From positions 1,171,501-1,235,500 of the forward strand of contig NC_060205.1 of the NCBI RefSeq assembly GCF_020623625.1: a stretch of DNA of 64,000 bases. Direction: 5' to 3'. Shown here one piece after another: positions 1 to 64,000 of this stretch; position 1 is the stretch's first letter, and each line of letters opens with the position of its first letter. A program made the position numbers and the translations under genes. The DNA is from Saccharomycodes ludwigii (Eukaryota > Ascomycota > Saccharomycetes > Saccharomycodales > Saccharomycodaceae). The notes under the pieces were generated by a model that did not search any database, had not been told where the DNA came from, and worked only from the letters and a program-made list of their open reading frames with translations.

Positions 1-75
1 CTAACCCAACTTATATAGAAATAAAATTAGAAAAAAAAAAAAAATTGACCAATAATTCATTATAAAAAGAGTATC

Positions 76-348
76 ATGTTACCCGAGAAAACGAACTATG
101 AAGAAAAAGATGTAAAAAAGGACACTAGTTCTTTTGTCACCAAGAGTGATACTAAAAATATGCCAGATAGTCCACCCTTATATCAAGACATTCTAAAAAA
201 AGATCAATTCAATTTAAAAAATAATACTAATTCTAATTCTAATGTTAAAAATACAGGTGATACCTTCGTTCATTATCCTCACCCTGGTAGCAATACCAAT
301 TTCCCAGGAGGCAAAACAACTACATATTATGGCAAAATAAAGAAGTAA
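76..348 (+). CDS. small hypothetical protein, possibly YDR461C-A-like
   Basis: A 90-residue hydrophilic protein that I do not recognise by sequence. It starts with ATG 75 bases from the window edge, after an A-rich leader. The middle is Asn/Lys-rich and of low complexity. The C-terminal third (HYPHPGSNTNFPGG, then KTTTYYGK) is less repetitive and looks like the conserved part. No membrane segment or signal peptide is visible. Position is the only clue to identity: in S. cerevisiae a short unnamed gene, YDR461C-A, lies beyond TFB3 on the opposite strand to it, and this ORF has the same relative orientation to the TFB3 gene further along. That link is an inference. It could also be a chance ORF, but start context, length and the composed C-terminus favour a real gene. 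Confidence 0.5.
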   Translation: MLPEKTNYEEKDVKKDTSSFVTKSDTKNMPDSPPLYQDILKKDQFNLKNNTNSNSNVKNTGDTFVHYPHPGSNTNFPGGKTTTYYGKIKK

Positions 349-566
349 AAATTATTTAGGACATTATGAATAATATAAATAGTATCATATAATGGAAGGA
401 GAAAAAAACTTTTTTTTTCCCTATAATAGTATATACCATATAATTTAATAATCGAAAAAGAAAAAGAAAAAGAAAAAAAAAGAAAGGAAAAGAAAAAAAA
501 AAAGGAAAATGGTTAATTTATTCCATTATTTCTCTTTCTTAAATAAGCATAATGATCATAACAATC

Positions 567-2069
567 TTATGGATTTGTTGAATATTTTTTCTTTGGTTGC
601 AATGGTGTAAATGAGTTCAGACTATTTACCGACAATTCTAAAGGTATGTTTGTGGTAGTGGTATTATTAGAAAAAGGACTGACACGCGCAGTAATAGCGT
701 CAGAATCACTACCCATTTCTGGTGTATTGTGAGTATCCTTAGTTGATAAATTATCGCCTGCAATAGAAGAATAAAATTCAGAAAACTCATCATCATCATT
801 ATCATGGATATCGTTATTTGAATCGTTTCCATTACTGTCATTAATGATAACATTGGTGTTTTCACAATTGTTTTTCGGTATGCCTGTTAGTTGTTCTACC
901 TTCTCTACATTTACATGAAGTTTATCAACAGAACTTGATGATTCACTTTTTAAAATATCTACATCAAGACTTGAACCAATATCTTGTTTCTTGTTTCCAT
1001 CATCGCTTTTAAAGTCTTTAGGAACTGTCTGAAAAGAGTGCCCCTTATAAGCTTTATTATCCTTTGCAGATGTGCCGGTATGATTGTTACTACCTTTTTT
1101 CTGCCAAAACCATAAAGCACTTTTACGATGATTTTTCTTTCTCAGTCTCTTATTGTTATCCTTATTTTTAGAGCTATCAATATGCTCGATTATTCTTTGT
1201 GGTTTAAATTCCATTAAAGGATCCATTCTAAAGAAAATTTTACTATTCTTAATAGTATTATCAGAGCTAATATTAATATTACAATTATCATTATTTGTAA
1301 CAAATTTATCCCTTGCATGACCTTTACGATTATTATCATTCTCGCTTGCATTTTTATGATTTATTTTTTGAAATTGGGTTATTTTTAATAGGCTTTTCTG
1401 AGCCACATTGAACAATTTCTCATTAGTTATCCTTTTTTTTTCTCCAGTAAAATTGTTAATAATAGTATCGTTCTTTTTGATGGAAGTCTTGTCTGGATAC
1501 ATCGCATTATCATCAGTGGTCTTAGCAAATGCATTATTATTACTACCGCTGTTCCAACCAAATACAATGGCATTGTTATTATTGGTGTTTATAATATTGT
1601 CAGCTGAATTTATGAGCACAGATTTTTTCTCTATACTGTTCGGTGCATGTTTGTTAGAAAAAATATCAGTACTGACATTATTCCATTCATCATTTCTCCA
1701 TTGATCAATTATTTTGAACAAAGAGTCACATAAGTTTTCGGGTAATTTATCACTTCTATAATTAACATTGATACCCTCGCTACTGTGCCTTGAAATTCCC
1801 GATGTTAAAGTATTGTAAGTCTTCCTGGTATTTGCTGTGGAATCTAATAATAAGTATGCATGATCTCTGATGGTATTGGCGGTGACATTGTCGGTAGTGG
1901 TAAAAAAAGTTTCCGTAAGTATGAGCTTAGATTTAAACAAATCATTGAGTAGGCTTCTTTCCAAATTAAGATTGTCCAACCTTTTATCATTATCACCATT
2001 AGGTTCAGTATTTTCTGCATGTTTTGACATCTTTGTTGTTTTTTCAGAGGCAGTAGTAATGAGATCCAT
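567..2069 (-). CDS. YML037C-like uncharacterised protein, possible clathrin-pathway factor
   Basis: A 500-residue Asn/Ser/Asp-rich protein, mostly low complexity, with no obvious folded enzyme domain and no membrane segment. More ordered stretches are an N-terminal block (about residues 45-75, with LILTETFFTTTD and HAYLLLDS), a tryptophan-containing block near 120-130 (FKIIDQWRNDEW), a basic patch with LWFWQKK near 320, and an acidic stretch with DDDEFSEF near 425. The gene lies divergently next to CGI121, as YML037C does next to YML036W in S. cerevisiae, so positional orthology is likely. YML037C is reported to associate with clathrin-coated vesicles, and the acidic DDEF..F element resembles adaptor-ear binding motifs; this function is an inference. 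The start is the first ATG of the frame. Confidence 0.55.
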   Translation of the reverse strand: MDLITTASEKTTKMSKHAENTEPNGDNDKRLDNLNLERSLLNDLFKSKLILTETFFTTTDNVTANTIRDHAYLLLDSTANTRKTYNTLTSGISRHSSEGINVNYRSDKLPENLCDSLFKIIDQWRNDEWNNVSTDIFSNKHAPNSIEKKSVLINSADNIINTNNNNAIVFGWNSGSNNNAFAKTTDDNAMYPDKTSIKKNDTIINNFTGEKKRITNEKLFNVAQKSLLKITQFQKINHKNASENDNNRKGHARDKFVTNNDNCNINISSDNTIKNSKIFFRMDPLMEFKPQRIIEHIDSSKNKDNNKRLRKKNHRKSALWFWQKKGSNNHTGTSAKDNKAYKGHSFQTVPKDFKSDDGNKKQDIGSSLDVDILKSESSSSVDKLHVNVEKVEQLTGIPKNNCENTNVIINDSNGNDSNNDIHDNDDDEFSEFYSSIAGDNLSTKDTHNTPEMGSDSDAITARVSPFSNNTTTTNIPLELSVNSLNSFTPLQPKKKYSTNP

Positions 2070-2518
2070 AACAATATTAACTATTCATCCAGAAAATTTG
2101 AAGTCACTTTTGGTCTCAGTTTTAATATTTTTGTTTAGATAAATGTGTACATATATGGACTCGGCTATCATGTACATGTTGGAACTAAGATACCTTTTAC
2201 ACCAAAGTTTATTAGCAGTCCAAGTTTATAATAACAGCTTCTTTTGTTTCCGCAATTATGTTATCCGATGCACCGAAATATTCGGATAACATAAAAAAAG
2301 AAATTGTAAAAACTTTTTAAGAAATAGACACCTTGAATAAAACTGGGCTCTTTTTTTTTTTTTTTCTAGTATTTTTTTTTTTTTTTTTAATTTTGATCGA
2401 AAAGTTCCAAAAAAACTGTTTTCTTTTTTTAATGCCTAGGCAACAAAATAATTACTAGTATACTATAGAAGCAGTAAAAATCAAATCTAATACAGCTTTA
2501 TATACAAAGATACGAAAT
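2070..2518. promoter_or_regulatory. divergent promoter region, YML037C-like gene / CGI121
   Basis: A 449-base spacer between two divergent genes. It holds an inverted repeat at 2260-2290 and two T-rich tracts around 2348-2390. No coding potential is seen. Confidence 0.5.
2260..2290. promoter_or_regulatory. inverted repeat with CCG/CGG half-sites
   Basis: The arms GTTATCCGA (2260-2268) and TCGGATAAC (2282-2290) are perfect complements separated by 13 bases. A second nested dyad, CCGAA-ATA-TTCGG, lies at 2273-2285. The repeat is in the divergent promoter and could bind a dimeric zinc-cluster factor; which factor is unknown. Confidence 0.4.
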
Positions 2519-3100
2519 ATGCTTTTAGTGTTACCACAATTCCCGGATTATTCTATATCCATTAATTTATTTACCAATTGCAATTATAAAGGAACAACTC
2601 AAGCCTTGACATCATGTTCTGTAGAACAAGCCCCTCGTGCCTTTATCAAAGCATCAAATATTTACTCTACGTCCCACTTATTATGTGCTATCTATAAAAG
2701 TTTTATAGAATACAAATATAACAGACTGAGAACCAAAAATTTAAGTACAGAAGTTATATTATCATTATATTCAAGTTCTAATATATCAGAAGCGTTTAAA
2801 CAATTTGGTGTTAATTCTGATAGCGTAGACACTGATAACATAATTGTATTGCAAATATTTAACAATAAAAAGAGTGAATCGTATGATGCTAATACAAATG
2901 CATATGGTATCGATAATACTTTATTATTTGAAATTTTGGGTAAAAATTCTGAAAATTTAGAATTCAATGATGCAAATTTAATTAAAATTCGTGACATTTC
3001 TATGATTAAAAAAATATACAAGATTAAGCATGAGAACAGTACTAATAATGATCAGATAGAAAGATGTATCATAAATTCCATACAATTGAGAGGTTTGTAG
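2519..3100 (+). CDS. CGI121: EKC/KEOPS complex subunit Cgi121
   Basis: A 193-residue homolog of yeast Cgi121 (181 residues), a subunit of the EKC/KEOPS complex with Kae1, Bud32, Pcc1 and Gon7. The complex makes the t6A modification of ANN-decoding tRNAs and also affects telomeres; Cgi121 helps bind tRNA. Recognisable blocks are the N-terminal PQFPDYSISINLF, the central SAIYK-like LCAIYKSFIEYKYN with RTKNLSTEVILSLYSSSNIS, and the C-terminal EFNDANL, IRKIYK-like MIKKIYKIK and SIQLRGL. The match begins at the first ATG, so this gene appears to have no intron, whereas the S. cerevisiae gene is listed as intron-containing. A variable insert rich in Asn lies near residues 110-135. It ends 94 bases before the convergent TFB3 gene. 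Confidence 0.93.
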   Translation: MLLVLPQFPDYSISINLFTNCNYKGTTQALTSCSVEQAPRAFIKASNIYSTSHLLCAIYKSFIEYKYNRLRTKNLSTEVILSLYSSSNISEAFKQFGVNSDSVDTDNIIVLQIFNNKKSESYDANTNAYGIDNTLLFEILGKNSENLEFNDANLIKIRDISMIKKIYKIKHENSTNNDQIERCIINSIQLRGL

Positions 3101-3194
3101 AAATAGAAATAGGAAAAAAAAAAAATATGCATCATATCGTATATATTAAACAATTTATAACTCAAACTAAATAAATAAAGCCATATAATATCAA

Positions 3195-4160
3195 CTAAGA
3201 AGATGAAAGCTCTTCCTGGATAAAACATCCTAATCCTGTAAATGCCTCAGTTAACATTCTATCATAAACTAAGGTAGCTTCAAACCCGGATGCTATATAA
3301 TCTTTACGAGTTTGTAATTGTTTAATAAATGGATCATAATATGTTTTATCTTCATGCAGAGCATATCTTTTGTGTAAGTCTCTATCCCCATTAAATGGTG
3401 TAAATGGGACCTTCCTAGGCTCTTGTCTCTTCAATACCCCGTTAGATATCATAGAATATGGATTACTTTTCAAGACTTTATTTAATTCTTCCAATTTTCT
3501 TCTGGCAGACGATTTTTTTAATTTAACCGTCTTCTTAACATTATTTATAACCTCACTGGTGTCATTTCCAGCAGATAGTTGGTCCACAATTTCCCTTTTA
3601 GCCCATTCCTGATTATTTTTTTCTTCTTGTTCAATTTGTTTTTCTAAAAGTTTCTTTTTGAGTTTCATTTCTTTTTGGAATTGTTCTCTCTTCTCATAAA
3701 TTTTTAAATCCTGTTTAGTTCTTTCTATATTTGCTAAAATCAGTTGTCTATTTAAATCCTCATAAGTCTTAACTTTCTCTTCAGTAGCCTTTAAATCAAT
3801 TCCATTGTCCAAATTGTATATTATATCTTCTACTTCTTCCAAATAAGCATTGTATTTATTTTCATCCCCATCAAAATCTTCTAGTGTTTTATTGAAAACA
3901 TTGAACACTCTCTTCCTTATATCAACTTCCTTCTCTACGTCAACATCATCAAATACTTGCGTTTTAAATTTATTTCTACGCAAAATCTTATCGCAGCCTT
4001 CATAAGGACATTGTGCTGGACCCAAACTAAAAATACGATCAACACATGATTCACAAATCTTATGATAACATTCTGGATTCACTAAAAACTTCATGTCCGG
4101 TGATAAGTAACGATCTGTTTTACAGATTGGACACATTTCACGTTTTTCCTCTTCATCCAT
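3195..4160 (-). CDS. TFB3: TFIIH/CAK assembly subunit Tfb3 (MAT1 homolog)
   Basis: Encodes 321 residues, exactly the S. cerevisiae length, if the ATG at 4160 is used. The frame is open further upstream, but that extension is Thr-rich and unlike the family. Tfb3 links core TFIIH to the Kin28-Ccl1 kinase module in transcription initiation and nucleotide excision repair in the nucleus. The N-terminal C3HC4 RING is complete (Cys10, Cys13, Cys31, His33, Cys36, Cys39, Cys51, Cys56). It is followed by a long charged coiled coil (about residues 100-230, with KEMKLKKKLLEKQIEQEE) and the conserved C-terminus with VPFTPFNGDRD and LTEAFTGLGC. The gene is convergent with CGI121 and divergent from PFA5; in S. 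cerevisiae TFB3 and PFA5 are also adjacent. Confidence 0.97.
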   Translation of the reverse strand: MDEEEKREMCPICKTDRYLSPDMKFLVNPECYHKICESCVDRIFSLGPAQCPYEGCDKILRRNKFKTQVFDDVDVEKEVDIRKRVFNVFNKTLEDFDGDENKYNAYLEEVEDIIYNLDNGIDLKATEEKVKTYEDLNRQLILANIERTKQDLKIYEKREQFQKEMKLKKKLLEKQIEQEEKNNQEWAKREIVDQLSAGNDTSEVINNVKKTVKLKKSSARRKLEELNKVLKSNPYSMISNGVLKRQEPRKVPFTPFNGDRDLHKRYALHEDKTYYDPFIKQLQTRKDYIASGFEATLVYDRMLTEAFTGLGCFIQEELSSS

Positions 4161-4801
4161 TGTTGTTGTTGTTGTTGTTTTTGTTGTTTTTAAAAGAAAA
4201 AATAGTGTGATACGATTGTTATAGATAGACAAGTTATGTTTGTAAATAACTACGGTGTCCTATATTAATATCAGCTCATTATAAGGTTTTAAAGTATATA
4301 TTAAATAGTTCTAACCAGACTTGTGATGATTAGTAATAGAACGAATTTTCATATACATGGAAAGAAAGGAAAAAAAAAAAAAGTTTGTGGGTTCTGAGGC
4401 AGTTTTTAGCGGTTGTAATTTTTATTTTTTTTATATTTAAAAATAAAAATAAAAATAAAAAAAGTTCCCTTAGTAATTAAATTAGCCCATTGTTACCCTC
4501 ACGTAGTTTATAAAACTCAGTTTGATATTTAATACAATGTTAATTTATTTATAAAAAATTTATGATTTTATGATACAAAGAATAGTTTGATAAGCACTAT
4601 CTCTATAGACGTTAAGGACTGATAGCAATACCGTTTACTATTAATGGAATTGAAAACTTTTTTTCTTTTTCTTTTCTCTTCCCATTTTGCTTCAGTTAAA
4701 TTTTCAGTCTAAACTATAAAAAATAGAAAAAAAAAATAACACCACTTCCATCGAGCTAGAGGCAGCTTAATAGTTATCTATATTTAATAAGAAACAAAAA
4801 T
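4161..4801. promoter_or_regulatory. divergent promoter region, TFB3 / PFA5
   Basis: A 641-base AT-rich spacer with a short A tract near 4371-4383, an AAAAAT-type tandem run near 4438-4462 and a T/C-rich stretch near 4660-4690. No gene is seen and I recognise no specific factor site. Confidence 0.45.
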
Positions 4802-6316
4802 ATGACCCTTAATGCCTTTCTATCATCGTTGTTTAAAAGAATTAACAAAATATATCGTCAATTTTTGAACAAAAAAATGGTGGTACCGATATTTTCCTTT
4901 ATGGTAATGAGTTATGGTATCTGGGTTTTTGGGCATTTGTTTTGTTATAAAGTACTTTATAAACATTTGCACTATCCAAGATCAGTCTATCTTGGATTGT
5001 TATGTGTTGAAGTTATATTGTTTTTTTATATCTTATTTTTATGGTGGTTAAATACATTTTACATTGGACCAGGTTATCAATCGAAAATACTACCTTATGG
5101 TGATATTATTTCATACAAATATAAAAAGACAGAACAAGAGCAGAATATGAAACAAGAATGCCATCCAACTGTAAATGAAAACTTGCAGTCTATCAACGAT
5201 GCTATTAGTGGTAGTGGTAATAATAATAATAATAATAATAATAGTAATAATGATTCTAATGATGACCTAGTGGATTCTGAATACATAGATAACAGTTACA
5301 GTAGTTTAAATACAGATGAGCCGAATGATGATCACAAACACCTGCTATCTAAAACTCATCCAGCTCTTTTGGATGGCATAACCGTCAACGTCAATGAACA
5401 TAATACTAAGACCACTACACAAAGCAAAACTGATTTAAATGACAAAAATTCATCTATACACAAGAAAAATAAACAGACAAAACAACATAATTTACCATAT
5501 TCAAAGCCACCACAGATCTATCCATGTGATGAACAAGGCTTCCCACTCTGGTGCACAATGTGCCAATCTATAAAACAACCACGCACACACCATTCTTCGC
5601 ATTTAAATAGGTGTATTTGGAAATTTGACCATTATTGTCTTTGGATAGGCCAAGTAATTGGCGGTGCCAATTATAAAGTATTTATACAATACGCCTTTAG
5701 CATAGTGATATTTTTATCTATTATGTTTTTCTCTATAGTTTCATTATATTTACCTCACTATAACAATAATAAGCTGAATGAAAAGTATATAAAGGGAAAC
5801 ATTATTACAGTGATAATTATAACTGGGCCATTTTTAACTTTTTCTGTGATGTTATTCCTACAACATTGCTACTACACAATTATGAATATTACATCAATAG
5901 AATCCATTCAAAGAAAAAGTTTGCAGCAAAATAGAGAATTTATTAGTGTTTTACTTGAAAACAATAAAAGGTATGTTGTCGAATGTCCATATTCTATCCA
6001 AAAAAGGAACTATTGGAGAAGAGGATCCATTTTATATAATATAAAGCAGCAAATAGGTCCGCATTGGTATTTATGGTTTTTCCCAACTGCAAACCATGAA
6101 GAAGATCAAGATTACAAATTGGGAGAATATTATCTTTCTTGGATTAAGAAACAGGTCGAAATATTCGAGAATAGTAATAACAATGATACTAGTTGCGGTA
6201 GTGTTGCATATAGCGATACTAATGATAGCAGTAATAATAATGAGAATGATATAGAAAAAGATAGCAACAACGGGTTTATTATTGATAGAATTTATGTTCA
6301 AGGAGATTTTCTTTAG
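4802..6316 (+). CDS. PFA5: palmitoyltransferase Pfa5 (DHHC family)
   Basis: A 504-residue protein S-acyltransferase that adds palmitate to cysteines of membrane-associated proteins. Two hydrophobic helices lie near residues 28-50 and 61-88. The Cys-rich domain (about 245-298) contains CTMCQSIKQPRTHHSS and the active-site quartet DHYC at 276-279, followed by two more helices (about 300-322 and 335-357). The DHYC form, instead of DHHC, also occurs in S. cerevisiae Pfa5, which supports orthology. It is longer than the S. cerevisiae protein (374 residues) because of a hydrophilic Asn-rich insertion between helix 2 and the Cys-rich domain and an Asn/Asp-rich C-terminal tail. TFB3 lies next door on the opposite strand, as in S. 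cerevisiae. Confidence 0.93.
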   Translation: MTLNAFLSSLFKRINKIYRQFLNKKMVVPIFSFMVMSYGIWVFGHLFCYKVLYKHLHYPRSVYLGLLCVEVILFFYILFLWWLNTFYIGPGYQSKILPYGDIISYKYKKTEQEQNMKQECHPTVNENLQSINDAISGSGNNNNNNNNSNNDSNDDLVDSEYIDNSYSSLNTDEPNDDHKHLLSKTHPALLDGITVNVNEHNTKTTTQSKTDLNDKNSSIHKKNKQTKQHNLPYSKPPQIYPCDEQGFPLWCTMCQSIKQPRTHHSSHLNRCIWKFDHYCLWIGQVIGGANYKVFIQYAFSIVIFLSIMFFSIVSLYLPHYNNNKLNEKYIKGNIITVIIITGPFLTFSVMLFLQHCYYTIMNITSIESIQRKSLQQNREFISVLLENNKRYVVECPYSIQKRNYWRRGSILYNIKQQIGPHWYLWFFPTANHEEDQDYKLGEYYLSWIKKQVEIFENSNNNDTSCGSVAYSDTNDSSNNNENDIEKDSNNGFIIDRIYVQGDFL

Positions 6317-6750
6317 ATATTACACGAGCAACTTTTTTCTTTTTTTTTCTTTTTTAATACTTTGATAAAGACAATTATGTTTATATTTTATAATTATTTG
6401 ATTTGCTTTCAATATTTTATTTTCGAAAATACTCAATTTTTTTTTTTTTTTTTTTTTTTTTGTTTTTAGGCTTTTTCTAACTTTTATGTGACATTTCTTT
6501 AATAATTTGAATATTTTTCAATAGAGAAATCCTCTTCTCAGCAATTTTTTATCTTCCTTTCGTGATATATACACATATACAACAATTACGTTTATGCTTA
6601 CGCTTGTCTCTTAAGAATGTATTTATACTATTATATAATATTAAAATTAACTTATATATACCATTCAAAGGCACAATTGATTAATTATATTCTGTATAGA
6701 ACACTATTTATTTACTTAGATGGTTGATCAGCTGGCTACTAATCAACACC
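6317..6750. other. convergent 3' region, PFA5 / AMD1
   Basis: 434 bases between two convergent genes. It is AT-rich, with a T tract of more than 20 bases near 6438-6460 and several TATATA-like stretches typical of yeast polyadenylation regions. No gene is seen. Confidence 0.5.
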
Positions 6751-9279
6751 TTAATCTTTGTTGATACTGGAATAAAATTGTACTAATTCTAATTCAGTTT
6801 CTAATGTTTCATACCTATAATTAATCCTAATGTCAGGAACATTGGTCTTTTCTACATCGTTACCCTCAACCCCGTTTTTCTCAAAATTGTGGCCAATCCA
6901 ATGCTTTTTAATTTGTGCCTCCCACCCACTTTGTAAAACGGAATTCCTCGCTAGTTCACACATATCAACGTTACTTAATTTGTAAATTTGGGCGGCAACA
7001 CTGTATTCTTCAATTAACGGTTCTCTTGTATATGAAAATTGTAGAGGGTCATCCGTACTCAAACTAACGTTTAACCCACGTTTGAAGTAAGCAGGTAGTG
7101 GATTCTTATCATACGTTAAAAACAACGCATTGTTGGACAATGGGGACATTGCAATACCAATCTGGTCCAAATAGTACAAATACTGAACAAATGGCACCTT
7201 TCTTAACAAAATACCGTGAGAAATTCCCTCTGTTAACAAGTATGCAGTAACTAAATGTTCTGGATCACCAGCTTCACCACAATGAGGTCTCAAAACAAAT
7301 GTATTGAATCCACGTTTAGCTCTCCATTGGTTCAAAAATGCTAAATTAGCAAACAAATAATATATATAATAGGAATATGGAGGGTTCGTTGGAGAATTCC
7401 ATAGTGAAGGTGGAGGATACTTTCTATGAAAACGACGATCAGGTTTACTCTCATCATCTACTGAATCAAACCCAATAACTCTTTCTAAGAAAATATGTAA
7501 TTTTGGATGCGATTTGGGATTTTTAGTAACTTCAAACAAAGGCTGAAATAAATTTTTGATGATATCTGCGAAATTATTAATTGCCCCAGTCTTCATATAG
7601 ATATCATAAAGACGTGGGACTTGAACTAGCCATCTCAGATTGTGAGAAAATATCTTATTATCAACAACCCAACTTGCCAATTTATCCCATTCATCGATAC
7701 TCCTACCATAAATAGAAACCCTATATTCCACATTTTGATATTTGGTAACCTCCAAGTCAGAAATAACCTGTTTAGTGATTTCAGCTAGATATTTACCGTG
7801 GATATAATTATCAGTTTTTAAAAAAATTTCTCTCAAACGAGACTCGCCAATAGGATTATACTTTAAATTAAATTTATCAAATCTGTGAAAGGTATCCTTG
7901 TGAGCATGCATATCCAAAGTATCAATCGATAAGTCGTACCCAGTCAAATTTAAGGACTTGAAAACTTCATTTAAAGTTAAAACTTTGCCATCTCTGAAAA
8001 TAACTTTTTCGTCGCCATTGTTTCTTAGTTTGTGCTTAATAAACCTTAATAAATGCTTTTGATTCATACAAGCGCTGTGGTGCACGTGTGTATCGACTTT
8101 ACGAACATTATAAAAATCTCTATGGGGGTTTTTTTTTGAAACTGCAATTTCTTGGTATTCATTCAACAATGAGTACATGTTCCAGCGTGCCTCCAAATAC
8201 TGCAACCTTCTAAAAGCAAAAGATTTAGCAGGACCGTCTGAAGATATGTTTATAACACGTTCCAGATCAATATAATATTCTCTTAAAGTTGGTACCTGAG
8301 AGACTAGTTTTTCCCCTTTATCTTTACCATTATCAGTATTACGATAATATACACAGTAGACGTCATCCGAATTAAGCTCAAAATCAAATGTTTCATCCTC
8401 ACCAGGAATCATAACTTCATTTATGTCAAAAACATCCATATCGGGTTTATTATCCACCTTCAAAACCGTTTTGGTAACTGAGTTATAAGACGCTTTTGGT
8501 GGAGGTGGATAAATTAGCCAATCAGAACTGTTTTTGGGGTTTTGGTCTGCTCTTTGCAAAGAGATATTTTGGTATTTTTTTCTCAAGTCTCTACAATCCT
8601 GCAATTTTGAATATAAATCAACCAACTCCATAGAAGCTGGGTCTAGCATATCAGCAGTAGTATCGCCTAAAATACCCATTTTATAGTTCAGTTCAGACCT
8701 TTTTTCATCAAGGTTTTTATTAGGGGTTATAGAAGTAGGATTGACAGCAGAAGCAAGGGGAGTGGAAAAATTCGTGGTATCTTGAGTAGTTAAAGAGGTG
8801 TTTCTATCATTACTTGCCGTAATAGAAGAGGCAACTGTGGCTGCAATAGCCGGAGAATCCGGTAAACTCTTTTGGGCGTTGAAACTAAGTCTTCTTCCAA
8901 AACTTTTAGGAGGAGGAGGAGGAGAAGAACTATTTTCTAGAAAATCGTTGTTACCATTAGTATGAATATCTGGACCAGAAATGATACTAGATAAACTTGT
9001 TCTGGAAGAAGATCTGCCTAAAGTGTTCAATGCATGATGTTTCAAATTTTCGTCAATTAGAGCCCTTTCTTCATGATAAGTAAAATTAGTATGATCGGAT
9101 AGATCATCTTGATCAGCAACATCAACAATAACCTTTTCTACATGTTTTTCATCTTCCTGATCTGCTTTTCCTCTTCCTTCTTCTTCTTCTTCTTCCTCTT
9201 TATAAGAGAAATCAACCTCCACTTCTGATTTGATAGGTTTTAAAGTTAACCCGTTAAAAGAATTTTCAATTGGTTTCAT
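6751..9279 (-). CDS. AMD1: AMP deaminase
   Basis: An 842-residue AMP deaminase (S. cerevisiae 810), which converts AMP to IMP and ammonia and so balances the adenylate pool and guanine nucleotide supply. The N-terminal 250 residues are regulatory and of low complexity, with poly-Glu and poly-Pro runs. The catalytic TIM-barrel follows: metal-binding HVHH near residues 398-401 with [15 protein letters not shown], then the [10 protein letters not shown] block, the late [10 protein letters not shown] signature near 739-748, and [13 protein letters not shown]. All expected catalytic blocks are visible and intact. The ATG at 9279 is the first in frame. In S. cerevisiae AMD1 sits between CGI121 and SRC1; here the same three genes keep order and strand, with TFB3 and PFA5 interleaved. 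Confidence 0.98.
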
Positions 9280-9533
9280 TTATGGTAATACTAAAAATAT
9301 AAATGCTCCCGTATTTTTTTTTTTTTTCCACTTCTCTGATATATTTTCTTTTATGTATATAAATAAAATAAGGCGAATAAAAAATAAAATGCAGCAACAT
9401 AAAAGATTTAGTAAGTTTCTATTTGTATTAGGGAAAAAAAAAAAAAAAAAAAAAAAAAAGTGGATTGTAAGGAACAATAACTCCAGGCTTTATCACCCCA
9501 CCATGAAGCACTTTCTTCTCCTATCCTTTAAAT

Positions 9534-9574
<41 letters not shown>

Positions 9575-10265
9575 GTTCGCTTATTTGGATGTAATTTCTT
9601 TTAATTAAATAATAAATCTTCGTATAAAACGATTTTCATTTTCTTAGTATTACCCGGAGTAGATGATATTAATTTGCTGGAATAATGGTTAGTGTAATTT
9701 ATAAGCTAGTCAACCCATTCCAAGTTATACCTTGGAAACTAAATTCATTAGCAAACAATTAGATTCTTCGTTCTTTATGTTTCTTTTCTTTTTGTTATTA
9801 ACATTCCATGGCTATTGAATTGTTATAAAGTTGTTAAGGCACTTCTTCAATACTACCAAATTGCACTTTATACGGCACTCAGTAAATACATTCTCAACAG
9901 TTTTCTCGCATACTAAAAAAAATAACAAATCAATGTCTATTGTAGATATTATTTCAATCTGTTTTTTTTTTTTTATTTTTTATTGTTGAGTTTTATTTCA
10001 ATGCGTGCGGATGTTTATTTTTGTGGCAAACGCTTCTCTCACCCCTTCTTTTTTCTTTTTCCTTTTACGTAAAAGTATAAACAAACCTTGTTTATTAATT
10101 CGGCTGTGATTATCTGGCAATTTTTCCCATCAACATATTACAGTTCTTCTTCTCCCTCTTCTTCTTCTTTTTTTTTTTTTTTTTTTAACTTTCCTCTTCT
10201 CTTTTGTTTCTATCCAAGTAGAATGACTTTGAGGAAGTAAACAAAAACATACATAGAACATCTCA
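9280..10265. promoter_or_regulatory. divergent promoter region, AMD1 / SRC1
   Basis: 986 bases without a convincing gene. It contains an A tract of about 26 bases near 9435-9460, a T tract of about 30 bases near 9538-9569, a Reb1-type site at 9650-9656, and C/T-rich stretches near 10030-10065 and 10145-10210 close to the SRC1 start. ORFs here merely read through the homopolymers. Confidence 0.5.
9650..9656 (+). promoter_or_regulatory. Reb1-type site TTACCCG
   Basis: An exact match to the yeast general regulatory factor Reb1 core, in the nucleosome-poor spacer between two divergent genes, about 370 bases from AMD1 and 610 from SRC1. The assignment is by motif only. Confidence 0.5.
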
Positions 10266-12562
10266 ATGAATTATACAGACCCAAATTTTGAGCCCAGTAA
10301 ATTAACTGCGGCTTCTTTACGTAAAATATTGGCTGAAAATGACATCCCATTTTCATTGAATGCAAAGAAAAAAGAATTACTTTCAATATTTAAAAAAGAG
10401 ATCAATAATATTAACGCCACAGATAAAAATATCAATTTAAAAAACTCACAAACTGTTAGTGATACTGGATCCGATTATGAAGAGGATGAAGATCAAAATG
10501 AACAAGGTCAAGATCAAGAGGGGGGGAATGAAAACCTAGCACCTGAAATAGTTATTAAGGTAGCAGACATTAATGGTTCTGTTACACCCAAAAAGAGAAA
10601 ACTGAGAAAATCTGCGAGGGCATCCCAAAAAGAAGTAAGAGAAGATGCTAATAAAAATAATAATGATTCAAGTTCTATTATAGATTTTACCAGGGAATCA
10701 AGCGATATTGATGGCTTAGAAATTATTGGAGAGTCTAGAAAGTCAAGCGGTGTGTTGGCTAGCCCGAAATTCTCTCCTTCGACTATTATTCCAAAAAAGA
10801 GAACTATTGAAGAATCACAGAAAGACAATAATGAAAATGGCAATGGCAATGTTTATTTGAATAATGGTAATAAGGATACCAATAATAATGCTAACAATGC
10901 TCACAACAGAAAATTTAGTGATGTGACTGATTTATTGGTTAGAAAAAAAAAAATGTTAAAAAGTGATATCACAGTTGCTGATGACAGCTTTTCAAAGAAT
11001 AAAAGATCTTTTAGTTCTCCTATTACCGATAAAGTTTCTCGTAAAAAAACTACTAGTGTATCGCCTCACAAGTCATTGATAATAGACAAATTTGAATCAA
11101 CAAATTCCTCATCTGAAGATATTTCTTTAACACAATATACCAATACCAATATCACTGCTACTAATGTTTTAGATACCAAAAAGGAAACTAATGCCAATAA
11201 AAGTGGCACACACCATTCGTTGAAAAATAGAAGTTATAGAGTCTTATCTTCAACAAGTAATGTGACAAACATGAAACAAGTAGAACAATGCGAGCAGAAA
11301 GAGAAGGAGGAAATAAAGACAGATATCAGCGAAAACAATGACAACAGTGTCATTTATAAACCTGTTAGGGAAATCGACATCAATAAATTAAAATTTAATT
11401 CACAAGTATCTGAAGGTTTAATTTCTCCTAGGGAAGAAAAAACTATATCCGAGGGAAATGGCATGGCTGAAGAGAAACCCATTATTTCTTTTGGGCAAAC
11501 ACCAACCTTTAAAGTCAATAATAACAATCGTTCCGAATTTAATGAAAATGCATTTACTAATGATACTCCACAAAAAAGTTTGGAAAATTGTTCGGAAGAG
11601 AAAATGAGTAAATCTATATCTAACAAAGAGGATGACTCTGTAACAGAAAAGCAAATCCAGCCGAAGAAAAAACACAAGGCAAAGAAAAACTTTATAGAGA
11701 TTTTAGAAGACGATTTAAAGGAAGAGATGGGTGAAGAAGTTAGTGAAATGGAAGACACTCCAGAATTAGAAGAAAATACCGAGGTTTCTACAGCCACAAA
11801 TTTACCAAGCATGTATGATAAATTGCTATTATCTTTAATCGCTGTCAATCGTTTCTTGTTTAAACTACTAATTAAACATTTATTATTTTCTATGATTCTT
11901 TTGCCTACATTGTATGGACTATGGTATCGTGAAAATAAAATAAAGGTTGGTTACTGCAATCATGAAATGGAAACAACTAGGTATGGACTCAATTTACCAT
12001 TTCTAAATACTGAGAAAACGACCAAGTGGATAAACAGTGAATATCCCAAATTGTCCTTTTTTAGTAATTTCTTTGAAACTATTGGGCAATATGTTGAAGA
12101 ACATAGTAACCCCCAATGTGTGCCATGTCCCGATAATGCTCTATGTTATCCATATATGGAATTACGATGTAAACCAGATTATATTAAAAAGCCTATGAAT
12201 TGGTTAAGTCTATATGGTCTTCTTCCAATTGGAGGAGAATGTGTCAGAGATCCAGCAAGAGAACACATTAGGGACGAGATGGTTACTAAAGCTTTAGAAT
12301 TATTAAGGGTTAAAAATGCGCAATACGAATGTGGTGAGTCCGAAGACGATGAATTATGTGGGTTAACTGATTTGGAATTGTACCAAATTTTTTATGAGTC
12401 AAAAAAGCCATGGGTAAAAGATGATGAATTCAATGAAATTTGGGAAGCTGTTAGTGAAAACTTAAAAAATGAACCCGAAATAAAATGGAGGCAAGTATAT
12501 ATTTCTTGAATTTTTTTTTTTTTTTTTTTTTTTGTTTCCTTTTAATATTCTCCAATTTATTA

Positions 12563-12599
<37 letters not shown>

Positions 12600-12911
12600 A
12601 ATTATTGATGATAACAATGATAATGTGAATATTTATTTTTGTTGCTAACTTTTTACTAACATATATATATGTGTGTATATATTTACCACAATTTAGATAT
12701 TAACAGGTTAACCAGTTTACAAACAATTCAAGTTCCAAGTGCAAAGATACCATTGAAAAAGTTGACTATGAAAAGGAAATTATTTCAAACAAGAAAGAAT
12801 GGGACACGAGCTCCATTGGAGCTTTTCGCTCAACATCCAAGAAGTACACAGGTTTCAGGTGCAGATTTGAAAGGGAAATTTTTAAAACCTATAGAGAGCA
12901 CAGAAACATGA
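10266..12911 (+). CDS. SRC1: Src1 short isoform by alternative 5' splice site
   Basis: If the upstream donor is used, 10266-12490 is joined to 12707-12911 and encodes 809 residues. The donor here is GCAAGT, four bases before the long-isoform donor. Exon 2 is then read in another frame for about 68 codons, giving a basic tail with AKIPLKKLTMKRK, and stops at TGA 12909-12911. That stop overlaps the ATG codon (12908-12910) where the second membrane helix starts in the long form, so the short protein ends just before that helix. S. cerevisiae Src1-S likewise lacks the second transmembrane segment and arises from overlapping donors. Whether this isoform is made here needs RNA data; the site geometry and open frame are seen directly. 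Confidence 0.7.
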
Positions 12912-13339
12912 TATGTTGTATCATATTATTATTTGTTTTTATTAAGTGGTTGAAATATAGACTAAGTAATTATTATAAAGAGCAAGACTTAGTTAACAAA
13001 TTGGTAATTCAAGTTTTGGTTAAATTACAAAAAACAAAAAAAAATTACGAAAGTGATTATCGTCAATATCGTCCCACAACTGCTGATGGTGACAAAGAAA
13101 ATCGCATATCAATAATGATAGTTCCTTATTTGAGCACTGTTCAATTAAGAGACCTATTGTTAAAAGACGTTGTTAATTTAAGATTGAAAAATAAGATATG
13201 GAATAAAGTTGTTAAGAAATTAGAAGGCAACAACACGAATGTGAAGTCCAGCTTAATGGAAGTGCATGGGGAAATAATGAAAGTTTGGGAATGGATCGGA
13301 TCAATTTCTTACGACGATAATGACGAGAGTAATAACTAA
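10266..13339 (+). CDS. SRC1: inner nuclear membrane protein Src1/Heh1, long isoform (spliced)
   Basis: Spliced as 10266-12494 joined to 12707-13339, giving 953 residues. Src1 (Heh1) is a LEM-like protein of the inner nuclear membrane that anchors chromatin, including subtelomeres and rDNA, and works near nuclear pores. Visible parts are the N-terminal helix-extension-helix domain (about 8-50), a long Ser/Asn-rich linker with basic NLS-like clusters PKKRKLRK (near 108) and KPKKKHKAKK (near 464), the first membrane helix (about 525-550), a lumenal Cys-bearing domain (CVPCPDNALCYPY), the second helix (about 811-827, MICCIILLFVFIKW) and the C-terminal MSC domain ending NVKSSLMEVHGEIMKVWEW. The last helix and MSC end are reached only by splicing. 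In S. cerevisiae SRC1 also lies next to AMD1, and its paralog HEH2 next to TOM1 and PFA5, matching both sides here. Confidence 0.93.
12495..12706 (+). other. SRC1 intron with alternative overlapping donors
   Basis: The long-form donor GTATAT is at 12495; the alternative donor GCAAGT begins at 12491. A perfect TACTAAC branch point is at 12654-12660 and the acceptor CAG ends at 12706. A nearer TAG (12694-12696) would put a stop within a few codons in either phase. The intron also holds a T tract (12510-12532) and an ATT/TTA triplet repeat (about 12557-12600). Confidence 0.9.
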
Positions 13340-14251
13340 TGGCTCAGAAATATGTTGGCCATTATTATTATTATTATTATTATTATTTTTTTCTTTTTTA
13401 AAATTGAATTATTGAGTCTTGAAAAAGGAGATTACAATTTCAACCAATTATTAGTACAAATAACAATATGGAGAACTTCTATATATAATTTTTGTGTATA
13501 ACGGTATATATTTTAACATTTCTTTTAGAAGTTTAAACTACTTGTGTGTTGAGTGTCCACCCTTATTATTTTTTTTTATTGTTATTGGCATTAATAGCAC
13601 GGAGCACTGACACCCGTGCGTGCCAAAAGCGTTTATCTTATATAAAAAAAAAATTGTCACCTAAGCTAAACTCCTTTCTTCCATTCAGCCGTCTCTCCGT
13701 GAATGCACCCCTAGGATACATACAATCTTAATATCAATCTCACAGATATACGTCTCAAATATAGTTTTAATATGGAGATGAAGGCTTAATAAAGATAAAA
13801 TCTTATATATTGGTATTGAATTTATTTTTAATGTTTTAGTAATATTATACATTGATTTAATTAGCTACTAGATTACACTAATGGCAGCAAAAAAGGGGAG
13901 GGAAGTAACGAACGAAAGAAAGAAAGAACATAAAAAATTAAGCTAAAATAACTGAAAAAGAAAATAAAAGGAAAGAAAAGGAAAAAAAAAAAAAAAAAAA
14001 AAAAAAGGGTGAGACATCTTAATGGAAACAGAATAAAATAGAAACATACATCTTTGACTTGGTCTTAGTGGTTTTCTAAAATTTTGTATATAAATAGGAC
14101 ATAGTTTGAAGTTTGTATCTTAGCATTTCCTGCTGCTACATTTCATTTCCGTCTTTTATTAATATAATGCCCTCTTAGTTATTTATTTACTCCTAAAAAC
14201 CACAAAAGCACAAGACAAGACAATAAAAAAAAAAAAAAAAAAAAAAGAAAA
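13340..14251. promoter_or_regulatory. spacer and promoter upstream of the 106-residue gene
   Basis: 912 bases. An ATT triplet run follows SRC1 (about 13363-13387). A poly(A) tract lies near 13983-14007 and a good TATA element, TATATAAATA, at 14087-14096, about 155 bases before the next ATG. A 61-codon ORF at 13546-13731 looks accidental. A second A tract sits directly before the start codon at 14252. Confidence 0.5.
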
Positions 14252-14572
14252 ATGAATCAATTTCGTACCGCTTTAATCAAAAGATATTACGCTACAGGTA
14301 CAGATCCTGTTACACATGACATGGGGAACAAACAGACCATACATTTGACTAGTAGAGGACCGGCTAGTAGTCTTAAAGTTTTAGGAAATATTACTCTTGT
14401 TTGTGTCGGGTTATTTGTCGGCTTCCAAGTTTATAGGCATAAGTTGATTGAAAAGACACAGAAAGAATGGGAAGATGAATTCAATAAGCTGAAAATTCAA
14501 AGTACGGGTGAAAAGGAGCTTGACCAAGGCATTCTGAATCCAAAAGTTAAAAATATTTACCAGCAACATTGA
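14252..14572 (+). CDS. small predicted mitochondrial membrane protein, unidentified
   Basis: A 106-residue protein I cannot name. The N-terminus (MNQFRTALIKRYYATG) is basic, free of acidic residues and rich in hydroxylated residues, and looks like a mitochondrial targeting sequence. One hydrophobic helix follows at about residues 43-61 (VLGNITLVCVGLFVGFQVY), and the C-terminal half is charged and helical (KTQKEWEDEFNKL). The layout suggests a single-pass inner-membrane protein with a soluble C-terminal tail, such as an assembly factor or small complex subunit; this is an inference from composition. A TATA element and an A-rich leader precede it. It lies between SRC1 and TOM1, which have no gene between their counterparts HEH2 and TOM1 in S. 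cerevisiae. Confidence 0.75.
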   Translation: MNQFRTALIKRYYATGTDPVTHDMGNKQTIHLTSRGPASSLKVLGNITLVCVGLFVGFQVYRHKLIEKTQKEWEDEFNKLKIQSTGEKELDQGILNPKVKNIYQQH

Positions 14573-14880
14573 GCATTTCAGAATTCCCACTTATTGATGA
14601 CCACTAAGAAAGAAGAAAAGGAGGAGATGGAAGCGACAGTATAGATCGTTTCAATTTTCAATTATGGGCTTTTGCTTTTATTATACATATTTTTTATAAA
14701 TGCCAAATCCTATGTAATTTTTTTTAACGTAAAGTATAAATTTTAAACACATGTTTATTTCTCAAATATAGACTTTTTTTGAAGTAAATAAGAAGCAGTA
14801 TTGACTCATATTATCTATTTAGATATATATATATGTATATGAAACAAAGAATAAAGGAGAAATGAATAAATAAATAAAAC
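14573..14880. other. convergent 3' region before TOM1
   Basis: 308 AT-rich bases between the convergent 106-residue gene and TOM1, with TATATATATGTATAT-like polyadenylation signals near 14824-14840. No gene is seen. Confidence 0.5.
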
Positions 14881-17800
14881 TTAAGCAATACCAAATCCTT
14901 GATGACCTTCATTAATGGCTAATAGCAATGCTTTACGTAAAGTCTCATATGAATCGTATGCTGGCAAATCTAATTGGTTAAAACACGTATGAGATGAAGG
15001 TAATCTGTCTGTCGCACCATAATCCTTATGGATGGAAAATTTAGAAACTCCGTTAACACCAGCTAATTCTTTAAATCCATTCAATGGGACTTTACTTGTA
15101 CCCGTAACAAATTGTAATAATTTGGCTCTTTCTTCCTTATCAAATGATTTAACTGCTCTCCAAAAATAATTTATTTGCTTACAACTAGGAGTATAATTTA
15201 CGTAGACCGTATTACTCTTCCAATCATTGATATCAATATCAGGTAATCCGCTCATCAATAACTCAACTTCTTGTTCGTTAAAAATCGTAATCAATTCTTT
15301 TGGAACCATTGAATAAAACCCAAATAGAAAATTATTCATTTGATCTTGGACAGAGGTTTGTAACTTATAAGACAGTATTTTTTGAACATATTCGTTTTTA
15401 TTTTCTTCAGTAACTGCAATATTGTGGCCATTTGGCTTCAAATCAATGATATTATGTTCGCCATAATCATCTGTTTCCACAGAAAAAGTTTCTTCAATAA
15501 CATCAGTAATATCGTTTTCCAAAATCCAAACTAAGGATTTATAATAATCTGGATCAACAGATTCCATATCTTTTAAAGAAACGGGCTTATCTAGCAACCC
15601 CTTGTAAACATCTCTACTGAAATGGCAATCAACATAACATTTATCTCGAATGGCTTTCCCAATTACCATTCCGATAAACTTGAAAAATGATAAATGTTCA
15701 GGATTGATACCGGAAGTACGATTTGGATGGAAAGTGTTTTTATCAGATGGAACAGGAGTAAATAGAGCATAATCAGGGTTGACCATTTGTCTAGACAATA
15801 TTTGATACCATTCTCTTTTAACACCACCAGCATCAACACCTTGCTCATCCTTAAATGTAACCTCTAGTTTACAATTTTTCATTTCCTGAACCGGTTTAAA
15901 AAACAATGCACGATAAGAATCCATAAATACCTGTTCACGACTAACTTTGATACTCAGTTTCTGTCTATCCTTACTTTCGGCTTCAATCTTACCCATGAAA
16001 TAAAATCTCTTATTATCAAAATCTAACACCTTGGAATTCTTAACTAGTAAAGCAAATGGACCGCTCATTAACTTGGAATTAGAACGTATCATTTCGTTTA
16101 ACAACTTTTTGTGGGAGTCAGTGAAAAGGAAAAATAGGTTAGCCACTGGTTCCTTGGCGAAATCCACCTGAAAAGTATCCTTATCGGAAAATTGTAGTTC
16201 TTTACTCTTAGAAACTTTACTATGCTTACAAACAACCATTAAAGATTCGATCAACGGCAATAGCATAGCAGCAGAAGTGGTTAGTTCCTTGTGGTTCTCA
16301 AATTGGGTCAAAGTTCTACTTAATGCACTCCACAAATTGCCCAATTCCATCCCATCATAAATTTTCAACAAACTAGAAACTTTTTCATCTTCCACAACTT
16401 CATCTTTATCGTTTTTATGTGCAGTATCGTCACCACTATCAATATTGCTGGTACTTAAATAATCAATACTAGTTAAAACTTTTAGTAGTTTTGATTGTTC
16501 AGAACTTGGCGATAAAAATTGTTGAATTATCTCAGAGTTAATTTCATTCCCTTCTTTAACCTTGGGTAATTCTTTAGCCAACTGATCAAGGCCCTCGATC
16601 AACTTCGTTACCGAAATAGAAGCAATAAATTGCAATGACTCTATAAAATCTTGTTTAGCACCCTTTATACAACATAGATTTTTCATTGTCGTTAAAGTCT
16701 GCTGAAAAACTTTGGTGGAACATGAGTCCAACTTTAAAACATTAACAATTGAATTGTAAGAACTGGCATCAATATGAGGAACTAACACATTAGATTTTTT
16801 GGATTTCATTAAAGATTTGATAGTCTTGGTACAAAACTGTAAAATATTTGTTACTAAATCCATTAAAACAGATTCATCAGTAATAATTTTCTTTGTTAAC
16901 AATACAAATAAATAATTGATAGGCCACTTTGGATTACTGGTGCATATATCCTTCTTAGATTTGAATGGAAACTTATTAACCAGTAAACTCTCATGCTCAG
17001 CAATAAAAAATAATTTTACACTACCAACACAGTCCACCAAATACTGCAAAGCCTCAATACATTGGCTGGCAACCAGTAGTGGGGAACAATTAATATTTAA
17101 AGAAAATTGAACAGTTTTGGGTGTACTGGGGGAAGTCCTACGACAAATAAAATTATAAATTTTCTCTAAATTGCTCTGAGAGTTGATGCCATCAGCTAAA
17201 ATCAACAAAATAAAATTTAACAAATCACTTCTGTTTTGCTTGCTATAACACAAACTTTGATATAAAACATGATGATCATCCCTTTTTATGTATGCTTGTG
17301 GTATAAAAATAGATTTTAAAACAACGGCGATACCGCTACGATCAAGCAATGGTGAAAAGTGATTTCTAGCTTTCTTTTTCTGCTTATTTGAACTATGACT
17401 GTTTGTAGTATGATTACCAGTATTATGGTTGGTTATCGGATTGCTTGTTGAGGAAATATGATTGACAAGGCTATTAATTCTATCCAACAGAGCACCTCCC
17501 GCATTATCACTATCGGCCAAGCGTTCTTGGTTTGTCAATATTTCTTGGATTTGTTCCCTTGCTGCAACATTTTCAGGTTCATTATCGTCCTCATCCTCCT
17601 CAAAAACATTTTCGTCATGTAATCTGGACTCACGTTCTATAATTTGCTCACGAATATCTTCAGGCAAGGAGGAAAAAAACTCGGGGGTGACCTCGCTACC
17701 TCTACGAATGGGTTGCGGATTGGTTCCACGTTGACTCAGACGACGTAATCTACTTGCTGCTACATGCTCATAAAATACTTCTTCTCTTAATTCCTCCGGT

Positions 17801-20800
17801 AAAGCTCTCAAATACTCTGGGTCAATATCAGTTCTACTAACGTCAACCGGCTGCCCACCAATATCTACATAAACTGGGTCAGTATGTTCATCGGAGGAGG
17901 AATCAATATAATTTTCTTCTGCCTCCTCATCTAACTCAGTAAATTTTCTTTTTCTTGCAGCCTGAATTCTCTTCAATTCTTCTAATCTCTCTTGCATTTT
18001 CCTTTTCAGTTCCATCTCTTCTTCCTTTTTTTTTAGGTGCAACTTCAAACTCACGTTGAAGATACGATTAACAATTGCAGGAATTACGTTGTAAGAAAAT
18101 AACTTTGAGGAGTAAAACATAGAATAAACATCATCCCATCTAACAGAGGTGGAAGATAATTCAATATTAAATCTGAAATCAGTGATAATGTTGCTTGTAG
18201 TAAAATCAAAAGTCCGTGCCCTAAATCCACGAGCTCTCCTACTACCCAAGACTAAGGGTTGGTCAGGGCTTCTCGATTGGTTTGTAAATACTTCAAAATC
18301 TAGAGGAGTCATGAACTCATGTAAGAATCCATCACCACCCAGAGTTCCTTCATTTTGAAAGGGACCACCAAAGATATTTGATAGTGAATTGGCAATATCG
18401 CCCATGTTTCTGTCTCTTAGGTAAATAAAGTGTGTAGAGATGTCATGTGAATCCATATGGTGCTGAGAGTTACGCGAATGGCGACGACGGTTTAGGTGAC
18501 TACGAGGATGTGTGCTTGGCGTGTCATTGAAGTGCGTAGTTCTAACTTGGCTAACACGTGCCACATTGCCTCCAAAAGAACGCCATCTGTCCATTATGTT
18601 ACCAGTTGCATCTTCAGGCTCATGTATTTCAAAAACAGGTTCCATGTCCGATTCAATTTGGGATTCATAACCATCTTGATCAAAATTACCATCTTCAAAT
18701 AACGGAGCATGGTGTTCGTCATCCGCATCAATTTCGGAATCGGAAAAATCAGAAATACCAGAATCCCAGTCAGATTGATCCTCAATAGAGTTGTAAAAAT
18801 CCAGCATTTCTTCCTCTTCCTCAATATCAATAGACATGTTGTCAGAGTCTCTTTCTTCTTGCTCATCATTAGTATCTGATTCACCATCCTCCAAATCTTC
18901 ATCCCGTATAACTTCAATTTCTATATCGGAATCACTCACTCCGTAATCGTCAATATTTTCAAAATGACTAGTAACATTACTTCTATCTCTTTCTCTTTCT
19001 CTTTCTCTTTCTCTTTCTCCTTCCTCGTCATCACCTTCCCCGTCACTGAATACAACTTCCATATCTTGGTCTTCATCTACAAAGGCAATTTCATCATTAT
19101 CGTCATCTCCTAATAAAGAATCGTCATCACCTATAATGTCATTGTCATCATCCTCTTCATCTTCAATATCTTCTACATCATACATCCCCAAGGCTGAATT
19201 TTTAAACATATTTGTGTCCTCCTCTTTTTCCGATTCAACATCCTCTTCTACATCCTCTTCATTGTTCCCAATATCAAATAAATCCACATTATTTTCCCTT
19301 ATAGAACTTATTGCATTTAAACTTTGGATTGACACATTAAACAGTTTTACTGCGGGTGGATAGTTCATATCTAAATTGGCAATAGAGGATGTTATAACAT
19401 TTGGCAAATCTAAATCAAGCATAATCTTGCAAAGCGAACACCTATCAGACGTGTACATAACATGACCAATCACATCCATCAAATTAGCCTTCTTGGACGT
19501 TAAAACAATTTCGATTAGCTTGAACCATATATGAATTTTGCTAATATTTTCAAGTATTGATTTGTTCGACTCAGAAACACCATTTAAAGCTTTTAAAATA
19601 CATTCCAATGAAAATTTCTGGATAAAAACAATGTCAGCATCTACATATTTGAAACTTGGTTTATTATCTTTTAACTTTTTAACAACTGGAGGAGAAGATA
19701 AGAATGCACACAATAAAGTACTAACCAAATCGTTAATCAAAGATCTTTTAGCTTCGATATTATCCTTCTTTGGCAATGATAATAGATCAAATAGTAAAAA
19801 ATTTATAAAAGTTGGACGTGGTTTTGTGGAATTTGAATATATGTTTCTTTTAGAAAAAGTCAATAATTCAAACTTGGCTTGTTTGTAACTACCTACAAGC
19901 TCAATCAATACTTGTAACAAAAATACCATGTATAACCAAACAGGGTTTTTAAAAGAAGTGTTTGATTTTTTTGATTTTGCCAACTTGGATTTTTCTTCCT
20001 CGTTCAAGGGTGGTTCCGATAACCAGTCTTTTTTACTAGCTGCCATTAGTTGTGCAAATAACAAATGAACAATCCCAGTTCTATAAGCAATGCCAAAATT
20101 TGAGTTATCTTGAGTTTTCTTATTAGATTCTTCAGTTGAAGGATCAATATATCTTCTAACCATCGGTGTTTCTAGTTCATTTTGGCCATTAAATGATTCA
20201 AATCTTGCATCCTTGGATAACACATCAACAAAAACATCAGGATCTCTCAATACTAAATTAGCCTTTTCCAAAAGCAAAGTGGATAAGTTGCGTTGTTTTT
20301 CACTTTCATCACCAATCGCACGAGTTGTAAAGGCTTTCTCGATTTCATATGAAATAACATCTTTTACTATTTCCCTAGTTTCGAAGCAAAACCGCAATAA
20401 AACTAAAAATGGGCCTTCTAGCATAGCTAGCATTTCATTTTTTTGGTTAACACCAATGCATTTTAATAAACAAGATAATACTCCAGATTTTGCAATTTGT
20501 TTTGCTAGATTGTAATCCTTTGCGTACAACACCAATACCCTAGTTATAGAAATGGCAGATTTAATATTTGTCACTTCTCTAACTTTAATTAAACACTCGT
20601 ATATTTTAGAGCTAATTTCTTTAGGCACATGAATCTTGGTGATATTTGAGTTAAAAGGAACCACGACATCATTTAAAACTGACTCGGCTTCTGGAATTTG
20701 ATTGGCCGCAAAAATCGTTTCATAAGCAAATAGTAACTCGGAAAAAAAGCTTTCTTGTGCACATTCAGTTGATAAATAATCACTAATTATATGACATGCT

Positions 20801-23800
20801 TTATCCAAAACTTTGATATGAGGATAAGTACTTAATGGCATTCTCTTCAATACATTTCCAAACAAAGAAAACGATGGTCCTATACACGCACTGTTATTTT
20901 TTTCTAAATTTTGTTCAATATTTTTTAAAATATTTTCCAAAAGGATGTCTCTATCATCTTCGTTAATTTCCAGTAGTAACGAATATATGGAGCGTGCAGC
21001 GTCTGGATAACTGACAAACATGTCAATAATTAGTTTTAGAGACACACATTTTTTAAAATCGCCCACTCGTGTTTCAAAAGACTGCAAATCCGCTTCAGAA
21101 ACCATATAGTCGGGTTTAAATGAAGAAGATACATCTGCAGAAAGAAGCTCCTTAGAATAGCCATCCCAATCAGCAATTAAGTCAATCTTTTCTCGTGGTA
21201 ACTTATCTTGATATTTTATCAAATAATCTACAGCAGCCTCGTGAGAAACACCATATTTTTCTAGTAAGCTAACTTTCACATAAGATGGTTTTTGTTTATC
21301 CCAGCTTACATATGCCAATGGAACTCTTTCCGGTTCACGTTCTGGAAATTTTGTGTACTTGAAAAAGGCAGCAAAAAAAACAATCAATTCATCTGCAAAT
21401 ATGGTTGATAATTTCTTGGTTGATAAGAGCCATAAGTTCTCCGTTAATAAATTTCTATAATGGGACAACAGAACGCTTTTCACGTTATCTCTGAAACATG
21501 TGGGAATGTGTCCTTGCATACGTTGCATTTCAGCATCTTCATCGAAAAAATAGGAGGTAACAGAATGAGACTCCTCCAAATATTTAGAATCTATGGTTCT
21601 TGATAGGAAATTAGTGCTAAATTTGAATAGCAAAAAAAGAATGTTTTTGTCATCTTTTATATATTTAATTTTACCAATATCTGGACTAAATTCAAAATCA
21701 ATGGCTGGTAGTAGCGATAAAATATTCTCGATGATGTACAAATATTTCTCATGAACCTTATATTTGTAAAATAGTGAAATACTAACGATTTGCAAATGTT
21801 CAATGCTATTTCCACCGTATGGCAATGTTAATATGTCGTTGAAAAAATGCAAAAGCACTAAGTAATGGCTATAATATTTTTCAATTGGCAAAGTTCCAAA
21901 ATCTAATAGATTTGATATATTTTGAACAACCATGCCTCTTAACTTAATTTCCCATGTCTTGTGTTCTTTATCAAAGGTGAAAACTTTAGTACTGCTTAAT
22001 TTTACAAGCGATCTCAACATTTCAGCAATTTCATATTGGATTTTGTTTAGAACAAACCTAATTTGGAAAGTGTTTTTGAATTTGGCTGAGTTTTTCTTGG
22101 AATAGAATTTCAAATCAAGTAGTTTGGTACCCTTATGAATAACAAGTGGAGGATAACGGGTAGAACTTTGTGGTGTTGTCTCCTCACAAACTTTAGTTGG
22201 TAATTTTTCACGAATGTAGAATTCTTCAAGCGAACATTTTTCAAACAACTTGAATAAATTATCAAGTAAATCAAAACTACCCTCCTTAACAAACTTAAAT
22301 AATATAGCAATTCTAGATGAATACAACGATGGATAATTCATATAAACCCTCCCTAATACATTTAGTAATCCACAAATAGTATTAACCTTTTCGAATAAAT
22401 CTTTAACTGTCTCATAACTATTATTCAAGATGAAAGATTTTGAATTACTATAAGTTAAAAACGTGCCTATTTCCGTTAATTTGGCGGCTACAGTTTCGAT
22501 TAGTTCCTCAAAACCAAAAGTGTTTTTTTGGTCATTTAGGGAAATAATAAAATCTACGAATTCCATGCAAGCGTTTGAATTAATGAAGTCAAATGGCATA
22601 TTGTTAACACTAATCAAACTATAAATGTCTTTTGGTTCTAGTTCTTCCACAAGAGCAGGCCATGAACATGCAGATATCAGAGCAGTTAAAACAGATAGAA
22701 CAAATGATGAGTCCTGTATTTCAAATACCTCCATGGTCTTAGCGCCTTCCTCCATATCAATTACCTCAGTCGATTCGGATTTATAAAAAATATCGGTACA
22801 TCCCGTCTTGGTAGAGGTATAAATAGAAGGTTGTGAAAAGGAAATTTGACGAGATACGTCCTTTATGGTTTGTATAAACCCTGCTTCAAGTTCTGGTTTT
22901 AAGTCAGGATAATGGCGTGCCAATTCATCTAGTTCATTGCCATAATGGTAGTCATGTTCTTCCCATACAATAATTTTAGCAAATTCCACATTCTTAACAA
23001 CTTCAAATAATTTGCTCACAAGTTTCCGTTCCTTAACCTCTTTCAAGCCATTAACATTCAAACAAATAGCAGAAATTAAAGTTGGTAATGTTTTTAACAA
23101 GCTTCCGCAAGGACCTAAAAAGTTGTCGAAATTATTGAAAATGGTGCTGATAGTTTGTGATTCAACCAAAATTGGGTAGATGGTTGGTTCCGAATTGATC
23201 ATATCTTGAATAACTTCTAAAGCATCAGCAACCAAAGTGTAGCCGAAAATGGATCTATTTTCGATAATTTTATTTAATGCGGGCAAAATAGGTGAGTCTA
23301 TTAAGTTACGAATTCTGTCACTGGAATCACAACTCAAAACAGTACGAACTAATTTTAATAGAGCTCTCATAAAGCTCAATTGTCTAAATGAGAAAGAATA
23401 ATAAACTTTAACATAGGGAGAAGGTTTCCCAAACTCTGGATGTTCAATGGCAAACTTCACTTCATTTGTGATACACTGTATTAGTATGTTGAATCCATTA
23501 TCATTATAAAATTGGGTAGCAGTTTCAAAATCCCATAATATAATTTTCAATAAATGAGAGGCGGAGGCCATCGTTCTATAAAATTTGCAATTGGGAATAG
23601 AAATAATTTCCAATAAACTAGAAATTAATCCTGAGGAGACTAAAGTGTCATGTAGTGAATTCATACCTGCTATATTGGAAATCAAATAAAAAAATCTCAC
23701 ATTATAATTTTCATCAACTTCATCAACTTTGTTTTCCCTCATAATTTTTGCGATGTATTTCAAAGCTTGAAATAAAATTCCATGAGGCATATTACCCCCT

Positions 23801-24873
23801 AAATTTTTCACTATATCTGAACACCAAATTTTACTCAAAGAGATACATTCTAAAGCGAAAACAGCATCAGATCTGATACTTCTGGGTAATTTTGTCTCAG
23901 ATAACATAATAAACTCATTTAAGCATTCAAAAATATAGGTATCAATTTCAAAGACAGTAGAACTAACTTTGGGTGGCGGTAAAACAATATTTATATAGGC
24001 TAAGGAGTTCAATTTTACACGAATGGCGCTATTTCTTAGTTCTTTATTCTCAAAAGAATCATCGCTGAAGGCTTTGGCAATCGTACTTTTTACAGAGAAT
24101 TCAAACCACCTATCAGCAGGAATTTCACACATCCCTTTGTCGAATATTTGCTGTAAAGTTAATGATTTTAATTGTTCTTTGTTTAACTTGAAAAACTTCA
24201 TTACATTCTTGGGGGTATAATACATAAATTTTAAATTATCCCAGCTTGAAGGATACTTCTTTTCATCAAAAAATAAATCGACCAAGGAAAAATGGTTTGA
24301 TGAATCATCCATCGCAGAACTTGGTAAAGATAGAATTAACATTTTGGCCTTTTCCTTTAAATTATTATCGGCTAATGGTGACGTATTGGGAATTTTTTCG
24401 CCAAGAAGGGAGTGTCTTTCAGCCATAAGCGCCATAATTTCCATGGCACCTATTTTAACTTTGAAATTAGGAGAGTTAATTAAACACCACATGCGGTCCA
24501 AAGAAGAATAAACAGAAACACCAGTTGAGTTGTATAAAAGTCTTGCAGTGAATGCAGTTATAGTAACGACTATATTTTCATCTTCTTGATTCATAACTAT
24601 TAACTTAACAGGGGACTCAGTATTATCTGACTCATTAATAGTTGGTTTATAATGATATTTTTCTACAATTTTTTTTAAAATTTCATCCATTCGATCTAAA
24701 ACTGGGATCCAAACGTATAAATCATCTCTTGATCTGTCCCATTCTTGAATTTGAGAAATTGCATGTAAAAAGTCCTCCTCTGAACAGTTTTTAGTTAACT
24801 TGTCCATCAAAGGTTTGAAAGGCTTAGCCCTTTCCTCTTTTTGTAATTGCTTACAGGGGGCTATAACAATCAT
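14881..24873 (-). CDS. TOM1: HECT-type E3 ubiquitin ligase Tom1
   Basis: A 3330-residue protein (S. cerevisiae Tom1 3268), the HUWE1-type nuclear E3 ligase that targets excess histones, unassembled ribosomal proteins and other substrates, and affects mRNA export. The N-terminal 1800 residues are helical ARM-like repeats (DUF908/DUF913 type). A very acidic region follows at about 1870-2090, containing a simple Arg-Glu repeat near 1951-1962 encoded by a CTTTCT microsatellite. Two ubiquitin-binding-like motifs follow (DPEYLRALPEELREEV and TPEFFSSLPEDIREQI, about 2350-2430). The HECT domain occupies roughly 2950-3330, with the catalytic cysteine at about 3297 in SSHTCFNQL and the C-terminus EGHQGFGIA. 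The frame is unbroken over 10 kb. TOM1 lies next to the HEH2/SRC1 gene, as on S. cerevisiae chromosome IV. Confidence 0.98.
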   Translation of the reverse strand: MIVIAPCKQLQKEERAKPFKPLMDKLTKNCSEEDFLHAISQIQEWDRSRDDLYVWIPVLDRMDEILKKIVEKYHYKPTINESDNTESPVKLIVMNQEDENIVVTITAFTARLLYNSTGVSVYSSLDRMWCLINSPNFKVKIGAMEIMALMAERHSLLGEKIPNTSPLADNNLKEKAKMLILSLPSSAMDDSSNHFSLVDLFFDEKKYPSSWDNLKFMYYTPKNVMKFFKLNKEQLKSLTLQQIFDKGMCEIPADRWFEFSVKSTIAKAFSDDSFENKELRNSAIRVKLNSLAYINIVLPPPKVSSTVFEIDTYIFECLNEFIMLSETKLPRSIRSDAVFALECISLSKIWCSDIVKNLGGNMPHGILFQALKYIAKIMRENKVDEVDENYNVRFFYLISNIAGMNSLHDTLVSSGLISSLLEIISIPNCKFYRTMASASHLLKIILWDFETATQFYNDNGFNILIQCITNEVKFAIEHPEFGKPSPYVKVYYSFSFRQLSFMRALLKLVRTVLSCDSSDRIRNLIDSPILPALNKIIENRSIFGYTLVADALEVIQDMINSEPTIYPILVESQTISTIFNNFDNFLGPCGSLLKTLPTLISAICLNVNGLKEVKERKLVSKLFEVVKNVEFAKIIVWEEHDYHYGNELDELARHYPDLKPELEAGFIQTIKDVSRQISFSQPSIYTSTKTGCTDIFYKSESTEVIDMEEGAKTMEVFEIQDSSFVLSVLTALISACSWPALVEELEPKDIYSLISVNNMPFDFINSNACMEFVDFIISLNDQKNTFGFEELIETVAAKLTEIGTFLTYSNSKSFILNNSYETVKDLFEKVNTICGLLNVLGRVYMNYPSLYSSRIAILFKFVKEGSFDLLDNLFKLFEKCSLEEFYIREKLPTKVCEETTPQSSTRYPPLVIHKGTKLLDLKFYSKKNSAKFKNTFQIRFVLNKIQYEIAEMLRSLVKLSSTKVFTFDKEHKTWEIKLRGMVVQNISNLLDFGTLPIEKYYSHYLVLLHFFNDILTLPYGGNSIEHLQIVSISLFYKYKVHEKYLYIIENILSLLPAIDFEFSPDIGKIKYIKDDKNILFLLFKFSTNFLSRTIDSKYLEESHSVTSYFFDEDAEMQRMQGHIPTCFRDNVKSVLLSHYRNLLTENLWLLSTKKLSTIFADELIVFFAAFFKYTKFPEREPERVPLAYVSWDKQKPSYVKVSLLEKYGVSHEAAVDYLIKYQDKLPREKIDLIADWDGYSKELLSADVSSSFKPDYMVSEADLQSFETRVGDFKKCVSLKLIIDMFVSYPDAARSIYSLLLEINEDDRDILLENILKNIEQNLEKNNSACIGPSFSLFGNVLKRMPLSTYPHIKVLDKACHIISDYLSTECAQESFFSELLFAYETIFAANQIPEAESVLNDVVVPFNSNITKIHVPKEISSKIYECLIKVREVTNIKSAISITRVLVLYAKDYNLAKQIAKSGVLSCLLKCIGVNQKNEMLAMLEGPFLVLLRFCFETREIVKDVISYEIEKAFTTRAIGDESEKQRNLSTLLLEKANLVLRDPDVFVDVLSKDARFESFNGQNELETPMVRRYIDPSTEESNKKTQDNSNFGIAYRTGIVHLLFAQLMAASKKDWLSEPPLNEEEKSKLAKSKKSNTSFKNPVWLYMVFLLQVLIELVGSYKQAKFELLTFSKRNIYSNSTKPRPTFINFLLFDLLSLPKKDNIEAKRSLINDLVSTLLCAFLSSPPVVKKLKDNKPSFKYVDADIVFIQKFSLECILKALNGVSESNKSILENISKIHIWFKLIEIVLTSKKANLMDVIGHVMYTSDRCSLCKIMLDLDLPNVITSSIANLDMNYPPAVKLFNVSIQSLNAISSIRENNVDLFDIGNNEEDVEEDVESEKEEDTNMFKNSALGMYDVEDIEDEEDDDNDIIGDDDSLLGDDDNDEIAFVDEDQDMEVVFSDGEGDDEEGERERERERERDRSNVTSHFENIDDYGVSDSDIEIEVIRDEDLEDGESDTNDEQEERDSDNMSIDIEEEEEMLDFYNSIEDQSDWDSGISDFSDSEIDADDEHHAPLFEDGNFDQDGYESQIESDMEPVFEIHEPEDATGNIMDRWRSFGGNVARVSQVRTTHFNDTPSTHPRSHLNRRRHSRNSQHHMDSHDISTHFIYLRDRNMGDIANSLSNIFGGPFQNEGTLGGDGFLHEFMTPLDFEVFTNQSRSPDQPLVLGSRRARGFRARTFDFTTSNIITDFRFNIELSSTSVRWDDVYSMFYSSKLFSYNVIPAIVNRIFNVSLKLHLKKKEEEMELKRKMQERLEELKRIQAARKRKFTELDEEAEENYIDSSSDEHTDPVYVDIGGQPVDVSRTDIDPEYLRALPEELREEVFYEHVAASRLRRLSQRGTNPQPIRRGSEVTPEFFSSLPEDIREQIIERESRLHDENVFEEDEDDNEPENVAAREQIQEILTNQERLADSDNAGGALLDRINSLVNHISSTSNPITNHNTGNHTTNSHSSNKQKKKARNHFSPLLDRSGIAVVLKSIFIPQAYIKRDDHHVLYQSLCYSKQNRSDLLNFILLILADGINSQSNLEKIYNFICRRTSPSTPKTVQFSLNINCSPLLVASQCIEALQYLVDCVGSVKLFFIAEHESLLVNKFPFKSKKDICTSNPKWPINYLFVLLTKKIITDESVLMDLVTNILQFCTKTIKSLMKSKKSNVLVPHIDASSYNSIVNVLKLDSCSTKVFQQTLTTMKNLCCIKGAKQDFIESLQFIASISVTKLIEGLDQLAKELPKVKEGNEINSEIIQQFLSPSSEQSKLLKVLTSIDYLSTSNIDSGDDTAHKNDKDEVVEDEKVSSLLKIYDGMELGNLWSALSRTLTQFENHKELTTSAAMLLPLIESLMVVCKHSKVSKSKELQFSDKDTFQVDFAKEPVANLFFLFTDSHKKLLNEMIRSNSKLMSGPFALLVKNSKVLDFDNKRFYFMGKIEAESKDRQKLSIKVSREQVFMDSYRALFFKPVQEMKNCKLEVTFKDEQGVDAGGVKREWYQILSRQMVNPDYALFTPVPSDKNTFHPNRTSGINPEHLSFFKFIGMVIGKAIRDKCYVDCHFSRDVYKGLLDKPVSLKDMESVDPDYYKSLVWILENDITDVIEETFSVETDDYGEHNIIDLKPNGHNIAVTEENKNEYVQKILSYKLQTSVQDQMNNFLFGFYSMVPKELITIFNEQEVELLMSGLPDIDINDWKSNTVYVNYTPSCKQINYFWRAVKSFDKEERAKLLQFVTGTSKVPLNGFKELAGVNGVSKFSIHKDYGATDRLPSSHTCFNQLDLPAYDSYETLRKALLLAINEGHQGFGIA

Positions 24874-25162
24874 CTTTCCTTTTTTTTTTTTTTTTTTTTA
24901 AAAAAATTTTTTTTTTCTCTCTTTTTCTCTTTCTCTTTCTCTCTTTTATGTTTTTGGTTTTCTGTTAATTTACCTATAATGGTTGATTTTTTTCTTTTTT
25001 TCTTTTTTTCTTTTTTTCTTTTTTTTTTTTTTTTTTTTTATTTCTTCTTCTTTTTTCTTTCTAACTATATATGTATTAGGGTAAAGATAGTATAATAAAA
25101 TATTATAAAAATTAATTAGTAAGTTAAATAGTTTAAAAGGGGATTCTTTGAATTGATTTGAA

Positions 25163-25195
<33 letters not shown>

Positions 25196-25711
25196 AAAAG
25201 AAAAAGAAATAAAAAATGTATCAATAATTGTTCGTTCGTCCTAAGTTTTCCATCTGAATTTGAAACCCACATACAAATTTTACAGGTTGTAGTATTTTTT
25301 TTTCTTTTAAAGAGAAAAAAAAAAAAAAAAACAAAAAAAAAAAAAAAAAAAAGAAAAGAAACAAGCCTTAATATCGAAAAGTTTTTTTGAATATAATTAT
25401 TGGTAAATAATTCAAACAAGATAATATTCGTAATATTTATGTGAAGTATAAGAATTTAAAAAAAAAAAAAAATTGACAAAAAAGCCATAAACATTATTTT
25501 TAATTAAGGTAGATGAGAAAGAATAAACGACAAGAAAAGTTTCAATTTGTTTCTAATAACAAAACAAAACAAAACATAAATGATAAAGAAAAAAACCTTT
25601 CTTATTCTAATAATAATAATAAATGCTCTATCTTTAAAATTTTAATTATATTCTTTATTTACTAAAATATATATATTGAAATATTATGTGGAAATAAAAC
25701 TGGTTGCTCTT
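24874..25711. promoter_or_regulatory. TOM1 upstream region / RAD52 3' region
   Basis: 838 bases dominated by simple sequence: T tracts around 24880-24920 and 24988-25045, and A tracts near 25164-25193 and 25318-25352. The TOM1 leader is therefore A-rich on its coding strand right up to the start codon. Two long poly-Phe/poly-Lys ORFs here are artefacts of these tracts. No gene is seen. Confidence 0.5.
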
Positions 25712-25990
25712 TTAATTTCCAGCGCTTTTATCACTGACATTACTATTATTATTACTATTTTTATTATTACTATTATGAGTAGTAGTACTAGTAGTGTTAG
25801 TGGTAGCAACGTTGGTGTTCCGAGGGTTAGAGTGGTTCCTTAAATTTAAATATGCAATCTTAGGTCTACCAACTTCTTTTCTTGGGGCCAAATTATTTGC
25901 GGCATTATAATTAGTATTATTGTTACTTGCCGGATTACTAATATGACGATTGTCATTAGTATTTTTTAAAGGATTACCGTTATTGGTGGT

Positions 25991-26023
<33 letters not shown>

Positions 26024-27400
26024 TGTATGATTAATATTACTATTGTTGTTGGTAGAATTAATTGTAGCGCTTGAAGCTGTAGTATTGGTGTTAATGGAAG
26101 TGCCATTATTATTATTGGCATTTGTCACTTCGTCTATATTCCTTTCCCTAGATTGTATTCCATTATATACATGCTCTTGTGCAGTTACACCCCTTTCCTT
26201 TAAAATATCTCTTGGTAAAGGCTTCGAAACCGATTGATCTATAGTAGTTTTTATGGATTTAGATTTATAAGTATGATCAAAAACAGGGATATTATTAGAA
26301 TTATGAGTTTTACCATCATTTAAATTTTGAAGCGTTTTAGCACTGACAATCAGAATAGAATCCGCATTGGTGGAGGCATCTTTATTATTATTATTGTTGA
26401 TATTAGTAATATTAGCGTTGGAACTATTTGCAATGTTAGTAATAGTATTGATATCATCGTCATCTAGAGGCAGATCATCGCTCATTAATAATGAATCATC
26501 AAGATAATTTTCTATATACTCATTAATAGATGTGTTAGTCATAGATGGTACTGGAGCAGCAGTAACTGTACTTTTATCACCAGTACGTGTAGTGTTATTA
26601 TTAGTAGTAGTAGTATTTGTATCAGCTTTATTGGTGTTAATTGTATTGATTTTTTTATTATTATAAACATTAAAATTATTATTATTATTATTTTTTTCCT
26701 CATTGGTAATATTCTTTGAATTTGATGTCATCGGGATATTAACTTTCTGAACAGTTTCAATTTTCCTTTTCTTTTGTTGTTGTCGACTCTGGCTTTCTCC
26801 ATTTGCACTTAGAGTATTTGGTCTGCTTGACATAGCAAGAGAATCATTTGGTACTTCATCAGAAAATCGTAGCAAATTATTTTCATCAAAATCAGGAGGA
26901 TCAAACTTGACTTTATCAATTTTAGAAAGAAAATCTTTGTCATATAAACAATTTCCTAAAGCGTTTCCAAACCCCCTTAGGCTTCGTTTCAAAGCATCCG
27001 TTACCGCTGACTTCTTGGCTCTTTCAAAAGCAAGAGCTTTTCTTTTTTCATTATCAATTGTACCATAGCCGATATCTTCTCTAAAAGTACCATCTGTTAA
27101 TGTGACACGGACTATAGCAGTACATCCAATAAAATATCTGCCTTGTTTTTCATCCATAAAATCTATTGTAACAGATTTAACTTCAGTGCTCCATCCATTA
27201 TATCCAAATATTTGATTAGCTAAATTAATGGCTTTCCATCCTTCCAAATAAGCGACTCTGTTATTACCATAACCCAATCTTTTAGAGATGTATTCTGGAC
27301 CTAATTTTTTCTCTAATTTAGCCTGTATATCATCTATAGAAGTATTAAATCTACTTTTACTACTTTTTGCGTTTGGATCGTTATTATTATTATTATTCAT
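25712..27400 (-). CDS. RAD52: recombination mediator Rad52
   Basis: Encodes 562 residues from the ATG at 27400; the frame stays open slightly further upstream but without another ATG. Rad52 anneals single strands and loads Rad51 onto RPA-coated DNA in homologous recombination. The N-terminal annealing domain (about 20-190) is nearly identical to the family, with KKLGPEYISKR, ANQIFGYNGWSTEVKS and VTDALKRSLRGFGNALGN. The middle is an Asn/Thr-rich linker. An acidic SDDLPLDDDDIN block corresponds in position to the RPA-binding QDDD region of S. cerevisiae, and IVSAK (near 347-351) to the Rad51-binding FVTAK motif. A C-terminal VGRPKI block is also shared. NDC1 is divergent next door, as in S. cerevisiae. 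Confidence 0.97.
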
Positions 27401-28238
27401 GATGAAAAGAAAAAAGAGAAAAGGCAAAAAGGGAAAAAAAAAAAAAAAAAAAAAAAAAAGATAATGGTTTGCTGTTGCTCTTGATATCAGTGAAACACTT
27501 TTAAATGATCCTTTTCAGATTTTTTTCTTTTTTCTTTTTTCTTTTTTTTTTTTTTTTGTTCCTTCTATTTTTGCCACTTGTAATTAGTTTGTTAAATTAA
27601 GATATACTTTTATATGGTTAAGTGATTTAATAAATCACAATTTATTTTATATATATATATAAATCGATTGAAAAGGTTTAGATTGGTAATAAGCCTAAAG
27701 TCTATTCAAGTTACCCTCCCTTTGTGAGCTAAATAAAGAATATGTGTACCATCTGCGTTTCAGGATTTTTGTTTATTTTCAATTATTAGAAAAAAGATTT
27801 CTGTAGCATAAGCACAATTCTTTATCAAATGTAATTATAATTATTTAAATGTAAACAATTTAGAAAAACTTTTCCCCCCCTCTTTCTCTTATACAGAGCA
27901 CGTGATAAACAATCGTTACCCGGATATTAAACTGCCATAAAATAAATACATACTATTTTCCCCCCCCCCAGCAAGAGAGAAGGTGTGGGTGTGTGTGTGT
28001 GAGAAAGAAAACAAAAAACAAAAATAAAAAAAAACAAAAATAAAAATAAAACTGTAAAAAATAAAATTCACTTATATTTCATTTTTATTCCATTCAATTC
28101 AACTTTTAATTTCGTGTTCATTTTCTCTCCCTCTTTCATCCCCCCTCCTCCAGATTATTTTACTTGCAATACTTCTAAATACTTTTACAACAATTTGTAA
28201 GATTAGAAACAATCATTGTGATTATTGTTATTCGTATT
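27401..28238. promoter_or_regulatory. divergent promoter region, RAD52 / NDC1
   Basis: 838 bases. A poly(A) tract at 27434-27459 and T tract near 27541-27557 lie on the RAD52 side. A CACGTG and a TTACCCG lie close together at 27899-27922. A C9-10 run (27960-27970) and a GT repeat (27988-28001) precede C/T-rich stretches on the NDC1 side. No gene is seen. Confidence 0.5.
27899..27922 (+). promoter_or_regulatory. Cbf1-type E-box and Reb1-type site, adjacent
   Basis: CACGTGAT at 27899-27906 fits the Cbf1 site (ATCACGTG on the other strand), and TTACCCG at 27916-27922 fits Reb1. Both factors clear nucleosomes in yeast promoters, and the pair sits between divergent genes. The call rests on motifs only. 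Confidence 0.5.
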
Positions 28239-30284
28239 ATGAGGAAATCTTATAGTGACATTACCAACAATGCTAGTGGTAACATTAGACGTATGGTCAG
28301 CAATATCAATCCAAGTTACCACAAGATATTTAGTAGCATTTGTAAAATTAGATTCAGTTATCTAGCCACAAGATTTCTTTTCACATTAACTATATCAACA
28401 TTTGTATCAATAAGATTATTCCAAAAATTTATTTTCAGACACTTATATTATGAGTATTATTATATGTATAGCCAAAATGCCATCAGCAGCAACAACAATA
28501 ATTTTTTATTAAATATTCTAATTCTACTTCCTATTAAGTTATTGGCCCTTTATTTAGGAATAATAATTATTTACATTACAAGAAAGTATTATTTACATGT
28601 CACTTACAATACTACTAGTGGAATTACTTATCTTAAACGCACTTTTAAAAAAATAACACTTTATGAGTGTATTTATATTGCAAGCTTTGTTTTGATTAAT
28701 TCATCCTGTTTAAATATTTTCAATATATATTCAAATTTTAATACCACTTTCCGATTCAAAACTGTTGTTACTTTTATTGTTCCATTGATATATTCCACAC
28801 AACATGTTATTTTCGATTTTGATAGGTTATTTTTTGTTAACAAGAAAAGCATTAACTACCAATCTCCCCAAACATATATAACCTCAAGATTAAAGAAATC
28901 TTTGGAGAAAACATTTTTTTTATCGCTATTCAGTTTTTTTACAATTTTGATCATATACAAAGTGGACCCTTTATATGCTGTTGCTTCTATTAATATTAAC
29001 AAGCTACCAAAATTGAGCGATTTGTTTTTATCTTTGATGTCGATTTCCATTACACTCCAACTTTGGGAATGGGCTAATATTTCGTTTAACGCATATTTAT
29101 CCATTGGTCCATTGCATAGAGGCACACTTCTAAGTTCTTTATCTTCTTCTTCCTTTTTTTCTTCCCCAAATTCTGCTTCCCCAATGGAGACTTTGATATC
29201 TGGTTTGAAATCAAAGAATAATTTTACCAAATTGACTGCATTTCAGGAATTATCATATAGAGCGAGAAGTTCACATGTTCAATTCAGATATCCAATTTAC
29301 CATCAAAGCCGTCAGGTCTGGCCTAGCATTTTAGCAGAATGTTTCAATACCATCAATGATACCAATACCAAAGTTTCAGAATATTTATTGAAAGTAGACA
29401 CCATAGGCCAAGGAAAAAATTATACTAGTGTTGAGGAGAAACAGAGAAGGGAAGGTTCTATGTATGACCTAGATACTACTAATAACGGCGATAATCTTTT
29501 TGGCAACGATACAAAAACTTTTGAAAACGGTAGTTACAGTACTTTATACAACACAAACTATTACAACAACAACAATAATAATAGCAATAACAACGCATTT
29601 AATATTTATTCAAATAAAAACATTTTTTTAAACACTAATAAAAGTAAAAGTAGTGCTAATGATAAAGGTATGGAAGAAAATTTTACTAGTGAAAGCGTCC
29701 AGACAAATATACTTTCCACTATCGTAATCCCATTCATAATTAAAATGGTAAATATAGGTATCAGCAGGTTCTTTTTCCCCGATGTGGTTGCTAATTCTGC
29801 TAATAACATTAACAACACAGTTACAGATGGAACAATTATACCTACAAACTTAATTACAGAAAATTTAAAAAATTTGAACAGGAAGCTTTTCAGTAATGTT
29901 CAACGGGATTCCATTAGATTATGTCCATTGCCAAATGTTTATGCCGATTCTGTCTTATCTTTGACCGGTATTTTATTAAATGCATTGGAAGAAGAACCTC
30001 ATAGTAGTTGTACCGGGAATATTGGGGATGTTTTGAAAATATTAGAAAGATCAATTAGTATCTTGGGAGGATTTGTGGAATATTCAGAAAAAATTCATAA
30101 ATTGGATAATAAAACTGAGCAGGAAGTTATTCCTAAGACTGTTTTATCCATATTATACGATCTAAGCGTCAATGCGTTTTTAGAATTAGTTTTGAGATAT
30201 AATGAAACTTTAAATAATATTTATCTGGATGAAGAAGTAAAGAGTTTAGTTAAATGGGTTTCTGAAATGATAAATCAGGAATGA
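28239..30284 (+). CDS. NDC1: nuclear pore / spindle pole body membrane protein Ndc1
   Basis: Encodes 681 residues from the first ATG at 28239 (S. cerevisiae 655). Ndc1 is an essential integral membrane protein that inserts nuclear pore complexes and spindle pole bodies into the nuclear envelope. The N-terminal half carries about six hydrophobic helices (near 45-60, 85-115, 140-160, 170-185, 225-245 and 260-280). The conserved cytosolic region then begins with WANISFNAYLSIGPLHRG, ETLISGLKSKNNFTKLTAFQELSYRARSS and HQSRQVWPSILAECF. The Asn-rich stretch near 430-460 is a variable insert. The C-terminal half is helical and typical of the family. It is divergent from RAD52 and convergent with NHX1. 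Confidence 0.94.
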   Translation: MRKSYSDITNNASGNIRRMVSNINPSYHKIFSSICKIRFSYLATRFLFTLTISTFVSIRLFQKFIFRHLYYEYYYMYSQNAISSNNNNFLLNILILLPIKLLALYLGIIIIYITRKYYLHVTYNTTSGITYLKRTFKKITLYECIYIASFVLINSSCLNIFNIYSNFNTTFRFKTVVTFIVPLIYSTQHVIFDFDRLFFVNKKSINYQSPQTYITSRLKKSLEKTFFLSLFSFFTILIIYKVDPLYAVASININKLPKLSDLFLSLMSISITLQLWEWANISFNAYLSIGPLHRGTLLSSLSSSSFFSSPNSASPMETLISGLKSKNNFTKLTAFQELSYRARSSHVQFRYPIYHQSRQVWPSILAECFNTINDTNTKVSEYLLKVDTIGQGKNYTSVEEKQRREGSMYDLDTTNNGDNLFGNDTKTFENGSYSTLYNTNYYNNNNNNSNNNAFNIYSNKNIFLNTNKSKSSANDKGMEENFTSESVQTNILSTIVIPFIIKMVNIGISRFFFPDVVANSANNINNTVTDGTIIPTNLITENLKNLNRKLFSNVQRDSIRLCPLPNVYADSVLSLTGILLNALEEEPHSSCTGNIGDVLKILERSISILGGFVEYSEKIHKLDNKTEQEVIPKTVLSILYDLSVNAFLELVLRYNETLNNIYLDEEVKSLVKWVSEMINQE

Positions 30285-30343
30285 AATGTCGATTTTTTTT
30301 TTTTTTTTCTTTTTTGTATATTAAAGAATAACGATTAATAAAT

Positions 30344-30375
<32 letters not shown>

Positions 30376-30528
30376 TGAATTTATAAAATATAAATATATA
30401 ATGGTATGATAACTAAATAACTGTAAAAAAAAAAAAAAAAAAAAAAAAGCTCTTAGAAAGAACTCTAAAAAAGAAGAACAACTTTTAAGAAGGAAAAAAA
30501 AAAACATTTTTTTCCCAAATAATTATGA
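30285..30528. terminator. convergent 3' region with mirrored homopolymers, NDC1 / NHX1
   Basis: A T tract (30294-30308) follows NDC1, then A tracts at 30351-30375 and 30426-30448. The AT-rich DNA with TATATA-type elements should serve 3' end formation for both convergent genes. Confidence 0.4.
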
Positions 30529-32373
30529 CTATTCGTTCCTGTTACTTAAATTCAAATCAGCTAGTTGTCTTGCTGGTGAATGTTGTCTAGACATAGAATT
30601 GGTCATCCCGCCCGTGGGCTGGTCTAAAAATACAGGTTTTAACACCTGCTCATCAAAGTTTTGAAACCATTGATCATTAGAAAATAATGAACCAACAGTT
30701 TCCCTGAAACTTTGTCTATTATCAACCCCTCTGTTAATATTGTTATTATTATCATTACTGCTACCATTATTTGGATTATCTGTATATGAGGGTAAAGAAG
30801 AAACCACTCTGGGAGTTTCGATATCAAATTCATCGTCAGAATCTTCAGAGTTTTCATCTGCACATCCAGTCTTAATATTTAAAATTTCCAACATACCAGC
30901 AGTAGTACCACCAAAAACAATAACAGTTAAAACAACAACAACCAAGACTGTGGCTAATAAAGTAAATTTGTATTCACCTTTCATACCCATAGCTAATGCT
31001 ACACCAACTGCACCTCTTAAGCCTGCCCAAAATGTCATCATTTGATACTGGTAAGGAATTTCATCAGGAATTTCATCTGGATTAAAACTAGTTAAGGATG
31101 ATCCGCTATTATAAACAGCTTTTCTTTTAACTCTTTGTTTGTGAACCCAATTAACTGCATGAGAAAGCGGAAACACCGCACACCATCTAGATACACAAAT
31201 AGAAATAGCTGTGATAATAATTAATAAGGGTTTGTAGACTAATTCAACCTCTGTAAATAGAGCTAAGCCTAAATAAATGAAAATAAAATTTTCTGACAAT
31301 CTAGCCAAAAGTTGGAAAATATATTTAATAGCAACCTGCGTTCTTCTAGACATATTATAGTAGGCATAGTGTTTTAAGGTAATGCCACAAAATAATAAAG
31401 ATACAATACCACTCATGTGACAACCATTAGAAAAAAAATATGACTCGTAAGCGACCAACAAGACTATACAGGTTTCGATTTGAGGGAATCTTCTAATGTA
31501 GGTATGTTTCAAAAGCAAGGCGACTAGAATACCAACAAGCACACCTATTAGGAGTGAGACACTAAACGTCATTAGAAAAGAACCTAATCCCTCAAAAAAA
31601 GATGAGGCCTTTGCTGGTTTATCATGAAATTTTTGACATGTTTCAAACATAACAATAGATATAGCATCATTTAATAAAGATTCACCAAAAATAATTGTAT
31701 ATAACTTGGGGTCCACCTTGTAGGCATTGAAAATTGATAAAATTGTAACCGGATCTGTCGCTGATAATGTTGCACCGACACTTAGCGCGTCAACAAAGGA
31801 AATATGAATATTCTCTAGTCCCAAAGAGGTCCAAATAAATAAAATTATACCCAAGACTATTGCAGATATTAATGTACCTGGGATAGCAAAGGTTAAGATT
31901 GAACCTATATTATTAAAGAAATTTCGTTGATTCAATTCGTAGCCTGAATTTAAAATAATAGGAGGTAACAAAATATTGAAGAAATAAGAAGAATTGAAGG
32001 TAACGCTATCTTGAATATAATGACCGGGAAGTAATCTAATAATTAATCCAATGACCATCCCATAAAAAATAGACAAAACAGTTTCATGAACTGCTCTGAT
32101 TTTCCTTTGAGTTAAATAATAACTTGACCATAGAGCAGATATTAATAAAAACAGTAAAATGAATAGGGCCCAAGACGAAAATATTTCTTCTGCTATAGGA
32201 TTCGCTTCTCCATCATCTGGATCTGTAATGGGTGTCTGATCTCCTGGTGCACCAATACCATTACTCGGTGGTAAATTTTCATCGTCATCGTCACCGCTGA
32301 TACTATCTTTCCCCCCTAAAAATGCAGTGGTAGTTTTAAGAAGCAAACTAATTGCTAACCATTGAAGTGTCAT
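30529..32373 (-). CDS. NHX1: endosomal Na+(K+)/H+ exchanger Nhx1
   Basis: A 614-residue CPA1-family cation/proton antiporter (S. cerevisiae 633) of late endosome and prevacuolar membranes; it exchanges luminal protons for Na+ or K+ and controls vesicle pH and vacuolar sorting. An N-terminal hydrophobic stretch resembles a signal sequence. About twelve membrane helices span residues 65-485. Hallmarks are FNILLPPIILNSGYELN (the amiloride-binding region), SATDPVTILSIF and the ion-binding GESLLNDAISIVMFE, followed later by FWAGLRGAVGVALA. The hydrophilic C-tail (about 490-614) is acidic and Asn-rich, with conserved FNSN-like and LFSNDQWFQNFDEQVLKP parts. In S. cerevisiae NHX1 lies next to TOM1; here RAD52 and NDC1 are interleaved. 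Confidence 0.97.
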   Translation of the reverse strand: MTLQWLAISLLLKTTTAFLGGKDSISGDDDDENLPPSNGIGAPGDQTPITDPDDGEANPIAEEIFSSWALFILLFLLISALWSSYYLTQRKIRAVHETVLSIFYGMVIGLIIRLLPGHYIQDSVTFNSSYFFNILLPPIILNSGYELNQRNFFNNIGSILTFAIPGTLISAIVLGIILFIWTSLGLENIHISFVDALSVGATLSATDPVTILSIFNAYKVDPKLYTIIFGESLLNDAISIVMFETCQKFHDKPAKASSFFEGLGSFLMTFSVSLLIGVLVGILVALLLKHTYIRRFPQIETCIVLLVAYESYFFSNGCHMSGIVSLLFCGITLKHYAYYNMSRRTQVAIKYIFQLLARLSENFIFIYLGLALFTEVELVYKPLLIIITAISICVSRWCAVFPLSHAVNWVHKQRVKRKAVYNSGSSLTSFNPDEIPDEIPYQYQMMTFWAGLRGAVGVALAMGMKGEYKFTLLATVLVVVVLTVIVFGGTTAGMLEILNIKTGCADENSEDSDDEFDIETPRVVSSLPSYTDNPNNGSSNDNNNNINRGVDNRQSFRETVGSLFSNDQWFQNFDEQVLKPVFLDQPTGGMTNSMSRQHSPARQLADLNLSNRNE

Positions 32374-32652
32374 TTAAACTTTATATTTTTCTAATTTTTA
32401 TATAGTTAAAAAAATCGTACTCTCTCATATTTAGAAAAGAAGAAGAAAAAAAAAAAAAAAAACTTTCTTCTATGAACCGGTAGTAAACAGATTTGTGTTT
32501 TAAAGGAAAAAAAAAAAAAAAAAAAAAAATAAAAAAATAAAAAAATAAAAAAATAAAAAAAGAGAGAGAAACATTCGAAATAGATAGAGTATCAAATATA
32601 TAACCTTTATAAATGGATAAAAAAAAAAACGTGTTTCTAAAATAGAAAAAAT
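32374..32652. promoter_or_regulatory. NHX1 upstream region
   Basis: 279 bases between NHX1 and the tRNA gene, with A tracts at 32445-32461 and 32507-32529 and a TAAAAAA tandem run to 32561. No gene is seen. Confidence 0.4.
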
Positions 32653-32726
32653 TGGTTCCTAGCAGGATCGAACTGCTGATCCCCGCGTTATTAGCACGGT
32701 GCCTTAACCAACTGGGCCAAGGAACC
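32653..32726 (-). tRNA. tRNA-Ile (anticodon AAT)
   Basis: A 74-base intronless tRNA. The acceptor arms GGTTCCT and AGGAACC pair perfectly, with discriminator A. The anticodon loop CTAATAA gives AAT (AAU, read as IAU after deamination) for isoleucine. The A box is TGGCCCAGTTGG and the B box has the GTTCGATCC form. A run of six T on the coding strand (32651-32646) follows and should terminate RNA polymerase III. The body is almost identical to S. cerevisiae tRNA-Ile(AAU). Confidence 0.97.
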
Positions 32727-33536
32727 TTAGATTAAAAGTGTCGTAATATGAAATCAAGTAAACGCATATTACAACCAACATATAAAGTAATAAAGAATGT
32801 CCACCGCAAGAAGTAAAGTAATAAATAAGTCAACCTCAAAAGTGCTACGCTCATTCAAAGCAGATCATGAAATCACTACTAAGATAACACAACAACGAAA
32901 TGTTGGAAAAGATTAATATGAACATCAAATATAAATGTGAAAATAAATCATATATAAAGAGATGATTTATTATCAAGTTATTCATCAAAAGTATTTAAGT
33001 TATAGTTTTAAATAATCTTTATTATATATTATTATTATAATATGTAAAGACCTAAATAGAACAAGAAATTAATTACCATAATCCGAACCCGTAATTATTA
33101 CGACTAATCCTGAGTTACGCTTACGATAAAAAGATCGTAATTTAAAGTATATTAAATTATATATTAAAAATGTTTTAAAAAAAAAGGGGGCGGATATATG
33201 AAAGGGGATTTTTTTTTCCATATGAAAAAAAAAAAAATAAAAAATTGATAAAAAGTATATTTTATCAATATATTTTTTCTTTTCTTTCGTTTCCTCTTTT
33301 TTTTCTTTTTCTTTCTTTCCTTCCTTTTTTAGTTTCTGTAGGAAGAATATTATATATATATATATATATATGTAGCTTTTTTCACCCTTCCTTTTTCTCT
33401 TATTTCTTGTAAACTAAAGAACCGTTCAAGACCTTCTAAAAATTTAAAACTAGAGCATTATAAATTGAAAATAAATTGAAAATAAATTGAAAATAAATTG
33501 AAAAAAAAAAAAATATAAGTAATTTACACGGGCAAA
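32727..33536. other. spacer between tRNA-Ile and YET1
   Basis: 810 bases without a gene. The part near 32901-33180, upstream of the tRNA, begins TGTTGGAAAA and contains a TATATAAA element; it is weakly reminiscent of an LTR fragment but no second end is visible. The YET1-proximal part has T/C-rich DNA (33270-33330), a TA repeat (33350-33371) and an 11-base tandem repeat. Confidence 0.4.
33462..33506 (+). repeat. 11-base tandem repeat, four units
   Basis: Units of AAATTGAAAAT repeat four times, then run into a poly(A) tract just before the YET1 start. This is probably part of the YET1 leader. Confidence 0.7.
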
Positions 33537-34115
33537 ATGAGTTTATACTTTACTTTACTATTTTTGATATTAATTACCGAAATGAGTGTATTGTTTTTAT
33601 TAATATTACCTTTGCCATATTTGGTTCGTAGACAGTACACCACTTTATACTACAAATTTGCTTCTTTACCACAAGTTAAAACAGTTATAGTTATATCAGG
33701 TTTATTAGTTGGTACTTTATTTGTAGATTCATGGAAGAGGTCAAGATTATTATTACCGGAGGACCGTACTCTGATTACACCAGAATTGTTGGCTTCCAAG
33801 GCTTATAATCAACGTAACGTTTACATTGCTGGATTTATTTTATATTTTGCACTTTGTATCCCTATAACCATGAGTATCGTAAGAAGATTGGTGAAATATG
33901 AGGAGTTGAATAGAGCCAAAGAAGCTTCTTCTGGTACCGCTACTGAAAAGGAGGAACAAGACAATGAAATTACTGAGTTACAAAAACAATTGAAAAACAA
34001 ACAAGCGTCATTAACGGCTATGGAATCGCAATATAAAAATTTGCAATTACACGTGGAAAAAGAATTGGATGATGAAAATGGGAAGCCATCTATTGAGGAT
34101 AAAAAGAAAGCATGA
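33537..34115 (+). CDS. YET1: BAP31-like ER membrane protein Yet1
   Basis: A 192-residue homolog of yeast Yet1, an endoplasmic reticulum protein of the BAP31 family that associates with the Sec translocon and affects export of some secretory proteins. Three membrane helices are visible (about 2-24, 45-62 and 95-118), followed by a coiled-coil cytosolic tail. Shared blocks are MSLYFTLLFL at the start, LFVDSWKRS, and KAYNQRNVYIAGFILYFALCIPITMSIVRRLVKYEEL. The C-terminus KKKA fits a KKXX ER-retrieval signal. The sequence is closer to Yet1 than Yet3. In S. cerevisiae YET1 is on chromosome XI, so its place here beside GUK1 differs from the chromosome IV/XIII block. Confidence 0.93.
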   Translation: MSLYFTLLFLILITEMSVLFLLILPLPYLVRRQYTTLYYKFASLPQVKTVIVISGLLVGTLFVDSWKRSRLLLPEDRTLITPELLASKAYNQRNVYIAGFILYFALCIPITMSIVRRLVKYEELNRAKEASSGTATEKEEQDNEITELQKQLKNKQASLTAMESQYKNLQLHVEKELDDENGKPSIEDKKKA

Positions 34116-34497
34116 TATGAAGTTGGGATGTAATTAGTAGATTTATGTACAATTATATACTAGCACAGTTTAATACATTCAACAATAAGACCATTTGGAT
34201 CGGTACAATTTCTTTTCTTTTCTTTTCTCTTACATACCCCGATTTATTTTTTGAAGATTTTGAGTACACGTAAATATCGATTGGAATAGCATTCGGATAA
34301 CTTACTTTAATTTTTTTTTTTAGCAATGCCGTTTAAAAACACCTGAGAAATTGTGCACTGAGTAATTATGTACGGTGTGATTTCTTATGTAGTGTTTTCT
34401 TTATTACAAATTTACAAATGACTTCGTTTAAATTTACCAACTGACCCGTGTACGAGCATTTCTGTGACATTTTATTTTATTTTTTTATTTATAAATC

Positions 34498-34528
<31 letters not shown>

Positions 34529-34558
34529 CTAAAATAAATATCGATATAAATTCATTAA

Positions 34559-34589
<31 letters not shown>

Positions 34590-34903
34590 TAAAAATAAAT
34601 GAATGAATGAATGAGTTATATAGTGGCATTGATATGTTATTCTACTTCGAACTCTTGTACATGTCTGGGCGAAAATCTAATGCTTTTGTTTTTTTCTTTT
34701 TCTTTTTCTTTTTTCTTTTTCTTTTCTTTTCTTTTTTCTTTTCTTTCTTCTTACCACTTCCTTTTCTCTCTTCTTTTTCCTTTCCATTTTTTTAATGTCT
34801 CTTAATTTCATTTCGTGTAAACAGGGTGTCACTGGGAACACCCAAGATTAATACAGTTAGAAGCTACTCATTAGCATATTAATACAAGCATCTAAACAAC
34901 AAA
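34116..34903. promoter_or_regulatory. spacer and promoter upstream of GUK1
   Basis: 788 bases. An A tract at 34502-34527 is followed by an AAAAAT pentamer/hexamer run (34557-34597), a GAAT repeat (34599-34613) and a long T/C-rich stretch (34687-34795). A short inverted repeat lies at 34824-34843. The poly-Phe ORFs starting near 34607 are artefacts. Confidence 0.5.
34824..34843 (+). promoter_or_regulatory. short inverted repeat in the GUK1 leader
   Basis: GGGTGT (34824-34829) and ACACCC (34838-34843) are perfect complements around an 8-base loop, about 60 bases before the GUK1 start. In RNA this would form a small GC-rich hairpin; as DNA the halves resemble partial Rap1 cores. Confidence 0.3.
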
Positions 34904-35467
34904 ATGTCTCGTCCAATCGTTCTTTCAGGTCCTAGTGGTACTGGTAAATCAACTCTATTAAAAAAATTGTTTATAGAGTACCCAAACAAATTTGGGTTTT
35001 CTGTTTCTTCTACTACTAGGAGTCCACGTCCAGGTGAAGTTAATGGTAAGGATTATAATTTTGTTTCTGTTGATGAGTTTAAAGATTTGATAAGTAAAAA
35101 CGCTTTTATTGAATGGGCTCAGTTCAGTGGTAACTACTATGGTACCACTATTAAATCTGTCAAAGAAGTCACTTCTACTGGCAAGACTTGTATCTTAGAT
35201 ATAGATATGCAAGGCGTTAAATCTGTCAAGAACACTGATTTAAATGCCAAATATTTGTTTATTAGTCCACCAAGCATTGTGACTTTAAAACAAAGATTGA
35301 GTGATAGAGGTACTGAGACTCCGGAATCTTTGAACAAAAGATTGAGTGCTGCTAATGCTGAATTAGAGTATGCTAAGACTGGTGCCCACGATAAGATTAT
35401 AGTTAACGATAATTTAGACAAAGCATACAAAGAATTAAAAGAGTTTATTTTTGAAGGAAAACAATAG
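34904..35467 (+). CDS. GUK1: guanylate kinase
   Basis: A 187-residue guanylate kinase, the size of the S. cerevisiae enzyme. It transfers phosphate from ATP to GMP, an essential step toward GTP and also needed for GDP-mannose-dependent glycosylation. The P-loop GPSGTGKST is at residues 8-16. The GMP-binding part has [21 protein letters not shown], then [14 protein letters not shown] and [13 protein letters not shown]. The lid contains [17 protein letters not shown], and the end is [18 protein letters not shown]. All substrate-binding blocks are intact. In S. cerevisiae it lies close to NHX1 and TSA2. Confidence 0.98.
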
Positions 35468-35806
35468 TCCAAATGATGTATAAAAAATAAAGTATATATA
35501 TATATATATGATGTATATGGTACTTGTTTTTCTTAATTTCTTCAGCTAACTGATGCTGAATTTATTCCACGGACTTCGGTATTTTTACTCAAATGGGCTT
35601 TTCATTTGACATCTTATTAAAATTTTTTTTTATCCAAAATAAATATTAAAAATTTACAACCAAGCTTTCTTAAATTACGACAAATAAATCACAAGTACTT
35701 TTCCTTTGGTTAAAATATTTATATTCACATTAATTTCGATTAACAAGATATCAACTGGTTCCTTTTAATTATCTTTTTCTTTAACGCAGATAAGAACCCA
35801 AAAAAC

Positions 35807-35840
<34 letters not shown>

Positions 35841-35970
35841 TATAAATATCTATTCAGCTGTATTTAACTTATTAAATTATCTATCCTTTATACACTGCTA
35901 AATTTCTTAAAGAAGAGGCTAGTAACATAAACGATACCAAACAAACAAAGAAACAAAAAAAAAAAAAAAA
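35468..35970. promoter_or_regulatory. spacer and promoter upstream of RCF1
   Basis: 503 AT-rich bases with a TA repeat (35493-35509) after GUK1, an ATA triplet run (35809-35838) and an A tract ending at the RCF1 start codon. No gene is seen. Confidence 0.45.
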
Positions 35971-36468
35971 ATGTCACAACTTCCATCAAGTTTCGATAAT
36001 TCTAATGTTGAATATGCAGAAGAAATGCCGTTTTGGGATAAAGTTGCATTTCATTGTAAACAACAACCGTTAGTTCCATTAGGGTGTGCTTTGACAACAA
36101 TAGCTGTTATTTTAGCTGCTAAAAATATTAAATCTGGCGATAAGAGAAGAGCTCAGTATTGGTTTAGATGGCGTGTCGGTTTACAGGGAGCAACTTTAGT
36201 TGTTTTGGTTGCGGGTAGTTTCTTGTATGGTAAAAACTCTCAAGAAAGAAAAACACAAGATGAATTAATGAAAGACAAGGCAAAGATGAGAGAGAGGTTA
36301 TGGATTCAGGAGCTAGAAAGAAGAGATGAAGAAATGAAGGCCAGGAAAAAGAGAGCTGAATTAGCCAGGATTAAGGCACAGGAGATGGAGAATGAAACTT
36401 CCAAAATTCAAGAGGAATTGAAAAAATTGGAAAAAGAAATTCAAGAAGGATCAAATAATAAAAATTAA
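35971..36468 (+). CDS. RCF1: respiratory supercomplex factor Rcf1 (HIG1 family)
   Basis: A 165-residue mitochondrial inner-membrane protein (S. cerevisiae 159) that binds cytochrome c oxidase and helps form bc1-oxidase supercomplexes. The HIG1 type 1 domain covers about residues 15-95: two membrane helices (about 33-50 and 69-86) separated by a positive loop. The family QRRQ motif (Q-x3-R-x-R-x3-Q) is present as [11 protein letters not shown]. The remaining third is a highly charged coiled coil ([21 protein letters not shown]). In S. cerevisiae RCF1 (YML030W) is between NDC1 and USA1; USA1 follows here as well. Confidence 0.95.
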
Positions 36469-36868
36469 TTCTTTAAGCTAAAAGTATAATGTTAGGATCT
36501 AGAGAGTGAGTATAATTTTTTCCTGTAAATATAAATAACAGAAAAGATGAGTCGATAATCTTTTTTTTTTTTTTTTCTTTCTTTTTTCCTTTTTTAAAAC
36601 AAATATTTATATACATCTTTTATTAATTATGTTTAGCCTTTATAATTGAAATTTCTATGTCTTAGATGGCATATTAATATATATATCAATAAAACATTCA
36701 TAAGCTTTTTTTTAATATTATAAATAACATTATTTTATTGTAATTGATGAAGTTTTTAATATTGTAAGCAAATATTGATGAATATTAAATTACTGATTTC
36801 TAAAAGTTACAATCTAATTTATAATACTTGTGATCGCTTTACTAATTTTTTTTGTTTTTTTTCTCTCT

Positions 36869-36904
<36 letters not shown>

Positions 36905-37069
36905 CTTAATATTTAAGAACAAGTGGCAAACGCAAAAAAATTAAAATCAACTAATTTTTTTAATAAGGGTTGTAGGATTTGTTTAGGTCAGTTGCAATCC
37001 CCTTCTCAAAAAAAAAAAAAAAGTAAAAGTAAAAAGAAACAACGAGCTATATAAAAATAAGTAAATACA
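36469..37069. promoter_or_regulatory. spacer and promoter upstream of USA1
   Basis: 601 AT-rich bases with T tracts at about 36560-36576 and 36872-36904 and an A tract at 37009-37022 near the USA1 leader. No gene is seen. Confidence 0.45.
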
Positions 37070-39751
37070 ATGTCGAAAAGGTCCAATGCAAATAGCAATT
37101 CCAATGTATACACTGCATTGTCCCAAATCACAGTAAGCGTTTGGAGCTCAGATAAAAATTTAATACAATCCAATGAAATCATTAGAGTTCACCCAGCCTG
37201 TAAAATATCTAAAATTTTGCAATATGTTCATTTTTTGTTGAAATCTACAAAACGTACTGATAATGACTTATGCAATGTCAATGCTTACTGCTTACTATAT
37301 AAGCAGAAAGTTTTAGACTTAAACTCCACAATAGGCACTATTAAAGATCCCGAAACATCAATTTTTAGTTTAGAGTTTGAACTAGACACAAACAAAGCTA
37401 ATAACGACAACGGTCATCCACAAATCAAATTCCTAAGTTATTCTCCGCAAGATTTTGTTGTTAACAATATAAAGGTAGAATGCCAGATTAATACACTATC
37501 CAGCTATAAAATATTAAATTTTGATCCCATTGAGATATCATTAAATTGTAATTTCAGTGGTCTAGCTAAAAAATGCCTGAATAAAATTAATGAATTTGAA
37601 ATCACAGGTAGTTCCACCGGCACTTTTTGTCTCAACGGACATCACACCATTGATGATATCATGAGCTTTAATTTTGCTGGAAAGACTTTTACTGACCCAT
37701 TAAGTGTAATTGATCAAAGGTTGTGTGATATTTTAGGATATGATTTAATTCCTACGGACAAACCCTTTGTGTTATTATTGTTTATTAGACACAAACAGAG
37801 GGAAAGCAAAATAGCTTTGGAGTTCATATCTGACTCTGAATTAATGATGAACCAAATGAATATTAATGAAAATACAACTATATCAGACGTTAAAAACTTT
37901 TTATGTTCTGTTTATGCACATGCCACTAGAATTAATTCAAAAGATATCAAATTGATATATCAGGGCCAACTGTTGGATTGCGAAAAGGAACCTAAAAAAA
38001 AAATATTATCGACTATCACTCATAATGCTGACAGTAATATCATTAGAGAAGAAGATGGTACTATGCATTTCAAAATACATGTTTCTATAAATACTGACGG
38101 GTTTTTTAGATATGATGAAAACGAACCAGGATTTTGGACTGAATTGTTTCATAATCCTAATCGTTTCTCCTTTATGAACAGAGGTGTTAATGCACCTACA
38201 CCAGAAAATGCAACCGGCAGGATCAACAAACGTGAGAATGTTGTTTCCAACAGCAACATTGTTATTAATAATGGAACGACTGATTTATCTCCGGAAGAAT
38301 ACGAATTTTATACAGAAGAAGGCGATCAGGTCCATAGAACATGTGAATCTTATGAAAAAGTATATATCAAAGGTTCACCTTATTTTATTAGAAGACGGGA
38401 ATTTGACACCTATAATTATGCACTAAACGTAAGATGCAATGTTGAAGGCGGAGAAGAAGAAGAAGAAGAAGAAGAAGATACCATCAGTATTGACAGAGAA
38501 GATTTCCGACAAATTGATAATTGTATATTTTTATCATCAAGAGTAATTAATACAATAAATGATAAATTTGGTGTAGTTATAGAAAAACAACAAATTGTAG
38601 AACAAGATGATGAGGGACAACTATTTGGTGAAAGTGGGAGTTTGGTTATTAACCAGAATAATAACAATGCAAGTACAAATGTTAATCCGCTTTTACAAGA
38701 AACACGACTTGTTAGTAGAATTAAAGAATTTATCAGAATATTTGCCAGGTCAATTTATTTGATGTTTCGTAATTCCATCTTGGGTATTATAATATTAACA
38801 ACCCTTTCTTCCTTTATACCCGTTAAATATACCATAGCGTTATTATTGATAAACTTTTTGAGGGCCTTGTGGTTTACTAACGAGGTCTGGGATATGTGGA
38901 TATTATTTTTCACTAGAAATACGCCCCTAGGTGATAAAGATTACAATAGGTTTAGAAAGTTTATTGTCACAGGAACAATACCAAAAGAGCTACGGAGCAA
39001 GTTGAAAAGAAATTGTATTGTAAGAACCATATTAGCTCAAACATTGAGGGAATCACCAGAACTACAAAAAAAAATTATAAGAGAATATTTGCCCCATATG
39101 CATAACATAGATAATGGCAACGTTATTACTGACACTGATCAACTAGAGTCTTTAGTTTCTGAAATTTTAGAGAATTCAACCAAGAATAAATATGATGAAT
39201 TGCCTCAACCTGACTTGCAAGAATTGTTTCAGCCCTTCTTCCAGTGGTTAAATGATAAGGTGGAGAACAGTTGGAAAAATGAATATCCAACAGATGAAAA
39301 CGAAGGATGTATTTTGAATACTATAAGGAATTACTTGAGACCACTTAGAGTATTCGTTAATATTTTACAAAGAATTAGTAATTTTCTCAATGAGGGGATT
39401 GTGCTATATTTTTCTACCGATACCGAAACAGATAATTTTTTCGTTGGAATTCTGAAGACCATTGTTTTGTTTTTCTTATTATTTTGGCCAGGTTATGTGA
39501 TGGTTTTCAATAGGATGATTAGAGCGAGTGATTTGGAACGTGAAAGGAGATTAAGACGTGAAGCTTTAGAAGATAATAATGAACATGCACCTGTTGAACA
39601 ATTAGAGGATAATGCTGTTGAAAATGTGGTGATGGATGAAATAATGGCTGAAGAAGAGTATGAACATCTTGATAGTAACAACAACGAAGGTAATGATAAT
39701 TTTGAGTTAATTGAAGAAATTGATGGGGCCACGGGTTCTGTACGTCGCTAA
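37070..39751 (+). CDS. USA1: ERAD scaffold Usa1 (HRD1 ligase complex)
   Basis: An 893-residue protein (S. cerevisiae 838), related to HERP, which tethers Der1 to the Hrd1 ubiquitin ligase, promotes Hrd1 oligomerisation and is needed for degradation of misfolded luminal and membrane proteins at the ER. A ubiquitin-like domain spans about residues 245-340 (IALEFISDSEL, then DIKLIYQGQLL and FKIHVSI). Two membrane helices follow near 565-605 (IILTTLSSFIPVKYTIALLLI), with conserved LRALWFTNEVWDMW after them, and a further hydrophobic stretch near 795-815 (IVLFFLLFWPGYVMVFN). A poly-Glu run near 462-470 and the acidic C-terminal tail are low complexity. Order NDC1-RCF1-USA1-TSA1 matches YML031W-YML028W, with YDR genes inserted between. 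Confidence 0.95.
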   Translation: MSKRSNANSNSNVYTALSQITVSVWSSDKNLIQSNEIIRVHPACKISKILQYVHFLLKSTKRTDNDLCNVNAYCLLYKQKVLDLNSTIGTIKDPETSIFSLEFELDTNKANNDNGHPQIKFLSYSPQDFVVNNIKVECQINTLSSYKILNFDPIEISLNCNFSGLAKKCLNKINEFEITGSSTGTFCLNGHHTIDDIMSFNFAGKTFTDPLSVIDQRLCDILGYDLIPTDKPFVLLLFIRHKQRESKIALEFISDSELMMNQMNINENTTISDVKNFLCSVYAHATRINSKDIKLIYQGQLLDCEKEPKKKILSTITHNADSNIIREEDGTMHFKIHVSINTDGFFRYDENEPGFWTELFHNPNRFSFMNRGVNAPTPENATGRINKRENVVSNSNIVINNGTTDLSPEEYEFYTEEGDQVHRTCESYEKVYIKGSPYFIRRREFDTYNYALNVRCNVEGGEEEEEEEEDTISIDREDFRQIDNCIFLSSRVINTINDKFGVVIEKQQIVEQDDEGQLFGESGSLVINQNNNNASTNVNPLLQETRLVSRIKEFIRIFARSIYLMFRNSILGIIILTTLSSFIPVKYTIALLLINFLRALWFTNEVWDMWILFFTRNTPLGDKDYNRFRKFIVTGTIPKELRSKLKRNCIVRTILAQTLRESPELQKKIIREYLPHMHNIDNGNVITDTDQLESLVSEILENSTKNKYDELPQPDLQELFQPFFQWLNDKVENSWKNEYPTDENEGCILNTIRNYLRPLRVFVNILQRISNFLNEGIVLYFSTDTETDNFFVGILKTIVLFFLLFWPGYVMVFNRMIRASDLERERRLRREALEDNNEHAPVEQLEDNAVENVVMDEIMAEEEYEHLDSNNNEGNDNFELIEEIDGATGSVRR

Positions 39752-39800
39752 CATTGCATGGATATTAGAAATTAAATAGATAAATTTTTATTTTATTTTT

Positions 39801-39831
<31 letters not shown>
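39801..39831 (+). repeat. TCTT microsatellite
   Basis: About eight TTTC/TCTT units directly downstream of USA1. Confidence 0.8.
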
Positions 39832-40134
39832 CCCCCTTTTTTTTTTTTTTATTTATTTATTTTTTTTTTTTGAATACTTAATTTTGATTCTTGTTTGATT
39901 TTAAATTAACTTTATGCATTTTGAAATGTGAGAATAAAGAATTTTGACAAGATTTTGAATAACAATAAATATATTTTTTTATTCCTATCTTTCTCACACA
40001 CCCCTCTAATCTTTCTTTTGAAAAGGTAGCTTTAATGCAAGTTGTATTGTGTTAGAAAACTGCACCGCTTCAAACAGCGTAATAAATCGTAAAAAAAAAA
40101 AATAAAAAAAAAAGTTCGAGACAAAATATAGAAA

Positions 40135-40141
40135 TTAGTAA
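40135..40141 (+). promoter_or_regulatory. Yap1-type response element TTAGTAA
   Basis: TTAGTAA is a recognised Yap1 element form. It lies about 590 bases upstream of TSA1, a gene induced by Yap1 and Skn7 under peroxide stress in S. cerevisiae. Motif-based call. Confidence 0.4.
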
Positions 40142-40300
40142 TTGGAAAATGAATAATTTAACCCTAAAAAAATAAAATAAAATAAAATAAAATAAAATTA
40201 TGCTTTAGAAGAGCTGGTAATAAAAATGGACGGTAATCACAGGCCGCATTTGTTATTTTTTGTTGATTTCACACGAACAAAATGGAACCAACCGACGTAA

Positions 40301-40307
40301 TTACTAA
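40301..40307 (+). promoter_or_regulatory. Yap1-type response element TTACTAA
   Basis: An exact TTACTAA match, about 420 bases upstream of TSA1 and 160 bases from the other site. Together with the TATA element it suggests stress-inducible control. Confidence 0.45.
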
Positions 40308-40723
40308 TACAACAATCTATTTTCTCAATAAGGAAATACACTCACAATTACCGCAGAACACAGAAAGAGCCTCTGCTGTCCTCCTTTTTTTATTTTTTCT
40401 TTGAAATTTTCTATGCAATTCTCTCCCATTCTTTTTCAATATACTGTTTTCCCCTAAAAATAAAAACAAATATTAACAATAATAAAAAACGAATAACTTA
40501 AAATATCTTTATGCATATATCTTACATATATAAAGGAGAAAACTAATTTGTATTTTTTAAGTTTTAATTTTTAATTTTTTTTCTTTCTCTATTCATTTAG
40601 TCAAATATAATTATAATCAAGTTTTTAATAAAGTTGAATTTCAATTGTAGTTTTAGAACAAAAAGTTTATCAAAAAACAAAAAAAAAAAAAACAAACTAA
40701 AATACATACATATAGAAACAACA

Positions 40724-41311
40724 ATGGTCGCCCAAGTTCAAAAACCTGCTCCAGCCTTCAAGAAAACCGCTGTCGTCAACGGTGTCTTCGAAGAAGTCTC
40801 CTTAGATCAATACAAGGGTAAATACGTTTTATTGTCCTTTATCCCATTGGCTTTCACCTTTGTTTGCCCAACAGAAATCATTGCTTACTCTGAAGCTGCC
40901 AAGAAATTTAGAGCATTGGGTGTTGAAGTCTTGTTTGCTTCCACTGATTCTGAATATTCTTTATTGGCCTGGACTAACGTTCCAAGAAAAGATGGTGGTT
41001 TAGGTTCTATTGATATTCCTTTATTAGCTGACACCAACCACTCCTTGTCTAAAGATTACGGTGTTTTGATCCCAGAAGCTGGTGTTGCTTTGAGAGGTAG
41101 TTTCTTAATTGACCCACACGGAATTGTTAGACAAATCACTGTCAATGACTTACCAGTTGGTAGAGATGTCAATGAAAGTTTACGTTTAGTTGAAGCTTTC
41201 AAGTGGACTGATGAACATGGTACTGTTTTGCCATGTAACTGGACCCCAGGTAAAGCTACCATCAAGCCAGATGTTGAAGGCTCCAAGGAATACTTTGAAT
41301 CCGCCAATTGA
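40724..41311 (+). CDS. TSA1: thioredoxin peroxidase (2-Cys peroxiredoxin) Tsa1
   Basis: Encodes 195 residues from the ATG at 40724. An upstream in-frame ATG would add 30 basic residues that no family member has, so it is rejected. Tsa1 reduces hydrogen peroxide and hydroperoxides with electrons from thioredoxin, and acts as a chaperone when over-oxidised. The peroxidatic Cys48 lies in FTFVCPTE and the resolving Cys171 in LPCNWTPG. The GGLG loop and the C-terminal YF (KEYFESAN) that make eukaryotic enzymes sensitive to over-oxidation are both present. Codon use is visibly more biased and C-richer than in its neighbours, as expected for a highly expressed gene. It corresponds to TSA1 and TSA2, the two WGD copies. 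Confidence 0.98.
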
Positions 41312-41524
41312 AGTTGCTAAGGCTATGTAATTAGTGAATAATTTTTTTTTTCTTCTTTCCCTCTTATATATATATATATACGTACAAGTTTATATTTCAG
41401 TAACTGGTATTTACTTTGGTCATCTTAATTCTGTGAAAATAAATGAAACTTGTTTTTACTCATTTTTTATTTATTTATTATATTTATTTATTTATTTATT
41501 TTTTTTTTTTTTTTTTTGCAAACG

Positions 41525-43471
41525 TTACATGTCTAGGTTCTCATAGTCGGTAGATATAAATGCCCTATGGACATAAGCTTTCCAACGTTTCTTATGCTGC
41601 AACAAGTCATGCATGTATTTAATGTAGTCTTTGACCAACAATGAATCCATTGGAAAATCTTCGTCCATCGAAGTGTATTCAATTTCATAGTTGAAGGCTT
41701 TTTTCGCTGCTTCGTCCTTAGATAACCCATCTTTATCTATAAATTTATAATAATTTTTATTTATTGTATTCAAATCTGCAAAATATTGGGTGAACCCAGT
41801 TGGTGAAAACAGTTGAGGCTTATAAGCTGGACCTAGTTCTAAACTAGAAGGCATTTTAGGTGGAATTGATTTGTCTGGTTTCTTCTTTTTCTTCTTCTTT
41901 AATATATCTACTACATCTTCATCTTTGTCAGGCATCAAGTCTTGTTGTAATTTAATTTCCAACTCATCGAAAAAGGACTCCCATGATTTTCCACTATTTA
42001 AAATATTTTCCTCAGAATTTAAACCGGAAATATTATATTCCCATACGCGGAAACTTGGATTGAAAGTAGGAATGACGGATCCAGCAATAGTGACTATACT
42101 AAACTTACTACAGTATTCATCATCATCACCATCACCTTGATGAAAGCTTTTGTCCAAATCTTTGTATAATTTTTTAATTTTCCTCATATAGTTAACTTTA
42201 TTGACAGGAGCAGCACCCATTATTCTAGCATCAGAAGAATCCGTATCATCATCAACATCCATGTCATACAACCGTGATAATTCCTCCTCATAAATCTGGA
42301 TCTCCTCACGTGAATTTTTTCCATCAATGGGTATGAAATGATCTATATTCATGTGACCATAAACACCTCCAATAATGATATCTCTATATTCATAGATCCA
42401 GGCAGAAAATTTATGGAAACAAGTGGTCTCAAAATTCTTTTCTATTGGCGGTACATGCCCACTTAACCAAACTTTGATGTTTCTCTCTCTCATTTCTTGT
42501 AACACATAACCTAACCATAAAATCAATTGATAGCCAGGTTCGCTTTTTTGGTTACAATTGTCAACCAAAGGGTTGGCTTTGTACAAATATAGGGTGTTTA
42601 TGGATAACACTGCTAATTTACCTGGTATAACTTCTTCAAAAAAGGACACAAATCTATTAAATGACCTTTGTTGTTCTTGTGGAATATATTTATTCCAAAT
42701 GTTATAAAATTCTCTGGTTTGTAAAGTGGGTCCAATAGCAAACATGTTATGAGGATAAACATCATTATTACCTATACTGGGAATAACTTTGACATCCATG
42801 TCCATGGGGTCAAATGTGGGTGGAACTTTTTTAAAGCTATCATAAAACATGTCGCTTAATTGCGTGTTCAAGTCAAAAATACTACTCTCAGTTCTTGGGT
42901 TTTTACGATCATTATCGTGCCTTATGTTATCACCTGTCCAAATTACAAAATCAATTTCGTCTTTAAGATTATCAACTACCCAATCCATTGTATGGTACAT
43001 TAATTCTAAGGAGGAATCACAGCCAACCATTGGATCCGTAAATAAGGAAGCAAAGTCATCATCATCATTAGCACCACTCTTTTTGGTAAATCTATGACAG
43101 GCAGTTTTAATTGAAGAGCCTTCTTTATACAAGGGATCCGGATGTATATCTGTTATGTGTAAAAATTTCCCCCTTAATTTTCGACGAGTAGAGGTGGTAA
43201 CATCACTGGCATTAGTTGATTTTAAAGATATTGATTTTTGACACAACAATTTCTTAAAGCATAAGGGCAAATTTTTATTGTATTGCAAATTCCATATTGA
43301 TGATGTTGGTAGTACTATTACCACCACTACTAATAACAACAAAAGTGATATGAAAATCCTCTTATTATTAAATTTTTTAGTAGCAGAATTACATTTTTTA
43401 TTGACTACCACGGTATCTCCCCGGCCCTCTTCAATTCTTCCACAAATTTGCTTCTCTTTTTCTTTCAACAT
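41525..43471 (-). CDS. PPN1: vacuolar endopolyphosphatase Ppn1
   Basis: A 648-residue type II membrane metallophosphatase (S. cerevisiae 674) that cleaves long polyphosphate chains in the vacuole. A basic cytosolic N-terminus precedes one membrane helix at about residues 37-56. The calcineurin-like fold shows metal-binding blocks in order: HITDIHPDP, WTGDNIRHD, SIGNNDVYP, LSGHVPP and GVYGHMNIDHF. The C-terminal part has a Lys-rich insertion (KKKKKKKPDKS), a variable feature, followed by the conserved FSPTGFTQYFADL. It converges closely with TSA1 (213 bases). A CACGTGG-type Pho4 site lies about 350 bases upstream; PPN1 is a phosphate-regulated gene in S. cerevisiae. Confidence 0.95.
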   Translation of the reverse strand: MLKEKEKQICGRIEEGRGDTVVVNKKCNSATKKFNNKRIFISLLLLLVVVVIVLPTSSIWNLQYNKNLPLCFKKLLCQKSISLKSTNASDVTTSTRRKLRGKFLHITDIHPDPLYKEGSSIKTACHRFTKKSGANDDDDFASLFTDPMVGCDSSLELMYHTMDWVVDNLKDEIDFVIWTGDNIRHDNDRKNPRTESSIFDLNTQLSDMFYDSFKKVPPTFDPMDMDVKVIPSIGNNDVYPHNMFAIGPTLQTREFYNIWNKYIPQEQQRSFNRFVSFFEEVIPGKLAVLSINTLYLYKANPLVDNCNQKSEPGYQLILWLGYVLQEMRERNIKVWLSGHVPPIEKNFETTCFHKFSAWIYEYRDIIIGGVYGHMNIDHFIPIDGKNSREEIQIYEEELSRLYDMDVDDDTDSSDARIMGAAPVNKVNYMRKIKKLYKDLDKSFHQGDGDDDEYCSKFSIVTIAGSVIPTFNPSFRVWEYNISGLNSEENILNSGKSWESFFDELEIKLQQDLMPDKDEDVVDILKKKKKKKPDKSIPPKMPSSLELGPAYKPQLFSPTGFTQYFADLNTINKNYYKFIDKDGLSKDEAAKKAFNYEIEYTSMDEDFPMDSLLVKDYIKYMHDLLQHKKRWKAYVHRAFISTDYENLDM

Positions 43472-43823
43472 CTAGCTTGAGATATTTCTTCTTATTATTG
43501 TTAATCTTGACTATAACTTGAAATATCAGTGTTCCAAAAAAAAAAAAAAAATTTTTTTTTATTCTTATTGTACAGAATTTTGGTTTTTTTTTTTTCTTTC
43601 TTTTTCCTTTTCTATTTCCTTTTCTTTTTCTTTTTGTATTTTTATTATATTTTGTATTCTTTATTTGTGTAAAAAGCACTTTATGAAAAGATGTATATTG
43701 TTATTAAAAAAAAATGACATTCTTCATTATTATTTCGTCAGTGTAGCGTAGGCTCTTTGTCTCTACCCCTTTGCTTTTTTTTTGTTTGTAAAAAAAAAAA
43801 AAAAATTAATTTTTAAGGATGGC

Positions 43824-43829
43824 CACGTG
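43824..43829 (-). promoter_or_regulatory. Pho4-type E-box upstream of PPN1
   Basis: CACGTG read on the PPN1 strand as AGCACGTGGC. A G after the core favours Pho4 over Cbf1. It lies about 350 bases upstream of PPN1, which is induced by phosphate starvation in S. cerevisiae. Confidence 0.5.
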
Positions 43830-44154
43830 CTTTTTTTGTTTAACTTGCTTCGGACTGACAAAAAGGAGATTTATCCAGAAACTAATGTCCGAGCACAATT
43901 TGTTCACGAGATTTGAATTATTAAGCTAAACCAAAACTAAAAAAATAGAAAAAATAAAAAAAAAAACAAAACAAAAGAAAATCCAATAACAAACTTTCAA
44001 GGTCTATTAACATTGTTATAGAACATTGTGCGCATTTTACGTACATATTGAAACTGCGTTGAATATGAGTTGAAATATACGCTAACAACAGCAATATAGC
44101 ACATTTATACCGCACCATATGTCAAAAACTTAGATTGAGCTATATCATTAAAAG

Positions 44155-44162
44155 CACGTGAC
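44155..44162 (-). promoter_or_regulatory. Cbf1-type E-box GTCACGTG
   Basis: On the minus strand this reads GTCACGTG, a full match to the Cbf1/CDEI consensus RTCACRTG. It lies in the middle of the PPN1/YOX1 spacer. There is no centromere-like AT block and CDEIII next to it, so it is read as a promoter site. Confidence 0.4.
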
Positions 44163-44387
44163 AAAGTTGTTAGATTCTACGAAACGCCTGCACTCTTTTT
44201 TTTATTGTAAAAGCCACATACATTTTCGTACACGAAAAAGAAACATAGCAAAAATTGTGCACAGAAACAAACCAAAAAAAAAAAAAAAGAAAAAAAAGTT
44301 TCTTTGAAATAGTAAACAAAACATAAACAATACCATAAAGAAAAAAACAGACACGAAAAATATTCTTCTTTCCTAAACAATACCTCA

Positions 44388-44416
44388 AGAAAGAAAGAAA
44401 GAAAGAAAGAAAGAAA
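44388..44416 (+). repeat. GAAA microsatellite
   Basis: About seven AAGA/GAAA units in the PPN1/YOX1 spacer. Confidence 0.8.
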
Positions 44417-45191
44417 TAAATAACAAAAATAAATAAATAAACAAATAAATAAATAATTAAATAGATATATTCCACGAGTCACGCAGAAAGTAACATTCCA
44501 CCTTAAGAATAATAACCTTACAAAAAAAAAAGGGTTTGTATAAAAGCTATAATTAGATTTGAAAATAGCGTAGGCCAGTTCAAAAATAATGGCATATTTG
44601 AATTAAGACCGAAGAAGCTTCACTTTTTATAGAAGTTATTAAAAGCATTCCAAAAAAAAAAAAAAAAATAATACTAGCTACTAACAATAATGGTAGTGAT
44701 AATACTTCCCGATTCGAACTACTTATTAAGTAAGTAACTGCATTTGTTTATTATTATATAAAATTTTCGTGTCAATCTTCAATTAATAAAATTAAAATTC
44801 TCTATTTGATCTAATTTGAGCAAAAATTAATTGATTTGATGCTTTGATTATAATTTTGAAACAAAAAAAAAAAAAAAAAAAATAAACATTACATATGAAA
44901 AATTTCTATTTATGACTGGTTTTTTATTTATTTATTATCAGTGTTGATTCTCCTTATTATTTAATATATATATATATATATATATATACTAGTAACTTGA
45001 TTTAATCTTTATTTTTCATTCGTTTTTATATACTCCTACACTAACTAGGATATATTAAAGGGAGAAAGATACTATTGGAAAAAACATAAAAGTACAGTTT
45101 TAGTATACTTTTAACCTTAGCTAAAATTTTTTTTTACCTAGAAGCAAATAAAAAAAAAAAAAAAAAAAAAAAACTTTAAATCTAAATACGT

Positions 45192-46655
45192 ATGACAGAA
45201 AACCAGGAAAGACTACCTCCGATCTCAGCTTTACTTTTGCATCAGTCGACACTAACATTATCATCCACGACATCTCCATCATATCATAACATAACCACAA
45301 ATAACACCAGCACTATAAATAGTAATTTAAAAATTTTTAATAAGAATGGAACTATAACATTACCTTTACCAGGTAACAATACTAGTAAGAATACTTCTAT
45401 ATTAGACACAGCTGATACTGTGTGTTATAATAACAAATATGGCTTGGTATCAGGCACTCCTTTGAGTACTACTAATACTGCTATTAATAATAATAATAAT
45501 AATAATAATAATTACTATCATCCTCATAATCACAAAAATTATTATCCTGAAACACCTTTGAAGAATAAAATTAATAACACTTTAAGTATAGATATTGCTA
45601 GCATAAATAAACTTAATGTGTTACAAGATACTCTTAGTGCTGGGTTCAATAAAGAAAATAATAATAGCAGGACTACATTTACCACAAATAAATTAGAATT
45701 TCAGCTACATAATGACAATAATGCAACTGTCCATCATAAAAACTCTCCTACTACTAATATGTTGAATATTCATAAAAAAAGATCAATATCTAATGTTACT
45801 TCTTCTATAATTTCCGAGTCTCCAGCGTATGAAAGGAAATTCGTTACCTCCTTTGTTCCAGCAGAAGCAACGACGATAACAACAAAAACAGCATCAGCAT
45901 CAGCATCATCATCATCATCATCTGCATCCACCCCTAACTCTTCTTCCTCTTCAAAAACAGTTCAAACTTTTGCATTTATTTCTCATTCGCAAGACACTTT
46001 CCCATCTGATGAACCTTCTATTGATAATGCACAGTTAGCTAGGAGAAAAAGAAGGAGAACTTCCAAACAAGAATTAAGTATTTTAGAAACAGAATTTAAT
46101 AATAATCCCACTCCAACTAAGGACAAAAGACATGAAATAGCCTTGAAATGTAATATGTCCGAGCAGAGTGTACAAATTTGGTTCCAAAATAAAAGACAAA
46201 ATGTGAAAAAGAGGAAATTAAAGCTAAAAAAGCAAGATGCATTTATCACTAGTAATAGCAACAATAGTAAAAAAAAGAGAAGTATAATAATTCTAAAGAA
46301 TAATCACAAAAATATTGCCTCTTCTTTCCAAAACATCAATGGAAACATAAATAAGGATAATGAAACATGCTCCGAAGGGTCCTCTACTCATACTTCTCCA
46401 ATAGGAACCCCCAAAATATTAGGCGTTGAAACTACAAAGAACGGTATTGTTAACAATAACAGTCATATTTCGGATATAACCACTGGTTCATTGTATACAA
46501 GCTTTTCTGTCAATAGTAACATTTCTCCTTTGTTAAATACGCCATTGAAATATGATACTAAAGTATTATCTTTTATTAATGAAAGCAGTGCTACTACTCC
46601 CTCTATTAATTCTTCAACCACTGCTGTTGTCAACAAAAATTCTATAAATCAATAA
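45192..46655 (+). CDS. YOX1: homeobox transcriptional repressor (Yox1/Yhp1)
   Basis: A 487-residue homeodomain protein; in S. cerevisiae Yox1 and Yhp1 bind early cell cycle boxes with Mcm1 and repress M/G1 genes. The homeodomain spans about residues 284-342 ([19 protein letters not shown], then the recognition helix [16 protein letters not shown]). The N-terminus carries [11 protein letters not shown], a short conserved block of the family; the rest is Asn/Ser/Thr-rich and poorly conserved, with a poly-Asn run near 100-108 and a Ser/Ala run near 236-258 encoded by triplet repeats. A single gene here corresponds to two WGD copies (YOX1 and YHP1), so the symbol is a choice between them. RPS18 follows on the opposite strand, as in both S. 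cerevisiae regions. Confidence 0.93.
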
Positions 46656-46748
46656 ATTTGAGTTTATAATAATCAAGGGTTATAGAATAATGGTCTTTTT
46701 TTCGGTTAAAGCGGTTTACCAATGCACAAATCAATTTATAAAAAACGT

Positions 46749-46786
<38 letters not shown>

Positions 46787-47481
46787 CTCTTTTCGACATT
46801 TACAAGTTTGATTTTAATGCCGATTGCAAATATGTAATACACTGGATATATTTAGACATAGCCTGTTTCTGCAGACAAATCAGAAAAACAAAAAAAATAT
46901 AACGATGAAATACTGGAAAATTATAATGTTCTGATGGCATCTAATTTATTTCTCTATTTTCCTTTTTTGTTTTCTAAATATAAGAAAAATCTGGGAAATT
47001 ATCTGTTATATTGAAGATTTGATAATTTGTAATATTTTTCCTTTAGAGTTTCTTTTGTAGTTAATACTTACTTTTGTTGTATGTTATACTTTACATAAAA
47101 GTTTAACCAAGTTTAATTGTCAGATTTTTAAATATATAATTTTCATTACTATTTTTAAATGGAAAATTCTTTACGTATATATGCCGTGACTAAAATGCCA
47201 CAACACTACTTTGAACCACGATTTAACCTTATTCCTTACATAACGTCTGACAACATGAAAGCTTGTCAAAAGAAAGAAGACAAGAAGAAAAAAAAAAACT
47301 ACAGTATAATAATTATAAAAAATATATTTTTCTTTTTCTTTTTTTTTTTTAGAAATGTAATAAACAATTAGCTAAAAAAAAAAAAAAAAAAAAACTACAT
47401 ACAACCACATATATATAAATATCATAAATTGTACATTATATTACTAAAAACAATATATTTATCTTACTTGCCAAACAATGT
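46656..47481. other. convergent 3' region, YOX1 / RPS18
   Basis: 826 bases of AT-rich DNA with a T tract of about 36 bases at 46751-46786, T/A tracts at 47337-47350 and 47374-47394, and no convincing gene. A 70-codon ORF at 47159-47371 ends in poly-Phe and looks accidental. Confidence 0.5.
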
Positions 47482-48741
47482 TTAAGCCTTCTTTCTACCA
47501 GTGGTCTTGGTGTGTTGACCTCTGACACGCAAACCCCAGTAATGTCTAATACCTCTGTGGGCTCTGATTTTCTTTAATCTTTCCAAGTCATCTCTCAATT
47601 TGGATTCTAAACCGTTGGCCAAGTTGTGGTAATCCTTACCGTCGTTGATATCTTTTTGACGATTCAAAAACCAAGCTGGGACTTTATATTGAGTTGGGTT
47701 TTGCATGATTTGAACAATTCTTTCCAATTCTTCTTGAGTCAATTCACCAGCTCTCTTGTTCAAACTAACATCAGCCTTTTTGCAGACCAAGTTGGCATAA
47801 CGACGACCGACACCTCTGATAGTGGTCAAAGCGTAGACAATCTTGATGTTACCGTCAACGTTGGTATTCAATAAACTGTAATAAAAAAGAAAATATAGTT
47901 TCATTTCAATTTCAGGTTTGAAACAAAAACAAAAACAAAAATGTATAAAAAGTTAGTAAAATCGTCCTTAGCATCAAAACAATAATAAAGTTAAATGGGA
48001 AGAGGAGAATTCTAGGCTAATTGCAGACTACATTTGTCTTTTTTCCTTTTGTTTACAAATATTTTTCTAGCACTATCATAAAAGGCTGGGTCACTTCTTA
48101 AACTGTTCGCCGAATAAATGAAACATTTAATCCTTTAAAATAAATGTTAAACTGAGAACTACACTTGACCGTAAAATAAAATTCCTTCTTTCACTAACGG
48201 AATAATACATTGTTTAATTATAAATAGCAATGTTTCTTTTGTAACTTTCGGGTTTTGGCCAAAGTTACGGTACATTGAAAAATTAACTAGAATAGTTTCC
48301 ATAAGATAGGACATCTTCCTTATCGTTAAACTGGATAAAAGATACTTAAGCTGCCTTGCTTTATTCTTGAATTAAAAAAAAAAAAGGAAAAAATCCATAT
48401 TAATCTAAGGTATGTTGTCATAAATCCATTTGCAAAATCTCATAAAAGAGAATTAAGACATATCATTACATATTTACTTCTCTAGACGTCCAAATAAATA
48501 ACCATTACTCTTGATCATTATTAAACCGGTGACAAATTGTTGCAATATAGTCACTAAAAATAATAGAATATACGGAAATCTTATAACCCCAATATCGGCC
48601 ATTACTCCCTTTCGCAATAATTTTAACTTATTTTTGATTGTGATTATAATATAAACTTTGATAAGCCTATTTCTATTGAAAAGATAAAACATACCGCAAA
48701 ATGTGTTGAAAGGAACCCTTTTCTTGAATAACTAAAGTCAT
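47482..48741 (-). CDS. RPS18: 40S ribosomal protein S18 (uS13), spliced
   Basis: Two exons: 48741-48695 (47 bases) and 47875-47482 (394 bases), giving 146 residues, exactly the S. cerevisiae length. uS13 sits in the head of the small subunit and contacts tRNA and the large subunit. Exon 1 encodes [15 protein letters not shown] and two bases of an Arg codon; exon 2 continues [20 protein letters not shown] and ends [10 protein letters not shown]. The intron interrupts the Arg codon at the same place as in S. cerevisiae RPS18A/B. Codon use is strongly biased. Without the intron the ORF begins with a meaningless hydrophobic start, so the spliced model is clearly right. Confidence 0.97.
47876..48694 (-). 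other. RPS18 intron (819 bases)
   Basis: Donor GTATGT at 48694, perfect TACTAAC branch point at 47958-47952 and acceptor CAG at 47878-47876; the branch-to-acceptor distance is about 75 bases. The interior is AT-rich and I see no snoRNA boxes or ORF of note in it. Confidence 0.95.
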
Positions 48742-49668
48742 GTTGATGCTTGCTTTTTCTGTACGTGTTGTTTTTTTTTTTTTTAAAAAAGCAGTATATA
48801 TGTATGGAAAAAAAAATGGTACGAGATAATATTACCAATATACAATATATCGAAAGAGAAGATTCTAAGAAACAAAAAAAAAAAGGAAAAAAAAAAAAAA
48901 AGTCATAAAGAAGATTTTTGAAACTAAGAAATTTTTTTTTATTTTTAATCGAGCTGAATTATAAGGTTAGCCACGTATTATATTTTAGTGAGAAATATAT
49001 TGTAGTAATAACATAAATTACTTTTATTTGAAGGGAGAAAGGAAAAAAAAAAGCTTAATGAAACGAAAGTCATAGGCAGAGAAAAGAATAAAAAGAATGA
49101 AAAGAATGGCAACTATCATGTATATAAAATTTACCAGAAATATTTTTTTTTTTTTTTTTTTGATCATAGTGAAACAGTTAGAGCAGAAATTTAATGAAAA
49201 CATTTTCGACCAAAAACAAAAAAAAAAAAAAAATATGCACGTTGTAATGAAAATAACAGAGAGAAATTATGGGTGTAACATAATAAATTATATGTATCAC
49301 TTTTTTTTTTTTTTTTTTTTTAATTTATTAATCTAATCTTTTTCAAAAATATAAAAGGTACGGATGTATGACATAACCAACAACAAAATTAATTTTATAT
49401 GCCCTAAAAGGGCTAGTAAAAATAAATTATTGAAAAAAATGTTATTTTTTTTTTAAGGTTAAATAAATTAAATTTTTCGTTAGTCACTTGTTAATTATAT
49501 GCTTGTTTTTATACATTACATAACTTCAAAAATATGTATATGTTATCTATTTACAAAATTAAATCAAAAAAGAAAAAAAAAAAAAAAAATATAATAAAGA
49601 TAAAAAATTAAAAGATTTTTTTCCAACAAAAAAAAAAAAAAAGAACATTAAATGCTCTGTTGATTATC
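48742..49668. promoter_or_regulatory. RPS18 promoter / YML6 3' region
   Basis: 927 bases without a gene. It holds many A/T tracts (for example 48771-48784, 48890-48901, 49145-49161, 49302-49320, 49575-49590). Two Rap1-like elements lie at 49267-49276 and 49357-49370, about 530-630 bases upstream of the RPS18 start. T-rich DNA lies between the sites and the gene, as in other yeast ribosomal protein promoters. Confidence 0.5.
49267..49370 (-). promoter_or_regulatory. two Rap1-like elements upstream of RPS18
   Basis: On the RPS18 strand the sites read ACACCCATAA (49276-49267) and CATACATCCGTACC (49370-49357). They resemble the two variant Rap1 forms of yeast ribosomal protein promoters (ACACCCATACAT and ACATCCGTACAT). 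Paired Rap1 sites are usual in these promoters; the distance to the start codon is rather long. Confidence 0.4.
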
Positions 49669-50466
49669 TTATTCAAAAGATTCTACGGCATTGATAACAG
49701 CCAAATATTCTAATGCAGATAACTCAATAAAAACTCTTTGAGCTTTCAATATATCGTTAACATCAACAAATTCCTTGGATATAATGTCAATTTTTTCGGC
49801 AAATTTCTCTGTATTGTATAGTAAACCTTCTTTTACCCCATCTACTATAAACAATAAGTTTTTCTTTTTTTCAAGGTCATATTCTTTCAAAAATTTTTCA
49901 AATATTAACTCGCCTGTATTTTCAGGATCTTTTACCAGTTCCAGTTCATTTAGATCATTTTTGTGAACACCACATAACTCATTATTTCCACCAATTACAA
50001 ATAAATTGCCTTGTCTATATTGATGGCTTAATGCAACATTGTAAGCTAGTGAGTAGACTTTAGACGGTAAAGCAGTACTGTAATCGTTAGGTGCTGTTCT
50101 AGCATGGGCTCTAGCACCGTTATGTCTGGTTGGAGAATTGGCATCACCAGCACGAGCTCTACCTGAGCCCTTCTGTGGCAATAATTTTCTTCTAGAATAA
50201 CCATTTTCGCTTCTTCCTGGTGGATTTGAAGAACCCACACGCTTATTATCGTTTTCATAGACGACTGCACGCCATAAAATATCTCTCCTTAGTGGAGAAC
50301 CTAAAACACTTGTTGGAACAGGAGCAAACGTTAAAGGTTCTAAAGATGGAAAAGCACGGACCGTGGCTAAAGTATATTTGGCTGGTTCGGCAGCATTTGA
50401 TAGAGCTTTAGAACTCAAACTTTTGGAACATCTTAAAACTTTGACTATGTTACTTGAATGATACAT
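49669..50466 (-). CDS. YML6: mitochondrial 54S ribosomal protein uL4m
   Basis: A 265-residue uL4 family protein of the mitochondrial large ribosomal subunit (S. cerevisiae Yml6 286). The N-terminus is basic and Ser/Ala-rich, with a likely mitochondrial presequence. The family core is clear: [20 protein letters not shown], then the conserved basic loop [23 protein letters not shown] and [12 protein letters not shown], which reaches into the subunit interior near the exit tunnel, and further [21 protein letters not shown]. Order RPS18-YML6 on the same strand equals YML026C-YML025C. It is divergent from UTP6. Confidence 0.95.
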
Positions 50467-51020
50467 TCTTTTAAGTTTTCTCTTGTGTATTTAGCTAGAT
50501 TATTTAAATTCTCAGGATTCAAAAAAATATTTTTTTTTTTATTCTTTGAGATAAGTATGAAGGGGGATAAGGTTATTGTATATTTTATTAATTGATCAGT
50601 ATATCGATTGGTAAGATTAAACAGTGGATATTCCATAGAATTTATGGTTTATTTTTTTTTATTTATTTTTTTTTCCTTTCTTTCGAAAGATCATAAGGTT
50701 TACATACCCGGCTACAAAATTACCTAAAAACAATGTTCTGATCAATAGCCGGGTAATGTATCCTGCTCGTTTCTTTTTTTTTTTTATTTTTTCTATTTTT
50801 TTTTTTTTTTCTTTTGAAAATTGTCGATATTTCTATGAAAGAAAAATAAATCAATAATTTGCAATAAGAAAACTTCAATTTAATACATATCTTTTTTAGC
50901 ACAATGTAAAACTGGCACAGGACCATTTGCAAAGAATACGGGATAATAAAATAAAAGACGCTATTGCATTTTCATTTCTTTTTTCTTTTATTACACACAG
51001 TATATAATATACAAAACGTT
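50467..51020. promoter_or_regulatory. divergent promoter region, YML6 / UTP6
   Basis: 554 bases containing a perfect 10-base inverted repeat with Reb1-type cores (50705-50755) and T tracts at about 50651-50670 and 50775-50812. No gene is seen. Confidence 0.55.
50705..50755. promoter_or_regulatory. palindromic pair of Reb1-type sites
   Basis: TACCCGGCTA (50705-50714) and TAGCCGGGTA (50746-50755) are perfect complements with a 31-base spacer. The right-hand copy contains an exact Reb1 core (CGGGTAA, 50750-50756), and the left-hand copy a one-base variant (ATACCCG, 50704-50710). The facing arrangement suits a bidirectional promoter. Confidence 0.55.
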
Positions 51021-52343
51021 ATGTCTTCCAAAGCAAGGTACTATTTAGAGCAGTGCATCCCTGAAGTCGATGATTTGGTGGAGCATGGTATCTTCAATAA
51101 GAGTGAAGTTACCTCAATCATGAAAAAGAGAACAAATTTTGAACATCGTTTAAATAGTAGGGGCTCAAGCATTTCTGATTATATCAGATATGTGGAATTT
51201 GAAAAAAATGTTGATAAGTTACGTTTGAAGAGAATTAAAAGAATACTACAAAATAGCAAAAAATATTCTGTTTCTGATTACTCCATTCAACATAGAATAG
51301 ATTTTATTTTTCAGCGGGGTTGTAACAAATTTCCTCAAGATCTACGTTTTTGGTCACTCTATTTAAATTATTTAAAAAGTAGAGGTAATAAGGTCTCATA
51401 CAAAAAAATTCATTCTGTTTACAATCAATTGTTAAGATTACATCCAACAAATGTCGATGTTTGGATTAGTTGTGCCAAATTTGAATACGAAGTTTATGCT
51501 AATTTCAAAAGTTGCAGAACAGTCTTCCAAAACTCTTTAAGATTTAATCCAGATTCTTCCAAACTTTGGTTTGAATATTGTAAATTTGAATTAAACTTTG
51601 TAACCAAATTGATTACTAGAAGAAAAGTTTTAAATTTAATCAATGAGAGGGAACAAGAAATGGATATGCTACATCAAGAAAAGGCGAACGTTCCGGATGA
51701 CAGCAACGAACATGAAGATGGTATTAAGTTACCTTCTACTGGCGACAACATGAAAGATAAGTTGAACGAGTTGCCTGATACCGACATGAGTATGCTAGGT
51801 AATGAAGAAACAAATCCAGCTTTGCGTGGTGATATTGCGTTGACAATTTATGATTTGGCTATGAAGAACTTACGTCAAAAATTTATTGAGAAACGTAGGG
51901 GATTTTATGCAGTTACAGATGGAAATTTTGAAAAAGAATTGATAGCGGATGTTAACGAATATCTATATACCATATCATTGGATTACATTAAACTATTTGA
52001 CAATTTCAAAGCTTTAAGGAGGGACTATTTAATAACTCATGTTTTACATTATTTGAAAACTTTGGACACCATCAAATCATCGAAAGAATACTCATCTTAC
52101 ATTACATTTATTGATATCACCTTGAATATAAGATATATGGATACACCTTCATTTAACAATACCGAGTTGCAGAAATCTGTACAAAAATATTTGGTCTATA
52201 AATCTAAAATCAAGGATAAAGAGCTGTTAAAGTTAATAAGAGTGAAATACAGTGAATATTTAAGGGAAAAGTATTTGATCAATATGGAAAAAGATTCTGA
52301 TCCTAGGTATAGTGTCTTGGCAAAAATCATAAACAAATTGTGA
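51021..52343 (+). CDS. UTP6: U3 snoRNP / SSU processome protein Utp6
   Basis: Encodes 440 residues from the ATG at 51021, exactly the S. cerevisiae length; the frame is open 57 bases further upstream, but that part is hydrophobic and unlike the family. Utp6 is a UTP-B subcomplex subunit needed for early cleavage of pre-rRNA toward 18S in the nucleolus. The protein is built of HAT helical repeats: the N-terminal [42 protein letters not shown], then [41 protein letters not shown] and [19 protein letters not shown]. Later conserved blocks are [23 protein letters not shown] (given in part) and the end [14 protein letters not shown]. It is convergent with ADA2, as in S. cerevisiae. Confidence 0.98.
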
Positions 52344-52539
52344 TCTGTCCCTTATTAAAAAACAGAGCACAAATTTCAATTTATTAAATATTAAGTACAT
52401 GTGATAAATATAGTGTGTATAATAATAATAATAAGACGTGTGATAACAATATTAATAGAAAATAAAAAAAAAAAAAAAAAAAAAAAAGAAAATAGTTAAC
52501 TTAGCAGGCCTATATGACAAAGTTGTTCATAATATTTCA

Positions 52540-53949
52540 TCATAACCAATGCTGTTCTTGAAAAAAATCAAATATTTTATCACTTTTCACAGTGTCTATC
52601 TTTAATAAGGCCTGCAGCTCTTCTTTCCCTATTTGCCCCCCCTTGTTAATTAATTCTCTAAATATCCTCTCCTTGATGGCTAAATAAACTTTGGCTAATA
52701 TTTTTAAATTTATACACAATTGTTGCTCCTTTGGTGATAATAAAATATAATCTGGAGAATGCTGGATATCACTTATCGTTAACATTTTTTTCTTTTCTGC
52801 CATGACACTACCATTAGGAGTACTATTTTTAGTATCACCAGAAATATTATTAGTACTGCTGCTATCATTATTGTTATTACCATTACCGCCATTACTATTG
52901 TTAGTAGCACTAATGCTGCTGGTAATACCAGTACCACCATTGCTGTATTGTCCGGGCGTTGTATTCCTTTGATGTCTTGAACCAGTAATAATTGAATCAA
53001 TATCTCCACCAAATCGTTCTAAAGTTAATAATCTTTGTTGCTTATCCCGCTCGTATTTTTGACCAGCTTCCAGTGTCGTTATTCCGTTCCTTCTCCACTC
53101 TTGAAGTTGATTTATCCTTATACGGAATTGCAATTCATTCAATATATCGGTGCTAAATTCCTCAAAATCTTCTGGGGTCATTGAACGAGCAAATGGCTTT
53201 ATTTTATTATATAGGTCTTTCACTTGTTTTGATCTCCTTTTATCAATGCTTTGTAGTCTGCGATATTCTACTAACTTATTTTCAAAAAGTAGTCTTTTTT
53301 TTTCTGCCCTTGAAGTTAACCTTGAATTGTAAATATCCAAGATGATTAATTTCAGTTCAATATTCAGTGCAGTATCATCAGGCTCAAAGACCATATCTTT
53401 AACCGTTCCTTCTGCTTCATTTTCAAATTCTGTTTCGAAATCTAGTCTACCAGGCATGAAACCTTGCACTTCATGACAACTTGGAACAGATGACACTTGT
53501 TTTCTTATTGGGGGCAAGGGCTGCTTGGCAAAATCTTCAATTCTCTCCTTCCTTCTTTGTAAAAACTCGTCTTGAGCGATCCGTATGTCTTTTGTGATGT
53601 CCGGAATTGGATAATAGGGACTATTAATGTAATATTTAAGATAATGCTCCCCAACTTCTTCTTTCGTTCTATGTCCTATAAAATCAGCTACATCTTGCCA
53701 ATTACCTAAACCGAAAGTTTGTGCGCCCTTTATTAGATCCAATTCTTCATCTGCACCCCAATCCGTACATAGAATTGGATATGAATTTGTTTCTATTATT
53801 CTATAATCATGATACGGTCTATGGTTTCCTGTGTATAAACCTTGAGAAAAACATTGAACACATAAATCGTATTCTGGACATTCAGCACAGGATATTCTAA
53901 CCCTGTTGGTACAATCAGAAGAACATACGTCGCAATGAAATTTATTCAT
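52540..53949 (-). CDS. ADA2: SAGA/ADA coactivator subunit Ada2
   Basis: A 469-residue adaptor (S. cerevisiae 434) that activates the Gcn5 acetyltransferase in the SAGA, SLIK and ADA complexes. The N-terminal ZZ zinc finger (about 1-50) shows the paired cysteines CDVC, CTNR, CAECPEYDLCVQCF and two late histidines. A SANT domain follows at about 63-112 (DEELDLIKGAQTFGLGNWQDVADFI). The central helical ADA region contains MPGRLDFETEFENEAEG. A Ser/Asn/Gly-rich insertion near 335-385 is low complexity. The C-terminal SWIRM domain (about 390-469) ends SDKIFDFFQEQHWL. Neighbours UTP6 and RPS17 match YDR449C and YDR447C around YDR448W. Confidence 0.97.
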   Translation of the reverse strand: MNKFHCDVCSSDCTNRVRISCAECPEYDLCVQCFSQGLYTGNHRPYHDYRIIETNSYPILCTDWGADEELDLIKGAQTFGLGNWQDVADFIGHRTKEEVGEHYLKYYINSPYYPIPDITKDIRIAQDEFLQRRKERIEDFAKQPLPPIRKQVSSVPSCHEVQGFMPGRLDFETEFENEAEGTVKDMVFEPDDTALNIELKLIILDIYNSRLTSRAEKKRLLFENKLVEYRRLQSIDKRRSKQVKDLYNKIKPFARSMTPEDFEEFSTDILNELQFRIRINQLQEWRRNGITTLEAGQKYERDKQQRLLTLERFGGDIDSIITGSRHQRNTTPGQYSNGGTGITSSISATNNSNGGNGNNNNDSSSTNNISGDTKNSTPNGSVMAEKKKMLTISDIQHSPDYILLSPKEQQLCINLKILAKVYLAIKERIFRELINKGGQIGKEELQALLKIDTVKSDKIFDFFQEQHWL

Positions 53950-54859
53950 TTTATATTTTTTCTTCTTTAGTTTTTACTGTTTTGCTTTAAATTTTTTTTT
54001 TTTATTTTTTTTTTTTTTTTTTTTTTTTTTTTGATAATCCTGGAAAATGTATTTTGTTTTCCGGGCAAGACATTAAAAAAATAATAGAAACTAGCTATTA
54101 TTTTTCATCATTTTAAAAAACAAAAAAATAAAAAAGAAATAGATATATAAATATTTATAGCCCTATGCTCGGGCTAAATAATTAACCATTTTATTTTGTG
54201 ATGTCTTAAAAACCCGTACATTAGTAACATTGGTTTGTTTTTATGTTTTTATCTTAAAAAAGTTAAAAAAAAATTAAATGTTGCTGATTTTGCTCAATTT
54301 TTCGTGCGGCATAATTATCATAATTTGTTTTTTATGTGTTTATATTAGAAGAAATTGCTATTTTTGTTCCCCTTCTCGCCATTTGTTTTGGATAAAATGT
54401 TCCTGCTGATTGCATTTCCCACAATTTCAATTTTCTCTTTGTGAGTTCAGTTGGTTACTGTCTGTGTATTTTTTTTTTTCTTTTTTTTTCTCTATTTTTT
54501 ATTTATATATTTATCAGAATGCATCTTTTAATTTGGAATTTGTTGCTTATTGCTGAGGGTTTAACTCAGTATTAAAAATTATTATATTGTTTGGTTGATA
54601 TCGTAAATTGCGTTTGCTGTGCTTTACCAAATTTTTTTTTTTTTTTTTTTTTTTTTTAATTCAAACTTTTACTAACAATTCAATTTACACGATTCTAACA
54701 TTTTTAATTTCTTGCGTTAAAAAAAAACCTCTTTTTTTTTCTTTTTTTTTTTTGCTTCAATGTTCAGTATTTTTAAATGGGCTTTCTATGATTCCGTATT
54801 TTTAAAAGAATTGTAAAATAGAGATCTATACATATAACTAGCAAAACAATCAATACAAA
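53950..54859. promoter_or_regulatory. divergent promoter region, ADA2 / RPS17
   Basis: 910 bases without a gene. The ADA2 side has a T tract of about 30 bases (54000-54032). A Rap1-type element lies at 54211-54223, followed toward RPS17 by repeated T-rich tracts (54469-54490, 54631-54657, 54731-54751). Confidence 0.55.
54211..54223 (+). promoter_or_regulatory. Rap1-type element upstream of RPS17
   Basis: AACCCGTACATTA matches the core of the yeast ribosomal protein promoter element (CACCCRTACATT) except at the first position. It lies about 640 bases before the start codon and in the same orientation as the gene. Confidence 0.5.
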
Positions 54860-56140
54860 ATGGTACGTTAATTTTTTACATCACATTTTTTCAAAAGAAA
54901 TGAGAAAAACAATTTGGAAATAATGGAATTTATAAAATAAAATAAAATAGAAATAATTCGGTGAAAGGGGAAAAGCTTAGATTGGACAAAAGAGCGACGA
55001 AAGAAAGGGTATCTGATAACTTTTGTTGTTTAAGTGCATCACTAATATTACTATGGACACTGAATAATGGTCATAAGAGAACAGGGATGATGATATAGTA
55101 AAATATTTGAAACCACCGCATTAATTTAAGACATGATAGAGTTGAAAAGAATTTTTCTTTTTTTTTTTTTTTTTTACAGAGTGGGAAGTTTCTTTTTTTT
55201 AGAGAGGATGAGTAAACATTATTTTTTCGAAACTCGTATGATAACAATTATTTTATAAAAGAGTTGCTATTCTTTTTTGATTCATTTTGTGACTGTTGTG
55301 AGTAATTTTTCTATTTTTAAAGAAATAATAACAAACCTATCAAAAAACTAATATTTCTATGCACAAACGAATGTCATTTTACAAAATAAAATTGTGGAAA
55401 CGGATTAATAATTGTCTTTTTTTTTTTGAAGATTTTAGTTATAATATTTGTGTGCGGTGCAATGATTTTTTTTCATCCTTTATTTCAGGGTTAGCTCTTT
55501 TTGTCTCAATGTTAACAGCTTTATTCTTTAAATTCACTCGTATATTTCAATATGTTTACCAAAAGAAAAATACTAACATTTTTATTCATGTCTTTTTTTA
55601 ATTTAATTTAAAAAAAATTTTTTTTTTTTTTCTTTTTAATTATTGAAAAATTTCACTCTTTAAAAATTGAAGGGAGAAAAAAAAAATTTTTTTTTAAAAA
55701 AAAAAAACATTGCAGTTAATTATTTTAAATAGGGTAGAGTTAGAACAAAGACCGTCAAGCGTGCTTCTAAAGCTTTGATTGAAAAATATTATCCAAAATT
55801 GACTTTGGATTTTCAAACTAACAAAAGATTGTGTGATGAAATTGCCGCCATCCAATCTAAAAGATTAAGAAACAAGATTGCTGGTTACACTACCCATTTG
55901 ATGAAAAGAATCCAAAAGGGTCCAGTTAGAGGTATTTCTTTCAAGTTGCAAGAAGAAGAACGTGAAAGAAAGGATCAATTTGTTCCAGATGTTTCTGCTT
56001 TAGACTTGTCCCACTCCAACGGTGTTTTGAATGTTGACAAACAAACCGCTGAAATGGTTAAATCTTTAGGTTTGAAATTGCCATTATCTGTTTCTGAGGT
56101 TTCTTCTGTTAGAGACAGACGTTTTAGAAGAAGAAACTAA
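54860..56140 (+). CDS. RPS17: 40S ribosomal protein S17 (eS17), spliced
   Basis: Exon 1 is only the ATG (54860-54862); exon 2 is 55733-56140. Together they encode 136 residues, the S. cerevisiae length, beginning [20 protein letters not shown]. eS17 lies in the head and beak region of the small subunit. Conserved blocks [35 protein letters not shown] and [19 protein letters not shown] are near-identical to S. cerevisiae. The split directly after the initiator ATG is the classical RP51 arrangement and is preserved here, with donor GTACGT. The N-terminal 14 residues are lost if exon 2 is taken alone. The gene lies divergently from ADA2 and convergent with ECM11, as on chromosome IV. Confidence 0.97.
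54863..55732 (+). other. RPS17 intron (870 bases) with distant branch point
   Basis: Donor GTACGT at 54863, TACTAAC at 55571-55577 and acceptor TAG at 55730-55732. The acceptor is fixed by the protein (next codons GGT AGA GTT). The branch-to-acceptor distance is about 155 bases and passes several AGs, including CAG at 55713-55715. A strong poly(T)/poly(A) foldback (about 55606-55710) lies between. Confidence 0.9.
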
Positions 56141-56481
56141 GTTATTTAAATTTTTAAAAAAATATATTATTCACATTTATAGCTATATAATGTTTTTTTT
56201 TTTTTCCAAGTATATTTTGTAATTTTTTAAAACTTAGATCCTTTTCAATACTTTTAGAAATGAAACTATTACCGGCATCACTTATCTGCACCTTTTTTAA
56301 ATCTATTGGTACTTTATTTTTGTTTTGTCAAGTTTCAAATGTAAATATATGAGAATTTATAAACTGGGATACGATAAACAATTGTTAATCTTTTATTTAG
56401 CAAGATAATATTAAATAAATCATCATTGGCGTTATTATTATAGTGTATTCAAACCTAAAATTGCTTTGTGTTTACGCATTA
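56141..56481. other. convergent 3' region, RPS17 / ECM11
   Basis: 341 AT-rich bases with a T tract (56191-56204). No gene is seen. Confidence 0.45.
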
Positions 56482-57843
56482 TTAGATTATGTCTAAAATT
56501 TCATTACCAAGCTGTTGAACTTTGACCAATTTTTCATCTATTAATGCACCATGTCTATTCAAACTGTGTGCCCTTTCATTTATCAAATCGGTAATTGTCT
56601 TAAACCTATAACTTAGTTTAATTCGAGCCATTGCAAGTTTTTTCAAAATGTCCCTATGTTGCTCGTTAAATTCTAAACCTTTAGAATACCATTCACATAT
56701 TGTCATTTTAGAGTAATTTAAACATAAATTCTTCTCATCTGGAGATTCAATTTCCTCAAATATTTTCCGATAAAAACTGTCCGTGTCAGTAACTTCTTCT
56801 TCCTCTTCTCCTTCCTGGTACAATAAAAAATTCAATTCTTTATAAGGACCCGGAATTACCTTTGGCAGAACTATCTTCTGCTCTTTCAGACCGACTAAGC
56901 TGTTATTACTGGTATCGTTATTTATTGCGGAAGAATCGATATTTGAGTCAAGTGCTATTAGAGCAGAATCGTAGTTATATTTACTTTTATTGTTAATTTG
57001 ACTAAATTTGTTTTTGGATTTTTTTGTTGTTGGTGAGTTCGGAGCCATCATATTTGTGGTAGCATTACAATCAAAGGATTGAGAAAAATCATAAGATAGT
57101 ACAGTTGGATCCATATTTATTTCTGTGTCCAAAGATGGTTGTGCCAAAAAAAAATCAGTTAATTTTGCTCGCTTGTATTTTATACTGTCATCATTACTAA
57201 TTTCATTGCTGTATTTGTTAGTACCAGGAATAGGATCGGCGGCAGCTATAGTGGTGGTAGTAAGGGTAGGCGTATGATTATTGTTATTTTCACATGTTTT
57301 TTGTTCAGCATTTTTTTCAATTGTACGTGGGAGGGCCTTATCATTTGAAATGGTAGTATTCCAATTTGTTAGAATTTTTTTCCTTACGTTACCGGTTGGT
57401 GTTTCGCTCATATTATTAAAACCTATTTTTGCCGTTTTGCTAAAAGTATTATTGTTATTATGTATATTAATAGGCTCACTTTTAACAGTTATGCTGTTAG
57501 AGCTATCATTCATATCTACAGACGAATTAAGGACAAAACTGGAATTATTTAGGGAACTAGTGTTAACATTGACACTATGATTTTTCTTTCTTTTTTTATT
57601 TTTCATCAGAAAATGTGGACTAACTGTATGTCCTTTACTTGATTGTGTGGAAATTGTCGAAATAGATAGTCTTCGGTTAGTTTGCTCAACCTTGGAGTTT
57701 AGTGGTTTTTTTGACGCTGTGGTTAACAATGAATTAATTGGTCGTTTTTCATCAATAAGTACTTTATTGTTAAGTGTATTAGCTATTGAGTTTGCTACAC
57801 TTGGATCATTATCATAGTTTGTTTCTTTCTTCACTTCCACCAT
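56482..57843 (-). CDS. ECM11: meiotic synaptonemal complex protein Ecm11
   Basis: A 453-residue Asn/Ser/Thr-rich protein whose C-terminal 110 residues fit the Ecm11 family. In S. cerevisiae Ecm11 is SUMOylated, pairs with Gmc2 and forms the central element of the synaptonemal complex in meiosis. The conserved end has YRKIFEEIESPDE, MTICEWYSKGLEFNEQHRDIL, MARIKLSYRFKTITDLINER and EKLVKVQQLGNEILDII, all helical. The N-terminal 340 residues are low complexity and evolve fast; two SUMO-consensus-like sites of the form [VI]K.E occur there (for example VKSE near 121-124, VKKE at the very start). Its place after RPS17 on the opposite strand equals YDR446W after YDR447C. The assignment rests on the C-terminus and position. 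Confidence 0.85.
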   Translation of the reverse strand: MVEVKKETNYDNDPSVANSIANTLNNKVLIDEKRPINSLLTTASKKPLNSKVEQTNRRLSISTISTQSSKGHTVSPHFLMKNKKRKKNHSVNVNTSSLNNSSFVLNSSVDMNDSSNSITVKSEPINIHNNNNTFSKTAKIGFNNMSETPTGNVRKKILTNWNTTISNDKALPRTIEKNAEQKTCENNNNHTPTLTTTTIAAADPIPGTNKYSNEISNDDSIKYKRAKLTDFFLAQPSLDTEINMDPTVLSYDFSQSFDCNATTNMMAPNSPTTKKSKNKFSQINNKSKYNYDSALIALDSNIDSSAINNDTSNNSLVGLKEQKIVLPKVIPGPYKELNFLLYQEGEEEEEVTDTDSFYRKIFEEIESPDEKNLCLNYSKMTICEWYSKGLEFNEQHRDILKKLAMARIKLSYRFKTITDLINERAHSLNRHGALIDEKLVKVQQLGNEILDII

Positions 57844-58045
57844 TATTTTTTGTTATCTTTGTTATTTTTTGTTTTTTTTGTATTTTAGTATTGGTAAATA
57901 ATATGTTAAGTGTAAGATACGAAAGGAATATAAGGTTAAAGAAATACCCAAATGATTTTGACAGTGGTTATTCTGATGGCGGTTATTTTGATGGCGGTTA
58001 TTCTGATGGCGGTTATTCTGATGGCGGTTATTTTAGAATAAATTT

Positions 58046-58086
<41 letters not shown>

Positions 58087-58981
58087 AAAAATTCATGTAC
58101 ATAATTAACATGTTTCTATGCGCTCATCGTAAGATTTAATTTAGATGTTTTTATAAAGAGGGGTTTTTAATATATTCTTTGGAACGATTTGTCCTTTTAG
58201 TTTCACCCGGAGCAAAGATGTTAATATGTTGGAAAGATCTTATCGTATTTCCGCTGTTTCTAACTGATAATCGTATAATTTTGTTTCTTTCTTATAAATT
58301 CTATTGTTTGGAGATATTCTAATTTTAATATTCGTAAATTATATAATTAATACTAAATTCCTGCTAAGCTAATTATTAATAATGAATCTTATCATAATCT
58401 GTTATTTTTACACTTTGTAGTGGGTTTACAATCTTTGATATTCTTCTTCAAGCTAAGTGCTTAGTATTCTATATGTTCTTATACCGTTAACTATTTGTTA
58501 TTTGCTGTGCTTAAATACGTTTGCCAAGTATATCGCAAAGTATACAATAAACATGTAATTCAGTATTATTTCACAGGCACATTCAAGAATATTTTGTACG
58601 AAAAAGTTTATCTAACCAGGTGTTTTTGCCTTTTTTTTTTTTTTTTTTTTAATAAAAATCTCTCTTAATCTAAAGACATTCGTAACATAAAAGGTCAAAA
58701 AAAAACACATCCACAGTTTTGACAATAATAATCAAGAAAGTTTTGTTGTTGTGGTGGTGGAAAAATATTATACTACGTATATTTTAACTTTTCGAGGAAA
58801 AAAAAAAAAAAAAAAAATCTTGAATAATTAAGCTAAAATTAATTTATCCTATCAAATAAAAGTGAAAAAAAATTATTTAACAGTAAACAAAAAAAAAAAA
58901 AAAAAAACAATTAACGAAAAAAAAAGGACTGATTATTTGCCTTTATTAACGCCATATCACTTATACGAAGCCAGAAGAATA
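57844..58981. promoter_or_regulatory. divergent promoter region, ECM11 / DLD1
   Basis: 1138 bases. It contains a 15-base minisatellite (57966-58035), an A tract of about 36 bases (58049-58084), a T tract (58631-58650) and A tracts in the DLD1 leader (58801-58817, 58890-58906). An ORF running through the minisatellite is judged accidental. Confidence 0.5.
57966..58035 (+). repeat. 15-base minisatellite, four and a half units
   Basis: Units GGTTATTCTGATGGC repeat in tandem at 57966, 57981, 57996 and 58011, with a partial fifth unit from 58026. Units differ only by C or T at one position (TTCTG or TTTTG). It lies about 120-190 bases upstream of ECM11. Confidence 0.9.
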
Positions 58982-60766
58982 ATGATTATTAAACCCTACA
59001 CAGGTTTAATACCTAGGCTAGCTTTAAAATTGCAACGTTTGAAGTCTCTAGATAATAATAACATCGTTAATAAAACATGTTTTATACGTTTTGTTACTAA
59101 TAGTAGCAAATTTCAAAACCTCAAAACGCAGCAACCCCCAAGTCCAGTTACAAACAGCAAAACGAAAAAAAAAACATACTTTGTTCCTGTTTCAATTGGC
59201 ATTCTAATTGGAATTGCATTATCCATCGGTATTTTCAAAAATGAAACATCAAATGTCAGCCTCCACCAAATTTTTCCTTCCGACTCCACAACTCCTTTGG
59301 CCTCTTTGCAACCTCCGAAATATGGTTCAGATGATGATTTGGAAAAGTGTATATTAGAGCTTGGCAAGATTTTAACTAGGGATCAAATAACAAATTCTAT
59401 CCCACAAATTATCTCACACAGCGACAATGGCTACTGTCGGACAAAACCGTTACCTTCACAAAAGCCTAGATATATTGTTTATCCAACCTCCACTGAAGAA
59501 GTTTCTAAAATTATGAAAATCGTCCATAAATATTCCATCCCGGTCGTACCCTACGGCGGTGGTACATCTTTAGAGGGCCATATCTTCTCCACTAGGTCTG
59601 GTATTGTTTTAGATATCAGTAGGATGAATAAAATTTTAGAGGTTTATCCAGAGGATTTGGACGCTACTGTTCAAGCAGGTGTAGGTTGGCAACAATTGAA
59701 TGAATATTTAGCTAAACAGGGATTAGAATCTTTGAAATTGGGCTGTGATTGTGGCCCTGGTGCCAATATTTGTGGTATGATCGCTACTAATGCGTCTGGT
59801 ATTGGAGCTGTCAAAGGCGGTAGCATGGTTCGTAATGTCATCTCAATTACTGCTGTATTAGCTGATGGTACCATTATTAAAACCAAAAATCGTCCTAGAA
59901 AAACGAGCGCTGGTTATAACTTAAACGGACTGTTAGTTGGTAGCGAAGGTACTCTGGCCATTGTCACCGAGTGTACTGTCAAACTGCAGGTTGTTGCTCC
60001 TGTGGAAACGGTTGCTGTGGCTCAGTTTCCGAGTGTTGTTGATTGTACTAAATGTGTTTCTGAACTTTTTAGAAAAGGGATCGTTTTGGATGCTGTCGAA
60101 TTATTGGATGACAATATGATGAGAATTATTAACGAAAGCGGTCTAGTTACTAGAAAATGGGGACAGTTTCCTACTTTGTTTTTCAAAATTGGTGGGCTGA
60201 ATAAAACAGTTTTGAACGAAGTAGTTAAAGAAGTTACTGCTGTTTCTAAGAAAAATAATTGTAAGAACTTTGACTTTGCTAAAAACGAGGATGAGCAAAA
60301 AGAATTATTTGATGCAAGAAAAAATGCCTTATACATTATGCTGGCATATGCACAAACAAATATTCATGAAGACGCCAAGATGTGGATTACCGATGTAGCA
60401 GTTCCTTTGTCCAAGCTAGCTTCTGTTGTAAAAGAACTTCAAGATATTATCAAAGAATCGCCATTTGAAGGAATGGTTCTGGGACATGTAGGTGATGGTA
60501 ATTTGCATGCTAATTTATTTTATACACCAGACCAAGTAGATAAATGTCGTGATATAGCTCATGAAATGACTAAAGTTGGTATTGCTAATGAAGGTACCTG
60601 TACCGGTGAACATGGTATCGGAAACGGGAAAAGAGATTTATTGGAGTTAGAAGTTGGTCCGGATACAATTTCCACCATGAGAAAAATTAAGTTGGCATTG
60701 GATTCAAGAAGAATTTTAAACCCCGATAAAGTTTTTAAGATTGATCCATTAGATGAAAATCCCTGA
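58982..60766 (+). CDS. DLD1: mitochondrial D-lactate dehydrogenase (cytochrome c) Dld1
   Basis: Encodes 594 residues from the first in-frame ATG at 58982 (S. cerevisiae Dld1 587). Dld1 is a flavoprotein of the mitochondrial inner membrane that oxidises D-lactate to pyruvate and passes electrons to cytochrome c. The N-terminus is basic without early acidic residues, as a presequence should be, and one helix follows (YFVPVSIGILIGIALSIGIF, about 97-116). The FAD-binding PCMH domain shows VVPYGGGTSLEGH, LGCDCGPGANICGMIATNASG and LVGSEGTLAIVTE. The C-terminal domain has the metal-binding HVGDGNLHANLF and GTCTGEHGIGNGK motifs. DLD1 is on chromosome IV left arm in S. cerevisiae, so its position here is outside the shared block. 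It ends 54 bases from the convergent lipase gene, mostly a poly(A) tract. Confidence 0.95.
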   Translation: MIIKPYTGLIPRLALKLQRLKSLDNNNIVNKTCFIRFVTNSSKFQNLKTQQPPSPVTNSKTKKKTYFVPVSIGILIGIALSIGIFKNETSNVSLHQIFPSDSTTPLASLQPPKYGSDDDLEKCILELGKILTRDQITNSIPQIISHSDNGYCRTKPLPSQKPRYIVYPTSTEEVSKIMKIVHKYSIPVVPYGGGTSLEGHIFSTRSGIVLDISRMNKILEVYPEDLDATVQAGVGWQQLNEYLAKQGLESLKLGCDCGPGANICGMIATNASGIGAVKGGSMVRNVISITAVLADGTIIKTKNRPRKTSAGYNLNGLLVGSEGTLAIVTECTVKLQVVAPVETVAVAQFPSVVDCTKCVSELFRKGIVLDAVELLDDNMMRIINESGLVTRKWGQFPTLFFKIGGLNKTVLNEVVKEVTAVSKKNNCKNFDFAKNEDEQKELFDARKNALYIMLAYAQTNIHEDAKMWITDVAVPLSKLASVVKELQDIIKESPFEGMVLGHVGDGNLHANLFYTPDQVDKCRDIAHEMTKVGIANEGTCTGEHGIGNGKRDLLELEVGPDTISTMRKIKLALDSRRILNPDKVFKIDPLDENP

Positions 60767-60773
60767 ATCACTG

Positions 60774-60807
<34 letters not shown>

Positions 60808-60820
60808 TAAACATTTGAAA

Positions 60821-62668
60821 TTAAACATATGCAAAATGGGTTTTAGCTGCATGATCTATAACAACATTTCCAAACAAATTAATGAACCTTCTACGAACTA
60901 TAATATTATTATGAGAATCGGGTTTCAAAACTACCAATACTTTTCTCCATTGCATTGATTCTTGCCAATACCTTGCTATTCTTTCCTCTTTCCTGTATAT
61001 TTTATCTCTAGGGTATATAATCTTTTTAAAAATCTCCCTATTAGTATAATGCGCTGGTGGTAATTCTTCCGGATAATATATTCTATCATGTAAAATACCA
61101 TCTGTTCTGATATCTGGATTTTTTATATAATTTTCCGTAGGTAAAGCTGATAACAAAACATTTGCAGCTGCCATAAATGTGGAAGCCTTTGGTATTGGTT
61201 TAAAGTCCGGAATAGAACCAGAGACATCTCCAGATATTTGCTGTAAGTTCCCCTTTACATCATCATCTTCATTGTTACTGCCACTATTTTCTTCATTGCC
61301 AAGAATTTGTAGCCTTCTGTATTTTTTCAGCTTCATTTTATTGCCCAGAGTTAAAAGTGGGATTTCTCCCGTAGTTGATTGTTTCCGATCTTCCTTGTAT
61401 GTACGAATACCAGCCAAACCTTCACTTTTAAATATTGCAAACACTTTATCTACACCATACCAGTCCAAATATAATAAAGCAGAAGTTCTTAATGGAACAA
61501 TACCATCATGTAGAACATTGGCATAGACTGTACGATTCTTGAATTTTTTAAAAATGGGACACTGAGGAACAATCTCTAAGATGGGTTTATTGCTTTGATT
61601 ATCCTTTGGAATCAAATACCTATGCTTAAAATTCAAATCTCTTCCTGTTTTACCCAGTCCACCAAAATCCAAGGCAATTGTAGTGTACATTGGTAGCTCA
61701 GCAGCCACACCTAACATTGGACTGGCTAGAGTTACAAAATTTATCGGCTCAATCTTGTCGAAAAAATGAGGTTCATGATGATATATATAGTAAATTGCAA
61801 AAGCTTGAACAGGTCCACCCAACGAGTGTCCTAGAAAGGAAATCTTATCTATAGTATATTTGCTTTCTTTAACCACTTTCAAAATATATTCCGCCACAGC
61901 GGTGCCCAAATATTCTAATCCTTTGCCCGATTTACCAATATTATCCATACAGCCTCGAACGACAATATTATCTGAGGATACCGGCTGAGTACTTGCTACT
62001 TTTTCAATTTTATCTTTTAAGCATAACATATCACACCCTATATTAGAAAAAATTCCGTGTGTAATAATCACTAGATGTACAGGCAAATCTGGGTTTTTGG
62101 GTGGCATAGACCAAATATCATAAGTGCTTAGTTTATCCACTTTTACCACATCAGCCCTCACTGGTTTAATCTTGTGATCATATAATTCTAATTTAAAATC
62201 CAAAGATGCAGATGTCAAAACAGCCAGTTGAGATATAACGTCTATGGTCCATTCAAAGCAATCCTCCTTTTCATTAAAAGAATTATCGTTGCAAGTTAAA
62301 ACAGCTTTAAATTTTTCATCTGGTTTGACATTTGGCGCGAAATAAATATTTTCACTGAATGGTTCATTTTCGTCATAATTAAAAGGCCTAACATCAACAT
62401 AAAAAGTATAAGGACCAGTTAAATAAACAGGTAATAAAATTATAGATTCTTCATTTTTAAACTGTATATGAAACGATTCATCTTTAGAAATACCGCTCTT
62501 AAATATCTTGACTTTGTATCTAAATAATTCACCGCATTTAACAGTATCTTTATCTTCGAAATATATGTTTTTGGAATGCTTATGGTTCAGCTTAACGCTT
62601 TTGGTAGATAAAAATGATTTTTTTGTTACCGAAGATTGAGAAGATTTAACTTCAAGTAATGAAGTCAT
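60821..62668 (-). CDS. putative lipase, YDR444W type (DUF676 / ROG1 family)
   Basis: Encodes 615 residues from the ATG at 62668. It belongs to the DUF676 serine-hydrolase family with S. cerevisiae Rog1, YDL109C and YDR444W; position in this block points to YDR444W. The N-terminal part (about 1-190) is a beta-rich domain. The hydrolase core starts at about 195 (LPVHLVIITHGIFSN), has the nucleophile elbow GHSLGG near 285-290 (ISFLGHSLGGPVQAF), later VTLASPMLGV and a conserved NVLHDGIVPLRTSALLYLDW with the likely catalytic His/Asp region. An acidic Asn-rich insert lies near 455-475. Rog1 cleaves monoacylglycerols; the substrate of this branch is unknown. It converges with DLD1. Confidence 0.88.
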   Translation of the reverse strand: MTSLLEVKSSQSSVTKKSFLSTKSVKLNHKHSKNIYFEDKDTVKCGELFRYKVKIFKSGISKDESFHIQFKNEESIILLPVYLTGPYTFYVDVRPFNYDENEPFSENIYFAPNVKPDEKFKAVLTCNDNSFNEKEDCFEWTIDVISQLAVLTSASLDFKLELYDHKIKPVRADVVKVDKLSTYDIWSMPPKNPDLPVHLVIITHGIFSNIGCDMLCLKDKIEKVASTQPVSSDNIVVRGCMDNIGKSGKGLEYLGTAVAEYILKVVKESKYTIDKISFLGHSLGGPVQAFAIYYIYHHEPHFFDKIEPINFVTLASPMLGVAAELPMYTTIALDFGGLGKTGRDLNFKHRYLIPKDNQSNKPILEIVPQCPIFKKFKNRTVYANVLHDGIVPLRTSALLYLDWYGVDKVFAIFKSEGLAGIRTYKEDRKQSTTGEIPLLTLGNKMKLKKYRRLQILGNEENSGSNNEDDDVKGNLQQISGDVSGSIPDFKPIPKASTFMAAANVLLSALPTENYIKNPDIRTDGILHDRIYYPEELPPAHYTNREIFKKIIYPRDKIYRKEERIARYWQESMQWRKVLVVLKPDSHNNIIVRRRFINLFGNVVIDHAAKTHFAYV

Positions 62669-62791
62669 CAAGTATTTTGAAAGATGTGGTTATGGCTTTT
62701 TCTTTGTTGTTATTAATATTATTATTCTTGAAATATTTTGATATTTAGAAGCAAAAGCATTTGACTTTTATGACTAAATAGTTGTCAAAAA

Positions 62792-62822
<31 letters not shown>

Positions 62823-63282
62823 TGATAAAATATATATACAATATATATAAAAAAAAAAAAAAAAAGATTTCGGGCCCTGTATATCGAAACGTTGGCTTTT
62901 TTTTTCACAAAAAAAGAAAAAAAAAAAAAATTCGGAACTGAATTACTCCGATATACGTTTTACAAAGTACGGAATAGGAGTTGAATTCAATAAAAATTAT
63001 AAGCTAAAAAGGAAAAAAATGAATAATAATAATAATTTTGCGATTTTTATTTATTTTCTCCTTTCGGTATTAATAAAAAAATAGTTGAAAAGTCTCAAAG
63101 GGAATATTACCAATTCAACTTTGTTTGTTATAAAATAAAATAAAAAAAACCGTACCATTAGTTATATATGATTCAATATTTTTTTTGTCATAATAAAAGT
63201 TCAATAAGATTTAATAATATAACTGATAATATCCCAAATACAACAACCATTTTCAGTAGTTCCAGGAGCTATATATATATAT
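62669..63282. promoter_or_regulatory. lipase promoter / KTR 3' region
   Basis: 614 AT-rich bases with an ATA triplet run (62792-62820), A tracts (62847-62864, 62917-62930) and a loose inverted repeat of GTATATCG and CGATATAC (about 62879 and 62950). No gene is seen. Confidence 0.45.
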
Positions 63283-64000
63283 TCATATAGCCGCCATCTT
63301 ATCCCAACCATCTGGCTTGCGTAATCCTTGGACGTCAAAATATCTATTCCCACAAGAATATTTCCTATGAGTGAAATCATTTTGCCTGATACAGGAGCAA
63401 TTGTAATGTTTCCAAATGTCAATATCGTACGGGCAGTTTAAATTAGGTTTATGGTAGTAACCAATTTCCTGGAAAAAATGGATCTTATCTTTATTTAAAA
63501 AATACGAAACCGCAATGGAGTGCACTGGCGCATCACCCCATCTTTCATAGAAAAACCCGCCATTGTGGTCCAAAAACTCAAAATATTTGGAATAAGCTTC
63601 ACTCTCCCAAAAATCTATTGCAGCAATTTCAAAATTAGTCCAAAAATGACACATGTTGTAGGTTTTCCCTTCATCATTACTAATAAAATTTAATAAATTA
63701 TCTTCAGCGATATATTGTGGATTTTCCTTAAGAAAAGTTTGGGTGCTGCTCCATAGACTTGGAATAGTAGCAGGAAATTCTCTCATTGTTAATGTAAACC
63801 CATATTTTTTATCGTTATCCTTCATCCACTGGAAAACATCATAGTCTAAATCGCAAAAAATTTGAGTATCAGGCTCCACCCTCCAATAATATTCATAACC
63901 GTTTAATAAGGGATGTCTGTAAAAAAATCCACTTTCGTATCTACACATGTGTCTATAAGATTCTGAATTAAAATAGGGTATTCCACTCATACTCTTGTCA
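63283..64000 (-). CDS. alpha-1,2-mannosyltransferase of the KRE2/MNT1 (KTR) family, partial
   Basis: The C-terminal 239 or so residues of a Golgi mannosyltransferase (GT15); the frame is open through the window edge (DKS before the first Met), so the N-terminus with its signal anchor lies outside. These enzymes add alpha-1,2-mannose from GDP-mannose to O- and N-linked glycans. Conserved blocks are YFNSESYRHMCRYESGFFYRH, YYWRVEPDTQIFCDLDYDVF (manganese and donor site), KKYGFTLTMREFPATIPSLW and the catalytic YNMCHFWTNFEIA, then FYERWGDAPVHSIA and FFQEIGYYHKP. The C-terminal Cys-rich end (CSCIRQNDFTHRKYSC, then GLRKPDGWDKM) is intact. I cannot say which KTR member it is. Confidence 0.93.
   Translation of the reverse strand, partial: DKSMSGIPYFNSESYRHMCRYESGFFYRHPLLNGYEYYWRVEPDTQIFCDLDYDVFQWMKDNDKKYGFTLTMREFPATIPSLWSSTQTFLKENPQYIAEDNLLNFISNDEGKTYNMCHFWTNFEIAAIDFWESEAYSKYFEFLDHNGGFFYERWGDAPVHSIAVSYFLNKDKIHFFQEIGYYHKPNLNCPYDIDIWKHYNCSCIRQNDFTHRKYSCGNRYFDVQGLRKPDGWDKMAAI

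What the first reader, a model, noticed from the sequence alone, without database searches (positions are those of the whole stretch)
12491..12706. Overlapping alternative 5' splice sites of SRC1 preserved in a distant yeast
Seen: exon 1 ends ...TGG AG followed by GCAAGTATAT, which offers donor GCAAGT at 12491 and donor GTATAT at 12495, four bases apart, ahead of TACTAAC (12654-12660) and CAG (12706). Known: in S. cerevisiae SRC1 the same layout (GCAAGTGAGT) gives two isoforms and its use depends on the ubiquitin-like splicing factor Hub1. Inference: alternative splicing of this gene predates the whole-genome duplication, and even the non-canonical GC donor has been kept. The second donor here (GTATAT) differs from S. 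cerevisiae (GTGAGT), so donor balance may differ.
Basis: partly seen in the sequence, partly recalled or inferred. Interest (0 to 1): 0.8.

Follow-up and report, generated by a model that had tools for sequence, protein, structure and literature searches.

The report
Yeast SRC1's overlapping splice-site pair
A single-copy nuclear-membrane gene in the yeast Saccharomycodes ludwigii carries the same overlapping pair of intron start sites that lets baker's yeast make a long and a short protein from one gene, which suggests that this rare yeast splicing switch is old, although no RNA has been examined here.

Summary
At 12491-12500 the DNA reads GCAAGTATAT: a GC donor (12491) four bases before a GT donor (12495), with TACTAAC at 12654-12660 and CAG at 12704-12706. 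Joined to 12707, the GT donor gives a 953-aa Src1-L with two membrane spans; the GC donor gives an 809-aa one-span form with 67 residues in another frame. The genome is Saccharomycodes ludwigii. It holds one MSC-domain gene, with HEH2-side and SRC1-side neighbours together. HUB1 with Asp22 and a HIND protein are present.

Alternative splicing before the WGD is plausible but unproven. Given Arg-Gln, GCAA has probability 0.185, and the open second frame P = 0.16. Arg-Gln sits in a predicted strand, so the protein alone could fix it. Better support comes from relatives: Arg-Gln then Val recurs in the CUG-Ser1 clade, and one Scheffersomyces gene model is a short form consistent with the GC donor. 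A nearer TAG acceptor would give truncated products. RNA is decisive.

The parts
10266..12490 (+). SRC1 exon 1 as ended by the GC donor (short form)
   Evidence: open frame 10266-12509
10266..12494 (+). SRC1 exon 1 as ended by the GT donor (long form; ends Arg-Gln)
10293..10397 (+). HeH/LEM domain, residues 10-44
   Evidence: PF12949 E 3.4e-10
11853..11921 (+). first membrane span, residues 530-552
   Evidence: hydropathy
12491..12496 (+). upstream 5' splice site GCAAGT (GC donor)
   Evidence: 5 of 6 matches to GTAAGT, 4 of 6 to GTATGT
12495..12500 (+). downstream 5' splice site GTATAT (GT donor)
   Evidence: 5 of 6 matches to GTATGT, off at +5
12654..12660 (+). branch point TACTAAC
12694..12696 (+). 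competing upstream acceptor TAG; use gives 743- or 747-aa truncated products
12704..12706 (+). 3' splice site CAG that opens both long frames
12707..12911 (+). exon 2 read in the short-form frame, 67 codons after the junction codon, stop TGA 12909-12911
12707..13339 (+). exon 2 read in the long-form frame; second part of the MSC domain
   Evidence: PF09402 E 1.3e-40
12908..12967 (+). second membrane span, residues 811-830, long form only
   Evidence: hydropathy

Best explanation
This is the SRC1/HEH1 gene of Saccharomycodes ludwigii with one intron whose 5' end offers two overlapping donors. Both are off the yeast consensus, in different ways: the upstream one has C at +2 but a good AAGT and exon end AG; the downstream one has GT but A at +5 and exon end AA. 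The spliceosome would split between them (inferred). GT use keeps frame and makes Src1-L: HeH domain, span 1, lumenal domain, span 2, nucleoplasmic MSC end. GC use shifts the frame and makes Src1-S, which stops at the start of span 2 and so lacks the MSC end. As in S. cerevisiae, Hub1 bound to the Snu66 HIND would favour the GC site, so Hub1 sets the L/S ratio and with it the amount of the MSC end available to Chm7/ESCRT-III (inferred from S. cerevisiae). Shown here: DNA layout, frames, domains, gene order, presence of HUB1, a HIND protein and a Snf7-family protein of Chm7 size. Not shown: any transcript.
For: Layout and frames. MSC domain continues over the exons only in the GT frame. One gene; pre-WGD-like gene order. 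Hub1: best PDB match S. cerevisiae Hub1, E 1.2e-22, Asp22 kept. HIND motif E 6e-11 at the head of a Snu66-like gene whose tail matches SART-1 and PDB chain 5nrl_E weakly. A 447-aa Snf7-family protein is a Chm7 candidate. Among 55 of 59 anchored proteins of the Saccharomycetaceae set (S. ludwigii included) the exon-end residues are Arg in 47 of 47 and Gln in 46 of 47 distinct 20-mers, His in 1. The short frame of exon 2 is open in the seven other proteins where I recognised it: P0054, P0110, P0130, P0137, P0143, P0153, P0155. P0110 (Scheffersomyces xylosifermentans) is a short-form model consistent with the GC donor: its tail can encode TGYSSLSP in the long frame, matching the exon 2 start of P0063 at 7 of 8 residues, while 0 of 20,000 random 8-mers reach 7.
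Against: No RNA evidence. P(GCAA given Arg-Gln) = 0.185 and P(67 open codons) = 0.16, so neither is significant in this species alone. Arg-Gln lies in a predicted beta strand (739-743), with a further strand at 770-774 holding part of the invariant RS.S, so protein structure alone may keep it. The nearer TAG acceptor may win. The deposited model SCODWIG_01197 has only a GT-donor form, as if joined to an AAG acceptor at 12737-12739. No DNA of relatives was obtained, so codons in other species are unseen. The HIND search at E <= 1 also rang weakly, under the cut-off, in 3 of 14 control genomes.
Confidence: 0.66

Rival explanations
1. Only the GT donor is used. The GC hexamer is a by-product of the conserved residues Arg-Gln written AGG CAA, and the open second frame is luck.
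For: P = 0.185 for AGG/CGG+CAA given Arg-Gln; P = 0.16 for the open frame. Arg-Gln in a predicted strand. Deposited model uses GT only.
Against: The same kind of pair is used in S. cerevisiae (passages). The GT donor is off the GTATGT consensus here. One gene model and six ORFs in other species read the short frame openly.
Confidence: 0.22
2. Splicing is mostly non-productive: the TAG at 12696 is the main acceptor and yields truncated, NMD-prone transcripts, so the intron is a level control rather than a switch between two proteins.
For: TAG 12694-12696 is the first YAG after the branch point; both donors joined to it stop one or four codons on.
Against: The long frame of exon 2 carries a strong MSC match that needs the CAG or the AAG. 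The two sites are 10 bases apart, within the range where yeast acceptors compete (recalled).
Confidence: 0.08
3. The GC donor is used, but as Hub1-independent noise or under a different factor.
For: GCR1 in S. cerevisiae has staggered donors that do not respond to Hub1 (PMC3983031, passages). The GT donor here differs from the S. cerevisiae one.
Against: HUB1 with Asp22 and a HIND protein are both kept.
Confidence: 0.15

Closest known systems
S. cerevisiae SRC1/HEH1, Hub1-dependent alternative 5' splicing
   Same: Gene, intron place in the lumenal part, GC donor four bases before a GT donor, GC gives short and GT gives long (the S. cerevisiae decamer is from the finding and recall, from no call; isoforms, overlapping donors and the Hub1 effect from passages of PMC8431670, PMC3983031, PMC8393842).
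   Different: GT donor GTATAT instead of GTGAGT; short tail 67 residues after the junction codon instead of 49; intron 212/216 nt; one gene instead of SRC1 plus HEH2; use not shown.
S. cerevisiae PTC7 and fungal SKI7/HBS1 alternative splicing
   Same: Conserved alternative splicing of a gene that is duplicated in other lineages (PMC3597508, passages).
   Different: PTC7 is intron retention and SKI7/HBS1 another gene; the passages seen mention SRC1 only as alternatively spliced in S. cerevisiae with just the longer form shown functional (that paper is of 2013).
S. cerevisiae GCR1 staggered 5' splice sites
   Same: Two staggered donors (PMC3983031, passages).
   Different: Not Hub1-dependent; not this gene.

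Membership tests
SRC1/HEH1 (LEM/HeH-MSC inner nuclear membrane protein) | HeH/LEM domain at the N terminus | tested here: met
   PF12949, E 3.4e-10
SRC1/HEH1 (LEM/HeH-MSC inner nuclear membrane protein) | Man1-Src1 C-terminal (MSC) domain | tested here: met
   PF09402, E 1e-52 in exon 1 and 1.3e-40 in exon 2
SRC1/HEH1 (LEM/HeH-MSC inner nuclear membrane protein) | two membrane spans in the long form | tested here: met
   hydropathy at 530-552 and 811-830
SRC1/HEH1 (LEM/HeH-MSC inner nuclear membrane protein) | inner nuclear membrane localisation | not testable with these tools
   needs microscopy
Hub1-regulated SRC1 tandem donor | overlapping GC and GT donors four bases apart at the exon 1 end | tested here: met
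Hub1-regulated SRC1 tandem donor | upstream donor gives a one-span short form, downstream donor the long form | tested here: met
   by translation; not by RNA
Hub1-regulated SRC1 tandem donor | HUB1 gene with the HIND-binding aspartate | tested here: met
Hub1-regulated SRC1 tandem donor | HIND element on Snu66 (or Prp38) | tested here: met
   PF19252 over cut-off; Snu66 identity rests on weak C-terminal matches of a second frame, and the gene is split by a frame break in this assembly
Hub1-regulated SRC1 tandem donor | both junctions present in RNA, short form reduced without Hub1 | not testable with these tools
   no RNA data reachable
pre-WGD single-copy ancestor type | one gene, with SRC1-side and HEH2-side neighbours in one place | tested here: met
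   one MSC gene; DHHC and HECT giant together with AMP deaminase, Rad52, Ndc1; their S. cerevisiae places are recalled

The most novel reading that the evidence does not exclude
The SRC1 tandem donor predates not only the whole-genome duplication but the split between the Saccharomycetaceae/Saccharomycodaceae and the CUG-Ser1 (Candida/Scheffersomyces) yeasts. The intron sits in a disordered lumenal loop, and in many species it also looks like a stop-free multiple of three. One gene could then yield three products: GT-spliced long, GC-spliced short, and an intron-retained long form with extra loop residues. S. ludwigii has kept the donor pair but not the retainable reading.
Probability: 0.4. 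Interest if true: 0.65.

Novelty: new member of a known kind. Interest (0 to 1): 0.45.

Why it matters
Alternative splicing that makes two stable proteins is rare in budding yeasts, and SRC1 is a known Hub1 target in S. cerevisiae. If the donor pair is used in S. ludwigii, the switch between one-pass and two-pass Src1 is older than the HEH1/HEH2 duplication, so HEH2 arose from an alternatively spliced gene. The comparison also offers natural variants of the second donor (GTATAT here, Val-Ser-coding ones in the Saccharomycetaceae set, many others in the CUG-Ser1 clade) with which to test what Hub1 needs.

Tried and rejected
Codon and frame chance tests: not significant in this species alone, so I do not claim selection on the GC donor from this genome. 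Reordering the codons of the dual-frame stretch never made a stop (20,000 of 20,000 shuffles stayed open), so that control says only that few risky codons are present.

I first took the invariance of Arg-Gln as RNA-level constraint. The structure model puts both in a strand, so protein constraint remains possible. I first read the Suhomyces protein P0028 (...EIITGSSGV...) as intron read-through; comparison with P0063 and P0065 suggests a model spliced at another donor.

Rfam on 9500-14600: 0 families at gathering score. PF03343 did not find Snu66 at genome level, and its control rang nowhere; the HIND motif did find it. PF25880 is not in the library. U6 was located but not used.

Papers: Grund 2008 and Mishra 2011 are not held; Mishra 2011 may already show donor conservation. 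The statement that wider conservation was not found in print rests on search listings (20 of 50 listed; 15 of 323 listed), and on passages seen (one search found no passage). Several listed papers that name SRC1 (for example PMC8496845, PMC11816917, PMC5793784) were not opened.

Mended after a check of the report against the calls: the count of retained-intron readings, the codons past the TAG acceptor, the wording on strand pairing, and the short-frame claim, which I then tested with a control.

Full report
What is there. The window is G000:C6:1171501-1235500 of a 12.50-Mb genome in 8 contigs. The best protein match is Saccharomycodes ludwigii SCODWIG_01197, 98% identical over the searched region, residues 500-953. 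The published S. ludwigii genome is 12.5 Mb in 7 chromosomal scaffolds and shares many features with pre-WGD yeasts, with introns in 3.3% (PMC8567612, passages), which fits. The finding's coordinates are all correct.

Frames. With the ATG at 10266, exon 1 ended at 12494 and joined to 12707 gives 953 aa. Exon 1 ended at 12490 and joined to 12707 gives 809 aa, stopping at 12909-12911. The MSC domain match of exon 1 continues in exon 2 in the GT-donor frame. Hydropathy shows a span at 530-552 in both forms and one at 811-830 in the long form only. The short-frame TGA is made by the ATG ATA at the very start of the second span. Unspliced RNA would stop after RQVYIS, 747 aa.

Acceptors. The first YAG after TACTAAC is TAG 12694-12696, then CAG 12704-12706. 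Joining to the TAG gives 743 aa (GC) or 747 aa (GT), both truncated. The deposited SCODWIG_01197 lacks 11 residues after Arg-Gln; this is reproduced by the GT donor plus an AAG acceptor at 12737-12739. I take the CAG as the likely site, by inference.

Gene history. One gene with an MSC match was found in the genome, as two exon matches. Around it lie a DHHC transferase, AMP deaminase, a 3330-aa HECT protein, Rad52 and Ndc1. From recall, the first and third sit beside HEH2 and the others beside SRC1 in S. cerevisiae. A source names the Zygosaccharomyces parabailii protein 'HEH2 (YDR458C) and SRC1 (YM...', the same one-to-two relation.

Machinery. HUB1: C4:1540907-1541149, 65% identity. The translated protein matches S. 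cerevisiae Hub1 with E 1.2e-22, keeps Asp22 and has a nine-residue insert. HIND: one motif, E 6.1e-11, over the cut-off; the same search at E <= 1 rang under the cut-off in 3 of 14 control genomes. It heads a 300-aa frame; a second frame downstream matches SART-1 weakly (E 5.9e-4, under the cut-off) and S. cerevisiae Snu66 (E 0.026). Seven Snf7-family matches were found; one, a 447-aa protein with the domain in its C-terminal half, is a Chm7 candidate by size and layout only. In S. cerevisiae, loss of Hub1 lowers SRC1-S about threefold and the wild-type S/L ratio is 60/40 (PMC3983031, passages). Heh1-S has 49 residues of its own and lacks the MSC end that recruits Chm7 (PMC8393842, passages).

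Chance. In 19 ORFs of the window Arg is AGG or CGG in 24.3% and Gln is CAA in 76.3%, so GCAA before the GT has probability 0.185 given Arg-Gln. The 67-codon open short frame has P = 0.16 over 20,000 synonymous resamplings of exon 2. In one species neither is evidence of selection.

Relatives, first set. Searches gave 60 proteins, of which P0028 belongs to the CUG-Ser1 clade; the other 59 form what I call the Saccharomycetaceae set, P0001 of S. ludwigii included. In one search, 37 of these 59 read past the exon end into the intron (27 in its class through_L and 10 of the 12 in its class ends), and all 37 read Val-Ser after Arg-Gln (36) or Arg-His (1: P0043). This fits GTNAGY (or GTNTCN), not GTATGT, which would read Val-Cys. 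17 of 59 were classed as spliced; of the rest, P0027 (Arg-Gln kept, likely spliced), P0057 (labelled Heh2p, no Arg-Gln), and P0038, P0051, P0052 (no boundary found) add nothing to the count. S. ludwigii reads Val-Tyr. Many of the 37 are close relatives of each other.

Relatives, second set. One search with P0028 listed 120 of 121 proteins, 110 of them new, mostly of the CUG-Ser1 clade by the names given. Over all 170 proteins, 159 could be anchored; the exon-end pair is Arg-Gln in 131, Arg-His in 7 and other in 21. Of those 21, P0029, P0032 and P0047 were mis-anchored and do have Arg-Gln; others look like models that splice elsewhere, or were mis-anchored. After the pair, Val stands in 116 of 138; the next residue is Ser 37, Thr 20, Arg 12, Ile 11, Ala 9 and others, and Val-Cys occurs once (P0090). 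A few of these are spliced models. So a GT donor GTATGT is almost never seen here, if these residues are read-through.

Column conservation. In 47 distinct 20-mers of the first set (55 of 59 anchored) Arg is kept in 47 and Gln in 46; in 75 distinct of the second set (104 of 111 anchored) Arg in 65, Gln in 55, His in 7. In an alignment of 24 proteins, mostly picked by me because they looked spliced at Arg-Gln, both columns are among 41 invariant ones. The model of P0001 (mean pLDDT 56.7) puts residues 739-743 in a strand and 770-774 in another, with 749-766 under 50; pairing of the two was not seen. So Arg-Gln can be explained by the protein, and the intron lies where extra or missing residues would do little harm (inference).

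Short frame elsewhere. P0110 (Scheffersomyces xylosifermentans) ends ...EPEVIVR-RDIQVYHPRGSLLTLTTSSKDRKRTRFFDQRPYQTLALNVNFTTF. A test of codon choices shows that DNA coding this tail can code TGYSSLSP in the long frame, like the exon 2 start TGYSSLSN of Candida subhashii P0063 after Arg-Gln (7 of 8 residues jointly possible; 0 of 20,000 random 8-mers of the 170 proteins reach 7), and RSTSLSNL at the conserved block (8 of 8; control 1 of 20,000 reach 7). It is therefore consistent with exon 1 ended at AG, the GC donor. How that model was made is not known. P0130, P0143, P0153 and P0155 (8 of 8) and P0137 (6 of 8), and P0054 in the first set (8 of 8 with RSISKKYI), read the intron and then exon 2 in this frame. 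I chose these by eye; ORFs that stop soon after the branch point, such as P0151, were not tested. Some likeness of the tails follows automatically from the conserved RSTS of the other frame.

Retained introns. By a motif, 27 of 59 and 27 of 111 proteins go on from Arg-Gln(His)-Val to the exon 2 block in the long frame. P0021 and P0044 also do so but were missed by the motif; P0047, P0068, P0091 and P0108 are uncertain and may be spliced models. This looks like an intron of 3n bases without stops in many genera, which could give a third product. It is a side observation; exon-1-only ORFs were also found, and no null was computed.

Verdict. The pair of donors is real and in the right place, in a pre-WGD-type gene of a lineage outside the Saccharomycetaceae, with the Hub1 parts present. 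That it works as in S. cerevisiae is likely, not shown. The claim 'predates the WGD' is reasonable, and protein-level evidence hints at an older origin, but DNA of other species and RNA are needed. I found no held paper that reports it (search listings, two of them cut), while the main Hub1/SRC1 paper is not held.

Noticed in passing
27 + 27 proteins of class through_L, for example P0004-P0020, P0022-P0026, P0030, P0032, P0040, P0043, P0045 and many of P0071-P0105: In many budding yeasts the SRC1 intron appears to be a multiple of three without stops, and deposited or predicted proteins read through it; an in-frame TN or LT residue pair at the expected place fits TACTAAC. A third, intron-retained isoform is possible.
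   Followed up: partly
window 12694-12696: A TAG acceptor ten bases before the CAG would give truncated proteins with either donor.
   Followed up: partly
L005:29-1587 (G000 C1, minus strand): The Snu66-like gene is split into two frames near a homopolymer run: either an assembly error in the run, or a real frame change.
   Followed up: no
L004 (G000 C4), HUB1: S. ludwigii Hub1 carries a nine-residue insert after position 36 relative to S. cerevisiae Hub1.
   Followed up: no
SCODWIG_01197 (P0001): The deposited S. ludwigii Src1 lacks 11 residues, as if joined to an AAG acceptor 33 bases inside exon 2; probably a gene-model error.
   Followed up: yes
CUG-Ser1 proteins P0061, P0062, P0065, P0074, P0082: Models without Arg-Gln look spliced at a GT donor in the preceding Val codon, nine bases upstream of the usual GT and in the same frame: a possible third donor in that clade (my reading).
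   Followed up: partly
window 14253-14571: A small open gene starting MNQFRTALIKRYYATG lies between SRC1 and the HECT giant (my reading of the sequence); not identified.
   Followed up: no
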